Shown here one piece after another: positions 1-64,000 of a stretch of 64,000 nt of DNA. Source of the stretch: Burkholderia sp. BCC1644. GTDB lineage: Bacteria; Pseudomonadota; Gammaproteobacteria; Burkholderiales; Burkholderiaceae. The stretch lies in NCBI RefSeq assembly GCF_902833225.1, contig NZ_CADFEI010000005.1, positions 124,001 through 188,000 of the forward strand. Direction: 5' to 3'. Each line of letters opens with the position of its first letter. Position 1 is the stretch's first letter. Below the pieces are notes generated by a model that worked only from the letters and a program-made list of their open reading frames with translations, was not told the DNA's origin and searched no databases. Position numbers and translations under genes: made by a program.

Positions 1-535
1 CGGCAATCGGCGAATACGCGACATAGGCGACGACGACGTTGACGATCACAAAGAACGCGATCCACGGCAGCCACGTCCGCGCGCTCGTGCGTTTCTCGAT
101 CCGGTCGGACGGACGCGAATACGACAGCAGACCCGTCAGCAGCAGGATCGACATCACGAGCCGCGACGCAGGCCCGTACAGCAGAAACAGCCAGATATTG
201 TGGTGCGCCATCCCGGTGAACGCACCGTGCAGCGCATAGATCATCGCGAAGCCGAGAAAGCCGAGCGTCAGCCAGCGCAGCAGCGGCTCGCCGGACGACC
301 GGTAGCACACCCACGTCACGTAGGTGACGAACGCGCCTTCGAGGGTCGCGGCCGCGATCGCGATTTCATGGAATGCGTGGCTCTCGAACACGACGTGCGG
401 GTCGCTGAAGAACCACAGGTAGGCAATCAGATACGCAGGCAGCAACGCGAATCCGATCAGCAGGCATTTCGCGTAGAGCCTGGCGGCCGCGCTGACGACG
501 CGCGGCGGTTCCCCGTCTGCATAGGTCGTACTCAT
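1..535 (-). CDS. N-terminal part of a multi-pass membrane sensor-like protein (runs off the window)
   Basis: The frame opens at the ATG complementary to 533-535, preceded closely by GGGGA, and stays open to the window edge, giving 178 residues. After a short soluble start (about residues 1-20) come hydrophobic helices near 22-42, 58-78, 87-104, 111-140 and 155-175, so at least five membrane segments lie in the visible part. This layout resembles the integral-membrane sensory domains at the N terminus of many Burkholderia diguanylate cyclases and histidine kinases, but no output domain is visible, so function is not assigned. A good promoter lies about 100 bases upstream (636-663). The missing C-terminal part lies beyond position 1. 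Confidence 0.7.
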   Translation of the reverse strand, partial: MSTTYADGEPPRVVSAAARLYAKCLLIGFALLPAYLIAYLWFFSDPHVVFESHAFHEIAIAAATLEGAFVTYVTWVCYRSSGEPLLRWLTLGFLGFAMIYALHGAFTGMAHHNIWLFLLYGPASRLVMSILLLTGLLSYSRPSDRIEKRTSARTWLPWIAFFVIVNVVVAYVAYSPIA

Positions 536-635
536 TCGGTCCCCGGTCGGTCTGCTGCGTTGGTTCGAACCTTCGCGGCACGGATCGCGCGATGCACGAT
601 CCTGCCCATCGTGCCGAAAGGCAAATGTCAGAGCA

Positions 636-663
636 AGTATAGGTGGGGCAATTCGTTTGACAA
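636..663 (-). promoter_or_regulatory. Sigma-70-type promoter for the membrane sensor gene
   Basis: Read on the minus strand, TTGTCA (658-663) is followed after 16 bases by TATACT (636-641). Both hexamers are within one base of consensus. The predicted start of transcription near 629 gives a leader of about 95 bases before the ATG at 535. No other gene start is close enough to use it. Confidence 0.6.
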
Positions 664-790
664 GTAAGGGGAAACGGCATTACCGGGCGCATGCCTTTTG
701 CTTCCCGATTGTTTCGAATCGCGGTTCTGTCACGCCGATTCACGTCGCGGCCGCGAGCGCCGCCGAAGCGACACCGCGGCCGGTAAAAGA

Positions 791-1969
791 TCAGAGGATT
801 TCGAACAGGCCGGCCGCACCCTGCCCGCCGCCGATGCACATCGTGACGACCACGTACTTCACGCCGCGCCGCTTGCCTTCGATCAGCGCATGGCCCGTCA
901 GGCGCGCGCCCGACACGCCGTACGGATGGCCGACCGCGATCGCACCGCCGTTCACGTTCAGGCGATCCTCAGGAATCCCGAGTGTGTCGCGGCAGTACAG
1001 CACCTGCACCGCGAACGCTTCGTTCAGCTCCCACAAGCCGATGTCGTCGACCTTCAATCCTGCCTGCTTCAGCAGCTTGGGCACCGCGAACACGGGGCCG
1101 ATGCCCATCTCGTCCGGCTCGCAGCCGGCCACCGCGAAGCCGCGGAACACGCCCAGCGGCTGCAACCCTTCGCGCTGCGCGGCATCGGCGCTCATCACGA
1201 CGCATGCCGACGCGCCGTCCGAGAACTGGCTCGCGTTGCCGGCGGTGATCACGCCGCCCGGCACGGCCGAACGGATCTTCGACACGCCTTCGAGCGTCGT
1301 ATCGGGGCGAATGCCTTCGTCGGACGATACCGTCACTTCCTTCGTGAACAGGCGGCCCGTCGCCTTGTCGGCGATGCCCGCGAGCACCGTGATCGGCACG
1401 ATCTCGTCGCGAAAGCGCCCGGCTTCCTGTGCGGCCGCGGCGCGCAGCTGCGACTGCACGCCATACTCGTCCTGCCGCTCCTTCGAGATGCCGTAGCGCT
1501 TCGCGACGTTCTCGGCCGTCTGCAGCATGTTCCAGTAGATCTCGGGCTTGTGCTGAACGAGCCAGCCTTCCTGGACCATATGCCGGTTCATCTCGTTCTG
1601 CACGCACGAGATCGATTCGACGCCGCCGGCAACATACACCTCGCCTTCGCCCGCGATGATCCGCTGCGCGGCAAGCGCGATGGTCTGCAGCCCCGACGAG
1701 CAGAAACGGTTCACCGTCATCCCCGGCACGGTCACGGGCAGCCCCGCGCGCAGCGCGATCTGCCGCGCGATGTTCGCGCCGGTCGCGCCTTCGGGGTTCG
1801 CGCAGCCCATGATCACGTCCTCGACGCGCGCGGGGTCGAGCTTCGCGCGTTCGAGCGCGGCCGCGACCACGTGGCCGCCGAGCGTCGCGCCGTGCGTCAT
1901 GTTGAATGCGCCACGCCAGGATTTCGCCAGCGGCGTGCGGGCGGTCGATACGATTACGGCTTCGGTCAT
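791..1969 (-). CDS. Acetyl-CoA C-acyltransferase (thiolase, FadA-like)
   Basis: A 392-residue type I thiolase that cleaves 3-ketoacyl-CoA in the last step of beta-oxidation. The catalytic residues are visible: nucleophilic Cys90 in [10 protein letters not shown], the [10 protein letters not shown] histidine block near residue 350, and the C-terminal [10 protein letters not shown] cysteine. The frame remains open upstream of the chosen start, but the ATG at 1969 has a strong AGGAGA ribosome site and begins with the family-typical [12 protein letters not shown]. It lies downstream of and on the same strand as nicotinamidase and a FadB-type enzyme with gaps of about 45 bases, which suggests one operon. 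A biosynthetic acetoacetyl-CoA thiolase role is less likely given those neighbours. Confidence 0.92.
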
Positions 1970-2013
1970 GCGAGTCTCCTTCGGTCCTGCTTCATATCGG
2001 ATAGGGAAATGCG

Positions 2014-2646
2014 CTACGCCGCCGGGCGCGCGCCCGCGGACGTCACATGCGCGACGCCCGCTGCCTGCATCTGTTGCCATGCGTGCGCGAGCGACCCGTT
2101 CAGGTCGATCGCACGGCACGCATCGTTGATCACCGCGGCTTCGAAACCGGCCGCGCGCGCATCGAGCGCCGACCACGCGACGCAATAGTCGGTCGCGAGC
2201 CCGCAGCACCACACGCGCTTCGCACCGAGCTCGCGCAGGTAGCCTGCGAGCCCCGTGCGCGTCGTGCGATCGGCTTCGACGAACGCGGAATAGCTGTCGA
2301 CCTGCGCGTCGCTACCCTTGCGGATCACGAGCCGCGCGTGCGGGATGTCGAGGTCGCGATGCAGCGCCGCGCCGTCGGTGTCCTGCACGCAATGCACGGG
2401 CCACAGCACCTGCTCGCCGTACGGCAGCGCGAGCGTGGAAAACGGCTCGCGGCCCGGATGGTTCGCCGCGAACGACACGTGCTCGCGCGGGTGCCAGTCC
2501 TGCGTCAGCACGACCTGGTCGAAGCGCTGCGCGAGCGCGTTGATCACCGGCACGACCGCATCGCCGTCGGGCACCGCGAGCGCGCCGCCCGGCATGAAGT
2601 CGTATTGCACGTCGATCACCAGCAGGACGTCGTCGGTGCGTTTCAT
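2014..2646 (-). CDS. pncA: Nicotinamidase (isochorismatase-superfamily amidohydrolase)
   Basis: A 210-residue protein that hydrolyses nicotinamide to nicotinate in NAD salvage. The cysteine-hydrolase triad is Asp12 (VIDVQYDF), Lys110 (IRKGSD) and Cys155 (LATDYC), and the metal site is Asp50, His52 and His85, matching the spacing in E. coli PncA. The chosen ATG begins [14 protein letters not shown]; upstream extension would run back into the fadB-like gene. Unusually it sits between the thiolase and the FadB-like gene on the same strand with gaps of only 44 bases, so it is probably co-transcribed with beta-oxidation enzymes that consume NAD+. Confidence 0.92.
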
Positions 2647-2690
2647 TGCGTTTCTCCAGACGGGATCGGTCGCGCCGCCATACAGCGTCG

Positions 2691-4775
2691 TCAGCCGTTG
2701 AACCCGCGGCCGGCCTTCGCCAGTTCCGCGATCGACGGCGCAAGCTGCCATGCGTCGCCGTTCGGCGCCGCCGCGTAGCGACGAATCGCACGCTCGACGT
2801 TGTAGAGGCCGACCACGTCCGCGTACAGCATCGGGCCGCCGCGCCACAGCGGGAAGCCATAGCCGGTCAGGTAGACCATGTCGATGTCGGACGCCTTCGA
2901 CGCGATCTTCTCCTCGAGAATCTTCGCGCCTTCGTTGACGAGCGCCAGCACCAGCCGCTCGACGATCTCGTCGTCGCCGATCTTGCGCCGCTCGACGCCG
3001 CGCTCCGTCGAATACGCGACGACCATCTCGTCGACCAGCGACGACGGCTTCGCCTTGCGATCGCCCGGCACGTAGTCGTACCAGCCGGCGCCCGTCTTCT
3101 GGCCGAAGCGGCCCTGTTCGCACAGGCGGTCGGCGATCTTCGAGTACTGCAGATCGGGTTTCTCGACATAGCGCCGCTTGCGGATCGCCCAGCCGATGTC
3201 ATTGCCGGCGAGGTCGCTCATCCGGAACGGCCCCATCGCGAAACCGAACTTCTCGATCGCGCGGTCGACCTGCGCGGGCAGCGCGCCTTCCTCGAGCATG
3301 AACAGCGCCTGGCGGATGTACTGCTCGATCATCCGGTTGCCGATGAAGCCGTCGCACACGCCCGACACGACCGCCGTCTTGCGGATCTTCTTCGCGACCG
3401 CCATCACGGTGGCGAGTACGTCTTTCGCGGTCTGCGCGCCGCGCACGACCTCGAGCAGCTTCATCACGTTCGCCGGGCTGAAGAAGTGCATGCCGACGAC
3501 GTCCTGCGGGCGCTTCGTGAACGCCGCGATCTTGTCGACGTCGAGCGTCGACGTGTTCGACGCGAGGATCGCACCCGGCTTCGCGACTTCGTCGAGCTTC
3601 CTGAACACCTGCTCCTTCACGCCGAGTTCCTCGAACACGGCTTCGACGATCAGGTCGGCATCCTTCAGGTCGTCGTAGGACAGCGTCGGCGCGATCAGCG
3701 CCATGCGCGCGTCGAGCTTCTCCTGCGTGAGCTTGCCCTTCTTCACCTGCGCATCGTAGTTCTTGCGGATCGTCGCGATGCCACGCTCGAGCGCATCCTG
3801 CTTCGTCTCGAGCAGCGTGACGGGCAGGCCCGCATTGATGAAGTTCATCGCGATCCCGCCGCCCATCGTGCCCGCGCCGATCACGCCGACGCGGCGGATC
3901 TCGCGCAGCGGCGTGTCCGACGGCACGTCGGGAATCTTGCTCGCCGCCCGTTCGCCGAAGAACGCATGGCGCAGCGCACGGCTTTCAGGCGTCATCATCA
4001 GCGCGACGAAACCCTCGCGTTCGGCGATGCTGCCCTTGTCGAAGCCGTGCAGCACGCCGGCCTCGATCGCATCGATGCACTTGTGCGGCGCGGGGAAATT
4101 CGGCGCGGCGGCCTGCGCGGAATTGCGCGCGAACTGGATGAAGCCTGCGGCGTTGTCGTGGATGATCTTGCGATCTCGCACGCGCGGATGCGGCCCCTTC
4201 TGTGCGCCGGCCTTCTGTGCGAACGCGACGGCCGCGTCGAGCAGGTCGCCGTCGGCCATGGCGTCGAACAGCCCGCTTTTCGCCAGTTGCTCCGACAGCA
4301 CGGGCGCGCCCGACACGATCATGTTCAGCGCGGTTTCGAGCCCCACCGCGCGCGGCAGGCGCTGCGTGCCGCCCGCGCCCGGCAGCAGGCCGAGCTTCAC
4401 TTCGGGCAGCGCGACCTGCGCGCCGGGCGCCGCGACGCGGTAGTGCGCGCCGAGCGCGAGCTCGAGGCCGCCACCCATCACGACGCTGTGCAGCGCCGCG
4501 ACGACGGGCTTCGCGCTCGCCTCCACCGCGCGGATCACGGTGTGCAGCGTCGGCTCCTGCAGCGCCTTCGGCGTATTGAATTCGGTGATGTCAGCCCCGC
4601 CCGAAAACGCGCGGCCGGCGCCGGTCAGCACGATGGCCGTGACCGACGGATCCTGCGCGGCGCGATCGAGCGCGTCCATGACGCCCTGGCGGGTCGACAG
4701 GCCGAGCCCGTTGACGGGCGGATTGTTGAGCGTGATGACGGCCACGCCGTCGCGAGTCGAGTAATCCACTGCCAT
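2691..4775 (-). CDS. Multifunctional enoyl-CoA hydratase / 3-hydroxyacyl-CoA dehydrogenase (FadB-like)
   Basis: A 694-residue bifunctional beta-oxidation enzyme. Residues about 1-190 are a crotonase domain with both catalytic glutamates, Glu105 (GGGLELAL) and Glu125 (LPEVKLG). The Rossmann NAD site is GAGTMGGG from residue 300, and the dehydrogenase catalytic histidine is His430 in GMHFFSP. The C-terminal dehydrogenase domain follows to the end. The ATG at 4775 was chosen because a GGAGG ribosome site precedes it; a longer frame upstream has no ribosome site. It is shorter than E. coli FadB (729) but complete. It probably works with the neighbouring thiolase and the acyl-CoA ligase upstream. 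Confidence 0.93.
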   Translation of the reverse strand: MAVDYSTRDGVAVITLNNPPVNGLGLSTRQGVMDALDRAAQDPSVTAIVLTGAGRAFSGGADITEFNTPKALQEPTLHTVIRAVEASAKPVVAALHSVVMGGGLELALGAHYRVAAPGAQVALPEVKLGLLPGAGGTQRLPRAVGLETALNMIVSGAPVLSEQLAKSGLFDAMADGDLLDAAVAFAQKAGAQKGPHPRVRDRKIIHDNAAGFIQFARNSAQAAAPNFPAPHKCIDAIEAGVLHGFDKGSIAEREGFVALMMTPESRALRHAFFGERAASKIPDVPSDTPLREIRRVGVIGAGTMGGGIAMNFINAGLPVTLLETKQDALERGIATIRKNYDAQVKKGKLTQEKLDARMALIAPTLSYDDLKDADLIVEAVFEELGVKEQVFRKLDEVAKPGAILASNTSTLDVDKIAAFTKRPQDVVGMHFFSPANVMKLLEVVRGAQTAKDVLATVMAVAKKIRKTAVVSGVCDGFIGNRMIEQYIRQALFMLEEGALPAQVDRAIEKFGFAMGPFRMSDLAGNDIGWAIRKRRYVEKPDLQYSKIADRLCEQGRFGQKTGAGWYDYVPGDRKAKPSSLVDEMVVAYSTERGVERRKIGDDEIVERLVLALVNEGAKILEEKIASKASDIDMVYLTGYGFPLWRGGPMLYADVVGLYNVERAIRRYAAAPNGDAWQLAPSIAELAKAGRGFNG

Positions 4776-4860
4776 CTGCCTGCCTCCATGCATCGCGCGC
4801 CGGGGTGGCTGCGCTTCATTGTGCGCGGTCGAACAGCCGCATGTCCGGATGAACTGAGGC

Positions 4861-4890
4861 AGCATACAACAAAAAAGCACGGTCGTTCAA
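4861..4890 (-). promoter_or_regulatory. Candidate promoter of the fadB-like/pncA/thiolase operon
   Basis: On the minus strand TTGAAC (4885-4890) is separated by 18 bases from TATGCT (4861-4866). The predicted start near 4854 leaves a leader of about 80 bases to the ATG at 4775. The 190-base gap that holds it (4776-4965) is locally AT-rich, unlike the flanking genes. Confidence 0.5.
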
Positions 4891-4965
4891 TTTGAATTTT
4901 GTTCCCGATCCGGGGACGGATCGGGCGACCGGTCTGCGGGCCGTCGCCGGCCCGGGGCGCAACGC

Positions 4966-6609
4966 TTACGGCTCGCACACCGCCGTCGGCAACACGTAAT
5001 TGCGGAACGTCTCGCGCAGCTTCAGCTTCTGCAGCTTGCCGGTCGCGGTGTGCGGCAGCGATTCGACGAACACGACGTCGTCGGGGATCCACCATTTCGC
5101 GACCTTGCCTTCGTAGAACGCGAGCAATGTGTCGCGGTTCAGGTTCGCGCCTTCGCGCGGCACCACGACGAGCAACGGACGCTCGGTCCATTTCGGGTGC
5201 GCACAGGCGATGCACGCGGCTTCGGCCACGCCCGGGTGCGCAATCGCGACGTTCTCGATATCGATCGAGCTGATCCACTCGCCGCCCGACTTGATCACGT
5301 CCTTGCTGCGGTCGGTGATCTGCAGGAAGCCGTCGGGGTCGATCGTCGCGACGTCGCCGGTCGGGAACCAGCCGTCCGTCAGCGGCGACGTATCGCCGCG
5401 AAAGTAGTGGTCGATCACCCACGGCCCGCGTACCTGCAACTCGCCGAACGCGACGCCGTCCCACGGCAGCTCGTGGCCGTCCTCGCCGACGATGCGCATG
5501 TCGACGCCGCAGATCACGCGCCCCTGCTTCTCGAGCAGCTTGCGCTGCGCGTCGAGCGGCCGCTGCGACTGCGCCCAGTTGAGCTTCGCGAGCGTGCCGA
5601 GCGGCGACAGTTCGGTCATCCCCCATGCATGGATCACGCGCACGCCGTATTCGTCCTCGAAGGTGCGCAGCATCGCGGGCGGGCACGCGGAGCCGCCGAT
5701 CACCGTGCGGTTCAGCGTCGAGAAGCGCACACCGGCTTCACGCATGTAGTTCAGCAGCCCGAGCCACACGGTCGGCACGCCCGCGGAGAACGTCACGCGC
5801 TCGGCTTCCATCAGCTCGTACAGCGATTTCCCGTCGAGATCCTTGCCGGGCAGCACGAGCTTGCCGCCCGTGAGCGGCACGGCGTACGGCAGCCCCCATG
5901 CGTTGACGTGGAACATCGGCACGACGGGCAGCACGGCGTCCATCGCGGACAGGTTCATCGCGTCGGGCAGCGCGGCGCCATACGCGTGCAGCACGGTCGA
6001 ACGATTCGAATACAGCACGCCCTTCGGGTTGCCGGTCGTGCCCGACGTGTAGCAGAGTCCCGACGCCTGCTGCTCGTCGAGGCGCGGCCAGTCATAACGG
6101 CCGTCCTCGGCTTCGACGAGCGTTTCGTAGCAGAGGTACGGCGTCGCGCCCGACGGCAGGTGCGCGACATCGGTCATCGCGACCCAGCCCTTCACATGCG
6201 GGCACTGCGGCGCGATGGCGTCGACGAGCGGCGCGAAATTGATGTCGAAGAAGACGTAGCGGTCTTCCGCGTGATTGACGATGAATGCGATCTGCTCGGG
6301 GAACAGGCGCGGGTTGATCGTGTGGCATACGGCGCCCATCCCGCCGATCCCGTAGTACGCCTCCAGATGCCGGTAGCCGTTCCACGCCAGCGTGCCGACG
6401 CGGTCGCCGGCTGCGACGCCGAGCCGCGCGAGCGCCTGCGCCAGCTGCTTCGCGCGGCGTTCGCAATCGCGGTACGTGTAGCGATGCAGGTCGCCTTCCA
6501 CGCGCTTCGACACGATCTCCGTGTCGCCGGCGTGCCGCGCGGCATGCGAAATCAGCGAGGACACCAGCAGCGGCATGTCCATCATCTGGCCCAGCAACGG
6601 CTTACCCAT
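4966..6609 (-). CDS. Medium/long-chain fatty acyl-CoA ligase (AMP-forming)
   Basis: A 547-residue ANL-superfamily adenylating enzyme that activates a fatty acid to acyl-CoA with ATP. The nucleotide loop [11 protein letters not shown] is at residues 187-197, the WGMTE motif at 329-333, the TGD and [13 protein letters not shown] hinge block around 430-455, and the conserved TGK lysine (Lys525) near the C terminus. The start [16 protein letters not shown] has a GGAG site a suitable distance upstream. It precedes the fadB-like operon on the same strand with 190 bases between and would supply its substrates. Substrate chain length cannot be read from the sequence. Confidence 0.9.
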
Positions 6610-6788
6610 CGTCTTGTTCTCCGTGAGGATGCGAATCGGTGACCAGCCTGGGGCGCGTTTCCGTCCGGAAGCCGCCCCTGCGGCGCGCCCGTCAGCGGCC
6701 CCGGACGGGCGTGGCGCACGGCGTGCGGGCCACCATGCGGGCGGCGCGACGCCGCCTTACAATATCGGCTTACCCAGAGGCGCTCAAC

Positions 6789-8357
6789 ATGTCGTTTTCC
6801 CGAAGCGCAGCCGATACGGCTGACACCCTCCCCGACCTCGCCGCCACGCTCGGCGCGCCCGCCGCAGGCGCGTTCGTCACGCTCGGCGATGCGTTTCATA
6901 CGCGGCTGCCGGCCGCGCCGCTTGCCGCGCCGTACGTCGTCGGCTTTTCCGGCGAAGTCGCGCAGTTGCTCGACCTGCCGCCGTCGATCGCCGCGCAGCC
7001 CGGCTTCGCCGAGCTGTTCGCCGGCAACCCGACACGCGACTGGCCCGCGCACGCGATGCCGTACGCGTCGGTGTATTCCGGTCACCAGTTCGGCGTGTGG
7101 GCGGGCCAGCTCGGCGACGGCCGCGCGCTGACGATCGGCGAACGCACCGGCTCGGACGGCCGCCGCTACGAGCTGCAGCTGAAAGGCAGCGGCCGCACGC
7201 CGTACTCGCGGATGGGCGACGGCCGCGCGGTACTGCGCTCGTCGATCCGCGAATTCCTGTGCTCGGAAGCGATGCATCACCTCGGCATCCCGACCACGCG
7301 CGCGCTGACGGTGATCGGCTCCGACCAACCGGTGGTGCGCGAGGAAATCGAGACGTCGGCCGTCGTCACGCGCGTGTCGGAGAGCTTCGTGCGCTTCGGC
7401 CACTTCGAGCACTTCTTCTCGAACGATCGCCCCGACCTGCTTCGCCAGCTCGCCGATCACGTGATCGACCGCTTCTATCCGGCATGCCGCGACGCGGATG
7501 ACCCCTACCTCGCGCTGCTCGAAGCCGCGACGCTGCGCACGGCCGACCTCGTCGCGCAGTGGCAGGCCGTCGGCTTCTGCCACGGCGTGATGAACACCGA
7601 CAACATGTCGATCCTCGGCGTGACGATCGACTACGGCCCGTTCGGCTTCGTCGACGCGTTCGATGCGAATCACATCTGCAACCACTCGGACAACAGCGGC
7701 CGCTATGCGTACCGGATGCAGCCGCGCATCGCGCACTGGAACTGCTACTGCCTCGCGCAAGCGCTGCTGCCGCTGATCGGGCTGCAGCACGGCATCGCCG
7801 ACGACGATGCGCGCGCCGAGCGTGCGGTGGACGATGCGCAGGCCGTGCTCGCGAAATTTCCGGAACGTTTCGGCCCCGCGCTCGAACGCGCGATGCGCGC
7901 GAAGCTCGGCCTCGAGCTCGAACGCGAGAACGACGCCGAACTCGCGAACAAGCTGCTCGAGACGATGCACGCGAGCCACGCGGATTTCACGCTGACGTTC
8001 CGCCGCCTCGCGCAGATCTCGAAGCACGACGCGAGCCGCGACGCCCCGGTGCGCGACCTGTTCATCGACCGCGAAGCGTTCGATGCGTGGGCGAACCTCT
8101 ACCGCGCGCGGCTGTCCGAGGAAACGCGCGACGACGCCGCACGCGCGGCCGCGATGAACCGCGCAAACCCGAAATACGTGCTTCGCAACCATCTGGCCGA
8201 AGTTGCGATCCGGCGCGCGAAGGAAAAGGATTTTTCGGAAGTCGAGCGGCTCGCGCAGATCCTGCGTCGCCCGTTCGACGAACAACCCGAGCATGAAGCA
8301 TACGCGGCGTTGCCGCCCGACTGGGCCGGGTCGCTCGAAGTGAGCTGCTCGTCCTGA
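6789..8357 (+). CDS. selO: Protein adenylyltransferase SelO (YdiU family)
   Basis: A 522-residue pseudokinase-fold enzyme that transfers AMP to Ser/Thr/Tyr of target proteins (known for the family). Visible hallmarks are [18 protein letters not shown] (96-113), [20 protein letters not shown], the metal/active-site run [10 protein letters not shown] with Asp271, and DYGPFGF (281-287). The protein ends in SCSS, so Cys520 occupies the place of the selenocysteine of eukaryotic SelO. The frame is open further upstream, but [10 protein letters not shown] at 6789 gives the family-typical length. It lies 45 bases before msrB on the same strand, which fits a shared redox-stress role. Confidence 0.95.
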
Positions 8358-8402
8358 GCCCGCAACCCGCGCGTATCGACCGACCGATCAGGAGAACCCC
8401 AC

Positions 8403-8834
8403 ATGTCCCACGATTCCGACGACAAGACCTTCCCGTACCAGAAGGACGACGCCGACCTGCGCCGCCGGCTCACGCCGATGCAGTACGAGGTCACGCAGCA
8501 TGCGGCGACCGAGCGCGCATTCACCGGTGAATACACCGACACGGAAGACGCCGGCATCTACAAATGCGTCGTCTGCAGCACGCCGCTGTTCGAATCCGGC
8601 TCCAAGTTCCACTCGGGCTGCGGCTGGCCCAGCTACTTCAAGCCGCTCAACGGCGAGGTGATCGACGAGAAGGTCGACTACTCGCACGGGATGGTGCGCG
8701 TCGAGGTGCGCTGCAACCATTGCGGCGCGCATCTGGGCCACGTCTTCGAGGACGGCCCGCGCGACCAGACCGGTTTGCGTTACTGCATCAATTCGGCTGC
8801 GTTAAACTTCGAGTCCCGACCCGAAAACGACTGA
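8403..8834 (+). CDS. msrB: Peptide-methionine (R)-S-oxide reductase MsrB
   Basis: A 143-residue cytosolic repair enzyme reducing methionine-R-sulfoxide. The structural zinc site is formed by Cys55/Cys58 (CVVC) and Cys104/Cys107 (CNHC), [10 protein letters not shown] follows at 72-81, and the catalytic cysteine is Cys128 in [10 protein letters not shown]. It starts with a clear AGGAGA ribosome site after the SelO stop. Family length is about 130-150, so it is complete. Confidence 0.96.
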
Positions 8835-8935
8835 GCGGCGCCGGGCGGATCGGCGGGGTCGACCCTCGCCGGCCGGCCAGCCCCGGGCTGGCCGCCCCGA
8901 TCCGCAACGGTGGTGCCTGGCGGGTCCCTACAACG

Positions 8936-8963
8936 GTGAAAGGCCGCGCAAGCGGCCTTTCAC
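8936..8963 (+). other. Perfect 12-bp hairpin with GCAA loop just upstream of yciB
   Basis: GTGAAAGGCCGC (8936-8947) pairs perfectly with 8952-8963 across the loop GCAA. No T-run follows, so it is a poor intrinsic terminator. It ends 15 bases before the yciB start codon and overlaps the place where a ribosome site would be expected. It could separate msrB from yciB transcripts or modulate yciB translation. Confidence 0.6.
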
Positions 8964-8978
8964 GCAGCTGCGAGCGCC

Positions 8979-9509
8979 ATGAAATTCCTGTTCGATCTGT
9001 TTCCGATCATCCTGTTTTTTGTCGCCTTCAAGGTCTGGGGCATCTTTACCGCCACCGCCGTCGCGATCATCGCGACGCTGGCCCAGGTTGCATGGGTCGC
9101 TTTCCGGCACCGGAAGGTCGACACGATGCTGTGGGTGAGCCTCGGCGTGATCGTCGTCTTCGGTGGCGCCACCCTCGTCCTGCATGACGAGAAATTCATT
9201 CAATGGAAGCCGACTGTGCTGTACTGGTTGTTTGCGGTCGGGTTGCTCGCCGCGCGTTATGCGTTCAGCAAGAACCTGATCGAGAAGATGATGGGCAAGC
9301 AGCTCACGCTGCCGACTCCCGTGTGGGACAAGCTGAACGTCGCATGGGCGCTGTTCTTCGCGGTGCTCGGCGTCGCGAACCTGTACGTGGTACACAACTT
9401 CACCGAATCGCAATGGGTGAACTTCAAGCTGTTCGGTACGACGGGCGCGATGGTCGTGTTCATCATCCTGCAGAGCCTGTGGCTCACGAAATACCTGAAG
9501 GACGAGTGA
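8979..9509 (+). CDS. yciB: Inner-membrane-spanning protein YciB (septation protein A family)
   Basis: A 176-residue IspZ/YciB-family inner-membrane protein, linked in enterobacteria to envelope integrity and septation. It starts [20 protein letters not shown], as family members do, and has about five hydrophobic helices (near residues 5-25, 28-45, 50-70, 77-90, 120-140 and 148-170). Length agrees with the family (about 179). Its stop at 9507-9509 is followed after one base by the bolA start, so the two are translated together. The ribosome site is weak and the perfect hairpin at 8936-8963 lies just before it. Confidence 0.92.
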
Positions 9510-9510
9510 C

Positions 9511-9819
9511 ATGACGGACGCCTTTCTCCACGCCTCGCCCGACGAGCGCATCGCGCTGATCGAAGCGCGCCTCACCGCATCGCTGGCGCCGCTGGCGCTC
9601 ACCGTGCGCGACGACAGCGCGCAGCACGCGGGCCACGCCGGCGCGTCCGCCGGCGGCCACTTCACGGTCACGATCGTGTCGTCCGCCTTCGCGGGCAAGC
9701 CGCGCGTCGCGCGGCACCGGCTGGTGTATGATGCGCTCGCTGATGCGATGCAGCGCGGCATTCACGCGCTCGCGATCGTGGCTTACACGCCCGAAGAATT
9801 CAACGAATCTTCAATCTAG
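9511..9819 (+). CDS. BolA-family protein
   Basis: A 102-residue BolA/IbaG-like protein. The family signature is seen in GGHFTVTIVSSAFAGKPRVARHRLVYDAL without the long quote: the GGHF strand near residue 48 and the RHRLVYDAL helix-turn near 68-76, which carries the invariant histidine. Family members bind Fe-S clusters together with monothiol glutaredoxins and some act as transcription factors. The start codon lies one base after the yciB stop and its ribosome site (AAGGA) is inside yciB, so translation is coupled. Which BolA subgroup it belongs to is not certain. Confidence 0.9.
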   Translation: MTDAFLHASPDERIALIEARLTASLAPLALTVRDDSAQHAGHAGASAGGHFTVTIVSSAFAGKPRVARHRLVYDALADAMQRGIHALAIVAYTPEEFNESSI

Positions 9820-9837
9820 TCTCATTAGGAATTCCCG

Positions 9838-10620
9838 ATGATCCTGAAATCCCCCCGCCTGTGGGTCGCGGCGGCTGCTTTTGCAGCGGCACCGGCATTT
9901 GCCCAGAACATCGCCGTCGTCAACGGCACGCCGATTCCGAAGTCCCGCGCCGATGCGATGGTCGCGCAGCTCGTCCAGCAAGGCCAGACCGACGGCCCGC
10001 AACTGCAGCAGGCCGTGCGCCAGGAACTCGTGAACCGCGAAATCCTGATGCAGGAAGCGATCCGCGAAGGCATCCCGAATCGTCCGGACGTGAAGGCGCA
10101 AGTCGCCGTCGCGCAGCAGACCGTCGTGCTGCGCTCGATGATCGAGAGCTTCCTGAAGAAGAACCAGCCGACCGACGCCGAAGTGAAGGCGCGCTATGAC
10201 GATCTCGTCAAGGGCGCCGGCGGCAACCGCGAATACCACCTGCACCACATCCTCGTCGACAACGAGCAGCAGGCGAAGGACCTGATCGCGAAGATCAAGG
10301 CCGGCGCGAAGTTCGAGGATCTCGCGAAGCAGTTCTCGAAGGATCCGGGTTCGGGCAAGAACGGCGGCGATCTCGACTGGTCCGATCCGAAGGCGTACGT
10401 GCCGGAATTCGCGGCAGCGGCGCAGAAGCTGCAGAAAGGCCAGATGACCGACACGCCGGTGAAGACGCAGTTCGGCTGGCACATCATCCGCGTCGACGAC
10501 ATTCGCGACATCGCTCCGCCGCCGCTCGAGCAGGTGAAGGCGCAGATCGCGCAGCAGCTCGTGCAGCAGAAGCTGCAGGCGTTCGAGGAAGGTCTGCGTC
10601 AGCAGGCGAAGATTCAGTAA
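9838..10620 (+). CDS. Periplasmic parvulin-type peptidyl-prolyl isomerase
   Basis: A 260-residue exported PpiC/SurA-type chaperone. A signal peptide (residues 1-22, ending AFA before Gln23) is followed by an N-terminal helical chaperone region and a parvulin domain from about 132 to 222, beginning YHLHHILVDN and containing the KNGGDLDW and QFGWHIIRVD strands. It follows bolA by 18 bases on the same strand and ends with a strong terminator (10647-10674). It assists folding of outer-membrane and periplasmic proteins. It is one of two parvulins here; PpiD is at 21881-23815. Confidence 0.92.
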   Translation: MILKSPRLWVAAAAFAAAPAFAQNIAVVNGTPIPKSRADAMVAQLVQQGQTDGPQLQQAVRQELVNREILMQEAIREGIPNRPDVKAQVAVAQQTVVLRSMIESFLKKNQPTDAEVKARYDDLVKGAGGNREYHLHHILVDNEQQAKDLIAKIKAGAKFEDLAKQFSKDPGSGKNGGDLDWSDPKAYVPEFAAAAQKLQKGQMTDTPVKTQFGWHIIRVDDIRDIAPPPLEQVKAQIAQQLVQQKLQAFEEGLRQQAKIQ

Positions 10621-10646
10621 CGTCGGCGATACTCGCCCGCGCATCG

Positions 10647-10674
10647 AAAAGCCGCTCTTCGGAGCGGCTTTTTT
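10647..10674 (+). terminator. Rho-independent terminator of the yciB-bolA-parvulin operon
   Basis: GCCGCTC (10651-10657), loop TTCG, GAGCGGC (10662-10668), flanked by an A-run before and a T-run after. The stability of the UUCG loop and the position 27 bases after the stop make this a confident call. A near-identical copy in opposite orientation lies at 10727-10755. Confidence 0.9.
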
Positions 10675-10726
10675 ATTGCCCGCAGGCTGACTGCCGGCGC
10701 ATCACGATACGCTGCGGCGCACCCAA

Positions 10727-10755
10727 AGAAAAAGCCGCTCCGAAGAGCGGCCTTT
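10727..10755 (-). terminator. Rho-independent terminator of purL/acetyltransferase
   Basis: On the minus strand the stem GCCGCTC-TTCG-GAGCGGC (10751 to 10734) is followed by TTTTTC. It lies 37 bases past the acetyltransferase stop. It is almost the exact reverse complement of the terminator at 10647-10674, so the two form a long inverted repeat separated by about 50 bases. Confidence 0.85.
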
Positions 10756-10791
10756 CCCGTGTGCCGGATCGACTCGCGCCGCACCCTTGCG

Positions 10792-11337
10792 TTACGCAGG
10801 GTAGAACACGTCGTGATAGCGAACGTCGCCCGACGGCCGCGGCGCCGAGTCGTCGAGCGACAGCGCAAGGAAATACTCGGGCGGCACGCCCGGGAACACG
10901 ATGTCGCTGGACGGCGCGAAGCCGAACCGCGTGTAGTACGCGGGTTCCCCGAGCAGCACGCAACCGCGCGCGCCAAGCCGGCGCAACGCATCAAGCCCCG
11001 TGCGCACCATTCCGGCGCCGATGCTCTGCCGCTGGCAGCCGGGCAGCACCGCGAGCGGCGCCAGCCCGTACCAGCCCTGGCTGCCGGACGGCACGCCGCC
11101 GATCGACACCGGCGAGAACGCAACGTGCCCGATCACGCGGCCGTCACGTTCCGCGACGAGCGAGACGCTCAACGCACCGTCCGCACGCAGTGCGTCGACG
11201 ATCCGCCGTTCGAACTGCCCGCCCTCCGGTTCACCCGCGAACGCGGCGACGATCACGCGGCCGATCGCATCGACATCGCCCGCGCGCTCGTCGCGCAGCG
11301 TGACGACCTCGACCGGCGCATTCGGGTCGAACATCAT
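10792..11337 (-). CDS. GNAT-family N-acetyltransferase
   Basis: A 181-residue GNAT acetyltransferase of the YhbS type. The acetyl-CoA-binding strand and loop are seen as LAPLAVLPGCQRQSIGAGM, followed by VLLGEPAYYTRFGFAPS typical of this subgroup. The frame can start at the ATG at 11337 (used here), the next ATG at 11334, or a TTG at 11346 that overlaps the purL stop as TTGA. Either way the gene is tightly coupled to purL, with no room for a promoter. Substrate is unknown. A terminator follows. Confidence 0.85.
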   Translation of the reverse strand: MMFDPNAPVEVVTLRDERAGDVDAIGRVIVAAFAGEPEGGQFERRIVDALRADGALSVSLVAERDGRVIGHVAFSPVSIGGVPSGSQGWYGLAPLAVLPGCQRQSIGAGMVRTGLDALRRLGARGCVLLGEPAYYTRFGFAPSSDIVFPGVPPEYFLALSLDDSAPRPSGDVRYHDVFYPA

Positions 11338-11342
11338 CCCGC

Positions 11343-14300
11343 TCAACCGATCCAGCGGCGTGCGTTACGGAACACGCGCATCCACGGGCTCGCTTCACCC
11401 CAGCTTTCCGGGTGCCAGCTCATTGCGACCGTACGATGCACACGCTCCATGTGCGGCATCAGCACCGAGAAGCGGCCATCGGCCGTCGTGACCGACGTAA
11501 TCCCGGCCGGCGAGCCGTTCGGGTTGAACGGATAACGCTCGGTCGCTTCGCCGCGGTGGTCGACGAAACGCATCGCGACCGCGACGCGATCGATGTCGCC
11601 CTGCTGCGAGAAGTCCGCATAGCCTTCACCGTGCGCGACCGCGACCGGAATCCGCGAGCCTTCCATCCCGGCGAAGAAGATCGACGGCGACTTCTCGACT
11701 TCGACGAACGAGAAGCGCGCCTCGAACTGCTCGGACTTGTTGCGCGTGAACTTCGGCCACGCTTCCGCGCCCGGGATCATCGACGCGATGCTCGACAGCA
11801 TCTGGCAGCCGTTGCAGATGCCGAGGGCGAACGTGTCCGGCCGCGCGAAGAACGCCGAGAACATGTCGGCGAGGTTCGCGTTGAAACGAATCGTCTTCGC
11901 CCAGCCTTCGCCCGCGCCCAGCACGTCGCCGTACGAGAAGCCGCCGCATGCGACCGCACCCGCGAAATCGGCAAGATTCGCGCGGCCGGCGAGCAGGTCG
12001 CTCATGTGTACGTCGTGCGCGTCGAAGCCTGCACGGTCGAACGCGTAGGCCGTTTCCAGGTGCGAGTTCACGCCCTGCTCGCGCAGGATCGCGACGCGCG
12101 GCCGTGCACCGGTCGCGATGAACGGCGCGGCGATGTCGTCGGCCGGATCGAAGCTCAGCACCGGCGAGATGCCCGGATCGGCCGCGTCGAGCAACGCGTC
12201 GTATTCGGCATCCGCGCAGGCGGGGTTGTCACGCAGGCGCGCGATGCGCCAGCTCACTTCGCCCCATGCGCGATGGAGTTCGGTACGCGGTGCGTCGAAG
12301 ATCTTCTTCGCGTCGCGGTACACCTCGATCACGTCGCGGTCGTTGACCGAGCCGATCACGTGCGAGCATGCCGACAGGCCGAACTCGCGCAGCGCGCCGA
12401 GCACCGCGTCACGGTCGGACGCGCGCACCTGCACGACGGCGCCGAGTTCTTCCGAGAACAGCGCGCGCAGCGTGCGGTCGTCACGACGGCCGCTCGTCTG
12501 CTTCGCCCAGTCCTTCGCGTCGCCGTAGTCGGATTCGTGATTCGGATCGAGCGTCAGCATGTCGACGTTCAGCGACACGCCCGTGTGGCCCGCGAATGCC
12601 ATTTCGCACACCGTCGCCCACAGGCCGCCGTCCGAGCGGTCGTGGTAGGCGAGCAGCTTGTCCTGCGAATTGAGCGACTGGATCGCGTTGAAGAATCGCT
12701 TCAGGTCTTCGGCATCGTCGACGTCCGGCGTCGTGTCGCCGACCTGCTGCGTCACTTGCGCGAAGATGCTGCCGCCCATCCGGTTCTTGCCGCGGCCGAG
12801 ATCGATCGCGATCAGCACGCTGTCACCCGCATCGGCGACGCGGCGCAGCTGCGGCGTCAGGTGACGGCGCACGTCCTCGACCGGCGCGAACGCGGAGATG
12901 ATCAGCGACACCGGCGACACCACTTCCTTCGCGACGCCCTGTTCGTCCCACTTCGTCTTCATCGACAGCGAGTCCTTGCCGACCGGGATGCCGATCCCGA
13001 GTGCCGGGCACAGCTCCATGCCGATCGCCTTGACCGTGTCGAACAGCGCGGCGTCCTCGCCGGCCGTGCCGCACGCGGCCATCCAGTTCGCCGACAGCTT
13101 CAGCTTGTCGAGCGATGCGATCGGCGCGCTCGCGATGTTCGTGATCGCCTCGCCGACGGCCATGCGGCCCGATGCGGGCGCGTCGATCACCGCGAGCGGC
13201 GTGCGCTCGGCCATCGTCATCGCCTCGCCCTTGAAGCCCGCGTAGTCGAGCGCAGTGACCGCGCAGTCGGCCACCGGCACCTGCCACGGGCCGACCATCT
13301 GGTCGCGCACCGACGTGCCGCCGACCGAACGGTCGCCGATCGTGATCAGGAACGACTTGCTGCCGACCGTCGGGTGCTTCAGCACGTCGACCGCGACTTC
13401 CGACAGCGCGATGCCCGTCACGTCGACCGGCGTGCGCTCGGTCGCCACGCGCGCGACGTCGCGATGCATGCGCGGCGGCTTGCCGAGCAGCACTTCCATC
13501 GGCATGTCGACCGGGTATTCGTCGGCGCCCGTCGCTTCGTCGTCGACGAGCTTCAGCTGGCGTTCGTCGGTCGCAACACCGACCACCGCGAACGGGCAGC
13601 GCTCACGCGCGCAGATCGCCTCGAAGCGCGGCAGGTCGGCCGGCGCGATCGCCAGCACGTAGCGCTCCTGGGCTTCGTTCGACCAGATTTCGCGCGGCGA
13701 CAGGCCCGATTCCTCGAGTGCGACCTTGCGCAGTTCGAAGCGCGCGCCCTTGCCCGCGCCGTCGACGATTTCCGGGAACGCGTTCGACAGGCCGCCCGCG
13801 CCGACGTCGTGGATGCTCAGGATCGGGTTTTCCGCGCCGAGCTGCCAGCAGCCGTTGATCACTTCCTGCGCGCGACGCTCGATTTCAGGGTTGCCGCGCT
13901 GCACCGAGTCGAAGTCGAGCTCGGCCGTGTTCGCGCCGGTCGCCATCGAGCTCGCGGCGCCGCCGCCCATCCCGATCCGCATGCCGGGGCCGCCGATCTG
14001 GATCAGCAGCGAGCCTGCCGGCACGTCGTGCTTGTGCGTATGTTGATCGGCGATGTTGCCGAGGCCACCCGCGATCATGATCGGCTTGTGATAGCCATGC
14101 ACCTTCCCGCCGACGTTCTGCTCGTACACGCGGAAATAGCCGCCGAGGTTCGGGCGGCCGAATTCGTTGTTGAACGCTGCGCCGCCGAGCGGGCCGTCGA
14201 TCATGATCTGCAGCGGCGATGCGATGCGGTCCGGACGACCGTACGGGCCGTGCGCGTCGTTCGGGTTGCGCTCGCCGACCGGCTGCGCTGCGTCACGTGC

Positions 14301-15407
14301 GTTTTCCCACGACTGGCGGGCGTCCGGCAGGTCGAGGTTCGACACGGTGAAGCCCGTCAGGCCGGCCTTCGGACGCGCGCCGCGGCCCGTCGCGCCTTCG
14401 TCGCGGATCTCGCCGCCCGCGCCGGTCGCCGCACCCGGGAACGGCGAGATCGCCGTCGGGTGGTTGTGCGTCTCGACCTTCATCAGCGTGTGCGTGAGCT
14501 CGGTGTGGCGGCCGTAGCGCTCGCCCGGCTCGCCGGCCGCGCCCGCGTTGCGCGGGAACCAGCGCTCGGCTTCGGCGCCGACCATGATCGACGAGTTGTC
14601 CGAATACGCGACGATCGTGCCCTGCGGGTTCAGCTTTTCGGTGTTGCGGATCATCGAGAACAGCGACATGTCCTGCGCTTCGCCGTCGATCGTCCACTGC
14701 GCGTTGAAGATCTTGTGGCGGCAGTGCTCGCTGTTCGCCTGCGCGAACATCATCAGTTCGACGTCGGTCGGGTTGCGTTCGAGCTTGCGGAACGCGTCGA
14801 CCAGGTAGTCGATTTCGTCGTCGGCGAGCGCGAGGCCCAGCTCGACGTTCGCGCGCTCGAGCGCACCGCGGCCGACGCCCAGCACGTCGACGCTCGTCAG
14901 CGGCTTGGCCGGCAGTTCGTCGAACAGGTGCTTCGCGTCGTCGCGCGCCGCGACCACGCTTTCGGTCATCCGGTCATGCAGCGCATCCACGACGGCTGCA
15001 CGCGCGTCGTCGGACAGCGCCTTCTTGCCGCCGAGCAGACCCGACTTCAGCGTGACCGTGAATTCGACGCCGCGCTCGATGCGGCGCACCTGCGTGAGAC
15101 CGCAGTGCTGCGCGATGTCGGTCGCCTTGCTCGCCCACGGCGAAACCGTACCGAAGCGCGGCAGCACGACGAAGGTCTCGACCGTGCCCTTCTCGGCGGC
15201 CGGCTGGAACGGCTCGCCGTAGTGCATCAGCGCGTCGATGCGCGTGCTGTCGTCGGCCGACAGCGGTTCGGCCGCATTGACGAAGTGCAGGAACTGCCCG
15301 CGCACCGCGACGATGTTGGCGTCGATTTGCCTGAGCGTGTCGAGCAGACGGGTTTGACGGAAATCGGAGAGGGCCGAAGCGCCGGGAAAACACGAGAAGT
15401 GAGCCAT
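11343..15407 (-). CDS. purL: Phosphoribosylformylglycinamidine synthase
   Basis: A 1354-residue large-type PurL catalysing the ATP- and glutamine-dependent conversion of FGAR to FGAM in purine synthesis. The N-terminal PurS-like part (to about 200), the two AIRS-like halves (for example [10 protein letters not shown] and [15 protein letters not shown]) and the C-terminal glutaminase domain are in order. The glutaminase triad is Cys1198 (GICNGCQML), His1319 and Glu1321 (MPHMERV). The start [10 protein letters not shown] is the only sensible one although its ribosome site is weak; the upstream in-frame extension enters the promoter. The length is typical of beta- and gammaproteobacteria (about 1300). 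Confidence 0.97.
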
Positions 15408-15468
15408 GGGCTGGACTGACGTCGATGAGTCGCGCGAGGTGGCGACGTGGGGCGAAAGGAAGGCCGTA

Positions 15469-15474
15469 ATTATA
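15469..15474 (-). promoter_or_regulatory. Perfect -10 element (TATAAT) upstream of purL
   Basis: TATAAT on the minus strand lies about 60 bases before the purL ATG. The -35 region 17 bases further up is poor (GTCTTG). The 328-base gap between purL and the divergent dehydrogenase gene (15408-15735) holds this element and, on the plus strand near 15653, a weak TATCAT. Nothing else is recognisable there. Confidence 0.5.
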
Positions 15475-15735
15475 CCCGGAAGTCGGGCGCCCAAGACCGG
15501 CCGATCGGTAGTCCGCGTGCACCGCAACGGTGCCCGGGTGCGCGCCGCGCACGGCCGCCCGCCGGGCCGGCCCGCGCGGGTGCGGGCGCCGGCCGCCACG
15601 GCGCGACTGCACGGCGCATGCTCGCCCGACGCCGGTTTCCGCGATTTTGGCGCTATCATTCCGGGTTCACCGGGCCCGGGCCCTCAGCGAATTCTCACCG
15701 GGCGGCGCGCGCGCCGCCCGTCATCGAAGCAATCC

Positions 15736-17037
15736 ATGGATGTCATCGTCATCGGCGGCGGAATCAGCGGCGTCGCCACCGCCTACCAGCTGCGCGCGGC
15801 CGGCCATCGCGTGTGCGTGGTCGAACGCCACGCGACCGTCGCGCAGGGCGCCACCTACGGCGACGGCGGCGCACTGCTGCCGAGCCCGCTCGATGTCTGG
15901 TTCGGCCCGACCTTCATGCGCCAGCGCCAGCCGCGCGACAGCGGCATCGTCTACAAGCCGGGCTTCAACGGCGGCGTGCGCCGCTTCGTCAAGCAGCTCG
16001 GCACGCTGCGCGAGCCCGACGCGTTCGCCGCGCAGTACGCGCGGCTGCGCCCGCTGATCGACGCGTCGCGCGACACGCTCGCCGACATCGAGGCCCGCCT
16101 CGAACTCGAATTCGAGCAGAAGCCCGGCATCCTGCACGTCGTGCGCGACCCGCGCGACTGGGAAGCGCTGCAGCCCGCACTCGACCTGCTGCGCACGCTC
16201 GACCAGCCGTACCGTACGCTCACCGCCGACGAATGCGCGGCGCTCGAACCGTCGGTGCCGGCCGAACCCGGCTTCGCCGGCGGCGTGCTGCTCGAAACCG
16301 AGCGCACCGGCAACTGCCCGCTGTTCGCGAAACTGGTCAAGCAGACGCTCGACGAGCATGGTGTGCAGTTCCGCTTCGGCGCTGACGTCGCCGCGATCCG
16401 CGTCGACAACGGCCGCGCCGCGGTCGAGCTCGTGCCGTCCGGCCAGCGGACCGCGGCCAAGGCGCGCGAAGTCGACGTGATTTCCGCCGACGCGATCGTG
16501 GTCGCCGCCGGCGCCGGCAGCGTGCCGCTGCTCGAACGGCTCGGCTGGCGCCTGCCGCTGCACCCGGTGCGCGTCCACACGCTCACCGCGCCGGTCGCTT
16601 ACGAAGAACATGCGCCGCACCTGAGCGTCGTCGATTCGATCAAGCGGATCTCGATCACGCGCACCCATCAGCGGCTGCGCATCGGTGGCGGCGCCGTGCT
16701 GCAGAGCCTCGCCGACACCGCGAAACCGCTCGCCGAGCCGCTGTCCGAGGCCGCGCTCGCCCTGCTCGGCCAGGCCGTTCACGACTGGGTGCCGGGCGCC
16801 GCCAAAATCTCGGCCGCGCTGTCGTGGCAAGGCATGCAGCTGCTGTCGCCGGACGGCCTGCCCGTGGTGGGTCCGACCCCGCATCCGCGCGTGTTCGTCA
16901 ATTTCGGCCATGGCCCGACCGGCTGGGGGCTCGCGTGCGGGTCTGCTAAAGTGGTGACCGACTACCTGGGCGGCGACGCCCAGCAGTGGCCCGCCGACAC
17001 GCTCGCCGCGCTCAGCGCCGGCCGCTTCACGACCTGA
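15736..17037 (+). CDS. FAD-dependent D-amino acid dehydrogenase-like oxidoreductase
   Basis: A 433-residue DAO-superfamily flavoprotein. The FAD dinucleotide site GGGISG is at residues 7-12 right after the start, followed by the ATYGDGGAL segment, and the C-terminal FAD-contact block HGPTGWGLACGSAK is close to the end. DadA-type enzymes oxidatively deaminate D-amino acids and pass electrons to the respiratory chain. The ATG at 15736 places the glycine loop at the N terminus as the family requires; the frame open upstream has no support. It is divergent from purL and followed by the NAD(P)HX repair gene. Substrate is not defined by sequence. Confidence 0.87.
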   Translation: MDVIVIGGGISGVATAYQLRAAGHRVCVVERHATVAQGATYGDGGALLPSPLDVWFGPTFMRQRQPRDSGIVYKPGFNGGVRRFVKQLGTLREPDAFAAQYARLRPLIDASRDTLADIEARLELEFEQKPGILHVVRDPRDWEALQPALDLLRTLDQPYRTLTADECAALEPSVPAEPGFAGGVLLETERTGNCPLFAKLVKQTLDEHGVQFRFGADVAAIRVDNGRAAVELVPSGQRTAAKAREVDVISADAIVVAAGAGSVPLLERLGWRLPLHPVRVHTLTAPVAYEEHAPHLSVVDSIKRISITRTHQRLRIGGGAVLQSLADTAKPLAEPLSEAALALLGQAVHDWVPGAAKISAALSWQGMQLLSPDGLPVVGPTPHPRVFVNFGHGPTGWGLACGSAKVVTDYLGGDAQQWPADTLAALSAGRFTT

Positions 17038-17088
17038 CCGCCGCGGGCCCGTCTCGTGGCGGCATCCTTGCCAGCCGCCACGATCCCG

Positions 17089-18633
17089 ATGACCGTTACC
17101 CGCCCGCTTCCCGATTCCGATCCGATCGCACTGCTGCGCGTCGCCGACCTGCGCTCAGCCGAAGCCGACGCCACCGCGGCGCTGCCGCCGCACACGCTGA
17201 TGGGCCGCGCGGGCGCCGCCGCCGCGCATTGGCTGTCCGAGCGCGTCGCCGGCGATGACCGCCCCGTCTGGTTCGCGGTCGGCCCCGGCAACAACGGCGG
17301 CGACGCACTGGTGGCCGCCGCGCATCTCCAGCAGCTCGGTGTCGCGACGCAAGCGTGGATGCCGGTACCGGTCAAACCGGACGACGCGCAATGGGCGCTC
17401 GGCCTCGCACGCGCGGCCGGCGTCCCGCTGTCGGCCACGCCGCCTGCATCGCTGGACGAATACGCGTGGGTCGTCGACGGGCTGTTCGGCATCGGTCTCG
17501 GCCGCGCGCTCGACGGCGCATTCGCCGAGCAGGCCACGCGCATCGCCGCGCATGCGCGCAACGGCGGTCGTGTCCTCGCACTCGACGTGCCGAGCGGGCT
17601 CGACAGCGATACCGGCCGGATCGTCGGCGCGGGCGTCGCCGTCGCGGCCACCCATACGCTCACCTTCATCGGCGCGAAGCCGGGCCTCTACACGGGTGAC
17701 GGCCGTGACCTCGCCGGCGAGATCGACATCGCGTCGCTCGACGTCGCGCCGCCCGCCGCACCGGCCATCGTGCTGAATGCGCCCGCTCGGTTCGCCGCGG
17801 CGCTCCCCGCGCGCGCATTCTCGTCGCACAAGGGCACCTACGGCAGCCTTGCCGTACTCGGCGGCGACACCGGCATGTGCGGCGCACCGATCCTGGCCGC
17901 GCGCGCCGCGCTGTTCGCGGGCGCCGGCAAGGTACATGTCGGCTTCCTCGGCGCCGGTGCGCCGCCGTACGATCCGCCCTTCCCCGAACTGATGCTGCAC
18001 CCGGCCGATACCCTCGACCTCGGTGCGATGACCGCGATCGCCGCCGGTTGCGGGCTCGGCACGCGCGAGGCCGCGGCGACGCTCGTGCGCGACGTGCTCG
18101 CACACGCCGCCGCGACGCTGCTCGATGCCGACGCGCTGAACCTCGTCGCGACGCACGCGGATCTCGCGGCCGCCGTCGCCGCACGCGGCGCGCGCGGCAA
18201 TCCGTGCGTGCTGACGCCGCATCCGCTCGAAGCCGCGCGGTTGCTCGGCAGCGACACGGCCGCCGTGCAGCACGACCGCATCGCGGCCGCGCAGGCGCTC
18301 GCGGCCCGTCATGCGGCGATCGTCGTGCTGAAAGGCTCGGGCACGGTGATTGCGGCACCCGACGGCCGCGTGACGATCAACCCGACCGGCAACGCGGCGC
18401 TTGCCACCGGCGGCACCGGCGATGTACTCGGCGGCCTGATCGGCGCGCTGCTTGCGCAGCGCGTCGCGCCGTACGAAGCGGCGCTCGCGGGCGTCTACCT
18501 GCACGGGCTCGCGGCCGACACGCTGACCGCGAACGGCATCGGTCCTTCCGGACTCACCGCGGGCGAACTCGCACCGATGGTGCGCTCGCTGATCAATCGC
18601 CTTTTTTATCCGTCGCCACGCGCCGACACGTAA
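17089..18633 (+). CDS. nnr: Bifunctional NAD(P)HX epimerase / ADP-dependent NAD(P)HX dehydratase
   Basis: A 514-residue metabolite-repair enzyme. The N-terminal YjeF_N epimerase domain (about 15-215) has the GPGNNGGDAL loop at 65-74; the C-terminal ribokinase-like dehydratase domain (about 230-500) has NPTGNAALATGGTGDVLGG with Asp445. It restores hydrated NADH/NADPH. The ATG at 17089 is used; a GTG at 17056 would add 11 residues and neither has a clear ribosome site. It follows the flavoprotein gene by about 50 bases on the same strand. Confidence 0.93.
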   Translation: MTVTRPLPDSDPIALLRVADLRSAEADATAALPPHTLMGRAGAAAAHWLSERVAGDDRPVWFAVGPGNNGGDALVAAAHLQQLGVATQAWMPVPVKPDDAQWALGLARAAGVPLSATPPASLDEYAWVVDGLFGIGLGRALDGAFAEQATRIAAHARNGGRVLALDVPSGLDSDTGRIVGAGVAVAATHTLTFIGAKPGLYTGDGRDLAGEIDIASLDVAPPAAPAIVLNAPARFAAALPARAFSSHKGTYGSLAVLGGDTGMCGAPILAARAALFAGAGKVHVGFLGAGAPPYDPPFPELMLHPADTLDLGAMTAIAAGCGLGTREAAATLVRDVLAHAAATLLDADALNLVATHADLAAAVAARGARGNPCVLTPHPLEAARLLGSDTAAVQHDRIAAAQALAARHAAIVVLKGSGTVIAAPDGRVTINPTGNAALATGGTGDVLGGLIGALLAQRVAPYEAALAGVYLHGLAADTLTANGIGPSGLTAGELAPMVRSLINRLFYPSPRADT

Positions 18634-18744
18634 CGCCGCTATACTGACTGCCCCGCCGCACGGCGGGCCTTCTCGTCCGCCGGCCTTCCGATCCCGATGA
18701 GCCGGCGCGGCATTCCTCCCGATTCACGCTTCACTCGAACCGCC

Positions 18745-20367
18745 ATGACGCTGAATTCGCTCCCCGCCTGGACTGCCCTTCAATCCCACTTCGAACAGAT
18801 CCGTCACGCCCGGCTGCGCGACTGGTTCGCGCCGGAAAACGATCGCGCGCCGACGCGCGCCGAACGCTTCACGATTCCGGGCGGCGGTCTCGCCGCCGAT
18901 TTCTCGAAGAACCGCATCAACGACGAAACGCTGCGCCTGCTCGCGCAACTCGCGCGCGACGCGGGTGTCGAAGCGCGCCGCGACGCGATGTTCGCGGGCG
19001 AGATCGTCAACCCGACCGAAGGCCGCGCCGCGCTGCACACCGCACTGCGCGCGACCGATCCGCAAGCGCCGTTCCACGCCCAGGTGAGCGCCGAGCGCGC
19101 GAAGATGGCGACGTTCGCGCGCGCCGTGCGCAGCGGCACGTGGACCGGCTACACGGGCAAGCGCATCCGTCACGTGATCAACATCGGCATCGGCGGCTCC
19201 GATCTCGGGCCGAAGATGGTCGTGCATGCGCTGCATCACGTCGCGACGCCGGAAATCTCGACCCACTTCGTATCGAACGTCGACGGCGCCGATCTCGCGC
19301 GCGTGCTCGAACAGGTCGACCCCGAGGAAACGCTCGCGATCATCGTATCGAAGACCTTCACGACGCTCGAGACGATGACCAACGCACGCTCGCTGCGCGA
19401 CTGGTTCGTCGCGCGCGGCTGCCCCGAGGACGCGCTGTCGAAGCACTTCGTCGGCGTGTCGGCGAACCCGGCCGAAGTCGTGAAGTTCGGCATCGCCGCG
19501 GAGAACGTGTTCGAAATGTGGGATTGGGTCGGCGGCCGTTATTCGCTGTGGTCGGCGGTCGGCCTGTCGATCATGATCGCAATCGGCCCCGAGCAATTCG
19601 ACGAACTGCTGGCCGGCGCGAACGACATGGATCGCCACTTCCGCGAAGCGCCGCTCGAACGCAACCTGCCGGTGCTGCTCGGCATGATCGGCATCTGGTA
19701 CCGGAATTTCTTCGGCTCGCAGAGTTATCTCGTCGCACCGTACTCGGAAGCGCTGCACTACCTGCCGTCGTACCTGCAGCAGCTCGAAATGGAGAGCAAC
19801 GGCAAATCCGCGCGCCTGGACGGCACCTTCGTCGATTACCCGACGTCGGCCGTTACGTGGGGCGAGCCGGGCACCAATGGCCAGCACGCGTTCTTCCAGA
19901 TGCTGCACCAGGGGCCGACGATCGTGCCGATCGACTTCATCGCGGTGCTGACGCCCGAGCACCCGCTCGCGAGCCATCATCCCAAGCTGCTCGCGAACTG
20001 CTTCGCGCAGAGCGAGGCATTGATGCTCGGCCGCACGCTCGAAGAAGCCCGCAAGGTCGCCGGGCCCGGCAAGGAGGCGCTCGCGCCGCACCTGACGTTC
20101 CCCGGCAATCGCCCGACCACGACGCTGCTCGTCGATGCGCTGACGCCGCGCACGCTCGGCGCGCTGATCGCGCTTTATGAACACAAGGTGCTCGTGCAGG
20201 CAACGGTGTGGGACATCAATCCGTTCGACCAGTGGGGCGTCGAGCTCGGCAAGATTCTCGGCAAGGTCGTGGAAGCCGACCTGTCGGCCGAATCGGTCGA
20301 TCCGGCGAAGCACGACTCGTCGACCACGGCGCTGATCGAGCGCGCCCGCGCAGCGCTCAAGCGCTGA
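18745..20367 (+). CDS. pgi: Glucose-6-phosphate isomerase
   Basis: A 540-residue glycolytic isomerase interconverting glucose-6-phosphate and fructose-6-phosphate. Signatures are the [10 protein letters not shown] phosphate loop near 155-165, the catalytic glutamate block [12 protein letters not shown] with Glu374, and the C-terminal [10 protein letters not shown] with Lys503. A TATACT (18640-18645) lies about 100 bases upstream as a possible -10 without a clear -35. MTLNSLPAW is the family-typical start; an upstream in-frame ATG at 18697 is less likely. Confidence 0.97.
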
Positions 20368-20387
20368 CGCACCAAGCGCATGCCCGT

Positions 20388-20419
20388 GCCGGCCGCGCAG
20401 CACACCCTGCTCGGCCGGC
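20388..20419. terminator. Convergent hairpin between pgi and the YbbA-type ATPase gene
   Basis: GCCGGCCG (20388-20395) pairs with CGGCCGGC (20412-20419), with a further GCAG/CTGC inner stem. There is no T-run on either side. The position between two convergent genes suggests a transcription boundary for both. Confidence 0.45.
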
Positions 20420-20439
20420 AGAACAATTCATGCGTGGCG

Positions 20440-21141
20440 CTATGCCGTATGCGGCGCGACGATGCGACCGGTGTCGAGCGTCACGGTCGTCGCGCAGCGA
20501 CGCGCGAGTTCGGCATCGTGCGTGACGAGCACGAGCGTCGCGCCGTGCGTGCGGTTCAGCTCGAACATCAGGTCGATGACGGCATGGCCCGTCGCCGCGT
20601 CGAGACTGCCGGTCGGCTCGTCGGCAAACAGGATCGCCGGGCGCGTGACGAACGCACGCGCCAAAGCGACGCGCTGCTGCTCGCCGCCCGACAGCAGCTT
20701 CGGATAATGCGCGGTACGCTCGCCGAGCCCGACCTGCACGAGCAGCGCGCGGGCGCGATCCGCCGCATCGCGCGCGCTGATGCCCCCCTGCAGCTCAAGC
20801 GGCAGCATCACGTTCTCGAGCGCCGTCAGGTGCGGCATCAGCTGGAACGACTGGAACACGAACCCGACCGCGCCGTTGCGCAGCGCGGCGCGCTCGTCCT
20901 CGTCGAGCTGGTCGAGCGCGCGGCCGAGCAGGCGAACCGTGCCGCTCGTCGCACTGTCCAACCCTGCGAGCAGGCCGAGCAGCGTCGACTTACCCGACCC
21001 CGACGCGCCGACGATCGCAAGGCTGCTGCCCGGCCGCACGGCAAGCGTGATGCCGTCGAGGATCGTCAGCTCGCCCGTCGCATCGGCGACCCGCTTGCAC
21101 ACGTCATGGACTTCGATGATTGGATCGGTAATCTTGAACAT
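20440..21141 (-). CDS. ABC transporter ATP-binding protein (YbbA/LolD type)
   Basis: A 233-residue ABC ATPase of the MacB/LolD/YbbA group. Walker A is GASGSGKS (45-52), the signature LSGGEQQRVALARAF, and Walker B ILFADEPTGSLD. YbbA-type ATPases normally pair with a large FtsX-like permease (YbbP), but none follows here; the next gene, pgi, is convergent. The ATG at 21141 overlaps by two bases the start codon of the divergent tesA. The YbbA assignment rests on this tesA linkage, which is also known in E. coli. Confidence 0.88.
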   Translation of the reverse strand: MFKITDPIIEVHDVCKRVADATGELTILDGITLAVRPGSSLAIVGASGSGKSTLLGLLAGLDSATSGTVRLLGRALDQLDEDERAALRNGAVGFVFQSFQLMPHLTALENVMLPLELQGGISARDAADRARALLVQVGLGERTAHYPKLLSGGEQQRVALARAFVTRPAILFADEPTGSLDAATGHAVIDLMFELNRTHGATLVLVTHDAELARRCATTVTLDTGRIVAPHTA

Positions 21142-21808
21142 GGACACGACATTTCGCTGGAAAAGACGCACGGCGGTCGCCGCGCTGCTGGGCACCCTGC
21201 TGGCCGCCGCCGTACCGGCACACGCCGCGACGGCGCCAGCATCAGGCCAGCCCGTGATCGTCGTGCTCGGCGACAGCCTGTCGGCCGAATACGGGCTCGC
21301 GCGCGATACCGGCTGGGTAGCGTTGCTGCGACAACGGCTCACGACGGAGCGAATCGATTATAGCGTCGCGAACGCCAGCGTCAGCGGCGACACCACGAGC
21401 GGCGGCCGCGCGCGGCTGCCCGCGGTGCTGCAGCGGCTCAAGCCGTCGATCGTCGTCGTCGAGCTTGGTTCGAACGATGCGCTGCGCGGCGTGCCGCTCG
21501 CCACGACCGAACAGAACCTGCGCGACATCATCGCCGGTGCGCGACAGGTGCAGGCCAAGGTCGTGCTGGTCGGCATGTATGTGCCGCCCAATTACGGCCC
21601 CGACTACACGCAGAAGTTCCACGCCGTCTATACGCGACTGTCGAAGGATCTCGGCGTGCCGCTCGTGCCGTTCCTGCTGGCCGGCATCGAGAACAAGCCC
21701 GAGATGTTCCAGGCCGACCAGATGCATCCCACGCAGCAGGCGCAGGGCATTCTGCTCGACAACGTCTGGCCGGCGCTGAAACCGTTGCTCGGCAAACCGC
21801 GCGGCTGA
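21140..21808 (+). CDS. tesA: Periplasmic acyl-CoA thioesterase I / lysophospholipase (SGNH hydrolase)
   Basis: A 222-residue secreted SGNH hydrolase that cleaves acyl thioesters and esters. A signal peptide with a basic start (FRWKRR) ends near AHA (27-29). Block I GDSLS has catalytic Ser46, block III is GSNDAL, and block V DQMH supplies Asp193 and His196. The start codon shares the CATG at 21139-21142 with the ATG of the divergent ATPase gene. A bidirectional terminator follows 22 bases after the stop. Confidence 0.94.
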   Translation: MDTTFRWKRRTAVAALLGTLLAAAVPAHAATAPASGQPVIVVLGDSLSAEYGLARDTGWVALLRQRLTTERIDYSVANASVSGDTTSGGRARLPAVLQRLKPSIVVVELGSNDALRGVPLATTEQNLRDIIAGARQVQAKVVLVGMYVPPNYGPDYTQKFHAVYTRLSKDLGVPLVPFLLAGIENKPEMFQADQMHPTQQAQGILLDNVWPALKPLLGKPRG

Positions 21809-21830
21809 CGCCGCCGCCCCGCCGGAAAAC

Positions 21831-21859
21831 AAAAAGCCCCGCTCGAAGCGGGGCTTTTT
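21831..21859. terminator. Bidirectional Rho-independent terminator between tesA and ppiD
   Basis: AAAAAGCCCCGCT and AGCGGGGCTTTTT form a 13-bp stem around a three-base loop, with A-run and T-run flanks that work in both directions. It lies between the convergent stops of tesA and ppiD. Confidence 0.92.
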
Positions 21860-21880
21860 GGGTTGCGTGCGAAACGATGC

Positions 21881-23815
21881 TCAGTTGTCGCCGTCCTGCT
21901 TCTGGCTGGACGTCGAACCGTACAGCTTCACCTTCGAGCGATCGCGCAGCGCGGTGAGATAGGCCTCGCCTTCGCTCTGTGCGTCGACCTGCGCCATCTG
22001 CTGCTGCGCGGCCGCCAGTTGCTGCGGATCGACCGCCGAACCGGGGATCACCGCGTTCACGCGGTAGATCGCGTAGCCGTCTGCGCCGAGATCGACACCG
22101 ACGTAGGCCGGCAGCGTCTTCGCATCGACCTTGTAGACGGCGCTCAATGCAGCGGGCGTCAGGCCTTGCGACTGCGTGCGCGACACCTTCTGCGCAGCGG
22201 AGAACCCGTCAGCCGACTTCGACTTCTGCAGCTCGGCCAGCTTCGCCGCGCCGTCCTTCTTCGCGAGTTCCGCAGCCTGCTCGGCAACGACCTTCTGGCG
22301 CACGACGTCCTTGATCGCGTCGAGCGCGGGCACGGCAGCCGGCTTGTAGTCGGTCACGCGCGCGGAGATCAGCGTGTTGTTGCCGACGTCGATCGCCTGC
22401 GTGTTGTTCTGGCTCTTCACCGAGTCGTTCGCGAACACGGCAGCCAGGAACTTCGGATTGTTCAGCGGGCTGGTCGGCGGCAGTTGCGGGTTCGGCGTCG
22501 GCGCGACAGTAGCCGTCTGGATCGTCAGCTTGTACTTGTCCGCGGCCGGCTGCAACGTCTTCGCCTTTTCGTACACGGTCGACGTGAAGCCTTCCGCGTT
22601 GTCCGTGAATGCCTTCGATGCGTACTGCTGCTTCAGGTCGACCGCGATCTGGTCCTTCACTTCCGCGAACGGCTTCACGGCCGCCGGCTTCACTTCGGTC
22701 GCCTTCAGGATGTGGAAGCCGAGATCCGACTGCACGACACCGCTCACGTCGCCCTGCTTGAGTGCGAACGCGGCATCGTCGAACGCCTTGCCGCCTGCCG
22801 TCGAGCCACGCGTGATGAAGCCGAGGTCGCCGCCCTTCGCGGCCGACGGTGCGTCCTGCGAGCTCTTCTGCGCGATCTGCGCGAACTGGTCCGGATGCGC
22901 CTTCACGTCGGCGAGCAGTTGCTCGGCCTTCGTCTTCGCTGCCGCCTTGTCGGCCGCGCTGGCGCTACCCGGTGCAGCGATGAAGATGTGGCTCACGCGC
23001 ACCTGCGCTTCGGTGCGGAAGTGCGTCGGGTTGTCGTCGTAGAACTTCTTGATGTCCGCGTCGGTCGGCTGCGCGCTCGCGGCCGCTGCGGCCGGCGAAT
23101 ACACGAGGTACTGGATCGTCGCGGTCTCCGGCGTCGCGAAGCTCTGCTTGTGCGCGTCATAGTACGCGGCGAGCTGCGCGTCGGTCGGCTGGACCTTCGC
23201 TGCGAAGTCGCTCGTCTTCAGCACGAGCGCCTGCACTTCGCGTTGCTGCGCAGCGAGCTCGGACAGACGTTGCGCGAGGCTCTTCGGCGTAAATGCACTC
23301 GACACGATGCTGGCCGGAATCTGCTGCAGCGACAGGCTGTAGCGCACGCGCTCCTGGTACTGCTCGGGCGTCATCCCCTGGAACGACAGCAGCTGCGCAT
23401 AGCGCTCGACGTCGATCGTACCGTCGGGCTTCTTCAGCGACGCGATCATCGGGTCGCTCATCAGCGCTTCGCGCACGGCGTTGTCGGAGGCGGTGAGGTG
23501 GAGGCGCTGCGTCTCGTCGGCCAGCACACGTTGCTGGATCAGGCCGTCGAGCACTTGCTTGCGATGCTCGGGCGTATCGAACATCTTGATGTCGAACTGC
23601 CCGCCGAGCGCCTGGCGCGCCTGGTCGATCTGCTGGCGGAACGCGCCGTCGAATTCGACCCGCGTGATCTTGTGCCCGTTGACTGCCGCGACGTTCGCAC
23701 TATCGTCGAAGAAGCCGCGGAAGCCTTGGATCCCGACGAAACCCAGCCCCGGCAACACGATCAGGAGCAGGAGCGCCATCATCAGGCGCTGGTGATTACG
23801 GAAGAAATCGAGCAT
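21881..23815 (-). CDS. ppiD: Membrane-anchored periplasmic chaperone / parvulin PpiD
   Basis: A 644-residue inner-membrane chaperone acting on proteins leaving the Sec translocon. One transmembrane helix (about 11-30) anchors it, an N-terminal SurA-like chaperone region follows, and the parvulin domain spans about 272-376 (VRVSHIFIAAPGS to SDLGFHILKATEV). A second, degenerate parvulin-like stretch may lie beyond 500. Size agrees with E. coli PpiD (623). It follows lon and two tRNA genes on the same strand, preserving the lon-ppiD linkage of other proteobacteria. Confidence 0.94.
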   Translation of the reverse strand: MLDFFRNHQRLMMALLLLIVLPGLGFVGIQGFRGFFDDSANVAAVNGHKITRVEFDGAFRQQIDQARQALGGQFDIKMFDTPEHRKQVLDGLIQQRVLADETQRLHLTASDNAVREALMSDPMIASLKKPDGTIDVERYAQLLSFQGMTPEQYQERVRYSLSLQQIPASIVSSAFTPKSLAQRLSELAAQQREVQALVLKTSDFAAKVQPTDAQLAAYYDAHKQSFATPETATIQYLVYSPAAAAASAQPTDADIKKFYDDNPTHFRTEAQVRVSHIFIAAPGSASAADKAAAKTKAEQLLADVKAHPDQFAQIAQKSSQDAPSAAKGGDLGFITRGSTAGGKAFDDAAFALKQGDVSGVVQSDLGFHILKATEVKPAAVKPFAEVKDQIAVDLKQQYASKAFTDNAEGFTSTVYEKAKTLQPAADKYKLTIQTATVAPTPNPQLPPTSPLNNPKFLAAVFANDSVKSQNNTQAIDVGNNTLISARVTDYKPAAVPALDAIKDVVRQKVVAEQAAELAKKDGAAKLAELQKSKSADGFSAAQKVSRTQSQGLTPAALSAVYKVDAKTLPAYVGVDLGADGYAIYRVNAVIPGSAVDPQQLAAAQQQMAQVDAQSEGEAYLTALRDRSKVKLYGSTSSQKQDGDN

Positions 23816-23956
23816 GCGTGACGGGAAAATTGGACAAAACGTCCGATATTACAACATACGGGGTGGGACGGGAGAAAAGCACGCGTGCTGCGTGCGGGCG
23901 CAGCCGGCAACGCAAATGAAAAAGCCCGCACAAGGCGGGCTTTCTCATTTTTTGGC

Positions 23957-24058
23957 GGAGCGGACGGGACTCGCCTACATCCCGCAGGCCGCGGATGCGC
24001 GTGCACGCGCATCCCTTCGAGTCCCGCCGGAAGCCGCGCAGGCGGCTTCCTCCGCTCC
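23957..24058. repeat. Nested inverted repeats beside the truncated tRNA-Asp copy
   Basis: The 17-bp tRNA-derived arm GGAGCGGACGGGACTCG (23957-23973) recurs inverted as CGAGTCCCG (24018-24026) plus TCCGCTCC (24051-24058), split by a 24-base insert that is itself a hairpin (GGAAGCCGC, loop GCAG, GCGGCTTCC; 24029-24050). Between the arms lies a perfect 22-bp palindrome at 23993-24014 (GGATGCGCGTG and its complement). A further 7-bp hairpin is at 24067-24084. This part of the 322-base gap between ppiD and tRNA-Asp contains no gene. Confidence 0.8.
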
Positions 24059-24096
24059 GTAGTCACGCGCCCGCCAGCGGGCGCAACCGACGACAG

Positions 24097-24137
24097 AAAT
24101 GAAAAAGCCCGCACAAGGCGGGCTTTTTCATTTTTTT
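24097..24137 (-). terminator. Terminator of the tRNA-Val/tRNA-Asp transcript
   Basis: Immediately 3' of tRNA-Asp (minus strand) an A-rich stem (AATGAAAAAGCCCGC) pairs with its complement around a five-base loop, with T-rich flanks. A slightly mutated copy exists at 23914-23950 as part of the direct repeat. Confidence 0.8.
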
Positions 24138-24214
24138 TGGCGGAGCGGACGGGACTCGAACCCGCGACCCCCGGCGTGACAGGCCGGTATTCTAACCGAC
24201 TGAACTACCGCTCC
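24138..24214 (-). tRNA. tRNA-Asp (GTC)
   Basis: The minus strand folds as a 77-base cloverleaf beginning GGAGCGG, with the anticodon stem CCGGC/GCCGG around the loop CTGTCAC (anticodon GTC), the T arm GGTTCGAGTCC and an encoded CCA end. It is probably co-transcribed with tRNA-Val 23 bases upstream. Confidence 0.97.
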
Positions 24215-24237
24215 TTGGTCTGGCTGAATCAGGAAAC

Positions 24238-24313
24238 TGGTGGGTGCTGAGGGGTTCGAACCCCCGACCTACGCCTTGTAAGGGCGCCGCTCTACCAGCT
24301 GAGCTAAGCACCC
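24238..24313 (-). tRNA. tRNA-Val (TAC)
   Basis: A 76-base cloverleaf on the minus strand beginning GGGTGCT, with anticodon loop CTTACAA (anticodon TAC), T arm GGTTCGAACCC and an encoded CCA. It precedes tRNA-Asp in the same orientation. Confidence 0.97.
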
Positions 24314-24373
24314 GTTTCCGATTCGTTCTGACTGCGATCTGCGTTTCCGCATCAACAACCAGCGAGCCCGCAA

Positions 24374-24402
24374 GTTTAATTCATCCCTGATCATTTTGCC
24401 AA
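24374..24402 (-). promoter_or_regulatory. Candidate promoter of the tRNA-Val/tRNA-Asp operon
   Basis: On the minus strand TTGGCA (24397-24402) is followed after 17 bases by TTAAAC (24374-24379), which matches only three of six -10 positions. The distance of about 60 bases to the tRNA-Val 5' end and the AT-rich local sequence support it. Confidence 0.35.
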
Positions 24403-24453
24403 GCCCGCACGCGAATTTTTTTAAACGCTCATGCACGCGTTTTCAATGCGCAT

Positions 24454-24483
24454 AAAAAAACCCGCGGACACGCCGCGGGTTTC
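24454..24483 (-). terminator. Terminator of lon
   Basis: On the minus strand AAACCCGCGG, loop CGTGT, CCGCGGGTTT and then a T-run. It begins about 35 bases after the lon stop. Confidence 0.9.
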
Positions 24484-24518
24484 GTGAACAACCGTCAGCA
24501 ACGACGGCGCTCAGGGTC

Positions 24519-26942
24519 TCAGTGCTTGACGACTTCCGTCGAGCCGGCATCCTTCGCCGCCTCGCCGACCGGCGCTGCTGCCTTCGCCTCTTCTTCCGGC
24601 GGCAGCGGCGTCGGCGAACGCTCGAGCGCGAGCTCCAGCACCTTGTCGATCCAGCGGACCGGCACGATCTCGATCGCGTTCTTCACGTTGTCCGGAATGT
24701 CCGCGAGATCCTTCACGTTCTCTTCCGGAATCAGCACGAGCTTGATGCCGCCGCGATGCGCAGCCAGCAGCTTTTCCTTCAGCCCGCCGATCGGCAGCAC
24801 TTCGCCACGCAACGTGATTTCGCCCGTCATCGCGACATCGGCACGCACGGGGATACCCGTCAGCACCGACACCAGCGCGGTCGTCATCGCACCGCCGGCG
24901 GACGGACCGTCCTTCGGCGTCGCGCCTTCCGGCACGTGGATGTGGATGTCCTGCTTCTCGAACGCTTCGTCCTTGATGCCCAGACGGCGCGAACGCGAGC
25001 GCACGACCGAACGCGCAGCCTCGACCGACTCCTTCATCACGTCGCCGAGCGAACCCGTACGGATCACGTTGCCCTTGCCCGGCATCACCGCGGCTTCGAT
25101 CGTCAGCAGATCGCCACCGACTTCCGTCCACGCGAGACCCGTGACCTGGCCGACCTGGTTTTCCTTCGCCGCGAGGCCGAAGTCGTACTTGCGCACGCCG
25201 AGGAACGTGTCGAGGTTTTCACCGTCGACCTTGATCGCGCCCGATGCCTTCTTCAGCAGCAGCATCTTCACGACCTTGCGGCAGATCTTCGACACTTCCC
25301 GCTCGAGCGAACGCACACCGGCTTCGCGCGTGTAGTAGCGGATGATGTCGCGGATCGCCTGTTCGGTGACATCGATCTCGCCGTCCTTCAGCCCGTTGTT
25401 CTTCTTCTGCTTCGGCAGCAGGTAACGCTGGGCGATGCTGACCTTCTCGTCTTCCGTGTAACCCGACAGACGGATCACTTCCATCCGGTCGAGCAGCGGC
25501 GGCGGGATGTTCAGCGAGTTCGACGTCGCGACGAACATCACGTCCGACAGATCGAAGTCGACTTCGATGTAGTGGTCGGCGAACGTGTGGTTCTGTTCCG
25601 GATCGAGCACTTCGAGCAGCGCCGACGACGGATCGCCGCGGAAATCCATGCCCATCTTGTCGACTTCGTCGAGCAGGAAGAGCGGATTGCGCACGCCGAC
25701 CTTCGTCAGGCTCTGCAGGATCTTGCCCGGCATCGAACCGATGTACGTACGGCGGTGGCCACGGATCTCGGCTTCGTCACGCACGCCGCCCAGCGCCATC
25801 CGGACGAACTTGCGGTTCGTCGCCCGGGCGATCGACTGGCCGAGCGAGGTCTTGCCGACGCCCGGGGGCCCGACGAGGCACAGGATCGGCGCCTTGACCT
25901 TGTCCACGCGCTGTTGCACCGCGAGATACTCGAGGATCCGTTCCTTGACCTTCTCGAGGCCGAAGTGATCCTCGTCGAGCACCTGCTCGGCGTTCGACAG
26001 GTCGTTGTTGACCTTGCTCTTCTTGCGCCACGGCAGGCCGATCAGCGTGTCGATGTAGTTGCGCACGACGGTCGCTTCCGCCGACATCGGCGACATCAGC
26101 TTCAGCTTCTTCAGCTCGGCGTCGGCCTTCTTCTTGGCTTCCTTCGGCATGCGCGCGGCGTTGATGCGCTTCTCGAGTTCCTCGAGATCCGCACCTTCCT
26201 CGCCTTCGCCCAGTTCCTTCTGGATCGCCTTGACCTGTTCGTTCAGGTAGTACTCGCGCTGGCTCTTTTCCATCTGGCGCTTCACGCGCCCGCGGATGCG
26301 CTTTTCGACCTGCAGGATGTCGATCTCGGCTTCGAGTTGCGCGAGCAGGTGCTCGAGGCGCTCGATGACCGGGAACATCTCGAGGATGTGCTGCTTCTGG
26401 TCGAGCTTCAGCGGCAGGCGCTCGGCGATCATGTCCGCGAGGCGGCCTGCTTCGTCGATACCCGACAGCGACGTGAGGATCTCCGGCGGGATCTTCTTGT
26501 TCAGCTTCACGTACTGGTCGAACTGCGACACGATCGCGCGGCGCAGCGCTTCCGTTTCAGCGCTGTCGGCGTGATCGGGCTCGAGCGGCATCACTTCGCA
26601 GGAGAACTGCGTCTCCTGCTCTTCGATCGACAACGCCTTTGCGCGCTGCAAGCCTTCGACGAGCACCTTCACGGTGCCGTCCGGCAGCTTCAGCATCTGC
26701 AGGATGTTCGCGATACAACCGACCTCGTACATGTCCTTTTCGGTCGGCTCGTCCTTGGCCGCGGTTTTCTGGGCGACGAGCATGATGTGCTTGCCGCCTT
26801 CCATCGCTGCTTCGAGGGCCTTGATCGATTTCGGCCGGCCCACGAAGAGCGGAATCACCATGTGCGGGAAAACGACGACATCCCGCAGCGGCAGCAGCGG
26901 GAGCGTGATGCGTTCCGGCGGGAGAAGTTGGGTGCCTGACAT
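24519..26942 (-). CDS. lon: ATP-dependent endopeptidase La (Lon protease)
   Basis: An 807-residue cytosolic AAA+ serine protease degrading misfolded and regulatory proteins. The N-terminal substrate-binding LON domain (about 10-210), the ATPase domain with Walker A GPPGVGKT (358-365) and the protease domain with Ser681 (KDGPSAGG) and Lys724 (GLKEK) are all present. Length is as expected (E. coli 784). A clear heat-shock promoter was not found in the 197-base gap upstream, although CTTGAA occurs there. It lies downstream of clpX on the same strand with a terminator between. Confidence 0.97.
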
Positions 26943-27077
26943 TTCATTTCCCCATGAGTGGAATCAATTGTTCGGTAATTGAGGCCGCCACAACGAATTG
27001 CAAGCCTTCAAGTGCGGGAAATATTCGGTAAGAAAGTAACCACCGCGTTTCGAGTCAGAGTTACCCACAAGATAAAC

Positions 27078-27116
27078 GAAAAAAAGCCGCCCACGGTCTC
27101 ATGAACGGCCTTTTTC
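27078..27116 (-). terminator. Terminator of clpX
   Basis: On the minus strand AAAGGCCG and CGGCTTTTTTT enclose a 16-base loop, starting about 25 bases past the clpX stop. The stem has one bulge but the T-run is strong. It separates clpX from lon. Confidence 0.7.
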
Positions 27117-27139
27117 GCAGAACATCGTCGGCAAGCCGG

Positions 27140-28411
27140 TCAGTTCGAACCCGCCACCTTCGGCGTGTCCTCGTAGATCAGCAAAGGCTTGCCGTCGCCA
27201 TCGATGACGTTCTCGTCGATGATGACTTTGCTGACCCCTTTCATCGTCGGCAGCTCGTACATCACGTCGAGCAACGCCTGTTCGATGATCGAACGCAAAC
27301 CGCGCGCGCCGGTCTTGCGGCGAATCGCCTTGCGGGCGACTGCCTGCAACGCGCCCGGCCGGATCTCGAGCTCGACGCGCTCCATCGCGAACAGCTTGTG
27401 ATACTGCTTGACGAGCGCATTCTTCGGCTCGACCAGGATCTTCATCAGCGCCGCTTCATCGAGCTTGCCGAGCGTCGCGACCACCGGCAGGCGGCCGATC
27501 AACTCGGGGATCAGACCGAATTTGATCAGGTCTTCCGGTTCCGTTTCGCGCAGCACTTCGCCCGCGTCGCGTTCCTGCTTGCTCTTGACCGTCGCGCCGA
27601 AGCCGATGCCGGTTTTCTCGGTGCGATCGGTGATCACCTTTTCGAGGCCGTCGAACGCGCCACCGCAGATGAACAGGATGTTGGTCGTGTCGACCTGGAT
27701 GAAATCCTGGTTCGGGTGCTTGCGGCCACCTTGCGGCGGCACCGACGCCATCGTGCCCTCGACGAGCTTCAGCAGTGCCTGCTGGACGCCCTCGCCCGAC
27801 ACGTCGCGCGTGATCGACGGGTTGTCCGACTTGCGGCTGATCTTGTCGATTTCGTCGATGTAGACGATCCCGCGCTGGGCCTTGTCGACCTCGTAGTTGC
27901 AGTTCTGCAACAGCTTCTGGATGATGTTCTCGACGTCCTCGCCGACATAGCCGGCTTCGGTCAGCGTCGTCGCATCGGCGATCACGAACGGCACGTTCAG
28001 CAACCGCGCGAGCGTCTGCGCGAGCAGCGTCTTGCCGGAGCCCGTCGGGCCGATCAGCAGGATGTTGCTCTTCGACAGCTCGACGTCGTCCTTCTTGTCG
28101 AGATGCTTCAGGCGCTTGTAGTGGTTGTACACGGCCACCGCGAGGATCTTCTTCGCACGCTCCTGGCCGATCACGTACTGATCGAGGATGTCGCGAATTT
28201 CCTGCGGGCTCGGCAAATCCGACCGGGACAGGCTGGCCTCGACGCCGGCAGCTGCCGCCTCGTCGCGAATGATCTCGTTGCAGAGGTCGATACATTCATC
28301 GCAGATGAACACCGACGGGCCCGCGATGAGTTTTTTCACCTCATGCTGGCTCTTCCCGCAAAACGAGCAATACAACAGCTTCTCGCTGTTCGAACCTTTT
28401 TTGTCCGCCAT
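27140..28411 (-). CDS. clpX: ATP-dependent Clp protease unfoldase ClpX
   Basis: A 423-residue AAA+ unfoldase that feeds substrates to ClpP. The N-terminal zinc finger uses Cys15, Cys18, Cys37 and Cys40; Walker A is GPTGSGKT (121-128); the GYVG pore loop is at 154-157; Walker B is VYIDEIDK. Length matches E. coli (424). The gene lies 163 bases after clpP on the same strand. Confidence 0.97.
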
Positions 28412-28455
28412 GAATGTAGAGCCTCCGGACAGGTAAATGACATGATACGCCGAAT

Positions 28456-28489
28456 GCTCCGGACGCCGCGCCTAGGGCGCGACCGGAGC
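28456..28489. other. Two-tier hairpin in the clpP-clpX gap
   Basis: GCTCCGG (28456-28462) pairs with CCGGAGC (28483-28489), and an inner stem GCGCC-TAG-GGCGC (28468-28480) stacks inside. There is no T-run, so it may be an attenuating or RNA-stabilising structure between clpP and clpX rather than a full terminator. Confidence 0.5.
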
Positions 28490-28574
28490 CGGCTGGATGT
28501 GCTTGCCGCAGATGCTCAGGGCGTTCGGGGCAGCAGGGGCCGCCGCACGAATCGGGGCGGCACCCTACTTAAGC

Positions 28575-29228
28575 TCACGGGCGCTTCAGCAACACCTGAT
28601 CGATCAGCCCGTACGCCTTCGCATCCTCGCTCGACATGAAGTTATCACGGTCGGTGTCGCGCGCGATGCGCTCGACGTCCTGGCCCGTGTGCTGCGCGAG
28701 CAACTGGTTCAGCCGCTCCTTCAGGTAGAGGATTTCGCGTGCCTGGATCTCGATGTCGGACGCCTGGCCGCGCGCGCCGCCGAGCGGCTGGTGAATCATC
28801 ACGCGCGAATTCGGCAGCGCGAAGCGCTTGCCCTTCGCACCCGACGCGAGCAGGAACGCGCCCATGCTGGCCGCGAGCCCCATGCACAGCGTCGACACGT
28901 CCGGCTTGATGAACTGCATCGTGTCGTAGATCGCCATGCCGGCCGACACCGACCCGCCCGGGCTGTTGATGTACAGGCTGATGTCCTTGTCGGGATTCTC
29001 GCTCTCGAGGAACAGCAATTGCGCGACCACGAGATTGGCGGTCTGGTCGTTCACTTCGCCGACCATGAACACCAGGCGCTCCTTCAGGAGACGCGAGTAG
29101 ATATCGTACGAACGCTCGCCGCGGCCGCTCGTTTCGACGACGATCGGCACCAGCCCCAGCGCTTGCGCCTCGAAACCCTGCGGCGCGTTCGAAGCAAGCA
29201 TGTCCAGCAATTCAGCGCGAGTGATCAT
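28575..29228 (-). CDS. clpP: ATP-dependent Clp protease proteolytic subunit ClpP
   Basis: A 217-residue serine peptidase forming the barrel that works with ClpX or ClpA. The triad is Ser121 (GLAASMGAF), His146 (MIHQPLGG) and Asp195. The N-terminal extension before [25 protein letters not shown] residues fits the processed propeptide of the family. It follows tig by 140 bases and precedes clpX on the same strand. Confidence 0.97.
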
Positions 29229-29314
29229 TCAATGAACCTTGTTCGAATGGAAAATTGAACGGAAGGAAGCCGCCCGCTCAATCGCCATATTAATGGCAAC
29301 CGTGCGCTTGACGT

Positions 29315-29357
29315 AAAAACGGCGTGCGGGCCGTCGCTCCGACAGCCGGCACGCCGC
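29315..29357 (-). terminator. Terminator of tig
   Basis: On the minus strand CGGCGTGC and GCACGCCG enclose a structured 21-base loop and are followed by TTTTTACG. It begins about 12 bases after the tig stop. Confidence 0.8.
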
Positions 29358-29368
29358 TAGAGCGACAC

Positions 29369-30715
29369 TTACGCTTGCGCCGATGCGCTCGCGAGTGCCT
29401 CGAAGCTCACTTCCTTGTCCGTCACCTTCGCCTTGCCCAGCACGAAATCGACGACGTTGCTTTCAACGACGAACGCTTCCATCTCGGCGAGGCGCTGCTG
29501 GTTGGAATAATACCAGCGGACCACTTCCTTCGGGTCTTCGTAGCTCTTCGCGAACTCGTCGACTTCCGCGCGGATCTGTTCCGGCTTCGCTTCCAGGTTG
29601 TTCGACTTCACGAGTTCGGCCAGCACGAGGCCCAGCTTCACGCGGCGCTCGGCCTGCTCGGCGAACATTTCCGCCGGGATCGGTGCGTCCTTCGCGTTCG
29701 GCACGCCGCGCTGCGCCAGATCCTGGCGAGCCATTTCGACGAGGCGTTGCTGGTCTTGCTCGATCAGCGCCTTCGGCACGTCGAGTTCGGAGATCTTCAG
29801 CAGCGCATCCATCACCTGGTTCTTGACGATCGACTGCGTGCGACGCTTCGCTTCGCGCTCGAGATTCTCCTTGATCTCGCCGCGCATCTTCGTGAGGTCG
29901 CCGTCTTCGATGCCGAGCGACTTCGCGAATTCGCCGTCGATTTCCGGCAGGTGCGGCCACTCGATCTTCTTCATCGTGACCGTGAATTGCGCCGTCTTGC
30001 CGGCAACATCGGCACCGTGGTAATCGTCCGGGAACTTCAGGTCGAACGTACGCGCTTCACCAACCTTCAGGCCAAGTGCGGCGGTTTCGAATTCCGGCAG
30101 CATGCGGCCTTCGCCGAGCACGAACGGGAAGTCTTCGGCCGTGCCGCCCTGGAACGCGACGTCGTCGATCTTGCCGACGAAGTCGACCGTCACGCGGTCG
30201 CCGTTCTTCGCTGCGGTATCCGCGCCGCCGTCACCGTGCTCGCCGGCTTCGCCACGTGCGTGGAAGTGCACGCGCTGCTTGCGCAGGATGTCGAGCGTGC
30301 GGTCGATTTCGGCGTCGCTGATCGACGTCGTCGAGCGCTCGACTTCAGCCGTCGCCAGATCACCGATCTTCACTTCCGGGTAGACCTCGAACGTCGCGTC
30401 GAACGCGTATGCATCCTCAGCCTGTTCCTGCTTCGGCTCGAAGCTCGGCTGGCCGGCGACGCGCAGGTTTTCCGCGCGGCTGATCGTGAAGAATTCCTGG
30501 CCGATCTTGTCGCTCAGCACTTCGGCTTCGACCTGACCCGCGTACTGTTGCGCGACCATCTTCAGCGGCACCTTGCCCGGGCGGAAACCCGGCATGCGCA
30601 CGTTCTTCGCGAGTTTCTGGATACGGGCGTCGATTTCCTTCTGCACGGTGTCTTTCGGCAGGGAAATCGTCACGCGGCGTTCAAGCTTGCCGAGGTTCTC
30701 AACAACGTTAGCCAT
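29369..30715 (-). CDS. tig: Trigger factor (ribosome-associated chaperone and prolyl isomerase)
   Basis: A 448-residue three-domain protein. The N-terminal ribosome-binding domain carries the GFRPGK loop at 43-48, the FKBP-type isomerase domain spans about 165-250 ([13 protein letters not shown] to [11 protein letters not shown]), and the C-terminal chaperone arms fill the rest. The start [14 protein letters not shown] with an AGGA site is chosen; the frame extends upstream without support. It heads the tig-clpP-clpX-lon block, all minus strand. Confidence 0.97.
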
Positions 30716-30888
30716 GGCTTCAATCGTCCTAAAATTATTCGAGCGAATCGGGTTTTCCTTGCCGTGCCTGCCTGCAGCATGCGATGCGTCGCACTCGCAC
30801 GCCGCGCCGGAGCGCCACGCCATCCCTGCACGCGCCGAATGGCTAGCGCAAGCGGCTCGGAGCACGGCTTTGGCCGGAAGAATCGACT

Positions 30889-30897
30889 ATTCTAGCA
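30889..30897 (-). promoter_or_regulatory. Extended -10 element upstream of tig
   Basis: On the minus strand TGCTAGAAT is an extended -10 (TGn plus TAGAAT). It would give a leader of about 165 bases before tig. No good -35 is visible, as is common for extended -10 promoters. The rest of the 388-base divergent gap 30716-31103 holds nothing else recognisable. Confidence 0.45.
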
Positions 30898-31103
30898 AAC
30901 AATTTTCCTCGTACCGCCAGATCAGCGCGTCGCGCGTGCATCCTCGCCATGCCGACAGCCCCGCGCACGGCAACGCGCGCGGATCGCCGCTATGCCGAAC
31001 GCCGTATCCTCCACGGCCCCACCATCCTGTAAGCTCCAATGGAAAGTGAGCCGTCATTGCGGCCGCGTCATTCTTCACACCAATCACGCCTTCCGGAGAC
31101 ACC

Positions 31104-32249
31104 ATGCCGCAACACCCGTCCGCGCCTGTCGTCGTCATCGCGCCCGATTCGTTCAAAGGCTCGCTTTCCGCCGAGCAGGTCGCGGACGCGATCGCCACCG
31201 GCATCCGCCACGCCCGGCCCGACGCGGTCGTGCGCTGCTGTCCGATGGCCGACGGCGGCGAAGGCACGCTCGACGCGATGCTGGCGGGCGGCGGCACGCG
31301 GCGCACGTTGCAGGTGGCCGGCGCGTCGCTCGCGGCACGCGACGCGGCGGTCGGCGTGATCGACGCGCGCACCGCGATCGTCGAGACGGCCGAGATCGTC
31401 GGCATTACCGACGCGGTCGGCATGAGCGTACCGGTCGACGCGCGCAGCACGCGCGGGATGGGCGAGGCGATCCGCACGCTGCTCGACGACGGCGTGCGCC
31501 GCTTCTTCGTCGCGCTCGGCGGCAGCAGCACCAACGATGCGGGCGCCGGGCTGCTCGCAGGCCTCGGCCTGCAGTGCTTCGACGCCGCCGGCCAGCCGGT
31601 CGAGCCCGTGCCGTCGCGGCTCGCCGACATTGCGCGCGTCGACGCGTCGGCGCTCGACCCGCGCCTGAAGGAAACGGAATTCGTCGGCATGTCCGACGTC
31701 GACAACCCGCTGACGGGCGCGCACGGCGCGACCGCCGTGTTCGGCCCGCAAAAAGGTGTGACGCCCGATCAGGTTGCGACCCTCGACGCCGCCCTCGCCC
31801 GCTTCGCCGACCTGCTCGAAACCGCGCTGGACCGCCGCGGCCGCGACCTGCCGGGCGCCGGCGCCGCGGGCGGCCTCGGTTTCGCGCTGCACATGCTCGG
31901 CGCGCAGTTCGAAGCCGGCGCCGAAGTGGTCGCGCGCCAGGTCGGGCTCGACGCCGCGCTCGCCGGCGCCGACTGGCTGATCACCGGCGAAGGCCGCTCC
32001 GACGTGCAGACGCTGCACGGCAAGGCGCCGTTCATCGCATGCCGTCACGCACAGGCCGCCGGCGTGCCCGCGTCGCTGCTGTCGGGTGCGGTCGACCCGG
32101 CCGCGCTGCCGCGCCTGTCCGAGCATTTTTCCGGCTGCTTTTCGCCGGCTCCCGGGCCGATCACGCTCGACGTCGCGATCCGCGACGCGGCCAATCTGCT
32201 CGCGAACGAAGCGGAACAATTGACGCGCCTGAAATACGGTGCACACTGA
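31104..32249 (+). CDS. Glycerate kinase (GlxK/GarK family)
   Basis: A 381-residue kinase phosphorylating glycerate (2-phosphoglycerate is the usual product of this family). Family blocks are APDSFKGSLSA near the N terminus, PMADGGEGTLDA, ALGGSSTNDAGAG, FGPQKGV and ITGEGRSDVQTLHGKAP. It starts with a good CGGAGA site. It stands alone as the first plus-strand gene after tig; a MarR regulator follows after 62 bases and may belong to the same transcript. The pathway (glyoxylate or glucarate derived) cannot be told from this window. Confidence 0.92.
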   Translation: MPQHPSAPVVVIAPDSFKGSLSAEQVADAIATGIRHARPDAVVRCCPMADGGEGTLDAMLAGGGTRRTLQVAGASLAARDAAVGVIDARTAIVETAEIVGITDAVGMSVPVDARSTRGMGEAIRTLLDDGVRRFFVALGGSSTNDAGAGLLAGLGLQCFDAAGQPVEPVPSRLADIARVDASALDPRLKETEFVGMSDVDNPLTGAHGATAVFGPQKGVTPDQVATLDAALARFADLLETALDRRGRDLPGAGAAGGLGFALHMLGAQFEAGAEVVARQVGLDAALAGADWLITGEGRSDVQTLHGKAPFIACRHAQAAGVPASLLSGAVDPAALPRLSEHFSGCFSPAPGPITLDVAIRDAANLLANEAEQLTRLKYGAH

Positions 32250-32311
32250 CCGTTGACCCGAGCGCGCGATACAGGAACAATCGGGCCCGCCCTTTTTCTT
32301 CAGGATTCGAC

Positions 32312-32761
32312 ATGAAAGGCCGTCAAGCCGGGCTCGATCAGTTTCTGACCTATCGCCTCCACGCGCTCACGAAGCGCTCCGACCGCGGGATCGGCGAGGT
32401 GTACCGGCACAAGCTCGACATCTCGCTGCCCGAGGCGCGCGTGATCGCCGCCGTCGGCGCGTTCGGTCCGTTCTCGATCATGGATCTCGCGCGTCACACC
32501 AATCTCGACAAGAGCCAGGCAAGCCGCGCGGCCGAGGCGCTGCTGCGCCAGGGCCTGCTCGAGCGTAGCGCGAGCGAGGAGGACGGCCGGATCGTGCTGA
32601 TCGCACTGACTGGCGACGGCCGCGCGCTGCATCGCAAGATCATGCCGATCGTGCGCAAATGGAACGACGGCCTGCTCGCCTGCCTGTCCGACAGCGAACG
32701 CCAGACGTTCGAGCGGCTGCTCGACAAGGTCGTCGCGCACGCCACCGAGCGGGACGACTGA
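32312..32761 (+). CDS. MarR-family transcriptional regulator
   Basis: A 149-residue winged-helix regulator. The helix-turn-helix region is LARHTNLDKSQASRAAEALLRQGLL (about residues 59-83), followed by the wing SEEDGRIVLIALTGDGR. The start MKGRQAGLDQ has an AGGA site; the frame is open far upstream through the kinase gene but that is compositional. MarR proteins usually respond to aromatic or phenolic ligands; target genes are not evident. Confidence 0.9.
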   Translation: MKGRQAGLDQFLTYRLHALTKRSDRGIGEVYRHKLDISLPEARVIAAVGAFGPFSIMDLARHTNLDKSQASRAAEALLRQGLLERSASEEDGRIVLIALTGDGRALHRKIMPIVRKWNDGLLACLSDSERQTFERLLDKVVAHATERDD

Positions 32762-32804
32762 GCCGCATCGCGGGCGCCCGGCCCTATTGATCCGATGAAT
32801 TCGA

Positions 32805-32845
32805 CGGGCCGCCTACGTTGCCTGACCGGCAACGCGGGCGGCCCG
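32805..32845. terminator. Two-tier hairpin between the MarR and ketopantoate-reductase genes
   Basis: CGGGCCGCC (32805-32813) pairs with GGCGGCCCG (32837-32845) and GTTGCC (32817-32822) with GGCAAC (32828-32833). It lies between convergent genes but lacks a T-run, so it may be a Rho-aided transcription end. Confidence 0.5.
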
Positions 32846-32927
32846 CTTTGCGTCATGTGGCGGGCGCGATGAACGTCCCGCGCTTCACCGCCGGCGCCGC
32901 GCCGCACCGGCAGCGGCCCCGCACGCG

Positions 32928-33926
32928 CTAGAGCCCGCTGTTCGCGGCGCGCTGGCGCAACAGTCCGAGCACCGCGTCGCAGTACGGCGTCGGCACGCCA
33001 AGCTTGCGGCCGAGCTCCGGAAACACGCCGAGGATCGGCCCGATCTCGAGCGAACGCCCAGCTTCGACATCCTGCAGCATCGACGTCTTGAACGCGCCAA
33101 GCTTACGCGTGACCGCGATCCGCTCGGGTCCGCTCATCCCCGAGGACAGGCCGAGCCGTGCGCCGATCGCCGCCGCCTCCTCCATCATCCGCAACGCGAG
33201 TTCCTGCGTGAACGGATCGTCGAGCAACTGCCCGGTCGTCGATCCCGTCAGCGCACTCAGCGGATTCATGTTCATGTTGCCCCACAGCTTCGTCCAGATC
33301 TCGGCCCGGATCGCGGGCGTCGACTCGACGTCGAAACCACCTGCCGCGAGCGCCGCGGCAAACCGGGCCGTGGCCGCGTCGAGCCGCTGATCCGGCGCAC
33401 CGACGATCAGCCGGTTGCCGCGCCCGCGGCGTACGACGCCCGGCGCGTCGGTGCTCGACGACAGGTGCACGACGCAGCCGATCGCCTGCGCGGGCGGCAA
33501 CGCCGCCGACACCGCGCCGGCCGGATCGACCGCGTCGAGCGGCACGCCGTCGATCGACCCGGCCAGCCCGTGCGTGAACCACCATGGCAGCCCGTTCATC
33601 GCCGCGACGATCACGGTGTCCGGCCCGACCAGCGGCGCAATGCGCTCCGCCAGTGCCGGCAGCGCCTGCGCCTTCAGCGCGATCACCACGTAGTCCTGCA
33701 CGCCGAGCGCGAGCGCATCGTCGCTCGCGCGCACCGGCACCGACGACGTATCGCCGGTTTCGTCGATCACGCGCACCCCGTGCGTGTTCAGCGCGTCGAG
33801 CGTCGCGCCGCGCGCGTACGCGCTCACGGTCATGCCGGCCCGCGACAGCGCGGCCGCGAGCAATCCGCCGATCGCGCCGACACCGACCACCGCCGCGCGC
33901 ACCGACCCTGAATTCGTGTCGTTCAT
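32928..33926 (-). CDS. 2-dehydropantoate 2-reductase-like oxidoreductase
   Basis: A 332-residue ApbA/PanE-fold NADPH enzyme. The nucleotide loop GVGAIG is at 15-20, Lys84 sits in the IALKAQALP block, and the catalytic lysine Lys212 is in EIWTKLWGNMNMNP with the family-typical asparagines. Family members reduce ketopantoate in pantothenate synthesis, but many Burkholderia paralogues of unknown substrate exist, so panE is not assigned. It is convergent with marR and shares its strand with the LuxR gene upstream. Confidence 0.82.
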   Translation of the reverse strand: MNDTNSGSVRAAVVGVGAIGGLLAAALSRAGMTVSAYARGATLDALNTHGVRVIDETGDTSSVPVRASDDALALGVQDYVVIALKAQALPALAERIAPLVGPDTVIVAAMNGLPWWFTHGLAGSIDGVPLDAVDPAGAVSAALPPAQAIGCVVHLSSSTDAPGVVRRGRGNRLIVGAPDQRLDAATARFAAALAAGGFDVESTPAIRAEIWTKLWGNMNMNPLSALTGSTTGQLLDDPFTQELALRMMEEAAAIGARLGLSSGMSGPERIAVTRKLGAFKTSMLQDVEAGRSLEIGPILGVFPELGRKLGVPTPYCDAVLGLLRQRAANSGL

Positions 33927-34026
33927 GATGGAATTCCGTCTCCTGGGAGCTGACGAGCATAACGCTCAATGGTTGCGGGCACAACCATTCCCACGGGAAC
34001 ACGCCATGCGCCCGCGTTCGCGCGCT

Positions 34027-35175
34027 TCAGCGCGGCATACTGCCGGCTTCGACGGGTTCGTCGTCGGCCATGCTGCTGCCGGTGGCGCCGAGCACGCCCG
34101 CGATCTGGCTCTTGTCGTGCATGCCGAGCTTGCGGTACGCGCAGCGCAGGTAGTGACGCACGGTCGTCGGCGAAATCTCCATCTGTTGGGCGACCTCCTT
34201 GTGCGACCGCCCGGCGCCGTAATAGCGGATCGCCGCCAGCTCGCGCGGGCTCAGCCGGTCGAGCAGCGAGCGCGGCCGCGCTTCGATCTGGAACAGCCCC
34301 GCGACGGGCACGCACTGGATGCGCAGCGCGTCGCCGACGAACGGCTGGCCCGACTGGCGGCGCAGGTGCGCGACGAGCGGCTCCGGCACGCGCGCCCCGG
34401 CCCAGGCCGGCCACTCGGTGCGCAGCACGTCGTCGAAACCGTGATCGGCATGGTGGAGCACGCCGAAGTTGTCGCACAGCGCGCGCGCCGCCGGCGCGAC
34501 CGTCTCGGCGCGCTCGCGCGTGAGCTGCGCGGCACGATTGATCGTCAGCGCGGCCGCGAGGTGCGGAATCACCTCCTCGAAGCGACGCGCATCGTCGTCG
34601 CTGAACGGGCGATTGAGCCCTTGCCGGTAGATCGACATGAACGTCGTCAGGCCGAAACGGCGATCGAGCGTACACACGCACATCAGCTGCGCGAGCCCGT
34701 ACTTCACGCACCAGTCGCGAAACCGCACGTCGAGCCCCGGCTCGACGACCGTCAGCCGCACCGCGCGGCCATGCGCGCCGTGCAGCGTGCGGTGCGCCAG
34801 CGGATCGCAATCGCGCACGCGCTTCCAGTCGATGAAGAACGCGTGCGGCAAACGGTACAGAAAGCTGTTGTGCATCACGGGGCCGGTCGGCGCATGGGTC
34901 GCGACGCCGGTCCACGCGGCATCGAACGGAATGAGCGCCTGCAGTAGCGAAAAGAATCGGTATTCGAATTCGCCGATGCCGGATTGCGCGGCCACTGCAT
35001 ACAGGTCGAGCAGCATCAGGCCGAGTTCGCGCTGTGCTGCGTCGCCACGCGTGACGCCGTCGAAATCGGCGCGCCGGGACGGCAGCGGCGGCCACGCGAA
35101 TTCGTCGAGCACGATGGCGGCCGGCACGTCGCGCAGCGCTTCGAGATCCTGCCCGATATCCGTCGTGATCCTCAC
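34027..35175 (-). CDS. LuxR-type transcriptional regulator
   Basis: A 382-residue regulator with a long N-terminal ligand or sensor region without recognised motifs and a C-terminal GerE/LuxR helix-turn-helix at about 305-360 (LSPRELAAIRYYGAGRSHKE and TTVRHYLRCAYRKLG). The GTG at 35175 is chosen because a GGGGAG site lies six bases before it and upstream extension reaches the intergenic region. It is divergent from the porin/MFS/deacetylase genes across a 302-base gap and is their most likely regulator. The trigger is unknown; there is no autoinducer-binding domain signature. Confidence 0.85.
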   Translation of the reverse strand: MRITTDIGQDLEALRDVPAAIVLDEFAWPPLPSRRADFDGVTRGDAAQRELGLMLLDLYAVAAQSGIGEFEYRFFSLLQALIPFDAAWTGVATHAPTGPVMHNSFLYRLPHAFFIDWKRVRDCDPLAHRTLHGAHGRAVRLTVVEPGLDVRFRDWCVKYGLAQLMCVCTLDRRFGLTTFMSIYRQGLNRPFSDDDARRFEEVIPHLAAALTINRAAQLTRERAETVAPAARALCDNFGVLHHADHGFDDVLRTEWPAWAGARVPEPLVAHLRRQSGQPFVGDALRIQCVPVAGLFQIEARPRSLLDRLSPRELAAIRYYGAGRSHKEVAQQMEISPTTVRHYLRCAYRKLGMHDKSQIAGVLGATGSSMADDEPVEAGSMPR

Positions 35176-35227
35176 CTTCCGCTCCCCTGCCCGATCGGGC
35201 TGCTGATGTGCGCTACGACACCGGCCG

Positions 35228-35233
35228 ATTATA
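35228..35233 (-). promoter_or_regulatory. TATAAT -10 element of the LuxR gene in the 302-base divergent gap
   Basis: A perfect TATAAT on the minus strand lies about 55 bases before the GTG of the regulator. No convincing -35 was found. The rest of the gap 35176-35477 holds no evident promoter for the porin, which may need activation. Confidence 0.4.
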
Positions 35234-35477
35234 GCGAGCGGCTTTTTTGGCGGGCCACGGTGCCGGAACCAGCGCCAACCCCATCCATTTGAACGGTGCA
35301 CGGCACGTTGCTGCTCCGCAGCACGCCGCGCCGCGGCGTCGCACGGCGCTGATGCCGCGCACCGCGGGTTTTCCACACCGTTCATCTGTACGACTGTTCG
35401 AAGGTTTTCCCGCTGCGGACACTGCGTCGCGACAACACCAACGACAAACCGATGCAAGACGGTCTGGAGAACCCCTC

Positions 35478-36524
35478 GTGACGAAAACCCGCTTCATCCG
35501 CACGGCCGCGGCCGCCGCGACGCTTGCCGCGTGCAGCGCCGCCGCCCATGCGCAGTCCGCCCTCACGCTGTACGGCGCGCTCGACGCCGGCGTGCAATAC
35601 CTGACGCACGCCGACGGACGCCGTTCGGCCGTGCAGTTGCAGAACTACGGCATCCTGCCTTCGCAGGTCGGGATCAAGGGCCACGAGGATCTCGGCGGCG
35701 GCTGGCGCGCGCTGTTCAAGCTCGAACAGGGTCTCAACATCAACGACGGCACCGCGACCGCGCCCGGCTACGCGTTCTTCCGCGGCGCGTACGTCGGCAT
35801 CGCGGGACCCGTCGGCACCGTCACGCTCGGCCGGCAGTTCAGCGTGCTGTTCGACAAGACGCTGTTCTACGACCCGCTCTGGTACGCGTCGTACAGCGGC
35901 CAGGGCGTGCTCGTGCCGATGAATGCGAACTTCATCGACCATTCGGTGAAGTACCAGTCGCCGACGTTCGCGGGCTTCGACGTCGAGGCGCTTGCCGCGA
36001 CGTCCGGCGTCGCCGGCAATACACGCGCCGGACGCGTGCTCGAACTCGGCGGCCAGTACACGAGCAACGGGCTGTCGGTCAGCGCGGTACTGCATCAGGC
36101 GCACGGCGACGTGGCGGCGGCCGACGACACGTCCGCGCGGCGCCGGGAACTCGGCACGCTCGCCGCACGTTATGCGTTCGCCACGCTGCCGCTCACCGTC
36201 TATGCGGGCGTCGAACGCCTGACCGGCGACCTCGATGCGGCGCGCACGATCGTCTGGGGCGGTGCGCGTTACCAGACATCGAACGGGATCGGCCTGAACG
36301 CGGGCGTCTATCACACCGATTCGCGCACGCCGGCGATCGGCCACCCAACGCTGTTCATCGCGAGCACCACGTACGCGCTGTCGAAACGCACCGTCGCCTA
36401 CGTGAACCTCGGCTATGCGCGCAACAGCGGCCAGAGCTCGCAGACCGTCTACGAATACGACCCGACGCCGCTCGCCGGCGCATCGCAGTTCGGCGCGATG
36501 GTCGGCATGTACCACCTGTTCTGA
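35478..36524 (+). CDS. Gram-negative porin (porin_4 / Omp32 type)
   Basis: A 348-residue outer-membrane channel. The signal peptide runs to about residue 25 (AHA before Gln26), the mature start SALTLYGALDAGVQY and the KGHEDLGGGWRALFKLEQG block are typical of Burkholderia porins, and the chain ends in YHLF with the terminal phenylalanine required for assembly. A GTG start with GGAGA upstream is chosen; it is the only one placing the signal peptide at the N terminus. It is followed after 21 bases by an MFS transporter and a deacetylase, suggesting a shared uptake role. Confidence 0.92.
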   Translation: MTKTRFIRTAAAAATLAACSAAAHAQSALTLYGALDAGVQYLTHADGRRSAVQLQNYGILPSQVGIKGHEDLGGGWRALFKLEQGLNINDGTATAPGYAFFRGAYVGIAGPVGTVTLGRQFSVLFDKTLFYDPLWYASYSGQGVLVPMNANFIDHSVKYQSPTFAGFDVEALAATSGVAGNTRAGRVLELGGQYTSNGLSVSAVLHQAHGDVAAADDTSARRRELGTLAARYAFATLPLTVYAGVERLTGDLDAARTIVWGGARYQTSNGIGLNAGVYHTDSRTPAIGHPTLFIASTTYALSKRTVAYVNLGYARNSGQSSQTVYEYDPTPLAGASQFGAMVGMYHLF

Positions 36525-36545
36525 TTCCCCCAACGAGATCCCGCC

Positions 36546-37754
36546 ATGAAAACCCTGTCCCCGGATGCCGCACGCTCGCCCGACGGCCGTGCGCCGGCCT
36601 TCGCGCGCTCGACGCTCGTCGCGCTCGTCGTGTTCGCGGCCATCACGCCGTTGCTGCTGCTTGTTGCACCGGCCGTTGCCGGCCAGCTCGCGACGCAACT
36701 CGGATTGTCTGCATCGCAGGTCGGCACCTACTTCTTCGTCGAACTCGGTGCGTTCAGCCTCGCGACCGTGCCGTCGTACCTGTGGCTCGGCCGGGTCGAC
36801 GCGCGCCGCGTCGCCGGATTCGCCATTGCGCTGTTCGGCGCGGGCAACCTGCTGACCGCACTGTCGATGCCGGGCTTCGCCGCGCTGCTCGCGCTGCGCG
36901 CCGTCACCGCACTCGGCGGCGGCTCGCTGATGGTGCTCTGCATGACGAGCGCGGCGACGAGCGAGAACAGCGACCGCGTGTACGGCCTGTGGGTCGTCGG
37001 CCAGCTGATCGCGGGTGCGATCGGCCTGTTCGTGCTGCCGCACGTGTTCGCCGCGTTCGGGCTGCGCGCGCTGTATGTCGCGCTCGCCGCGCTCGCACTG
37101 TTCGCAGCACCGCTATCGCGCGGCTTTCCGTCGTCGCTCGGCACGCGGACGACGCCTGCCCGATCCGCGCGCGGCGACGCGACGCAAACGCCGCGAAGCT
37201 TCGTCATGCTCGCCATCGGCGCGGTGCTGACGTTCTATCTCGCGATCGGCAGCGTGTGGACCTTCGCGAGCCGCGCGGCGGCCGAGGCCGGGCTCGATCC
37301 GCAGTCGACCGGCAACGTGCTCGCGATCGCGAGCGTGATGGGGATCGCGGGCGCGGCGCTCGCGTCGTGTGCGGGCGGCCGGCTCGCGCGACGCGCGATG
37401 CTGGCGGCCGGTTACGCGCTGCTCGCCGCGTCGCTCGTCGCGCTCGCCGCGATGCGGCACACCGGCGGCTACAGCGCGGCGATCTTCGCGTTCAAGTTCG
37501 CGTGGACGTTCGTGCTGCCGTTCATCCTCGCGACCGTCGCGCAGATCGACACGTCGGGCCGCCTCGTGGCAACGCTCAATTTCGTGATAGGCGCAGGCCT
37601 TGCCGCCGGCCCACTGCTTGCGGGCCTGATGCTCGACGCCGGCGGCACGATGCGCGCGCTGTTCGTGGCCGCGACGGCCGTCGCGATCGTATCGTTCGCC
37701 GCGCTGCGCCACATCGATCGCCGCGCGCGCGCTTCCGTTTTCTCCCAACCGTGA
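36546..37754 (+). CDS. Major facilitator superfamily transporter
   Basis: A 402-residue inner-membrane transporter with about twelve hydrophobic helices in two halves and a central loop near 198-215 (GTRTTPARSARGDATQ). Short motif A-like residues follow helix 2 (LGRVDARRVAG). The start MKTLSPDAARS lies 21 bases after the porin stop and the stop is 14 bases before the deacetylase start, so the three genes probably form one operon. Substrate is unknown; an acetylated amine or amide would fit the neighbours. Confidence 0.87.
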   Translation: MKTLSPDAARSPDGRAPAFARSTLVALVVFAAITPLLLLVAPAVAGQLATQLGLSASQVGTYFFVELGAFSLATVPSYLWLGRVDARRVAGFAIALFGAGNLLTALSMPGFAALLALRAVTALGGGSLMVLCMTSAATSENSDRVYGLWVVGQLIAGAIGLFVLPHVFAAFGLRALYVALAALALFAAPLSRGFPSSLGTRTTPARSARGDATQTPRSFVMLAIGAVLTFYLAIGSVWTFASRAAAEAGLDPQSTGNVLAIASVMGIAGAALASCAGGRLARRAMLAAGYALLAASLVALAAMRHTGGYSAAIFAFKFAWTFVLPFILATVAQIDTSGRLVATLNFVIGAGLAAGPLLAGLMLDAGGTMRALFVAATAVAIVSFAALRHIDRRARASVFSQP

Positions 37755-37768
37755 CAGGTTACGCATCC

Positions 37769-38878
37769 ATGAATCGCACTGCCTTCTTCACCGACGAACG
37801 CACTTTCTGGCACACCGGCGGCACACACGCGCTGTTCTTTCCGGTCGGCGGCTGGGTCCAGCCGCCGTCGAGCGCGGGCTACGCGGAATCGCCCGATTCG
37901 AAGCGCCGCTTCCTGTCGCTCGTCCAGGCGTCGGGCCTTGCCGCGCAGCTCGACCTGCGCGGCGCCGAGCCGGCCACGACCACCGATCTGCTGCGCATTC
38001 ATCCGGCGCACTATCTCGACGCATTCCGCGCACTCAGCGACGCGAACGGCGGCGACCTCGGCGATCTCGCGCCGTTCGGCAAGGGCAGCTACGAGATCGC
38101 CGCGCTGTCGGCCGGCCTCGCGATCGCGGCCGTCGATACGGTCGTCGGCGAGCGCGCGGCCAATGCGTTCTCGCTGTCGCGCCCGCCTGGCCACCACTGC
38201 CTGCGCGACCGCCCGATGGGCTTCTGCATGCTGGCGAACATCCCGATCGCGATCGAGGCCGCCCGCGCGAAACACGGTATCGAGCGCGTCGCGGTGATCG
38301 ACTGGGACGTGCATCACGGCAACGGCACGCAGTCGATCTACTACGACGATCCGGACACGCTGACGATCTCGCTGCACCAGGACCGCTGCTTTCCGCCCGG
38401 CTACAGCGGCGCGGACGACCGCGGCGAAGGTGCCGGCCTCGACGCAAACCTGAACGTGCCGCTGCTCGCGGGCAGCGGTGACGACGCGTATCGCTACGCG
38501 TTCGAGCGGATCGTGCTGCCGGCGCTGGAGCGCTTCCGCCCCGAGTTGATCGTCGTCGCGAGCGGCCTCGACGCAAGCGCCGTCGATCCGCTCGCGCGCA
38601 TGCAGCTGCATACCGACAGCTACCGGTTCATGACGCGCGCGGTGAAGGATGCCGCGCAGCGTTTTTGCGGCGGGCGGCTCGTGATCGTTCACGAAGGCGG
38701 GTATTCGGAGGCGTACGTGCCGTTCTGCGGACTCGCGATCGTCGAGGAACTGGCCGGCATTCGCACCGATGTCACCGATCCGATGCTCGATCTCGCGATC
38801 GCCCAGCAACCGGGCGAGCGGTTCGTTGCGTTCCAGCGCGCGCTGCTCGACGAACTGGCGACGTCGTTCGGGTTGTAA
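37769..38878 (+). CDS. Histone-deacetylase-family amidohydrolase (acetylpolyamine amidohydrolase-like)
   Basis: A 369-residue zinc-dependent deacetylase. The active-site histidines His142/His143 are in RPPGHHC, zinc ligands Asp180 and His182 in DWDVHHGNGT and Asp268 in GLDAS, and the transition-state tyrosine is in HEGGYSEAYVP. Bacterial members deacetylate acetylpolyamines or other short amides. Placement after a porin and an MFS transporter suggests catabolism of an imported acetylated compound. The frame is open through both upstream genes, but the ATG at 37769 gives the family start. Confidence 0.92.
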   Translation: MNRTAFFTDERTFWHTGGTHALFFPVGGWVQPPSSAGYAESPDSKRRFLSLVQASGLAAQLDLRGAEPATTTDLLRIHPAHYLDAFRALSDANGGDLGDLAPFGKGSYEIAALSAGLAIAAVDTVVGERAANAFSLSRPPGHHCLRDRPMGFCMLANIPIAIEAARAKHGIERVAVIDWDVHHGNGTQSIYYDDPDTLTISLHQDRCFPPGYSGADDRGEGAGLDANLNVPLLAGSGDDAYRYAFERIVLPALERFRPELIVVASGLDASAVDPLARMQLHTDSYRFMTRAVKDAAQRFCGGRLVIVHEGGYSEAYVPFCGLAIVEELAGIRTDVTDPMLDLAIAQQPGERFVAFQRALLDELATSFGL

Positions 38879-38989
38879 CGCGCGGGAACGGATGTGACGG
38901 GGCCGGCCCGCGCCGGCCCTTGCGCGATCCGTGCGGATGGGGTTTCCTGTGCTTTTACCCCTGTTCCGGCTCGAGGCCGCACTCTTCCG

Positions 38990-39220
38990 ATGAAATCGTC
39001 CCCGCGCGATGACAACGACAACGCCAAAACGCGCCGCCAGCCATCGAAGCTGGTCCTGAACATCGCCGCCGTCACGGTCGGCCTCATCACGTTCGCGATC
39101 GGCGCGGCGTGGGTGATCTACAGCTGGGTCGTCGATCGCGAAGCGCAGTATTTCGCGATTCCGCTGGTGTTCTCGGTGCCGGTGATCGTGGCGGTCGCGA
39201 TCCGGAGTTTCTGGGAGTAG
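38990..39220 (+). CDS. Small hypothetical two-helix membrane protein
   Basis: A 76-residue protein with a charged N-terminal tail (MKSSPRDDNDNAKTRRQP) and two hydrophobic helices at about 22-45 and 54-72. I do not recognise a named family. It lies 111 bases after the deacetylase on the same strand and is followed by a hairpin at 39238-39268. Codon use matches the chromosome. Confidence 0.65.
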   Translation: MKSSPRDDNDNAKTRRQPSKLVLNIAAVTVGLITFAIGAAWVIYSWVVDREAQYFAIPLVFSVPVIVAVAIRSFWE

Positions 39221-39237
39221 GCGCGCCTGAAATGACG

Positions 39238-39268
39238 AAGCGCCGCGGTCGGGCGACGCGCGGCGCTT
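39238..39268. terminator. Hairpin between convergent small genes
   Basis: AAGCGCCGCG (39238-39247) pairs with CGCGGCGCTT (39259-39268). It lies 17 bases after the 76-residue gene and 57 bases beyond the stop of the convergent 97-residue gene. There is only a short T stretch, so strength is uncertain. Confidence 0.55.
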
Positions 39269-39324
39269 GTTGTCGGGCTGGTTTCAGATGGCGCGGAGAA
39301 TCGCGCGATTCGCTTGCGCGTCGG

Positions 39325-39618
39325 TCACAGGCCGGGACGCGGGCACGGGTTGGGTGCTGCGCCCTGATATCCGCCGGCGACGGCGCCCAGAGCAGCGCCA
39401 GCCAGCGACGTGCCGAGCGCTTTCAGCACGTTTTCGGTCGACAGCGTCTCGCCGCTCGACATCATCCGCCCCGAGTACGCGGAACACGCCGACGACGATG
39501 CAACCGTCTGCACGGGCTTGGCGCTCCATGCGATGTTGTCGGCAGGCGTATTGGCAAAAGCCGGCGCGGCCAGCATCAGCGCCAGAACGGAAATCGGAAT
39601 GCGTACGGTGTTGTTCAT
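39325..39618 (-). CDS. Small exported hypothetical protein
   Basis: A 97-residue protein with a signal peptide (residues 1-20, ending AFA) and a strong GAGGGG ribosome site before the ATG at 39618. The mature part has two cysteines (SACSAYS and NPCPRP) and a C-terminal glycine-rich helix (SLAGAALGAVAGGYQGAA) like the glycine-zipper segments of small envelope proteins. No family is recognised; it is probably periplasmic or membrane associated. Confidence 0.7.
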   Translation of the reverse strand: MNNTVRIPISVLALMLAAPAFANTPADNIAWSAKPVQTVASSSACSAYSGRMMSSGETLSTENVLKALGTSLAGAALGAVAGGYQGAAPNPCPRPGL

Positions 39619-39739
39619 CGGTGGCCCCTCGGTATATTTGTGCTTCTTGTATTCGATCGTGAACATGATATTACACGCGGCCGGATTTCAGTGAGCGTGC
39701 GTATGGACGCGCATGTCGGCGAAAGAACGACCATCAACG

Positions 39740-39775
39740 AAAAAAGCGCTGCGATCAGTCGACCGGCAGCGCTTT
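39740..39775 (-). terminator. Terminator of tRNA-Leu
   Basis: On the minus strand AAAGCGCTG and CAGCGCTTTTTT enclose a 15-base loop and end in a T-run, about 40 bases 3' of tRNA-Leu. Confidence 0.8.
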
Positions 39776-39814
39776 CTTGAGGAACCGTACCCTGGCGGGT
39801 GCGTATCCAACTTC

Positions 39815-39901
39815 TGGTGCGTGAGGCCGGACTCGAACCGGCACACCCTTGCGGGCGTCAGGACCTAAACCTGGTGCGTCTACCAATTTCGCCACTCACG
39901 C
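39815..39901 (-). tRNA. tRNA-Leu (TAG)
   Basis: An 87-base class II tRNA on the minus strand beginning GCGTGAG, with a long variable arm (CGCCCGCAAGGGTG), anticodon loop TTTAGGT (anticodon TAG), T arm GGTTCGAGTCC and encoded CCA. Confidence 0.97.
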
Positions 39902-40060
39902 GCATTTCTGTCGCCTGACCGCGCGGCACGCAAGATACGTGCGCCACGCGCCCGGGACGTCATGCCGGCCCGAAAACCGGCACGCCCGATCAGGCGAGCG
40001 CGAGATTCTACCCGATCCGTGCGGCCTTGTCTCGCCCCGCCCGCACGCGTCGTGCAGCGA

Positions 40061-40069
40061 TGCTAGAAT
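40061..40069 (+). promoter_or_regulatory. Extended -10 element before the synthase-fold gene
   Basis: TGCTAGAAT at 40061-40069 is the same extended -10 as before tig. It would start transcription near 40076, about 60 bases before the GTG at 40137. Confidence 0.45.
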
Positions 40070-40136
40070 GCCGCGCTCGACGTTTCGGCACCGCGCCGCC
40101 GCGCGTCCCCCGAACCCGCCCCACCCGATTCCGCCC

Positions 40137-40970
40137 GTGAACTTCGACGACTACTGTCAGCAAAAGGCCGCCCCTGCGGGCTCCAGCGTCTACTACGCGC
40201 TGCGTCAGGCGCCGCTCGCCACGCAGCCGCGCCTGACCGCGCTGTTCGCGCTGCGCCGCGAACTCGAGGAAACCGTCAAGGAAACCAGCGATCCGACCGT
40301 CGGACACACGAAGCTCGCGTGGTGGCACAAGGAACTCGCGGCACTGGCCGACGGGCAGCCGTCGCACCCCGTCACGAAGGCGCTCGCGCAGCATCATCCG
40401 GCGATCGCCGCCGAAGCCGATGCGTTGCGCACGCTCGTCAACGGCTACGGGATGGATCTCGAACAGGCGCGCTACCTCGATTTCGCGAACCTGCAGCGCT
40501 ACATCGCGCAGGTCGGCGGGACCTTCGCGTCACTGGTTGCGCGCGCCAGCGCGGCGAACCCGGCCGACCCGCAGCCGTGGGCCGCGGACGCCGGCCGCGC
40601 GCTGATGCTCGCTCAGTTCGTGCAGGAACTCGGCAACGACGCGCGCCACGGCCGCATCTACCTGCCGATCGACGAACTGCAGCGCTACACCGTGACCGCG
40701 GCCGATCTGCTGAATGGCCGCTACAGCCCGGCCTTCACCGAATTACTGCAATTCCAGACGGCCCGCGCGCGCGAAGCGCTCGCGGCCGCCGAAACGGCGA
40801 TCCCCGCCTCCGAGCGCCGCGCGCAGCGCACACTGCGCGCGCAGATCGCACTGGCCGGCGCGCTGCTCGACGAAATCGAGCGCGACGGCTACCAGGTACT
40901 GCACCAGCGCATCGCACTGACGCCGATCCGCAAGCTGTGGATCGCGTGGCGCGCATCGCGCCGCCGCTGA
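40137..40970 (+). CDS. Squalene/phytoene synthase-family protein with altered aspartate motifs
   Basis: A 277-residue all-helical protein of the squalene/phytoene synthase fold (HpnC/HpnD-like). The KLAWWHKEL helix and DARHGRIYLP (168-177) are recognisable. The first aspartate-rich motif, normally DDxxD-like, is replaced by RRELEETVKE (40-49), and the second reads QELGND (163-168) instead of RDxxED. Metal and diphosphate binding may therefore be changed or lost, as in the non-catalytic relative NDUFAF6. The GTG start gives MNFDDYCQQKAAPAGSSVYY, a family-typical N terminus. No hopanoid or carotenoid genes are near. Confidence 0.82.
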   Translation: MNFDDYCQQKAAPAGSSVYYALRQAPLATQPRLTALFALRRELEETVKETSDPTVGHTKLAWWHKELAALADGQPSHPVTKALAQHHPAIAAEADALRTLVNGYGMDLEQARYLDFANLQRYIAQVGGTFASLVARASAANPADPQPWAADAGRALMLAQFVQELGNDARHGRIYLPIDELQRYTVTAADLLNGRYSPAFTELLQFQTARAREALAAAETAIPASERRAQRTLRAQIALAGALLDEIERDGYQVLHQRIALTPIRKLWIAWRASRRR

Positions 40971-40979
40971 CCCCTCGCA

Positions 40980-42200
40980 TCACGCCTTCAACAACGGCAG
41001 CGTATCGAAGCGCTGCTGCAGCACGCGCGACGCATCGAGCCCCCACCACGGCCCGAGCACGGTCGCATAAAGCTGGCGGAAATCGACCGCGACCGGCAGG
41101 TTGCCGTTGCCGTCGAGCCGGCCGAGCGCGGGCGGCGCACCGTACAGGCCGCCGGCCACGCGGCCGCCCATCACGAAATGCGGCGCGGCCGTGCCGTGAT
41201 CGGTACCGTTGCTCTGGTTCTCGCGCACACGCCGCCCGAATTCCGCATACGTCATCACGAGCGTCTGGTTCCAGCGCCCGAGTTCGATCAGCGCGCCGCG
41301 CATCGCACTCATCCCTTCCGCGAACTGCTTGAGCAACGCAGCCTGCTGCCCCGGCTGGTTCTGGTGCGTGTCGAAGCCGTTGAGCGTCAGGCGCAGCACC
41401 GCGACGCCATCCTGCGCGCCGGGCCCGGACGCCTCGCACGCGGCCAGCACCTGCATCGCAGTCTTCACCGACGTGCCGAACGCGCCGGCCGGAAAGGCCG
41501 TCCTGAATTCGCGCATCCCGCCACGCGGACGCAGCCGGTCGGCCGCCTTCACGATGTCGTTCTCGACGTCGATGATGTGCGCGAGCGCAGGGTTCTGCTC
41601 GCGCAGCGACGACGGCTCGGCGAGCCGGGCCGCCCGGATGAACTGCGCGGGATTGACGAGCGCGATCGCACGCGCACCATTCGACAGCGGCCCCATCTCG
41701 GCGCTGCCGAGCACGACGCCATCCGCCGCGAACCCCGGCGGCACGGGCGCCTGCGCGAACGTGCGCGTGAGCCAGCCTTCGTGCAGGTACTGGTCCGAGC
41801 GCGACGCGGTATCCCAGATCTCGATCGAGCGGAAATGCGACAGGTTCGGCTGCGGGTAGCCGACGCCCTGCACGACCGCGACCTGCCCGTCGCGCCACAG
41901 CGGCATCAGCGGCGCAAGCGCCGGGTGCAGCCCCGTATGCGCATCGAGCTGCAGCACCTGCTCGCGCTTGATGCCGATGCTGCGCCGGAACTGGTAGTAC
42001 AGCGGATCCGTGTACGGCACCACGGTATTGAGCCCGTCGTTGCCGCCCTTCAGCTCGACGAGGATCAGCACGTTCGCATACCCGGCCGCCGGTTGCCGCC
42101 CCGCCTGCGTCGCGGAAGCCGCCATCGCGGGCGCTTGCCACATCGACACGCCGGCCGCGGCCGCAGCGCCCGTCAGCGTCAGAAAATCACGTCGGTTCAT
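40980..42200 (-). CDS. DUF1501 family Tat-exported protein
   Basis: A 406-residue protein of the sulfatase-like DUF1501 family. The N terminus NRRDFL is a twin-arginine signal followed by an alanine-rich hydrophobic stretch ending near APAMAAS, so it should be exported folded. Family blocks are ILVELKGGNDGLNTVVP, the NLSHFRSIEIWDTAS segment, and the NGTDHGTAAPHFVMGG motif with probable metal-binding residues. Function is unknown. It is the downstream partner of a DUF1800 gene (67-base gap), a pairing seen in many bacteria. Confidence 0.9.
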   Translation of the reverse strand: MNRRDFLTLTGAAAAAGVSMWQAPAMAASATQAGRQPAAGYANVLILVELKGGNDGLNTVVPYTDPLYYQFRRSIGIKREQVLQLDAHTGLHPALAPLMPLWRDGQVAVVQGVGYPQPNLSHFRSIEIWDTASRSDQYLHEGWLTRTFAQAPVPPGFAADGVVLGSAEMGPLSNGARAIALVNPAQFIRAARLAEPSSLREQNPALAHIIDVENDIVKAADRLRPRGGMREFRTAFPAGAFGTSVKTAMQVLAACEASGPGAQDGVAVLRLTLNGFDTHQNQPGQQAALLKQFAEGMSAMRGALIELGRWNQTLVMTYAEFGRRVRENQSNGTDHGTAAPHFVMGGRVAGGLYGAPPALGRLDGNGNLPVAVDFRQLYATVLGPWWGLDASRVLQQRFDTLPLLKA

Positions 42201-42267
42201 CGCGCATCCTTTGGTTCGCCGTCCGGCACCTTTGCCGCGGCGGCGCCCCGCTTCGTCGTCGTTCGAA

Positions 42268-43776
42268 TCATTTCAGTTGATAGGCCGGATCCATCAGCAG
42301 CGCCTCGAGATACGCGCTGCCGGTCGAATCCGTGTCGATCGCCGCGACCGGCGACAGTTGCAGCACCGCGTGCTGTAGTTGAAGCTCGGTCGACAATCCC
42401 GCGATCGCCTGCGGCCGCGCGCGATATTGCGCGAGCCAGCGTTCGAGGTCGAAACGCAGGCCGGCGCGCGCGGGCTTCGGCGGCGTGCCGCGCATGCCGG
42501 CCGCGGACGCCGTGTCGACCACCGGCATCGCTTGCGCACGCGCATTCGGCGGCGGCGCCATCGGATGCGCAGGCGGATGCATGCCGGCCGTCTCCGTCGC
42601 GCGGAACAACTGCTCGACGAACTGCTTGCGCGACAGCAGCGTGGTGCTGTTGATCCACAGCGCGCCGCCCGGCCAGCCCTTCACGTTCGGCGGATAGAAC
42701 AGGTTCTGCCCGAGCGTGCGCACGGTGTTCGCGAGCATCTGCGGATCGCCGTACGCGACATCGAACAACCGCACCGATCCGACGACGAACTCGGCCGGCG
42801 ATTTGACGAGCACGCCGCGATTGCGCGGATCCCAGAACGCATCGGTCGACCACAGCGCGGCGAGCGCCGCGCGAATGTCGTAGCCGCTCGCGCGGAACCG
42901 TTCGGCCACCGTATCGAGCGCGCCCGGCTCGGGCGTATCGGACACGAACTCGCGCCACAGCTTGCCGGCAATGAAGCGTGCGGTGCCCGGCCGCTTCAGC
43001 AGGATGTCGAGAAAGCCGTCGCCGTCGAACGGCCCCGTTTCACCGAGTATCGTCTTGTCGCCGGCATCGTGCGCTTCGGGCCGCACCTCGAAGTGCAACG
43101 TATCGGGATCGATCGTCCAGCCCGTCATCGCGCGCGCGGCCTCGGTCACGTCGTACTGCGTGTAATGCCCTTCGCCGAGCGTGAACAGCTCCATCACCTC
43201 GCGCGCGAAATTCTCGTTCGGACGTCCCTTGCGATTGCTCGCGCCGTCGAGATACTGCAGCATCGCCGGATCCTTCGCGACCGCATGCAGCAGCGTGCCG
43301 AAATTGCCGAGCGCCTCGCGGCGAAACAGCGCGTTCTGCGCGGCCATCGTCTGCGGGTAAGGCACCTTGTCCTGCCCCGACGTGAAGTGCCCGTGCCAGA
43401 ACAACGTCATGCGCTCGGTCAGCGGCGAAGGCGTGACGATCATCTCGTTGACCCAGGCCGCGCGCAGCGCATCGTAGCGGCGATTGCGCTCGCGCTGCTC
43501 GTCGCGGCGCATGTCGGGGGTCAGCGCCTGACGCTGCGCGCGCGTCGGCGGCAGCTCGGCGATCCAGTCGGGCCACGTCGTCGCGGGCTCGTGCCGCACG
43601 TTGCCGAGCGTGTCGGCCACGACCTGCGCGCGCGTCATGCCGACGACGCGCGCGACGTCGGCGGGCGCGGGAGAGAAGCCGGTGCGGCTGAGGAAAAACA
43701 GTGCGTCGTCGGCATCGAGCGGCGACTGCATGGCAGGCGACGGCGCCGGTGCGGCAGCGTTCGCTTTCATCGTCAT
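42268..43776 (-). CDS. DUF1800 family protein
   Basis: A 502-residue DUF1800 protein of unknown function. Hallmarks are DALFFLSRTGFSPAPADV near the start, ERMTLFWHGHFTSGQDKV, NENFAREVMELFTLGEGHYTQ without the full quote, and the NVKGWPGG block. No signal peptide is visible, in contrast to its Tat-exported partner, so it may leave the cell with that partner or remain inside. The start at 43776 has a GGGAG site; an ATG two codons later is also possible. Confidence 0.88.
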   Translation of the reverse strand: MTMKANAAAPAPSPAMQSPLDADDALFFLSRTGFSPAPADVARVVGMTRAQVVADTLGNVRHEPATTWPDWIAELPPTRAQRQALTPDMRRDEQRERNRRYDALRAAWVNEMIVTPSPLTERMTLFWHGHFTSGQDKVPYPQTMAAQNALFRREALGNFGTLLHAVAKDPAMLQYLDGASNRKGRPNENFAREVMELFTLGEGHYTQYDVTEAARAMTGWTIDPDTLHFEVRPEAHDAGDKTILGETGPFDGDGFLDILLKRPGTARFIAGKLWREFVSDTPEPGALDTVAERFRASGYDIRAALAALWSTDAFWDPRNRGVLVKSPAEFVVGSVRLFDVAYGDPQMLANTVRTLGQNLFYPPNVKGWPGGALWINSTTLLSRKQFVEQLFRATETAGMHPPAHPMAPPPNARAQAMPVVDTASAAGMRGTPPKPARAGLRFDLERWLAQYRARPQAIAGLSTELQLQHAVLQLSPVAAIDTDSTGSAYLEALLMDPAYQLK

Positions 43777-43903
43777 GGACTCCCGGAACTCACCGGCGGT
43801 GCGGATGCCGGTACAACGGCATGCGGCAGGCGAAAGTTGACGGAAAAAGTGCTACGAATTCTTTCCGCACGGGATGTCCGCGCAGGGCGAAAGACGGCGC
43901 GTG

Positions 43904-44182
43904 TCAGCGCTTGTACAACTCGCGAACGGCGTCTTCGATGTGCTGGCGCAGCAGGTGCCGCTCTTCGGGCGTCATGTGGCCGTCGCGGCGGTGCTGTTCG
44001 AGATCGGGAGGCACGGCGGAACGAACCGTCATCTCGGCGGTACGGTCGGACTGCGGCGCTTTGCCGCGCGGCAGCTTGCGCGACGGTGCGCCCTGCTCGG
44101 GGCGCTGCGCATACGCGAAGTTCGACGCATACGGACCGGCAAGCGCGATCGTCAGCATCAGTGCAATCCGGGCAGATCGCAT
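43904..44182 (-). CDS. Small periplasmic hypothetical protein
   Basis: A 92-residue protein with a signal peptide (about 1-26, ending AYA) and a GAGGA ribosome site. The mature part is basic and ends in MTPEERHLLRQHIEDAVREL, a helical tail that recurs in many small Burkholderia exported proteins of unknown role. It is divergent from ompR across 267 bases and lies upstream of the DUF1800/DUF1501 genes on the same strand (127-base gap). Confidence 0.75.
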   Translation of the reverse strand: MRSARIALMLTIALAGPYASNFAYAQRPEQGAPSRKLPRGKAPQSDRTAEMTVRSAVPPDLEQHRRDGHMTPEERHLLRQHIEDAVRELYKR

Positions 44183-44323
44183 GACCGTCCTCGCTTCTTT
44201 GGTCGATTTGTTCCCTTCGTCACGCGGCAACCGGCTACCTCTGGTACTTGAAAAACCCTGCGGAAATCGGGTGTACAAAGATGAATGATGGAGTGCAGGG
44301 GAGTATCTACCGAATTTCGGCTT

Positions 44324-44358
44324 CGAGTAAAGGAATCTCTATAGCCTGCCTTTACTCG
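44324..44358. promoter_or_regulatory. Perfect 10-bp inverted repeat upstream of ompR
   Basis: CGAGTAAAGG (44324-44333) and CCTTTACTCG (44349-44358) are exact inverted repeats around a 15-base AT-rich centre. They lie in the divergent gap between ompR and the small exported protein, about 90 bases before ompR. There is no T-run, so an operator or leader hairpin is more likely than a terminator. Confidence 0.55.
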
Positions 44359-44380
44359 GCGCGACACTACGGGTAAATTT

Positions 44381-44400
44381 TGTAACCGACTGTAACGCAC
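44381..44400 (+). promoter_or_regulatory. Tandem TGTAAC repeat, candidate OmpR-family operator
   Basis: TGTAACCGAC is followed directly by TGTAACGCAC, giving two half-sites with a 10-base period on one face of the helix. OmpR-family regulators bind such tandem direct repeats. The position about 50 bases before ompR suggests autoregulation; this is inference. Confidence 0.5.
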
Positions 44401-44449
44401 GAAAATACGTGACCGTGCGTCAATTCCCATTCGCGATAAGATGCCGATC

Positions 44450-45175
44450 ATGGAAACGAAAAACCCCTCCAAGATTCTCGTCGTCGACGACGACCCTCGC
44501 CTGCGCGATCTGCTGCGCCGTTACCTCGGCGAGCAGGGTTTCAACGTATACGTCGCGGAAAACGCGACCGCGATGAACAAGCTCTGGGTACGCGAGCGTT
44601 TCGACCTGCTCGTGCTCGACCTGATGCTGCCGGGCGAAGACGGCCTGTCGATCTGCCGCCGCCTGCGCGGCAGCAACGACCGCACGCCGATCATCATGCT
44701 CACCGCGAAGGGCGAAGATGTCGATCGCATCGTCGGCCTCGAGATGGGCGCCGACGATTACCTGCCGAAGCCGTTCAACCCGCGCGAGCTCGTCGCGCGC
44801 ATTCATGCGGTGCTGCGCCGCCAGGCGCCGGCCGAACTGCCGGGCGCGCCGTCGGAAACCACCGAGGTGTTCGAGTTCGGCGAGTTCTCGCTGAACCTCG
44901 CCACGCGCACGCTGACGAAGTCGGGCCAGGAAATTCCGCTGACGACCGGCGAATTCTCGGTGCTGAAGGTGTTCGCTCGCCATCCGCGCCAGCCGCTGTC
45001 GCGCGAAAAGCTGATGGAGCTCGCGCGCGGCCGTGAATACGAAGTGTTCGACCGCAGCCTCGACGTGCAGATCTCGCGCCTGCGCAAGCTGATCGAACCG
45101 GATCCGGGCAGCCCGCGCTTCATCCAGACCGTCTGGGGCCTCGGCTACGTGTTCATCCCGGACGGCGCCGCCTGA
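44450..45175 (+). CDS. ompR: Two-component response regulator OmpR
   Basis: A 241-residue OmpR/PhoB-type regulator. The receiver domain has the acidic pocket Asp13-Asp15, phosphorylated Asp57 (LLVLDLMLPGEDG) and Lys107 in the LPKPF motif; the C-terminal winged helix ends RLRKLIEPDPGSPRFIQTVW. An in-frame ATG at 44441 would add three residues; neither start has a clear ribosome site. It is followed after 40 bases by its sensor kinase. It controls porin and envelope genes in relatives. Confidence 0.93.
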   Translation: METKNPSKILVVDDDPRLRDLLRRYLGEQGFNVYVAENATAMNKLWVRERFDLLVLDLMLPGEDGLSICRRLRGSNDRTPIIMLTAKGEDVDRIVGLEMGADDYLPKPFNPRELVARIHAVLRRQAPAELPGAPSETTEVFEFGEFSLNLATRTLTKSGQEIPLTTGEFSVLKVFARHPRQPLSREKLMELARGREYEVFDRSLDVQISRLRKLIEPDPGSPRFIQTVWGLGYVFIPDGAA

Positions 45176-45215
45176 TCTTTTTCCTTTCCGGTTTCGCCCG
45201 CCCACGGCCCGTCCC

Positions 45216-46577
45216 ATGCGTATCGACCGGCGCCTCCTTCAGCTCGCGTTCGGCGGGCTGTTCTGGCGCACCTTCCTGCTGATCGCGCTGCTGATCTCGG
45301 TCAGTCTCGCCGCGTGGTTCCAGAGCTTTCGCGTGATCGAGCGCGAGCCGCGTGCGCAACGCGTCGCGCTGCAGCTCGTCGCGATCGTGAAGCTCACGCG
45401 CACCGCCCTGCTCTATTCCGATCCCGATCTGCGGCGCGCGCTGCTGCAGGATCTCGAGAGCAACGAGGGCGTGCGCGTGTATCCGCGCGAGAAAACCGAC
45501 AAGTTCAAGCTGCAGCCCGACGAATCGCTGAACCGCCTGATCGAACACGATATCCGCAGCCGCCTCGGCGACGATACCGTGATCGCGCAGTCGGTCAACG
45601 ACATTCCCGGCGTGTGGATCAGCTTCAAGATCGACGACGACGATTACTGGGTCGCGCTCGACCGCGACCAGCTCGACAACGTCACGGGCCTGCAGTGGGC
45701 CGGCTGGGGGCTGTTCGCGCTCGCGCTGTCGCTGTTCGGCTCGGCGTTCATCACGAGCCTCGTGAACCGGCCGTTCTCGCGGCTCGCGCTCGCCGCACGG
45801 CAGATCGGCTCGGGCCAGACACCCGAGCTGCTGCCCGAGCGCGGGATGGGCGTTGCGGCCGAGACCAATCGCAGCTTCAACCAGATGGTGCGCGACCTCG
45901 AACAGCTCGAGGCCGACCGCGCGCTGATGCTCGCGGGCATCTCGCACGACCTGCGCACGCCGCTCGCGCGACTGCGGCTCGAAACCGAGATGAGCCCGTC
46001 CGACCAGGCGACCAAGGACGCGATGGTCGACGACATCGAACAGATGGACCGCATCATCGCGGCCTTCATCGACTACGCGCGCCCGTCGCAGCGCAAGCCC
46101 GAGCCGGTCGACCTGTCGTCGATCGCGCAGGAAGTCGCCGCGCGCGTCTCGGGCGAGGACGGCGTCGAGATCCGCACGCGGCTCGCACCGAGCGCGATCA
46201 TCGAAGCCGACGAGACCGACATGCGCCGCGTGATCGGCAACCTCGTCGAGAACGCGCGCAAGTACGGCCAGAGCAAGCAGGACGGCATCTCGCGCATCAC
46301 GGTCGAGACCCGCGTGTCGCACGCACGCGTCGAGCTGTCGGTGAGCGACGAAGGCCCCGGCATCCCCGAGGATCAGCTGCCGCTCGTGATGCGGCCGTTC
46401 TACCGCGTCGACACCGCGCGCACCAAGGCGGACGGCACGGGCCTCGGGATGGCGATCGTGCTGCGCCTCGTCGGCCGCTATCGCGGTGCGCTGCGCCTGC
46501 GCAACCGGAACCCGGAAGCGGGTCTCGAAGTCACGCTCGAATTCCCCGGTGCCGGCAAGGCACGTGCGACTGCGTGA
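45216..46577 (+). CDS. envZ: Osmosensor-type histidine kinase EnvZ
   Basis: A 453-residue inner-membrane kinase. Two transmembrane helices (about 17-37 and 160-182) flank a periplasmic sensor region, then come a HAMP linker, the dimerisation helix with phospho-accepting His244 (GISHDLRTPLARLRLE) and an ATPase domain with the N box (NLVENARKYG), G1 (DEGPGIP) and G2 (GTGLGMAIV) boxes. It pairs with ompR immediately upstream. Length agrees with E. coli EnvZ (450). Confidence 0.94.
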   Translation: MRIDRRLLQLAFGGLFWRTFLLIALLISVSLAAWFQSFRVIEREPRAQRVALQLVAIVKLTRTALLYSDPDLRRALLQDLESNEGVRVYPREKTDKFKLQPDESLNRLIEHDIRSRLGDDTVIAQSVNDIPGVWISFKIDDDDYWVALDRDQLDNVTGLQWAGWGLFALALSLFGSAFITSLVNRPFSRLALAARQIGSGQTPELLPERGMGVAAETNRSFNQMVRDLEQLEADRALMLAGISHDLRTPLARLRLETEMSPSDQATKDAMVDDIEQMDRIIAAFIDYARPSQRKPEPVDLSSIAQEVAARVSGEDGVEIRTRLAPSAIIEADETDMRRVIGNLVENARKYGQSKQDGISRITVETRVSHARVELSVSDEGPGIPEDQLPLVMRPFYRVDTARTKADGTGLGMAIVLRLVGRYRGALRLRNRNPEAGLEVTLEFPGAGKARATA

Positions 46578-46629
46578 CGCGCTCACGCACGCTTCCCGCG
46601 CTTCACACTATCGATTCGGTTGAAAAAAA

Positions 46630-46684
46630 CTATGAAGATAGTTAGTTAAAATCTATTGAAGCGTTTTATTAATAGTGTTATAGT
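46630..46684 (+). promoter_or_regulatory. Promoter and possible OxyR-like site of ahpC
   Basis: TTGAAG (46656-46661) and TATAGT (46679-46684) are spaced by 17 bases, a strong sigma-70 promoter about 80 bases before ahpC. Just upstream are CTAT (46630-46633), ATAG (46638-46641) and CTAT (46653-46656), the elements used by OxyR, the last touching the -35. The spacing (11 rather than 7 between ATAG and CTAT) departs from the E. coli OxyR consensus, so the regulator assignment is tentative. The stretch is markedly AT-rich. Confidence 0.6.
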
Positions 46685-46766
46685 CTTGCCCATGCTGTCA
46701 CACCATCGTTGCAGCACCGAGGTAGCTTGACTCAGTCCTCTTCCCAACTCATACAGGAGTATCCGC

Positions 46767-47315
46767 ATGAAAACCGTGGGCGATAAACTCGAAGCTTTCA
46801 CCGTCGTAGCCGCGAAGCCGGGCTTCAACAATCACGAGGAAAACGGCCAGTCGGCATTCGAGACCGTCACCGAAGCGTCGTTCCCGGGCAAGTGGAAGAT
46901 CATCTACTTCTATCCGAAGGATTTCACGTTCGTGTGCCCGACGGAAATCGTCGAGTTCGCGAAGCTCACGAAGCAGTTCGAAGAGCGCGATGCCATCCTG
47001 CTGGGCGGCAGCTCGGACAACGAATTCGTCAAGCTCGCATGGCGCCGTGAGCACAAGGACCTGAACAAGCTGAACCACTACTCGTTCGGCGACGTCAAGG
47101 GCGAGCTGATCGACCAACTCGGCGTGCGCGACAAGGAAGCCGGCGTGGCCCTGCGTGCAACGTTCATCGTCGATCCGGACAACACGATCCAGCACGTTTC
47201 GGTGAACAACCTGAACGTCGGCCGTAGCCCGGAAGAAGTCCTGCGCATTCTGGACGGCCTGCAAACGGACGAACTGTGCCCGTGCAACCGTGCAGTCGGC
47301 GGCGCAACGCTGTAA
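46767..47315 (+). CDS. ahpC: Alkyl hydroperoxide reductase / peroxiredoxin AhpC
   Basis: A 182-residue 2-Cys peroxiredoxin reducing hydrogen peroxide and organic peroxides. Peroxidatic Cys57 is in DFTFVCPTEI; the C-terminal CPC (Cys171 and Cys173) resembles mycobacterial AhpC, which is reduced by AhpD rather than AhpF. It starts with CAGGAG. The ahpD gene follows, which fits that electron route. Confidence 0.96.
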   Translation: MKTVGDKLEAFTVVAAKPGFNNHEENGQSAFETVTEASFPGKWKIIYFYPKDFTFVCPTEIVEFAKLTKQFEERDAILLGGSSDNEFVKLAWRREHKDLNKLNHYSFGDVKGELIDQLGVRDKEAGVALRATFIVDPDNTIQHVSVNNLNVGRSPEEVLRILDGLQTDELCPCNRAVGGATL

Positions 47316-47330
47316 GCGCATCGATGCACG

Positions 47331-47367
47331 AAGCCCGCGGCGCACGTCCTGCCTGCGGGCTTTTTTA
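47331..47367 (+). terminator. Terminator between ahpC and ahpD
   Basis: AAGCCCGC pairs with GCGGGCTT around a loop of about 16 bases and a T-run follows. It lies 25 bases before the ahpD start, so ahpD probably depends on read-through, making AhpC more abundant than AhpD. Confidence 0.8.
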
Positions 47368-47391
47368 ACGGCCAACCCATAGGAGATATCA

Positions 47392-47919
47392 ATGGAATTC
47401 ATCGACTCGATTAAGGCACGCATCCCCGACTACGCGAAGGACATCCGCCTGAACCTCGACGGCACGATCTCGCGCTCGTCGCTCGAAGGCACCAACGCGG
47501 TTGGCGTCGCGCTGGCGGCCGCCATCGCGGCAAAGAGCCCGGTGCTCATCAAGACGATCCGCGAAGCCGGCGTCCTGTCGCCCGAAGAGACGAACGCCGT
47601 GCTGACGGCGGCCGCGCTGATGGGGATGAACAACACCTGGTATCCGTATGTCGAGATGGCCGACGACGCCGACCTGAAGACGCAGCGCGCCGAACTGCGG
47701 ATGGGCGCGTATGCCACGCACGGCGGCGTCGACAAGCGCAAGTTCGAGATGTACGCGCTCGCCGCGTCGATCGTCGGCAAGTGCCACTTCTGCGTGAAGT
47801 CGCACTATGCGCTGCTGAAGGACGAACAAGGGATGACCGTCACGCAGCTGCGCGACGTCGGCCGCATCGCGTCGGTCATCAACGCCGCCGCGCAAGTGAT
47901 CGCCGCCGAAGGCGAATAA
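47392..47919 (+). CDS. ahpD: Alkyl hydroperoxide reductase AhpD (carboxymuconolactone-decarboxylase fold)
   Basis: A 175-residue thiol reductase that passes electrons to AhpC. The catalytic CHFC (Cys131 and Cys134), Glu119, His132 and His138 line up with M. tuberculosis AhpD (Glu118, Cys130, His132, Cys133, His137). A strong AGGAGA site precedes it. It forms a functional pair with ahpC upstream. Confidence 0.95.
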   Translation: MEFIDSIKARIPDYAKDIRLNLDGTISRSSLEGTNAVGVALAAAIAAKSPVLIKTIREAGVLSPEETNAVLTAAALMGMNNTWYPYVEMADDADLKTQRAELRMGAYATHGGVDKRKFEMYALAASIVGKCHFCVKSHYALLKDEQGMTVTQLRDVGRIASVINAAAQVIAAEGE

Positions 47920-47957
47920 GCGGTTGCGCCACGCGCGCCGGCAGCGATGCCGGCTTC

Positions 47958-47995
47958 AAACGAAAATGCCACGCCGATGCGTGGCATTTTCGTTT
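47958..47995. terminator. Bidirectional terminator between ahpD and ispF
   Basis: A perfect 17-bp stem beginning AAACGAAAATGCCACGC (47958-47974), loop CGAT, and its complement (47979-47995). A-rich and T-rich flanks allow use by both convergent genes. Confidence 0.92.
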
Positions 47996-48042
47996 CCGCG
48001 GGACGGCGTGCGGCGCGAACCGCGCGCCGCCACGCGCAACCG

Positions 48043-48528
48043 TCAGCCGCCCTGCTTCACCAGCAACGCGGCGGCCTGCGCCTCGATGCCTTCGCCACGG
48101 CCGAGATAGCCGAGCTTCTCGTTGGTCTTCGCCTTCACGTTCACACGATCGAGCGGCAGCCCGAGATCGGCCGCGATGTTCGCGCGCATCCCGTCGATAT
48201 GCGGCGCGAGCTTCGGCGCCTGGGCGATCACGGTGCTGTCGACGTTCTGGATCGTGAAACCCGCCGCCTTCACGCGCTCGGCGCACGCGCGCAGCAGCAC
48301 GCGGCTGTCCGCACCCTTGAACGCCGCGTCCGTGTCGGAGAAATGGCGGCCGATGTCGCCGAGCGCCGCCGCGCCGAACAGCGCGTCGGTGATCGCGTGC
48401 AGCAGCACGTCCGCGTCCGAGTGGCCGAGCAGGCCGCGCTCGTACGGAATCGTCACGCCGCCAATGATGAGGGGGCGCCCTTCGACGAGCTGGTGCACGT
48501 CGTAGCCTTGTCCGATTCTGAAATCCAT
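48043..48528 (-). CDS. ispF: 2-C-methyl-D-erythritol 2,4-cyclodiphosphate synthase
   Basis: A 161-residue enzyme of the MEP isoprenoid pathway. Zinc ligands Asp10, His12 (GYDVHQL) and His44 (SDADVLLHA) and the GDIGRHFSD and [14 protein letters not shown] blocks are present. It follows ispD by 28 bases on the same strand, the usual ispDF operon. Confidence 0.97.
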
Positions 48529-48556
48529 GCGTGTTCCGATTGAGATGGGGTGAAAG

Positions 48557-49267
48557 TCAGGAAGCGCTCGCGGGGCGCGCGAGGATCGCTTCCGCGAGCG
48601 CGAAATCTTCCGGGTACGTGACCTTGAAATTGCGCAGGCTGCCCTGCACGACGCGCGGCGTATGGCCGGCCCATTCGATCGCGCTCGCTTCGTCGGTCAG
48701 GTCGTGCCCTTCGCGCTGCGCGCGCAGGATCGCCTCGCGCAGCATGCCGATGCGGAACATCTGCGGCGTCTGCGCCTGCCACAGCGCGTCGCGCGACTCG
48801 GTGCGCGCGATCGCGTCGCCACCGGCCGGCACGCGCTTGAGCGTATCGGCCACCGGCAGTGCGACGATACCGCCGACCGGGTCGTCCTTCAGCGTCGCGA
48901 CGAGGGTGCGGATCAGCTCGGGCGTAATGCCCGGGCGCGCCGCGTCGTGCACGAGCACCCAGTCCTGGTCGTTCGCGCCGAATTCGGCCAGCTCGAGCAG
49001 CCCGTTCAGCACCGACGCCTGCCGCGAGCCGCCGCCGCAGCGGCGCACCGCGAAACGCAGGCCCGCGAAGCGGCGAGCGTCGAAATGGGAATCGTCGGGC
49101 GCGAGCACGACGAGCGTTTGCGCGAACTCGCTGCACGCGTCGAACGCGGCGAGCGTGTAGTGCAGCAGCGCGCGGCCGGCCAGCGTACGGTATTGCTTCG
49201 GCACGGCGGAGCCGGAACGGCTGCCCGTACCGGCACAGGGAATCAGGGCGAAAAGTCGGGGAGTCAC
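48557..49267 (-). CDS. ispD: 2-C-methyl-D-erythritol 4-phosphate cytidylyltransferase
   Basis: A 236-residue nucleotidyltransferase of the MEP pathway. The CTP-binding loop [17 protein letters not shown] carries Arg17 and Lys24 (Arg20 and Lys27 in E. coli), with VLVHDAARP and [10 protein letters not shown] further on. It starts with GTG; the ribosome site is weak. It is divergent from mfd across about 107 bases that contain an AT-rich stretch serving both sides. Confidence 0.96.
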
Positions 49268-49307
49268 GAAGGGAAACGCCGGAAAGATGAAATCGAGAAG
49301 CGGATTT

Positions 49308-49313
49308 TATAAT
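49308..49313 (+). promoter_or_regulatory. TATAAT in the ispD/mfd divergent gap
   Basis: A perfect TATAAT lies about 60 bases before the mfd ATG. The same AT stretch read on the minus strand gives TATTAT, a possible -10 for ispD. No clear -35 was found on either side. Confidence 0.45.
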
Positions 49314-49374
49314 AGGTCTTTCGTCTCGACCGGCGCACCGCGATGCGCCCGTGCACGCCACCCCTGTCGTCCCT

Positions 49375-52300
49375 ATGCCAGATAACGCTTCCACCCCGTC
49401 CGCCTCGCCCGTTGCGCGCGTCAAACCCGGCCAGCGCTTTGCCTTCGACGGCACGCACGGCTCCGCCGACGCGCTCGCCATCGCCCGTTATCTCGCCGAC
49501 AACCGCCAGGACGTGCCGCTCCTCGCAGTGATCTGCGCGAACGCCGTCGACGCACAGCGGCTCTCGCAGGAAATCCGCTACTTTTCGCCCGATGCGCGCG
49601 TGCGCCTGCTGCCGGACTGGGAAACGCTGCCGTACGACACGTTCTCACCGCACCAGGACCTCGTGTCCGAGCGGCTCGCGACGCTGCACGACCTCGGCGA
49701 GGGCCGCTGCGACATCCTGCTCGTGCCCGCGACCACCGCGCTGTACCGGATGCCGCCCGCCTCGTTCATGGCCGCGTACACGTTCGCGTTCGCGCAGGGC
49801 GAGCGGCTCGACGAGGCGAAGCTGAAGGCGCAGCTGACGCTGGCCGGCTACGAGCACGTGAGCCAGGTCGTGCGGCCCGGCGAATACTGCGTGCGCGGCT
49901 CGCTGATCGACCTGTACCCGATGGGCTCGCCGCTGCCGTACCGGATCGACCTGTTCGACGACCAGGTCGACTCGATCCGCGCGTTCGACCCCGACACGCA
50001 GCGCAGCCTCTACCCGGTGCGCGACGTGCGCCTGTTGCCCGGCCGCGAGTTCCCGTTCGACGAGGCCGCGCGCACGGCCTTCCGCAGCCGCTGGCGCGAG
50101 ACCTTCGAAGGCGACCCGAGCCGCGCGCCGATCTACAAGGACATCGGCAACGGCGTGCCGTCGGCCGGCATCGAGTACTACCTGCCGCTGTTCTTCGACG
50201 AAACGGCCACGCTGTTCCACTACCTGCCGCAGGACGCGCACCTCGTGTTCACCGGCGATCTCGAGGGGTCGATCCGCCGTTTCACGGCCGATACGAAGCA
50301 GCGCCACGCGTTCCTCGCCCACGATCGCGAGCGGCCGATCCTCGAGCCGCAGCGGCTGTTCCTTTCCGACGAGGATTTCTTCGCGTTCGCGAAGCCGTTC
50401 GCGCGCATCGTGCTGCCCGCGCAGCCGGCCGGCGGCTGGGCGACCGCGCTGCCCGAGCTGACCGTCGACCGCCATGCGGACGATCCGCTCGCGTCGCTGC
50501 GCACCTTCGTCGAAACGTCGGGCAAGCGCGTGCTGCTGACGGTCGAATCGGCCGGCCGGCGCGAGACGATCCTGCAACTGCTCGCCGAGCATCACCTGCG
50601 CCCCGTGTCGAACGACCACTTCGCGGGCTGGCTCGCGAGCGACGAACGTTTCGCGCTCGGCGTCGCGCCGCTCGCGAACGGCTTCGCGGTGCCCGGCGAA
50701 GGTTATGCGGTCGTCACCGAAACCGAGCTGTACGGCGCGCTCGGCCGCCGCGCGGGCCGCCGCCGGCAGGAACAGGCGAGCAACGTCGACGCGATGGTGC
50801 GCGACCTGTCGGAACTGAAGGTCGGCGACCCGGTCGTCCATGCGCAGCACGGCATCGGCCGCTACATGGGCCTCGTGTCGATGGATCTCGGCGAAGGCGA
50901 GACCGAATTCCTGCATCTCGAATACTCGGGCGACAGCAAGCTCTACGTACCCGTCGCGCAACTGCACGTGATCTCGCGCTACAGCGGCGCCGATCCCGAC
51001 AGCGCGCCGCTGCACGCACTCGGCTCCGGCCAGTGGGAGCGCGCGAAGCGCAAGGCCGCGCAGCAGATCCGCGACACGGCCGCCGAGCTGCTGAACCTAT
51101 ATGCGCGCCGTGCGGCTCGCGAAGGCCACGCGTTCTCGCTCGATCCGCGCGACTACGTGAAGTTCGCCGAAAGCTTCGGCTTCGAGGAAACGCCCGACCA
51201 GGCGGCAGCCATCGCGGCCGTGATCGGCGACATGACGAGCGGCAAGCCGATGGACCGCCTCGTGTGCGGCGACGTGGGCTTCGGCAAGACCGAGGTCGCG
51301 CTGCGCGCCGCGTTCATCGCGGTGCTGGGCGGCAAGCAGGTCGCGCTGCTGTCGCCGACCACGCTGCTCGCCGAGCAGCACACGCAGACCTTCGCCGACC
51401 GTTTCGCGGACTGGCCGGTGCGGATCGTCGAGCTGTCACGCTTCAAGACCGCGAAGGAAGTAAGCGCGGCAATCGCGCAGATCAACGAAGGCAGCGTCGA
51501 CATCGTGATCGGCACGCACAAGCTGCTGTCCTCGGACGTGCAGTTCAAGCGGCTCGGCCTCGTCATCATCGACGAGGAACACCGCTTCGGCGTGCGCCAG
51601 AAGGAGGCGCTGAAGGCGCTGCGCGCGGAAGTCGACGTGCTGACGCTCACCGCGACGCCGATTCCGCGCACGCTCGGGATGGCGCTCGAAGGGCTGCGCG
51701 ATTTTTCGGTCATCGCGACCGCGCCGCAGAAGCGGCTCGCAATCAAGACCTTCGTGCGCCGCGAGGAAGAAAGCGTGATCCGCGAGGCGATGCTGCGCGA
51801 GCTGAAGCGTGGCGGCCAGGTGTACTTCCTGCACAACGAGGTCGAGACGATCGAGAACCGCAAGGCGATGCTCGAGGCGCTCGTGCCGGAGGCGCGCATC
51901 GTGATCGCGCACGGCCAGATGCACGAGCGCGAACTCGAACGCGTGATGCGCGATTTCGTCGCGCAGCGCGCGAACGTGCTGCTGTGCACGACCATCATCG
52001 AGACCGGCATCGACGTGCCGAGCGCGAACACGATCATCATGCACCGCTCGGACAAGTTCGGCCTCGCGCAGCTGCACCAGCTGCGCGGCCGCGTCGGCCG
52101 CTCGCACCACCAGGCGTATGCCTACCTGCTGGTCCACGATCCGCAGTCGCTGACCAAGCAGGCGCAGCGCCGGCTCGAAGCGATCCAGCAGATGGAGGAA
52201 CTCGGTTCCGGCTTCTATCTCGCGATGCACGACCTCGAGATCCGCGGCACCGGCGAAGTGCTCGGCGACAAGCAGTCGGGCGAAATCCACGAGATCGGCT

Positions 52301-52845
52301 TCCAGCTCTACACGGACATGCTGAACGACGCGGTGAAGGCGCTGAAGAACGGCAAGGAGCCCGACCTCACCGCCCCGCTCGCCGCGACGACGGAAATCAA
52401 CCTGCATGCGCCCGCGATCCTGCCGGCCGACTACTGCGCGGACGTGCAAGAGCGGCTGTCGCTGTACAAGCGGCTCGCGAACTGCGAGCACGGCGACGCG
52501 ATCGACGGCATCCAGGAAGAGCTGATCGACCGTTTCGGCAAGCTGCCGCCGCAGGCGCACGCGCTCGTCGAGACGCACCGGCTGCGGATCGCCGCGAAGC
52601 CGCTCGGCATCGTGAAGATCGACGCGAGCGAGGTCGCGATCGGGCTGCAGTTCGAGCCGAATCCTCCGATCGATCCGATGCGGATCATCGAGATGGTGCA
52701 GAAGCACCGGCACATCAAGCTCGCGGGCCAGGACAAGCTGCGCATCGAAACGCGCTCGCCCGATCTCGCGATCCGCGTGTCGACGATCAAGGAAACGCTG
52801 CGCGCGCTGGCCCCGAAACAGGGGGCGGCCGCCGCGGCGCGCTGA
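49375..52845 (+). CDS. mfd: Transcription-repair coupling factor Mfd
   Basis: A 1156-residue DNA translocase that removes stalled RNA polymerase and recruits UvrA. The N-terminal UvrB-like region, the RNA-polymerase-interaction (CarD-like) domain near 480-560 (GDPVVHAQHGIGRYMGL), helicase Walker A GDVGFGKT (632-639), the DEEH box at 733-736, QLRGRVGRS and the C-terminal TRCF domain are in order. The frame is open slightly upstream; MPDNASTPSASP at 49375 gives the usual size (E. coli 1148). Confidence 0.97.
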   Translation: MPDNASTPSASPVARVKPGQRFAFDGTHGSADALAIARYLADNRQDVPLLAVICANAVDAQRLSQEIRYFSPDARVRLLPDWETLPYDTFSPHQDLVSERLATLHDLGEGRCDILLVPATTALYRMPPASFMAAYTFAFAQGERLDEAKLKAQLTLAGYEHVSQVVRPGEYCVRGSLIDLYPMGSPLPYRIDLFDDQVDSIRAFDPDTQRSLYPVRDVRLLPGREFPFDEAARTAFRSRWRETFEGDPSRAPIYKDIGNGVPSAGIEYYLPLFFDETATLFHYLPQDAHLVFTGDLEGSIRRFTADTKQRHAFLAHDRERPILEPQRLFLSDEDFFAFAKPFARIVLPAQPAGGWATALPELTVDRHADDPLASLRTFVETSGKRVLLTVESAGRRETILQLLAEHHLRPVSNDHFAGWLASDERFALGVAPLANGFAVPGEGYAVVTETELYGALGRRAGRRRQEQASNVDAMVRDLSELKVGDPVVHAQHGIGRYMGLVSMDLGEGETEFLHLEYSGDSKLYVPVAQLHVISRYSGADPDSAPLHALGSGQWERAKRKAAQQIRDTAAELLNLYARRAAREGHAFSLDPRDYVKFAESFGFEETPDQAAAIAAVIGDMTSGKPMDRLVCGDVGFGKTEVALRAAFIAVLGGKQVALLSPTTLLAEQHTQTFADRFADWPVRIVELSRFKTAKEVSAAIAQINEGSVDIVIGTHKLLSSDVQFKRLGLVIIDEEHRFGVRQKEALKALRAEVDVLTLTATPIPRTLGMALEGLRDFSVIATAPQKRLAIKTFVRREEESVIREAMLRELKRGGQVYFLHNEVETIENRKAMLEALVPEARIVIAHGQMHERELERVMRDFVAQRANVLLCTTIIETGIDVPSANTIIMHRSDKFGLAQLHQLRGRVGRSHHQAYAYLLVHDPQSLTKQAQRRLEAIQQMEELGSGFYLAMHDLEIRGTGEVLGDKQSGEIHEIGFQLYTDMLNDAVKALKNGKEPDLTAPLAATTEINLHAPAILPADYCADVQERLSLYKRLANCEHGDAIDGIQEELIDRFGKLPPQAHALVETHRLRIAAKPLGIVKIDASEVAIGLQFEPNPPIDPMRIIEMVQKHRHIKLAGQDKLRIETRSPDLAIRVSTIKETLRALAPKQGAAAAAR

Positions 52846-52949
52846 CGCGATACCGACGGGCGCGACGTTGCTGCACCGCATCGCGCCCGACGAAGGCGGG
52901 CCGGCGCGTTTTTGAGTATGATTTCCCATTCATCAGACGGAGTTTTGCC

Positions 52950-54170
52950 ATGTCCACTCTCGACGCGTCGGCGCCGTCCGCCGCAACCCGGGGCGACGAA
53001 TCGCTCGTCAGCCTGCCGTGGGTCAAGCAACTGGTGTCGATGGACACGACGAGTCGCGTGCCGAACCTCGGCCTGATCGAAACGGTGCGCGACGCACTCG
53101 CCGCGAAGGGCATTGCTTCGACGATCACGCACGATCCGCGCGAAGGCTGGGCGAACCTGTTCGCCACCGTGCCCGCGCACGACGGCTCGACCAACGGCGG
53201 CATCGTGCTGTCGGGGCATACCGACGTCGTGCCGGTCGACGGCCAGCAATGGGACAGCAACCCGTTCGCGCCGGAAATCCGCGACGGCCGCCTGTACGGC
53301 CGCGGCACCTGCGACATGAAGGGCTTCATCGGCACCGCGCTCGCGCTGCTGCCCGACATGCAGGCGACGAAGCTGGCGAAGCCGATCCATTTCGCGCTGT
53401 CCTACGACGAGGAAATCGGCTGTGCGGGCGCACCGCTGATGATCGCCGATCTCGTCAAGCGTGGCGTGCAGCCGTCCGGCTGCATCGTCGGCGAGCCGAC
53501 CAGCATGCGGCCGATCATCGCGCACAAGGGCATCAACGCGTACCGCTGCTGCGTACGCGGCCACGCGGCGCATTCGTCGCTGACGCCGAAGGGGCTCAAC
53601 GCGATCGAATATGCGGCGCGCCTCATCTGCCATATCCGCGACATCGCCGACCGCTTCCGCGCGGAAGGCCCGTTCGACGAACTGTACGACGTGCCGTTCA
53701 CCACCGCGCAGACGAGCACGATCCAGGGCGGCAACGCGATCAACACGGTGCCGGCCGAGTGCCGCTTCGACTTCGAATTCCGCAACCTGCCGACGCTCGA
53801 TCCCGAGCAGATCTTCACGCGCATCGAAGCGTATGCGCAGGAAACGTTGCTGCCGCAGATGTTGCGCGAGCATCCGAATGCCGCGATCGAGTTCTCGAAG
53901 ATCGCCGCGGCGCCCGGCCTCGACGCGACCGAACAGGCCGCGATCACGCAGCTCGTGCGCGCGCTGACGGCCGACCAGGACAAGCGCAAGGTCGCGTACG
54001 GCACCGAGGCCGGCCTGTTCGAACGCGCGGGCATCCCGAGTGTTGTGTGCGGGCCCGGCAACATCGAGCAGGCGCACAAGCCGAACGAGTATGTCGAGCT
54101 CGCGCAGCTCGCCGGCTGCGAGCAGTTCCTGCGCAAGTTCATCCGCAGCATGTCGGTCGACGCGCACTGA
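52950..54170 (+). CDS. argE: Acetylornithine deacetylase
   Basis: A 406-residue M20 metallohydrolase removing acetate from N-acetylornithine in arginine synthesis. Metal ligands and catalytic residues are His90 and Asp92 (LSGHTDVVP), Asp122 (GTCDMKG), Glu154/Glu155 (SYDEEIGC), Glu182 (GEPTS) and His376 (EQAHKPNEY). A GGAG site precedes the ATG at 52950; the open upstream frame runs into mfd and is spurious. It is 105 bases after mfd. M20 relatives of other specificity exist, but overall resemblance favours ArgE. Confidence 0.9.
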   Translation: MSTLDASAPSAATRGDESLVSLPWVKQLVSMDTTSRVPNLGLIETVRDALAAKGIASTITHDPREGWANLFATVPAHDGSTNGGIVLSGHTDVVPVDGQQWDSNPFAPEIRDGRLYGRGTCDMKGFIGTALALLPDMQATKLAKPIHFALSYDEEIGCAGAPLMIADLVKRGVQPSGCIVGEPTSMRPIIAHKGINAYRCCVRGHAAHSSLTPKGLNAIEYAARLICHIRDIADRFRAEGPFDELYDVPFTTAQTSTIQGGNAINTVPAECRFDFEFRNLPTLDPEQIFTRIEAYAQETLLPQMLREHPNAAIEFSKIAAAPGLDATEQAAITQLVRALTADQDKRKVAYGTEAGLFERAGIPSVVCGPGNIEQAHKPNEYVELAQLAGCEQFLRKFIRSMSVDAH

Positions 54171-54184
54171 CTGCCTCCCGCCAC

Positions 54185-54208
54185 GCCGGCCCGCGTGTGC
54201 GGGCCGGC
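54185..54208. other. Perfect 10-bp hairpin between argE and the dehydratase gene
   Basis: GCCGGCCCGC, loop GTGT, GCGGGCCGGC. It lies between co-oriented genes 60 bases apart and has no T-run, so it may lower read-through or stabilise the upstream transcript. Confidence 0.5.
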
Positions 54209-54230
54209 CCACTCCGCCACCCGCCACGTC

Positions 54231-55250
54231 ATGTCGACTGAACAACAGGGCACCGCCCATGCGACGATCGACGGCGAGCCGATTCCGACGCTCGACGAAA
54301 TCGCCGCTCAGCATTTCGCTTTGTCGCCGTGGGTCGCGCGCACGCCCGTGTTCGAGCGCGCCGACCTGCCGTCCCTCGAGGGCACGCACGTCAACTTCAA
54401 GTTCGAGCTGCTGCAGGAGAGCGGCAGCTTCAAGGCGCGCGGCGCGTTCACGCACCTGCTCGCGCTCGACGAGGCACGCAAGAACGCGGGCGTCACCTGC
54501 GTGTCGGCCGGCAATCACGCGGCGGCCGTCGCGTACGCGGCAATGCGGCTCGGCAGCAGCGCGAAGGTCGTGATGTTCCACACCGTGAGCCCGACGCGCA
54601 TCGCGCAGTGCAAGCAGTACCGCGCGGAAGTCGTGCTCGCGGGCAGCGCGTCGCAGGCATTCGATCTCGTGCGGCGCATCGAGGCCGAGGAAGGCCGCTT
54701 CTTCATCCACCCGTTCAACGGCTATCACACGATCCTCGGCACCGCGACGCTCGGCTACGAATGGGCGACGCAGACGCCCGACCTCGACGCGGTGATCGTG
54801 CCGATCGGCGGCGGCGGGCTCGCGGCAGGCATGGCGACCGCGCTGCGGCTCGCGAATCCGCGCGTGCACGTGTACGGCGTCGAACCGGAAGGCGCGGACG
54901 CGATGAGCCGCAGCTTTGCGGCAAACCACACGATCAAGATGAGCGCGATGCAGACCATCGCCGATTCGCTGATGGCGCCGCATACCGAGGAGTACAGCTA
55001 CCAGCTGTGCCGGCGCCACGTCGACCGCATCGTCACCGTGTCCGACGACGCGCTGCGCGCCGCGATGCTGTTCCTGTTCTCGCACCTGAAGCTGTCGGTC
55101 GAGCCGGCCTGCGCGGCTGCGCTCGCCGCGCTGCTCGGCCCGCTGCGCGAAACGCTGCAGGGCAAGCGCGTCGGCGTGCTGCTGTCGGGCACGAACACCG
55201 ATCCCGGCACGCTCGGCATGCATCTCGCACACGCGAAACTGCAGCACTGA
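54231..55250 (+). CDS. Threonine/serine dehydratase-like PLP enzyme
   Basis: A 339-residue fold-type II PLP enzyme. The PLP lysine is Lys68 in ESGSFKARGAF, the substrate loop SAGNHAAAVA follows near 93-102, and the phosphate-binding tetraglycine GGGGLAAG is near 195. It lacks the C-terminal regulatory domain of biosynthetic IlvA, so it is more like catabolic threonine dehydratase or serine racemase. It follows argE with a hairpin between; the ribosome site is poor. Confidence 0.87.
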   Translation: MSTEQQGTAHATIDGEPIPTLDEIAAQHFALSPWVARTPVFERADLPSLEGTHVNFKFELLQESGSFKARGAFTHLLALDEARKNAGVTCVSAGNHAAAVAYAAMRLGSSAKVVMFHTVSPTRIAQCKQYRAEVVLAGSASQAFDLVRRIEAEEGRFFIHPFNGYHTILGTATLGYEWATQTPDLDAVIVPIGGGGLAAGMATALRLANPRVHVYGVEPEGADAMSRSFAANHTIKMSAMQTIADSLMAPHTEEYSYQLCRRHVDRIVTVSDDALRAAMLFLFSHLKLSVEPACAAALAALLGPLRETLQGKRVGVLLSGTNTDPGTLGMHLAHAKLQH

Positions 55251-55280
55251 CCCCACATCGGGCACCCACGGACCAACCTA

Positions 55281-55321
55281 GGGTTATCCCCAGATTATGT
55301 TGACAGCCCTGTTGATAACCC
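55281..55321. other. Inverted repeat with two DnaA-box-like 9-mers
   Basis: GGGTTATC (55281-55288) and GATAACCC (55314-55321) are inverted repeats. They include TTATCCCCA (55284-55292) and, on the minus strand, TTATCAACA (55310-55318), each one base away from a consensus DnaA box. A TTGACA (55299-55304) lies between but has no -10. A role as an operator or DnaA site is only possible. Confidence 0.3.
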
Positions 55322-55395
55322 GCCGGACAAGCACGCAAGTGGTTGAGCGCGCAGCGTTTTGCACGCGCGAAGGTCGATCGTCACGAAATGGGCAG

Positions 55396-55860
55396 ATGCG
55401 GCGGCCATGGGCCTCAACGTGGCCTCCCCGCGCGCGGGCGGTGATCGGCGCCGCGGCGATCGCGCTGCTCGCCGGTTGCGCCGTGCCGCCCTCACCCGTC
55501 GCCGGCGCGGCGCCGGCCTGCACGCAGCCGGGCGAGAACCGCATGCTGCAGGCCGACCTGCTGTTCGGGCGCGACATCGCGGGGCACGGCTCCGTCACCG
55601 ACGCGGAACGCGCGGCGTTCCTCGCCGACACGGTCACGCCGCGTTTTCCCGACGGCCTGACCTACTGGGATACACACGGCCAATGGCGCGATCGCACGAC
55701 CGGCGGGATCACGCGCGAGGACAGCTTCGTGATCCGTATCATCGCCGACGATACGCCCGACACGCGCGTGCGGCTCGCCGCGATCCGCAAGGCCTATATG
55801 GAGCGGTTTCATCAGGAATCGGTCGGCATGACGGTCGTGCCGGCCTGCGCGTCATTCTGA
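55396..55860 (+). CDS. DUF3574 family lipoprotein
   Basis: A 154-residue protein with an arginine-rich start and a lipobox LLAGC near residue 28, so it should be lipid-anchored in the envelope. The DUF3574 core shows as LLFGRDIAGHG, TVTPRFPDGLTYWDTHGQWR and the acidic strand that follows. Function is unknown. The ATG at 55396 is chosen so that a short signal peptide leads to the lipobox; the open upstream frame has no such logic. It is the last chromosome-like gene before the AT-rich bacteriocin locus. Confidence 0.78.
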   Translation: MRRPWASTWPPRARAVIGAAAIALLAGCAVPPSPVAGAAPACTQPGENRMLQADLLFGRDIAGHGSVTDAERAAFLADTVTPRFPDGLTYWDTHGQWRDRTTGGITREDSFVIRIIADDTPDTRVRLAAIRKAYMERFHQESVGMTVVPACASF

Positions 55861-56088
55861 TTCCACCGCTCCGGTCTCGAAAATGCGTGACGATTACTGA
55901 CGCCCAGCCGCGTACTACGCAGAAAGCAACTGCGATATTGAACCAACTCACCAGTAAGCGCGGGCCAGCGGATGTCACGCGTGCACTCGGACACGCTCGT
56001 GTGCCGCGAAGCCAAGGAATCGACGTCGCCAAAGCGCGGTAATTGCCGACGCCAAAGCGCACCTGAATTCTGAGATAAATCAGCAATG
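55861..56088. other. Non-coding stretch at the left edge of the bacteriocin locus
   Basis: No convincing gene lies here. Base composition changes from GC-rich to AT-rich towards the right. GCCAAAGCGC occurs twice (near 56029 and 56051). No insertion-sequence end, integrase or tRNA is visible, so the boundary of the suspected transfer is not marked by a known element. Confidence 0.5.
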
Positions 56089-56117
56089 TTGACACAAATG
56101 CAAATGAGATGCATTAT
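56089..56117 (+). promoter_or_regulatory. Sigma-70 promoter of the bacteriocin precursor gene
   Basis: A perfect -35 TTGACA (56089-56094) is followed after 17 bases by CATTAT (56112-56117). Transcription would start near 56124, leaving a leader of about 60 bases with a GGAG ribosome site nine bases before the ATG at 56184. It is the best promoter in the window. Confidence 0.75.
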
Positions 56118-56118
56118 C
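56100..56118 (+). promoter_or_regulatory. Candidate Fur box overlapping the bacteriocin promoter
   Basis: GCAAATGAGATGCATTATC matches 14 of 19 positions of the canonical Fur box GATAATGATAATCATTATC. It covers the spacer and the -10 hexamer, where a bound repressor would block RNA polymerase. Colicin V/microcin V genes are known to be Fur-repressed, so iron control would be in character. Fur binding here is inference from the match. Confidence 0.5.
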
Positions 56119-56183
56119 GTTTGCGTCGATTACGTTTTAACGTGACCGACACTTCCATCAATTTAAAATTGGAGTCCTGAGCA

Positions 56184-56516
56184 ATGAAAGTATTGAGTAA
56201 TCAGGAAGTGATGAAAGTATCGGGGGCCGGTCTTGCGGGGACCGTGGCTGGCGGCGTAGCCGGAACCGTGGCCGGCCAATATATAGGTGCGGAAGTCGGT
56301 GCTGGAATTGGCGCTGCGGCTGGATCCATCGTTCCAGGAGTCGGCACGGTGGGCGGAGCGATTATCGGCGGCGCAGTCGGCACGTTATACGGCCCGACTG
56401 TCGGTGGATTGACCAGCGCCTACGTACTCGACCGTATTCAAGAGTACGGTTGGTCGTACTTTTTCCCTCGCGGCGTCTCGTTTGAGCAGCTGTGGGAAGC
56501 GACGAGCAGCCTGTAG
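56184..56516 (+). CDS. Class II microcin-like bacteriocin precursor with double-glycine-type leader
   Basis: A 110-residue precursor. Residues 1-15 (MKVLSNQEVMKVSGA) fit the C39-peptidase leader pattern exactly: Leu at -12, Glu at -8, Val at -7 and -4, Gly-Ala at -2/-1. Cleavage after Ala15 would release a 95-residue peptide. Its first 60 residues are glycine/alanine-rich with repeated GxxxG spacing (AGTVAGGVAGTVAGQYIG, GAGIGAAAG, GGAIIGGAVG), able to form packed membrane helices; the last 35 are aromatic and charged, ending QLWEATSSL. There are no cysteines. The GQYIG...GIGAAAG stretch recalls microcin V, but overall the sequence is not one I recognise. It has the strongest ribosome site of the locus. 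Confidence 0.85.
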   Translation: MKVLSNQEVMKVSGAGLAGTVAGGVAGTVAGQYIGAEVGAGIGAAAGSIVPGVGTVGGAIIGGAVGTLYGPTVGGLTSAYVLDRIQEYGWSYFFPRGVSFEQLWEATSSL

Positions 56517-56594
56517 TTGATAGAAATAAGCCGATTCCCAGAAAAATTTAGCGGAATCTCGCCGCAATAATTCAATTATTATTTTCAATATCTC

Positions 56595-56972
56595 ATGCTG
56601 ATCCCTGTCAGGCGCTTTCTCGAGGTGACCATTGCGCGTCTGTTCGCCGCGCAGTTAGTGAGTATTGTTGCATTCTTGATGCTTGCTCAGAATCGAGCCG
56701 CTGAATATCTCGTGCTCTGTGCGACTTGTTTTGTCGGGGCATTCATTGTCGGGCGCCTGACCCGCATCTGCGGGCGATCCGGTTACGATCGATTGCCCTA
56801 TTATCCGCGTTGGCTCTCAATGCAGGCAGTCATCCTCAATCTTGGGTTATCACTGATTGCCTTGGCCACTGGTCGGAACGGATGGATATGCGCTGTCACG
56901 CTTCCCAGCATTCTCGGCCTTGTTTGCAGCGACTATCTTTACTTGCGGCTTCAGAACCGGCCAAAGCGCTAA
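56595..56972 (+). CDS. Four-helix membrane protein, candidate bacteriocin immunity protein
   Basis: A 125-residue protein with hydrophobic helices at about 9-30, 35-55, 76-92 and 95-115 and a basic loop near 56-74 (RLTRICGRSGYDRLPYYPR). It lies directly after the precursor gene and before the exporter genes, the usual place for immunity. It is larger than the immunity protein of microcin V and I do not recognise its family, so the role is inferred from position and topology. No ribosome site is evident; an AT-only palindrome (56566-56580) lies 14 bases before its ATG. Composition is AT-rich like its neighbours. Confidence 0.6.
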   Translation: MLIPVRRFLEVTIARLFAAQLVSIVAFLMLAQNRAAEYLVLCATCFVGAFIVGRLTRICGRSGYDRLPYYPRWLSMQAVILNLGLSLIALATGRNGWICAVTLPSILGLVCSDYLYLRLQNRPKR

Positions 56973-57152
56973 CTGCACGTGCGAACACAGAACTCTCGAC
57001 GATGAGAATTGTCTCGAGTCACACTGACAAGCATTGAATAATAACGAGCAAAAAGGGAAAGTAGCACATAGCGACAACGCGCTGGAAAGTCGAATTACCG
57101 ATTGCCTCGTCAAACTCAAAGTAATCCAGCTTCGATAATTTTCTAGTTGATC

Positions 57153-58415
57153 ATGTTGATTCCGCAATCGCTCTTTCGCACGGAGGCTGAGCAAGCCCAA
57201 CGCGCGCCTATGCTCGGGAAGATTTTACTGGTACGCCCACTGTCATTCGCTTTCCTGACATGCGCAGCGGGAAGCATGGCACTTTGCGTCATAGCGTTGT
57301 TCCTGCTGTGCAATTACACACGGCGTACCACGGTCGAGGGCGTAGTGATGCCCGATACGGGACTCGTCAAAGTCTATGCGCAGCAGCCCGGCATCGTTCT
57401 GCGCAAGGCCATCATCGAAGGTCAACACGTAACGCGTGGAACGGTGCTCTATACGGTGTCCACCGACCTACAGAGCGCCGCCGGAGGGCGCACGCAGGCC
57501 GCACTGATCAAGCAGGCACTCCAGCGCAAGACATCGCTGCTGCAGGAAATCGACAAAACCCGAGTATTGCAGCAGGACGCTCGAGAAACGCTGCAAGCGA
57601 AACTATCCAGCTTGGGCGCTGAACTCGCGCGCGTAGACGCACAGCTAACCAGCCAACGTGAGCGAACAGCCATCGCTGCCGATGGTGTTACTCGCTATCG
57701 GCGTCTGCTCGCACTGGACTACATCTCGACGGACCAGTTCCAGCAGCGCCAAACCGAGCACCTTGATCAGAAGTCGAGGCTGCTCGGCCTGCAGCGCGAG
57801 CGCGCGAACATATCACAAGCGCTCAAAGAATCCGAGAGCGAACTCTCGGGCCCTGCATTCAAGCAACAGAATCAGCTCTCGCCACTTGAGCGCAACGTAA
57901 TCGACGTTGATCAAGCTCTGATCGAAAACGAAGCGCGGCGCGAACTGGCGGTAACAGCGCCCGAGACCGGCGTACTCACTGCTGTGATCGCTGAGCCTGG
58001 TCAGACGATCGATACGGCGCACCCCGCGGCGAGCATCGTGCCGAACGGCGCGCGCTGGCAAGTTCACCTGTTCGTGCCAAGCGCCGCTGTTGGCTTTGTG
58101 CACGTCGGCGATTCAGTACGAGTCCGGTACCAAGCCTATCCATACCAGAAATTCGGCCAGTATCGTGCGCACGTGACATCCATCGCGCGTACGGCACTAT
58201 CCCCCGCCGAATTCGCAACAAGCGGAGGCCCCACGAATCGTGATGGCACATTCTATCGAATCACCGCCGCCCTTGACGCGCAAACCGTCACCGCGTATGG
58301 CAAGCCGCAGCCTTTGCAGGCTGGCATGACGCTGCAAGCCGACATCTTGCAAGAACGTCGCCGCCTGTATGAATGGGTTCTCGAACCACTCTATAGCTTA
58401 ACCGGTAAACTCTGA
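57153..58415 (+). CDS. HlyD/CvaA-type periplasmic adaptor of a bacteriocin exporter
   Basis: A 420-residue membrane-fusion protein. One transmembrane helix (about 30-55) is followed by a beta strand TTVEGVVMPDTGLVKVYAQQ, a long coiled-coil hairpin (about 110-235), the lipoyl-type return ELAVTAPETGVLTAV, and a beta-barrel region to the end. It links the inner-membrane ABC exporter with the outer-membrane channel. An ATG at 57153 is used; a TTG two codons earlier is possible. About 180 bases separate it from the immunity candidate; this gap contains a weaker Fur-like sequence (GATGAGAATTGTCTC, near 57000) and no strong promoter. The next gene starts 13 bases after its stop. Confidence 0.88.
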   Translation: MLIPQSLFRTEAEQAQRAPMLGKILLVRPLSFAFLTCAAGSMALCVIALFLLCNYTRRTTVEGVVMPDTGLVKVYAQQPGIVLRKAIIEGQHVTRGTVLYTVSTDLQSAAGGRTQAALIKQALQRKTSLLQEIDKTRVLQQDARETLQAKLSSLGAELARVDAQLTSQRERTAIAADGVTRYRRLLALDYISTDQFQQRQTEHLDQKSRLLGLQRERANISQALKESESELSGPAFKQQNQLSPLERNVIDVDQALIENEARRELAVTAPETGVLTAVIAEPGQTIDTAHPAASIVPNGARWQVHLFVPSAAVGFVHVGDSVRVRYQAYPYQKFGQYRAHVTSIARTALSPAEFATSGGPTNRDGTFYRITAALDAQTVTAYGKPQPLQAGMTLQADILQERRRLYEWVLEPLYSLTGKL

Positions 58416-58428
58416 TTCCACTGCTTTT

Positions 58429-60582
58429 ATGTTCTTTCCAGACCGTCTTTCACTCGGCATCCGAAGCAAATTGCCGATGCTACTGCAGACAGAAGCGGCC
58501 GAGTGCGGGCTCGCATGCCTCGCGATGATTTCGGGTTACCACGGACACCACGTCGATCTCGCAACGCTTCGCAGCCGCTTCCCGGTGTCGCTCAAGGGAA
58601 CAGCGCTCTCGCGCGTGATCGAGGTTGCTCATCGGCTCGATCTCGGCACTCGTGCGCTAAAACTCGATCTCGACCAGCTTGGGCAACTGCGCATGCCGTG
58701 CATCCTCCATTGGGAATTCAATCACTTCGTTGTATTGAAGGAAGTAACTACCAAACGAGCAGTAGTCTATGATCCGGCACACGGAATTCGTCGCTTACCG
58801 CTCACCGTCCTTTCGCGCTCGTTCACCGGCGTCGCGTTAGAGCTATGGCCAACGAGTGCTTTTAAACCACTTGAAGCAGCGCCTGCAGTCAAACTGCGCT
58901 CGCTGATGGGGCCAGTGTCGGGATTATCTCGCTCGCTCGGCCAAGTACTCGTGCTTGCGCTTGTACTCGAGGTTTTCGCACTGATACAACCGTTCTTTCT
59001 GCAATGGGTTATCGATGAAGTAATCGTCAGCACCGATCGCGATCTTCTCACTGTCCTTGCACTCGGTTTCGGTCTTCTGTTGCTGATGCAACAAGCGACA
59101 AGTGCAATCCGCGCATGGGCGTTGATGTACTTCGGCACGACCCTCAACGTCCAGTGGCGTGCGAATGTGTTCAGCCACCTGCTGAGCCTGCCGGTGCGCT
59201 ACTTCGAACGACGCCATTTAGGCGACGTCGTGTCGCGCTTCGGTGCAATCGATACGATCCAGCAAACCCTGACCACATCGTTCCTGAGCGCCGTGATTGA
59301 TGGTCTGATGACGATAGTTACTCTCGTGATGATGTTTGTCTACAGTCGTATGCTGGGCTGCATCGCGCTTGCCGCAATGGCGCTGTATGCGTTATTGCGC
59401 TGGCTCTGGTATCAGCCGCTACGGCGAGCGACAGTCGAACAGATCGTGCATGCCGCCAAACAGCAAAGCCACTTCCTTGAGACCGTACGCGGCGTAAAGA
59501 CAATCAAACTATTCAACCGACAGGAGGAGCGCCGAGCGAGTTGGCTGTCTCTGCTGGTCGAACAAATTAATGCCGGTTTGCACATACAGAAGCTGCAGTT
59601 ACTTTACCAGCAACTTAACGGGTTGCTGTTCGGCATCGAAGGCATCCTGATTGTCTGGCTTGGTGCACGGATGGTAATTGACGGCCAGTTCACGGTCGGT
59701 GTACTCATAGCATTCAATGCGTACAAAGGGCAATTCGACAGTCGCATCGGCGGCCTAATCGACAAGTATTACGAAATCAAAATGCTGCAGTTGCAGGGAG
59801 AGAGGCTCGCCGATATCGTGTTCGAGAAGCCCGAGAGCGACGCAAACCTGCGCGACGTACACGGCGAGACAGACGATGTTGCAGCCAGCATTGAATTCGC
59901 TGCGGTCGGTTTTCGTTACGCAGATGGTGAGCACGCCGTGCTCGATTGTGTATCGTTCGGGATTTCACCAGGCGAGTCAGTCGCACTGATCGGACCATCA
60001 GGCTGTGGCAAAACCACACTCGTCAATGTGCTACTCGGTGTGCTCACCCCAACCGCCGGCAGCATACGAATCGGTGGCGTCGAAATTAATCGACTCGGCA
60101 CAAATCGACTGCGTGCGCTGATCGGAACCGTGCTTCAGGACGATGTGCTGTTTGCCGGCTCTATCCGTGACAACATCAGTTTCTTCGATCCAAATACCGA
60201 TATACAGTGGGTTGTCGAATGCGCACGGCTCGCCGCAATGCATGATGACATCGTGGCAATGCCGATGGGATACAACACCTTGGTCGGCGACATGGGTACT
60301 GTGCTGTCGGGTGGTCAGAAGCAGCGCGTATTGCTGGCGCGAGCGCTGTACAAACGGCCCAAGATTCTAGTACTCGACGAGGCAACGAGCCATCTGGATA
60401 TTCAGCGCGAACGACAGGTCAATGCCGCTGTCAGTGCATTGAAGATGACTCGTGTGATCATCGCGCACCGGCCAGAAACCATCGAGTCAGCCGCGCGTGT
60501 GGTGATGCTGCACGGTGGCCGGGTCGTTCTCGATCAGCCGACAATTGACAACGCAGTCACCGAACCGCAAGCAGGCCGATGA
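58429..60582 (+). CDS. Bacteriocin ABC exporter with N-terminal C39 peptidase domain (CvaB-like)
   Basis: A 717-residue peptidase-containing ATP-binding transporter. The C39 protease domain has Gln20, Cys26 (AAECGLACLAM), His99 (FNHFVVL) and Asp115 (VYDPAHG). Six membrane helices follow (about 165-440), then the ATPase with Walker A GPSGCGKT (522-529), LSGGQKQ from 626 and Walker B ILVLDEAT (646-653). All catalytic residues are intact, so it should both cut the leader of the precursor at 56184-56516 and export the peptide. The ATG has no ribosome site; translation is probably coupled to the adaptor gene. The last four bases overlap the next start (ATGA). Confidence 0.95.
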   Translation: MFFPDRLSLGIRSKLPMLLQTEAAECGLACLAMISGYHGHHVDLATLRSRFPVSLKGTALSRVIEVAHRLDLGTRALKLDLDQLGQLRMPCILHWEFNHFVVLKEVTTKRAVVYDPAHGIRRLPLTVLSRSFTGVALELWPTSAFKPLEAAPAVKLRSLMGPVSGLSRSLGQVLVLALVLEVFALIQPFFLQWVIDEVIVSTDRDLLTVLALGFGLLLLMQQATSAIRAWALMYFGTTLNVQWRANVFSHLLSLPVRYFERRHLGDVVSRFGAIDTIQQTLTTSFLSAVIDGLMTIVTLVMMFVYSRMLGCIALAAMALYALLRWLWYQPLRRATVEQIVHAAKQQSHFLETVRGVKTIKLFNRQEERRASWLSLLVEQINAGLHIQKLQLLYQQLNGLLFGIEGILIVWLGARMVIDGQFTVGVLIAFNAYKGQFDSRIGGLIDKYYEIKMLQLQGERLADIVFEKPESDANLRDVHGETDDVAASIEFAAVGFRYADGEHAVLDCVSFGISPGESVALIGPSGCGKTTLVNVLLGVLTPTAGSIRIGGVEINRLGTNRLRALIGTVLQDDVLFAGSIRDNISFFDPNTDIQWVVECARLAAMHDDIVAMPMGYNTLVGDMGTVLSGGQKQRVLLARALYKRPKILVLDEATSHLDIQRERQVNAAVSALKMTRVIIAHRPETIESAARVVMLHGGRVVLDQPTIDNAVTEPQAGR

Positions 60583-62024
60583 AGCTCGTCGTCTACTTAA
60601 CCATTTCGGCCGCCACCCTGACGACGGCTCTTCGAACCGATGCACAGGTACTCGACGTGTTCCGCATGCACCCCGCCGTGTCCGCGACGCCCACCGGAAC
60701 GTTACTGCGCGATACCACGTGTCGACAATCGCGGAATACACGTCCGCTCGAACTCGACGACGCGGTGCTGTACGCGATCTGTACAAACCCGCAGGCACGC
60801 CGAGCATGGAACGACGCGCGTGCGCAAGCCGCAGCGCTAGGCATTGCCGATGCCGCATACCTGCCTTTGCTGAACGCGACGGCAGGCATAGAGCGCAATA
60901 CACTGTCGACTACCTACAATTACAGCGCCTTCGGCGCCGGTTCGAGAAACCAGTCACAGAACTCATCGAGTCAATTTGGAAGACTCAACCTGAGTTGGAT
61001 ATTGTTCGATTTCGGCAAACGCGGCGCCGCTCGACGCCAGGCGCAGGCTTTACTTGCGGCCGCGAACGCGACGCACGACGAGACGCTGCAAGTGGTGTTC
61101 TTCAATACGGCTCAGGCATTCTATGCGCTACGTGATGCACAGGCGTCACTCGACTCTGCACTGCAAACAGAGACGATTGCACACCAAACCCTGATCGAAG
61201 CGACTGCCAAACACCAGGCCGGCGCCGGCACGCTCGCCGACGAGTTGCAAGCGCGCACCAGTTATCGACGTGCGTTGCTTGATCGCGTCAGCTCGGAGGG
61301 CGAAGTGCGCATTATGACGGGAGCTCTTGCTGTCGCGATCGGGTTGGACGCAAACACCACCGTACAGGTCACGCCTCAGGAACCCGATATCGCGGATAAG
61401 CCAACCGAAATCGAGGCCACGATCGATCGGCTGATCGAGGAAGCCAAACAGCAGCACCCAAAGCTGATTGCCGCACGCGCGAAGCTCGACGCAGCGCGTG
61501 CCAGCATCGACGCTGCCCGCGCGCTGGGGCGGCCCGCCATCTCACTCGTCGGCAGCATCACACAAAACAATCCGTCGTACCAGCAACAACCACAATCGGC
61601 CCCGATCATGCACAGTCGTGGCAGCTCGGTCGGGATACAGATGACAATCCCGCTGTTCGAGGGTTTCGCATTCGGATACCGAATCGAACAAGCGCAAGCG
61701 CAAGCCGATGCGCAGGAAGCTGCCTTGCGCAACGTCGAACTCCAGGCGTCGCTGGACGTATGGAAGAGCTATCACGGCCTACAAGCCGATGCTACCAATC
61801 TCGCGAACTCGCAGAATCTGCTGGAAGATGCACAACAGGCGCTCGATATCGCGCGTGGTCGCTACAAGGAGGGGGTCGGGACGTTCACCGATATGCTTGT
61901 CGCCCAAACCGCGCTTGCCGATGCACAAAAGCAGCGCGTGTTAGCCAAATCAAAGTGGCGCTCCACGCGCCTCGGTCTAGCAGCGAGCCTCGGTAAGCTT
62001 GACCTGCAGGATACTAATCCATAA
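60579..62024 (+). CDS. TolC-family outer-membrane channel of the bacteriocin exporter
   Basis: A 481-residue outer-membrane efflux protein. A signal peptide (about 1-22) is followed by two OEP repeats rich in long coiled coils (about 85-270 and 290-470), with the typical LNLSWILFDFGKRGAARRQA and VGIQMTIPLFEGFAFGYRI strands. The start overlaps the exporter stop, so it belongs to the same operon. Microcin V uses the host TolC; here the locus carries its own channel. Composition is intermediate between the AT-rich precursor region and the chromosome. Confidence 0.9.
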   Translation: MKLVVYLTISAATLTTALRTDAQVLDVFRMHPAVSATPTGTLLRDTTCRQSRNTRPLELDDAVLYAICTNPQARRAWNDARAQAAALGIADAAYLPLLNATAGIERNTLSTTYNYSAFGAGSRNQSQNSSSQFGRLNLSWILFDFGKRGAARRQAQALLAAANATHDETLQVVFFNTAQAFYALRDAQASLDSALQTETIAHQTLIEATAKHQAGAGTLADELQARTSYRRALLDRVSSEGEVRIMTGALAVAIGLDANTTVQVTPQEPDIADKPTEIEATIDRLIEEAKQQHPKLIAARAKLDAARASIDAARALGRPAISLVGSITQNNPSYQQQPQSAPIMHSRGSSVGIQMTIPLFEGFAFGYRIEQAQAQADAQEAALRNVELQASLDVWKSYHGLQADATNLANSQNLLEDAQQALDIARGRYKEGVGTFTDMLVAQTALADAQKQRVLAKSKWRSTRLGLAASLGKLDLQDTNP

Positions 62025-62053
62025 CTACAGCTTCATTCTTTTCCGCAACGCAC

Positions 62054-62081
62054 AAAAAAACGGGCGCCCGAAGGCGCCCGT
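62054..62081 (-). terminator. Terminator of mrcA
   Basis: On the minus strand ACGGGCGCC, loop TTCG, GGCGCCCGT and a run of Ts. It starts about 27 bases after the mrcA stop and separates it from the convergent bacteriocin operon. Confidence 0.9.
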
Positions 62082-62107
62082 CGCTTGTCTGAAGAACAGC
62101 GTACCGC

Positions 62108-64000
62108 TTACTTGTTCTCGAACATGTCCATGATCTGCTGCTTCTCCTGCGGCGTGACGGGCGGCGGCGCGAGCCCTGCCGCGCCGGCCGAACCCAGCGC
62201 GTCGTTCGCGCTGATCGCGTTCTCCGCCGGGTTGATGTCGACGTTCGCGACGAAGCCGTTGCCCGGCGTGCGATCGGCGTAGTACAGCTCGCCGTCGATC
62301 GAGGTCAGCCCGTCCGGCATCGGCATCTGCTGCTCGGGCACGCCGTTCAGCGCGGTGCGCATGTAGTTCACCCAGATCGGCAACGCGAGCTGCGCGCCGA
62401 ATTCGCGGCTGCCGAGGCTCTTCGGCTGGTCGAAGCCCATCCATGCGACCGCGACGAGCGACTGCTGGTAGCCGGCGAACCAGCCGTCCTTCGCGTCGTT
62501 CGTCGTACCCGTCTTGCCCTGCAGGTCGCTGCGGCCCAGTGCGTTGGTGCCTGCGCCCGTGCCGGCCGTCGCGACCGAATGCAGCAGGCTGTTCATCACG
62601 TACGCGTTGCGGCCTTCGATCGTGCGCGGCGCCGTGCCGCCCGCGATCACCGGCTGCGACTTCTGCAGCGGCTGGCCGCGTGCGTCGTCGACTTCGGCGA
62701 TCAGGTACGGATCGACCTTGTAGCCGCCGTTCGCGAACACCGCGTAGCCGGTCGCGAGCTGCAGCGGCGTCACGAGGCCCGCGCCGAGCGCCATCGGCAG
62801 GTACGGCGGCGTCTTCGCCGGATCGAAGCCGAAGCGCTGCGTCACGTACTGCTGCGCATACTGCGTGCCGATCGATGCGAGGATCCGGATCGACACGAGG
62901 TTCTTCGAACGCTGCAGGCCGGTGCGCATCGTCATCGGGCCGTCCGGCTGGTCGTCGTCCTTCGGCTCCCACGCGGTGCCGCCCGGCACGCTCGGCGGGA
63001 AGTACAGCGGCGCGTCGTTGATCATCGTCGCCGGCCCCATGCCCTTGTCGAGCGACGCCGAGTAGATGAACGGCTTGAACGACGAGCCCGGCTGCCGCCA
63101 CGCCTGCGTCACGTGGTTGAACTTGCTCTTGTTGAAGTCGAAGCCGCCGACGAGCGAGCGGATTGCACCGTCCTGCGGGGCAATCGCGACGAGCGCGCCT
63201 TCGACCTGCGGCAGCTGCACGACCTGCCAGCCCGTCTTGCCGTCCTTCAGCACGCGCACGACCGAGCCCGGCTTGATGCGCAGCGTATCGTTCGCGCGCG
63301 GGCTCAATGCGGCCGACACGAAGCGCAGCCCGGCCGGCCCGATCGTCGTGGTCGCGCCGCCGACGAACTGCACCTCGACCGCATTCGGCGACGCCGACAG
63401 CACGACCGCCGACTGCAGGTCGCCGTTGTCCGGGTGATCGGCGAGCGCATCGTCGATCGCCTCGTCGCGGTCGTCGCCGGCCGCGGGCAGCTGGATCGAT
63501 GCTTCCGGCCCACGATAGCCGTGGCGGCGCTCGTAGTCGAGAATGCCGCGACGCACGGCCTGGTACGCGGCTTCCTGGTCGGACGAGTTGATCGTCGTCG
63601 TGACGGTCAGCCCGCGCGTATAGGTTTCGTCCTTGTACTGCTGGTACATCATCTGCCGCACCATCTCGGCGACGTATTCGCCGTGCACCGCGTACTGGTT
63701 GCCCGGCGTGCGCACGTGGATCTCTTCCTTGATCGCTTCGTCGTACTGCGGCTGCGTGATGTAGCCGACCTCGAGCATGCGCTTCAGGATGTACTCCTGA
63801 CGCACCTTCGCGCGCTTCGGATTGACGACCGGGTTATACGCGGACGGCGCCTTCGGCAGCCCCGCGAGCATCGCCGCTTCAGCAAGCGTGATGTCCTTCA
63901 GGTCCTTGCCGAAATACACGCGTGCAGCGGCGGCGAAACCGTACGAACGCTGGCCGAGATAGATCTGGTTCATGTACAGCTCGAGGATCTGGTCCTTCGT
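62108..64000 (-). CDS. mrcA: Penicillin-binding protein 1A, C-terminal part (runs off the window)
   Basis: About 630 C-terminal residues of a class A penicillin-binding protein that polymerises and cross-links peptidoglycan. The visible part starts in the glycosyltransferase domain (KDQILELYMNQIYLGQRSYG) and includes the transpeptidase motifs SSFK (in QPGSSFKPFIYSAS), SKN (LQRSKNLVSIR) and KTGTTND. An OB-like insert lies between the two domains. The C terminus is glycine/proline-rich (GLAPPPVTPQEKQ). The start codon lies beyond position 64000. Confidence 0.94.
   Translation of the reverse strand, partial: TKDQILELYMNQIYLGQRSYGFAAAARVYFGKDLKDITLAEAAMLAGLPKAPSAYNPVVNPKRAKVRQEYILKRMLEVGYITQPQYDEAIKEEIHVRTPGNQYAVHGEYVAEMVRQMMYQQYKDETYTRGLTVTTTINSSDQEAAYQAVRRGILDYERRHGYRGPEASIQLPAAGDDRDEAIDDALADHPDNGDLQSAVVLSASPNAVEVQFVGGATTTIGPAGLRFVSAALSPRANDTLRIKPGSVVRVLKDGKTGWQVVQLPQVEGALVAIAPQDGAIRSLVGGFDFNKSKFNHVTQAWRQPGSSFKPFIYSASLDKGMGPATMINDAPLYFPPSVPGGTAWEPKDDDQPDGPMTMRTGLQRSKNLVSIRILASIGTQYAQQYVTQRFGFDPAKTPPYLPMALGAGLVTPLQLATGYAVFANGGYKVDPYLIAEVDDARGQPLQKSQPVIAGGTAPRTIEGRNAYVMNSLLHSVATAGTGAGTNALGRSDLQGKTGTTNDAKDGWFAGYQQSLVAVAWMGFDQPKSLGSREFGAQLALPIWVNYMRTALNGVPEQQMPMPDGLTSIDGELYYADRTPGNGFVANVDINPAENAISANDALGSAGAAGLAPPPVTPQEKQQIMDMFENK

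Follow-up and report, generated by a model that had tools for sequence, protein, structure and literature searches.

A candidate bacteriocin-immunity cassette encoding a glycine-zipper peptide in Burkholderia

A low-GC islet in the genome of Burkholderia sp. BCC1644 very probably represents a horizontally spread bacteriocin-immunity cassette, as judged from its sequence. The gene set, the leader and the protease triad, a double glycine zipper in the peptide, a linked partner gene, the islet and its absence from a genome of the same species, and, elsewhere, one immunity-only locus and loci with exporter stubs all argue for this reading. The cassette is most likely a small, movable unit for the production and export of a small antibacterial protein made of two glycine-zipper helices, and for protection of the producer from it. 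The window, by which we mean the whole 64,000-nucleotide stretch of DNA analysed, contains the following features.

55873..62047, no strand: islet; blastn alignments with loci L118, L119 and L120 end at 55872 and restart at 62040-62048
56089..56117, plus strand: sigma-70-like promoter, TTGACA-17-CATTAT, largely kept in genome G050
56100..56118, plus strand: Fur-like site GCAAATGAGATGCATTATC, overlapping the promoter, 14/19 to the E. coli consensus
56184..56516, plus strand: putative precursor of a bacteriocin, 110 aa, with residues 1-15 as the leader and 16-110 as the core
56595..56972, plus strand: putative immunity protein, 125 aa, a membrane protein with 3-4 hydrophobic segments
57153..58415, plus strand: HlyD-type periplasmic adaptor (PF13437, 9e-15; TIGR01843, 6.2e-30, below its cut-off)
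58429..60582, plus strand: C39-peptidase ABC exporter (PF03412, E 3.3e-35; PF00664, PF00005)
60579..62024, plus strand: TolC-type outer membrane channel (PF02321, E 5e-51)

The five genes lie on one strand with all frames intact, and the complete bacteriocin-type gene set proposed in the initial annotation, six parts including the promoter, was recovered where it had been placed (56089..62024). The islet is larger than that region, however, and spans about 6.2 kb, from about 55873 to 62047. A genome of the same species (G104) and two others (G101 and G012) lack the islet, and their flanking sequences are 3-15 bases apart at this site. Genome G396 has an identical five-gene order, with identities to the window genes of 60, 31, 73, 81 and 67% from precursor to channel; thus the exporter is conserved and the precursor-partner pair diverges fast. 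An Rfam search of 55300-62200 returned no matches.

The precursor carries a 15-residue leader, MKVLSNQEVMKVSGA, with V, V and L as the hydrophobic residues at -4, -7 and -12. The rule for class II (IIa) microcins describes a leader of 15-18 aa that ends in GG or GA and has hydrophobic residues at these three positions (PMC11494933), and class II microcins may have either ending (PMC9746304). The leader had been called a perfect C39-type leader; it follows the published rules, although it ends in GA and not GG. Against the class IIa ranges of 12-26% glycine and 5-10 kDa, glycine makes up 21.8% of the whole precursor and 24.2% of the core, which has 95 aa and a mass of 9182 Da. The same class has a C39 ABC exporter with Cys/His/Asp and an MFP, as in the window, and an adjacent inner-membrane immunity protein of 51-216 aa; the neighbour here has 125 aa and 3-4 hydrophobic segments, is linked to the precursor at 9/9 loci and stands without it at one. 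The class IIb feature of a Ser/Gly-rich C-terminus for siderophore attachment was not found in the tail that follows the zippers, DRIQEYGWSYFFPRGVSFEQLWEATSSL, which is mixed aromatic and charged.

Two glycine zippers, both strictly i+4, occupy residues 19-47 (8 Gly) and 54-74 (6 Gly) of the precursor. Pro51 separates them, Glu37 lies inside the first run and Pro71 inside the second. The sum of the two runs was reached by none of 2000 composition shuffles, and both runs are kept in 9/9 family members (7-8 and 6-8 Gly). No second leader-bearing frame was found in 56973-57152. Two structure models had pLDDT values of 51 and 52 and were unusable.

By simple counts against the G050 copies, dN/dS is 0.17 for the precursor and 0.20 for the partner gene. 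Because these changes are mostly silent and the two genes recur jointly elsewhere, both are more than chance reading frames. When a stricter threshold was applied, hydropathy analysis of all 10 partner proteins gave just 1-4 segments. The immunity role guessed earlier for the 125-aa protein is backed by an immunity-only locus in another genome (G039:C2), which keeps the promoter and partner gene but is missing 396 bp of the corresponding G059 locus, comprising the whole precursor frame plus 2 bases before it and 37 after. This locus and the linkage of the pair support a bacteriocin-immunity pair, for which killing and protection are predicted.

The adaptor gene starts at ATG 57153; the open reading frame list begins at an upstream TTG, 57147. 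In the exporter, Cys26, His99 and Asp115 align with the catalytic residues of the solved C39 exporter 4RY2, as anticipated from the intact protease site first described, and Walker A, LSGGQ and Walker B are all present. The start of the channel gene overlaps the exporter stop. The initial annotation considered such a system unusual in Burkholderia and its dedicated outer membrane channel remarkable, and neither view was upheld. Of 65 genomes of the genus, 24 encode an ABC exporter at least 72% identical, and a 2017 study had already predicted Cdz-like systems in B. cepacia (PMC5380434). Adaptor, exporter and channel genes stand together in the order of the window in 11/11 such loci fetched besides it (L103-L113, exporters 72-84% identical). 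Unlike the window, 8 of these loci carry other precursors, and in 3 none matched the leader pattern. The exporter tree places the window and G396 within a supported set of 8, shared with exporters of other precursors, and G183 outside that set; many of its forks are open. The three exporters found beside this precursor family are not grouped by this tree.

The promoter expected upstream of the precursor is present, and the Fur-like site that overlaps it is one of two scoring 14/19 on both strands of the 64-kb window. For comparison, a 13/19 Fur site at B. cenocepacia orbS was reported as possibly functional (PMC4786211). Sites of at least 12/19 lie upstream, within 150 bp, at 6 of 9 precursor loci and at the immunity-only locus, versus 0 of 9 other leader-peptide loci (8 of them from L103-L113). 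No clear Fur-like site was found at the other three precursor loci (L095, 10/19; L099, 9/19; L142, 10/19). The score of 12/19 at L097 is equalled by 70 of 1000 shuffles, and when the scan covers 300 bp, the other-peptide locus L102 also scores 12.

We searched 398 family genomes with two separate profiles, one for the precursor and one for the 125-aa protein; these searches score limited first-look candidates per genome, and absences are not proof. The precursor profile identified at least 9 loci of at least 118 bits in at least 8 genomes and the partner profile at least 10 loci, all within those 8 genomes, with the two genes adjacent at all 9 precursor loci. G396, G252 and G183 were found even though they contributed to neither profile. 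Some precursor-profile match at E 1e-5 was present in 56 of the 398 genomes; only loci of at least 118 bits were counted, and matches of 54.8 bits or less were excluded. Among three weak loci read, L100 and L101 (Gly-rich and zinc-ribbon-like by eye) and L102 (a different leader peptide beside a split exporter) were rejected as family members. Two loci retain the pair beside exporter stubs, and at G039:C3 an HlyD-like fragment lies next to the precursor. G059 has the pair with no C39 match among the first-look candidates of its genome, and G252 has it with no exporter above 32% identity; the pair may therefore be unexported in these genomes.

The precursor alone had no match among 5.8 billion proteins or in a plasmid collection, and the family libraries name neither it nor the 125-aa protein. 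A search with the nine-member alignment gave 23 matches at E ≤0.001 among 7997 candidates scored, including four full-length relatives (from B. multivorans, B. stagnalis, Paraburkholderia bonniea and one metagenome) and one 59-aa Burkholderia piece. The named database relatives of both proteins are annotated as hypothetical proteins, in line with the earlier remark that the peptide was not a recognised one. Within the databases searched, the peptide and immunity families appear to be new and the kind of system known.

Among tested systems, the closest exporter we met was that of M. catarrhalis mcbABCI (pLQ510, NC_011131), whose McbB scores 54.5% to the window ABC protein. Like the window, mcbABCI groups HlyD and ABC proteins with a leader peptide and an immunity gene, both small, and its killing and immunity were demonstrated by mutants (PMC2761928). 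However, its exporter genes come first, the 9.3 kb read include no annotated outer membrane protein gene, and neither McbC nor McbI is significantly similar to the pair in the window. The proposed colicin V-like nature of the system holds for the gene classes, the Gly-rich core and the canonical leader, which resemble those of E. coli microcin V (cvaABC-cvi), but the system is only weakly related to microcin V as such. CvaB scores 41.7% to the window exporter, CvaC has a single i+4 run, with 3 Gly versus the 8 and 6 of the window precursor, Cvi has no significant similarity to the 125-aa protein and, unlike the window, the 10 kb read include no annotated outer membrane protein gene. The similarity of the core to CvaC was equalled by 10 of 2000 full shuffles and by 122 of 2000 in which the G/A places were retained. 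Homology to microcin V was not accepted given these G/A-keeping shuffles, the dissimilar partner and a PF17508 match (E 0.028) of 15.4 bits against a cut-off of 27, which also leaves the class IIa similarity to a verified microcin unsupported.

Cdz of Caulobacter crescentus and Cdz-like systems share with the window a leader ending in GG, GA or GS, glycine zippers and type I secretion, and the Cdz immunity protein has three predicted TM segments; Cdz itself has two toxins, unlike the window, and the likeness is drawn from published descriptions (PMC5380434). The cassette could be a variant of such systems, a reading that overlaps ours in genes and membrane target but in which the peptide would aggregate on the producer surface and kill by contact only. 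We regard this as possible but rather doubtful. Several of the Cdz-like search rules (60-151 aa, a G[G/A/S] leader end, genes for type I secretion no more than 10 kb away) describe the window, and B. cepacia is among the named carriers (PMC5380434). The rules also describe one or two zippers without Pro or charge interruption and a short polar or charged C-terminus; the window precursor has two runs parted by Pro51, but Glu37 and Pro71 lie inside them and the tail is mixed aromatic and charged. Fur-type control also resembles the regulation of microcins, whose production is driven by low iron (PMC10233263), more than that of Cdz, which is under stationary-phase control.

It is very improbable that the cassette instead secretes a double-glycine peptide as a signal or surface factor, active as a pheromone or in aggregation or adhesion, with the 125-aa protein as a sensor or accessory membrane protein. 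C39 exporters do export pheromones too, ComA being among the solved relatives, and glycine zippers also drive aggregation (PMC5380434). However, the exporter diverges more slowly than the pair, none of the five genes is a regulator, and the partner gene persists at one locus that lacks the peptide, where a sensor would not be needed. The 95-aa zipper core is also large for a pheromone. Signs of decay are present at related loci (the two with exporter stubs only, the HlyD-like fragment at G039:C3 and the locus without a precursor), but a window cassette that is itself a remnant out of use seems very improbable, as its five frames are intact, its motifs are complete and the between-species changes in the pair are mostly silent.

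If the locus is a bacteriocin-immunity cassette, Fur would leave the promoter under low iron and the operon would be read. The C39 domain would cut the leader after Gly14-Ala15, and the HlyD-ABC-channel assembly would push out the 95-aa peptide, which could then reach related cells without the partner gene, whether by diffusion as for microcin V or held on the producer surface as for Cdz. Its two zipper helices, with a Ser-x-x-Pro-Gly turn between them, may insert as a hairpin in the target inner membrane, where the hairpins would oligomerise and collapse the membrane potential. In the producer, the 125-aa membrane protein would block the action of the peptide.

Most known small bacteriocins with C39-type export come from enteric bacteria, and in the literature consulted few have been tested elsewhere, e.g. 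in M. catarrhalis and Caulobacter. The pair described here joins a peptide of unusually regular architecture to a partner gene whose putative immunity role has a natural immunity-only locus behind it. A broader proposal, on which we are evenly divided, is that of a Burkholderia/Paraburkholderia bacteriocin family in which two back-to-back strict zippers acting as a membrane hairpin are combined with iron control, the precursor-immunity module is exchangeable across exporter lineages, and genomes include complete cassettes, exporter-less carriers, immunity-only loci and empty sites. Since natural genomes exist in each of these four states, activity, immunity and spectrum would be open to testing with existing isolates and gene removals.

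The initial annotation had proposed a full bacteriocin gene set, and this proposal was borne out by five intact genes, a leader that follows the class II microcin rules and an exporter with complete motifs:

56184-56516, + strand, precursor (110-residue glycine-zipper peptide); intact frame
56595-56972, + strand, gene of the 125-residue partner, the candidate immunity protein; intact frame
57153-58415, + strand, HlyD periplasmic adaptor; intact frame, family scan agrees
58429-60582, + strand, C39-peptidase ABC exporter; intact frame, family scan agrees
60579-62024, + strand, TolC-type outer-membrane channel (OMP); intact frame, family scan agrees

Cys26, His99 and Asp115 of the exporter were all found, as were its Walker and signature motifs, and the solved peptidase-exporter 4RY2 aligns over its full length (E 3e-97). 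Pfam returned only weak matches below the cut-off for the precursor, including MccV (E 0.028) and glycine-zipper families, and a single match far below the cut-off (E 0.38) for the partner. The five genes have a GC content of 54-60%, versus 66% for the window. They are bordered on one side by a DUF3574 gene and on the other by the end of a penicillin-binding-protein gene read from the opposite strand (by eye, mrcA-like). We inspected the insertion place in four genomes (G104, G101, G012 and G050). In the first three, including G104 of the same species, only 3-15 bases separate the flanks and none of 55873-62039 is present there, so that, as judged from sequence, the five-gene set is an accessory insertion.

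The precursor leader, MKVLSNQEVMKVSGA, was tested on sequence against the rules as presented in PMC9746304 and PMC11494933. The 95-residue core (9182 Da, 24% glycine) has Gly at each fourth residue from 19 to 47 (n=8) and again from 54 to 74 (n=6), with a spacer, Ser48-x-x-Pro51-Gly52, between the two runs; none of 2000 core shuffles matched the summed run length. Two runs occur in all nine members of the precursor family (7-8 and 6-8 Gly), whereas the comparison peptides gave a single three-Gly run (E. coli CvaC) or, in three further Burkholderia leader peptides, 3, 6+4 and none. The natural, though predicted, reading is that the two runs would form a membrane hairpin; the AlphaFold model of the peptide is helical but of low confidence (pLDDT 52).

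Profiles built from six precursors and from six partners were each run over 398 family genomes. The precursor profile identified nine strong loci (at least 118 bits; next match 54.8 bits) in eight genomes, and the partner profile ten loci in the same eight, three of which (G396, G252 and G183) had contributed to neither profile. At 9/9 loci the partner lies downstream of the precursor on the same strand. Partner identity to the window protein falls to 15%, and all ten are 124-129 residues long, with 3-4 hydrophobic segments at mean hydropathy 1.2 (1-4 at 1.6). Database relatives are hypothetical proteins: five close ones of the partner (75-95%; B. cepacia, B. metallica, B. cenocepacia, B. theae and another Burkholderia species), and those of the precursor in B. 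multivorans, B. stagnalis and Paraburkholderia bonniea. By simple counts on one pair, window versus locus C20 of G050, dS was 0.19 and dN 0.034 for the precursor (ratio 0.17), and 0.20 and 0.040 for the partner (0.20); the G059/G039 partner comparison gave 0.49 on few changes.

The locus occurs in four natural states. The complete state is found in the window and, in identical order, in G396 (identities: precursor 60, partner 31, HlyD 73, ABC 81, OMP 67%). In G183 the precursor and partner are followed by HlyD and, beyond an insert of ~0.95 kb, by ABC. The fetched stretch yielded no OMP match; the insert (L142 11676-12619, hlyD to exporter gene) contains frames resembling transposase pieces by eye. 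The pair stands without an exporter at G050:C20, G252, G039:C3, G050:C7, G059 and G043. G050:C20 sits at the window's chromosomal position, with 17 codons of hlyD left before the sequence departs, and in G252 OMP residues 434-481 follow shortly past the partner, behind a start resembling hlyD by eye. These two loci, from different genera, both break ~17-20 codons into hlyD (L094 9428-9478 and L141 9894-9955); no repeat accounting for the shared break was seen by eye. A 39-residue HlyD-like fragment (43.6% identity) 5' of the precursor at G039:C3 (L097 9130-9246) is perhaps another exporter remnant. The stretches read around the G050:C7, G059 and G043 pairs lacked an intact exporter, two holding distant ATPase matches alone. 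Close exporters lie elsewhere in the genomes of G043 (84 and 83%), G050 (72 and 53%) and G039 (53%); the best in G252 did not exceed 32%, and G059 had no C39 matches.

The partner-only state, G039:C2, has flanking DNA on both sides 94-96% identical to the G059 locus. It lacks 396 bp, comprising the entire precursor frame, 2 bases 5' and 37 past its stop, and retains the promoter and Fur-like site; we infer precursor loss rather than gain. The empty site (G104, G101, G012) is the fourth state. These types would represent producer, non-producing carrier, resistant and sensitive strains, and fit the prediction for a bacteriocin; the partner-only locus provides the best available evidence that the 125-residue protein may confer immunity.

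The window promoter, TTGACA-17-CATTAT, is overlapped by a Fur-like site with 14/19 matches, a score reached by 12/5000 shuffles of the 323-bp gap and by one more site when both strands of the 64-kb window are counted. Scoring limited to 150 bp from the start gives 14, 14, 14, 13, 13 and 12 for six of the nine family loci, 13 for the partner-only locus, and 10, 10 and 9 for L095, L142 and L099; nine other leader-peptide loci score 8-11, with L102 reaching 12 over 300 bp. A B. cenocepacia Fur site has been published, in a report where 13/19 is possibly functional (PMC4786211), the orbS promoter is described as Fur-repressed (PMC9023288), and low iron is described as driving microcin production (PMC10233263). 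The window cassette may be under iron control.

The setting, which had been considered unusual for Burkholderia, is not. An ABC exporter at least 72% identical to the window's is present in 24/65 genus genomes, HlyD and OMP adjoin it in 11/11 fetched loci (window excluded), and B. cepacia is listed among carriers of Cdz-like systems (PMC5380434). Other precursors were recognized by leader pattern near the exporter in 8 of the 11. Palindromes of the type CCAGATGGGnCATCTGG, with variants, lie ~20-45 bases 5' of leader-peptide starts in the Burkholderia exporter loci L103, L105, L107, L108, L109, L112 and L113, and could be an operator or hairpin; neither the window nor L111 showed one. Tandem leader peptides of 76 and ~78 residues precede the exporter in three genomes (L107 12315-12919, L108 11562-12166, L109 11348-11952), possibly a two-peptide system. 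In G035 (L102 9321-11418) a split exporter gene (query 1-471 and 485-697) lies alongside two leader peptides, and Shimwellia pseudoproteus (L047 3470-4049) has two adjoining GA-leader peptides (105 and 73 residues) beside a C39 exporter.

Among the exporters of tested systems compared, the nearest to the window ABC is M. catarrhalis McbB (54.5%; CvaB, 41.7%), from a system whose bacteriocin and immunity gene were demonstrated by mutants, according to PMC2761928. On sequence grounds, we regard both members of the pair, the peptide and its putative immunity family, as new within an already known kind, the C39-exported, glycine-rich bacteriocins. For the window system, killing, immunity, processing and iron control are predictions; its mode of action would resemble that of a class IIa microcin or of a Cdz-like toxin, and it is a candidate member of either group.
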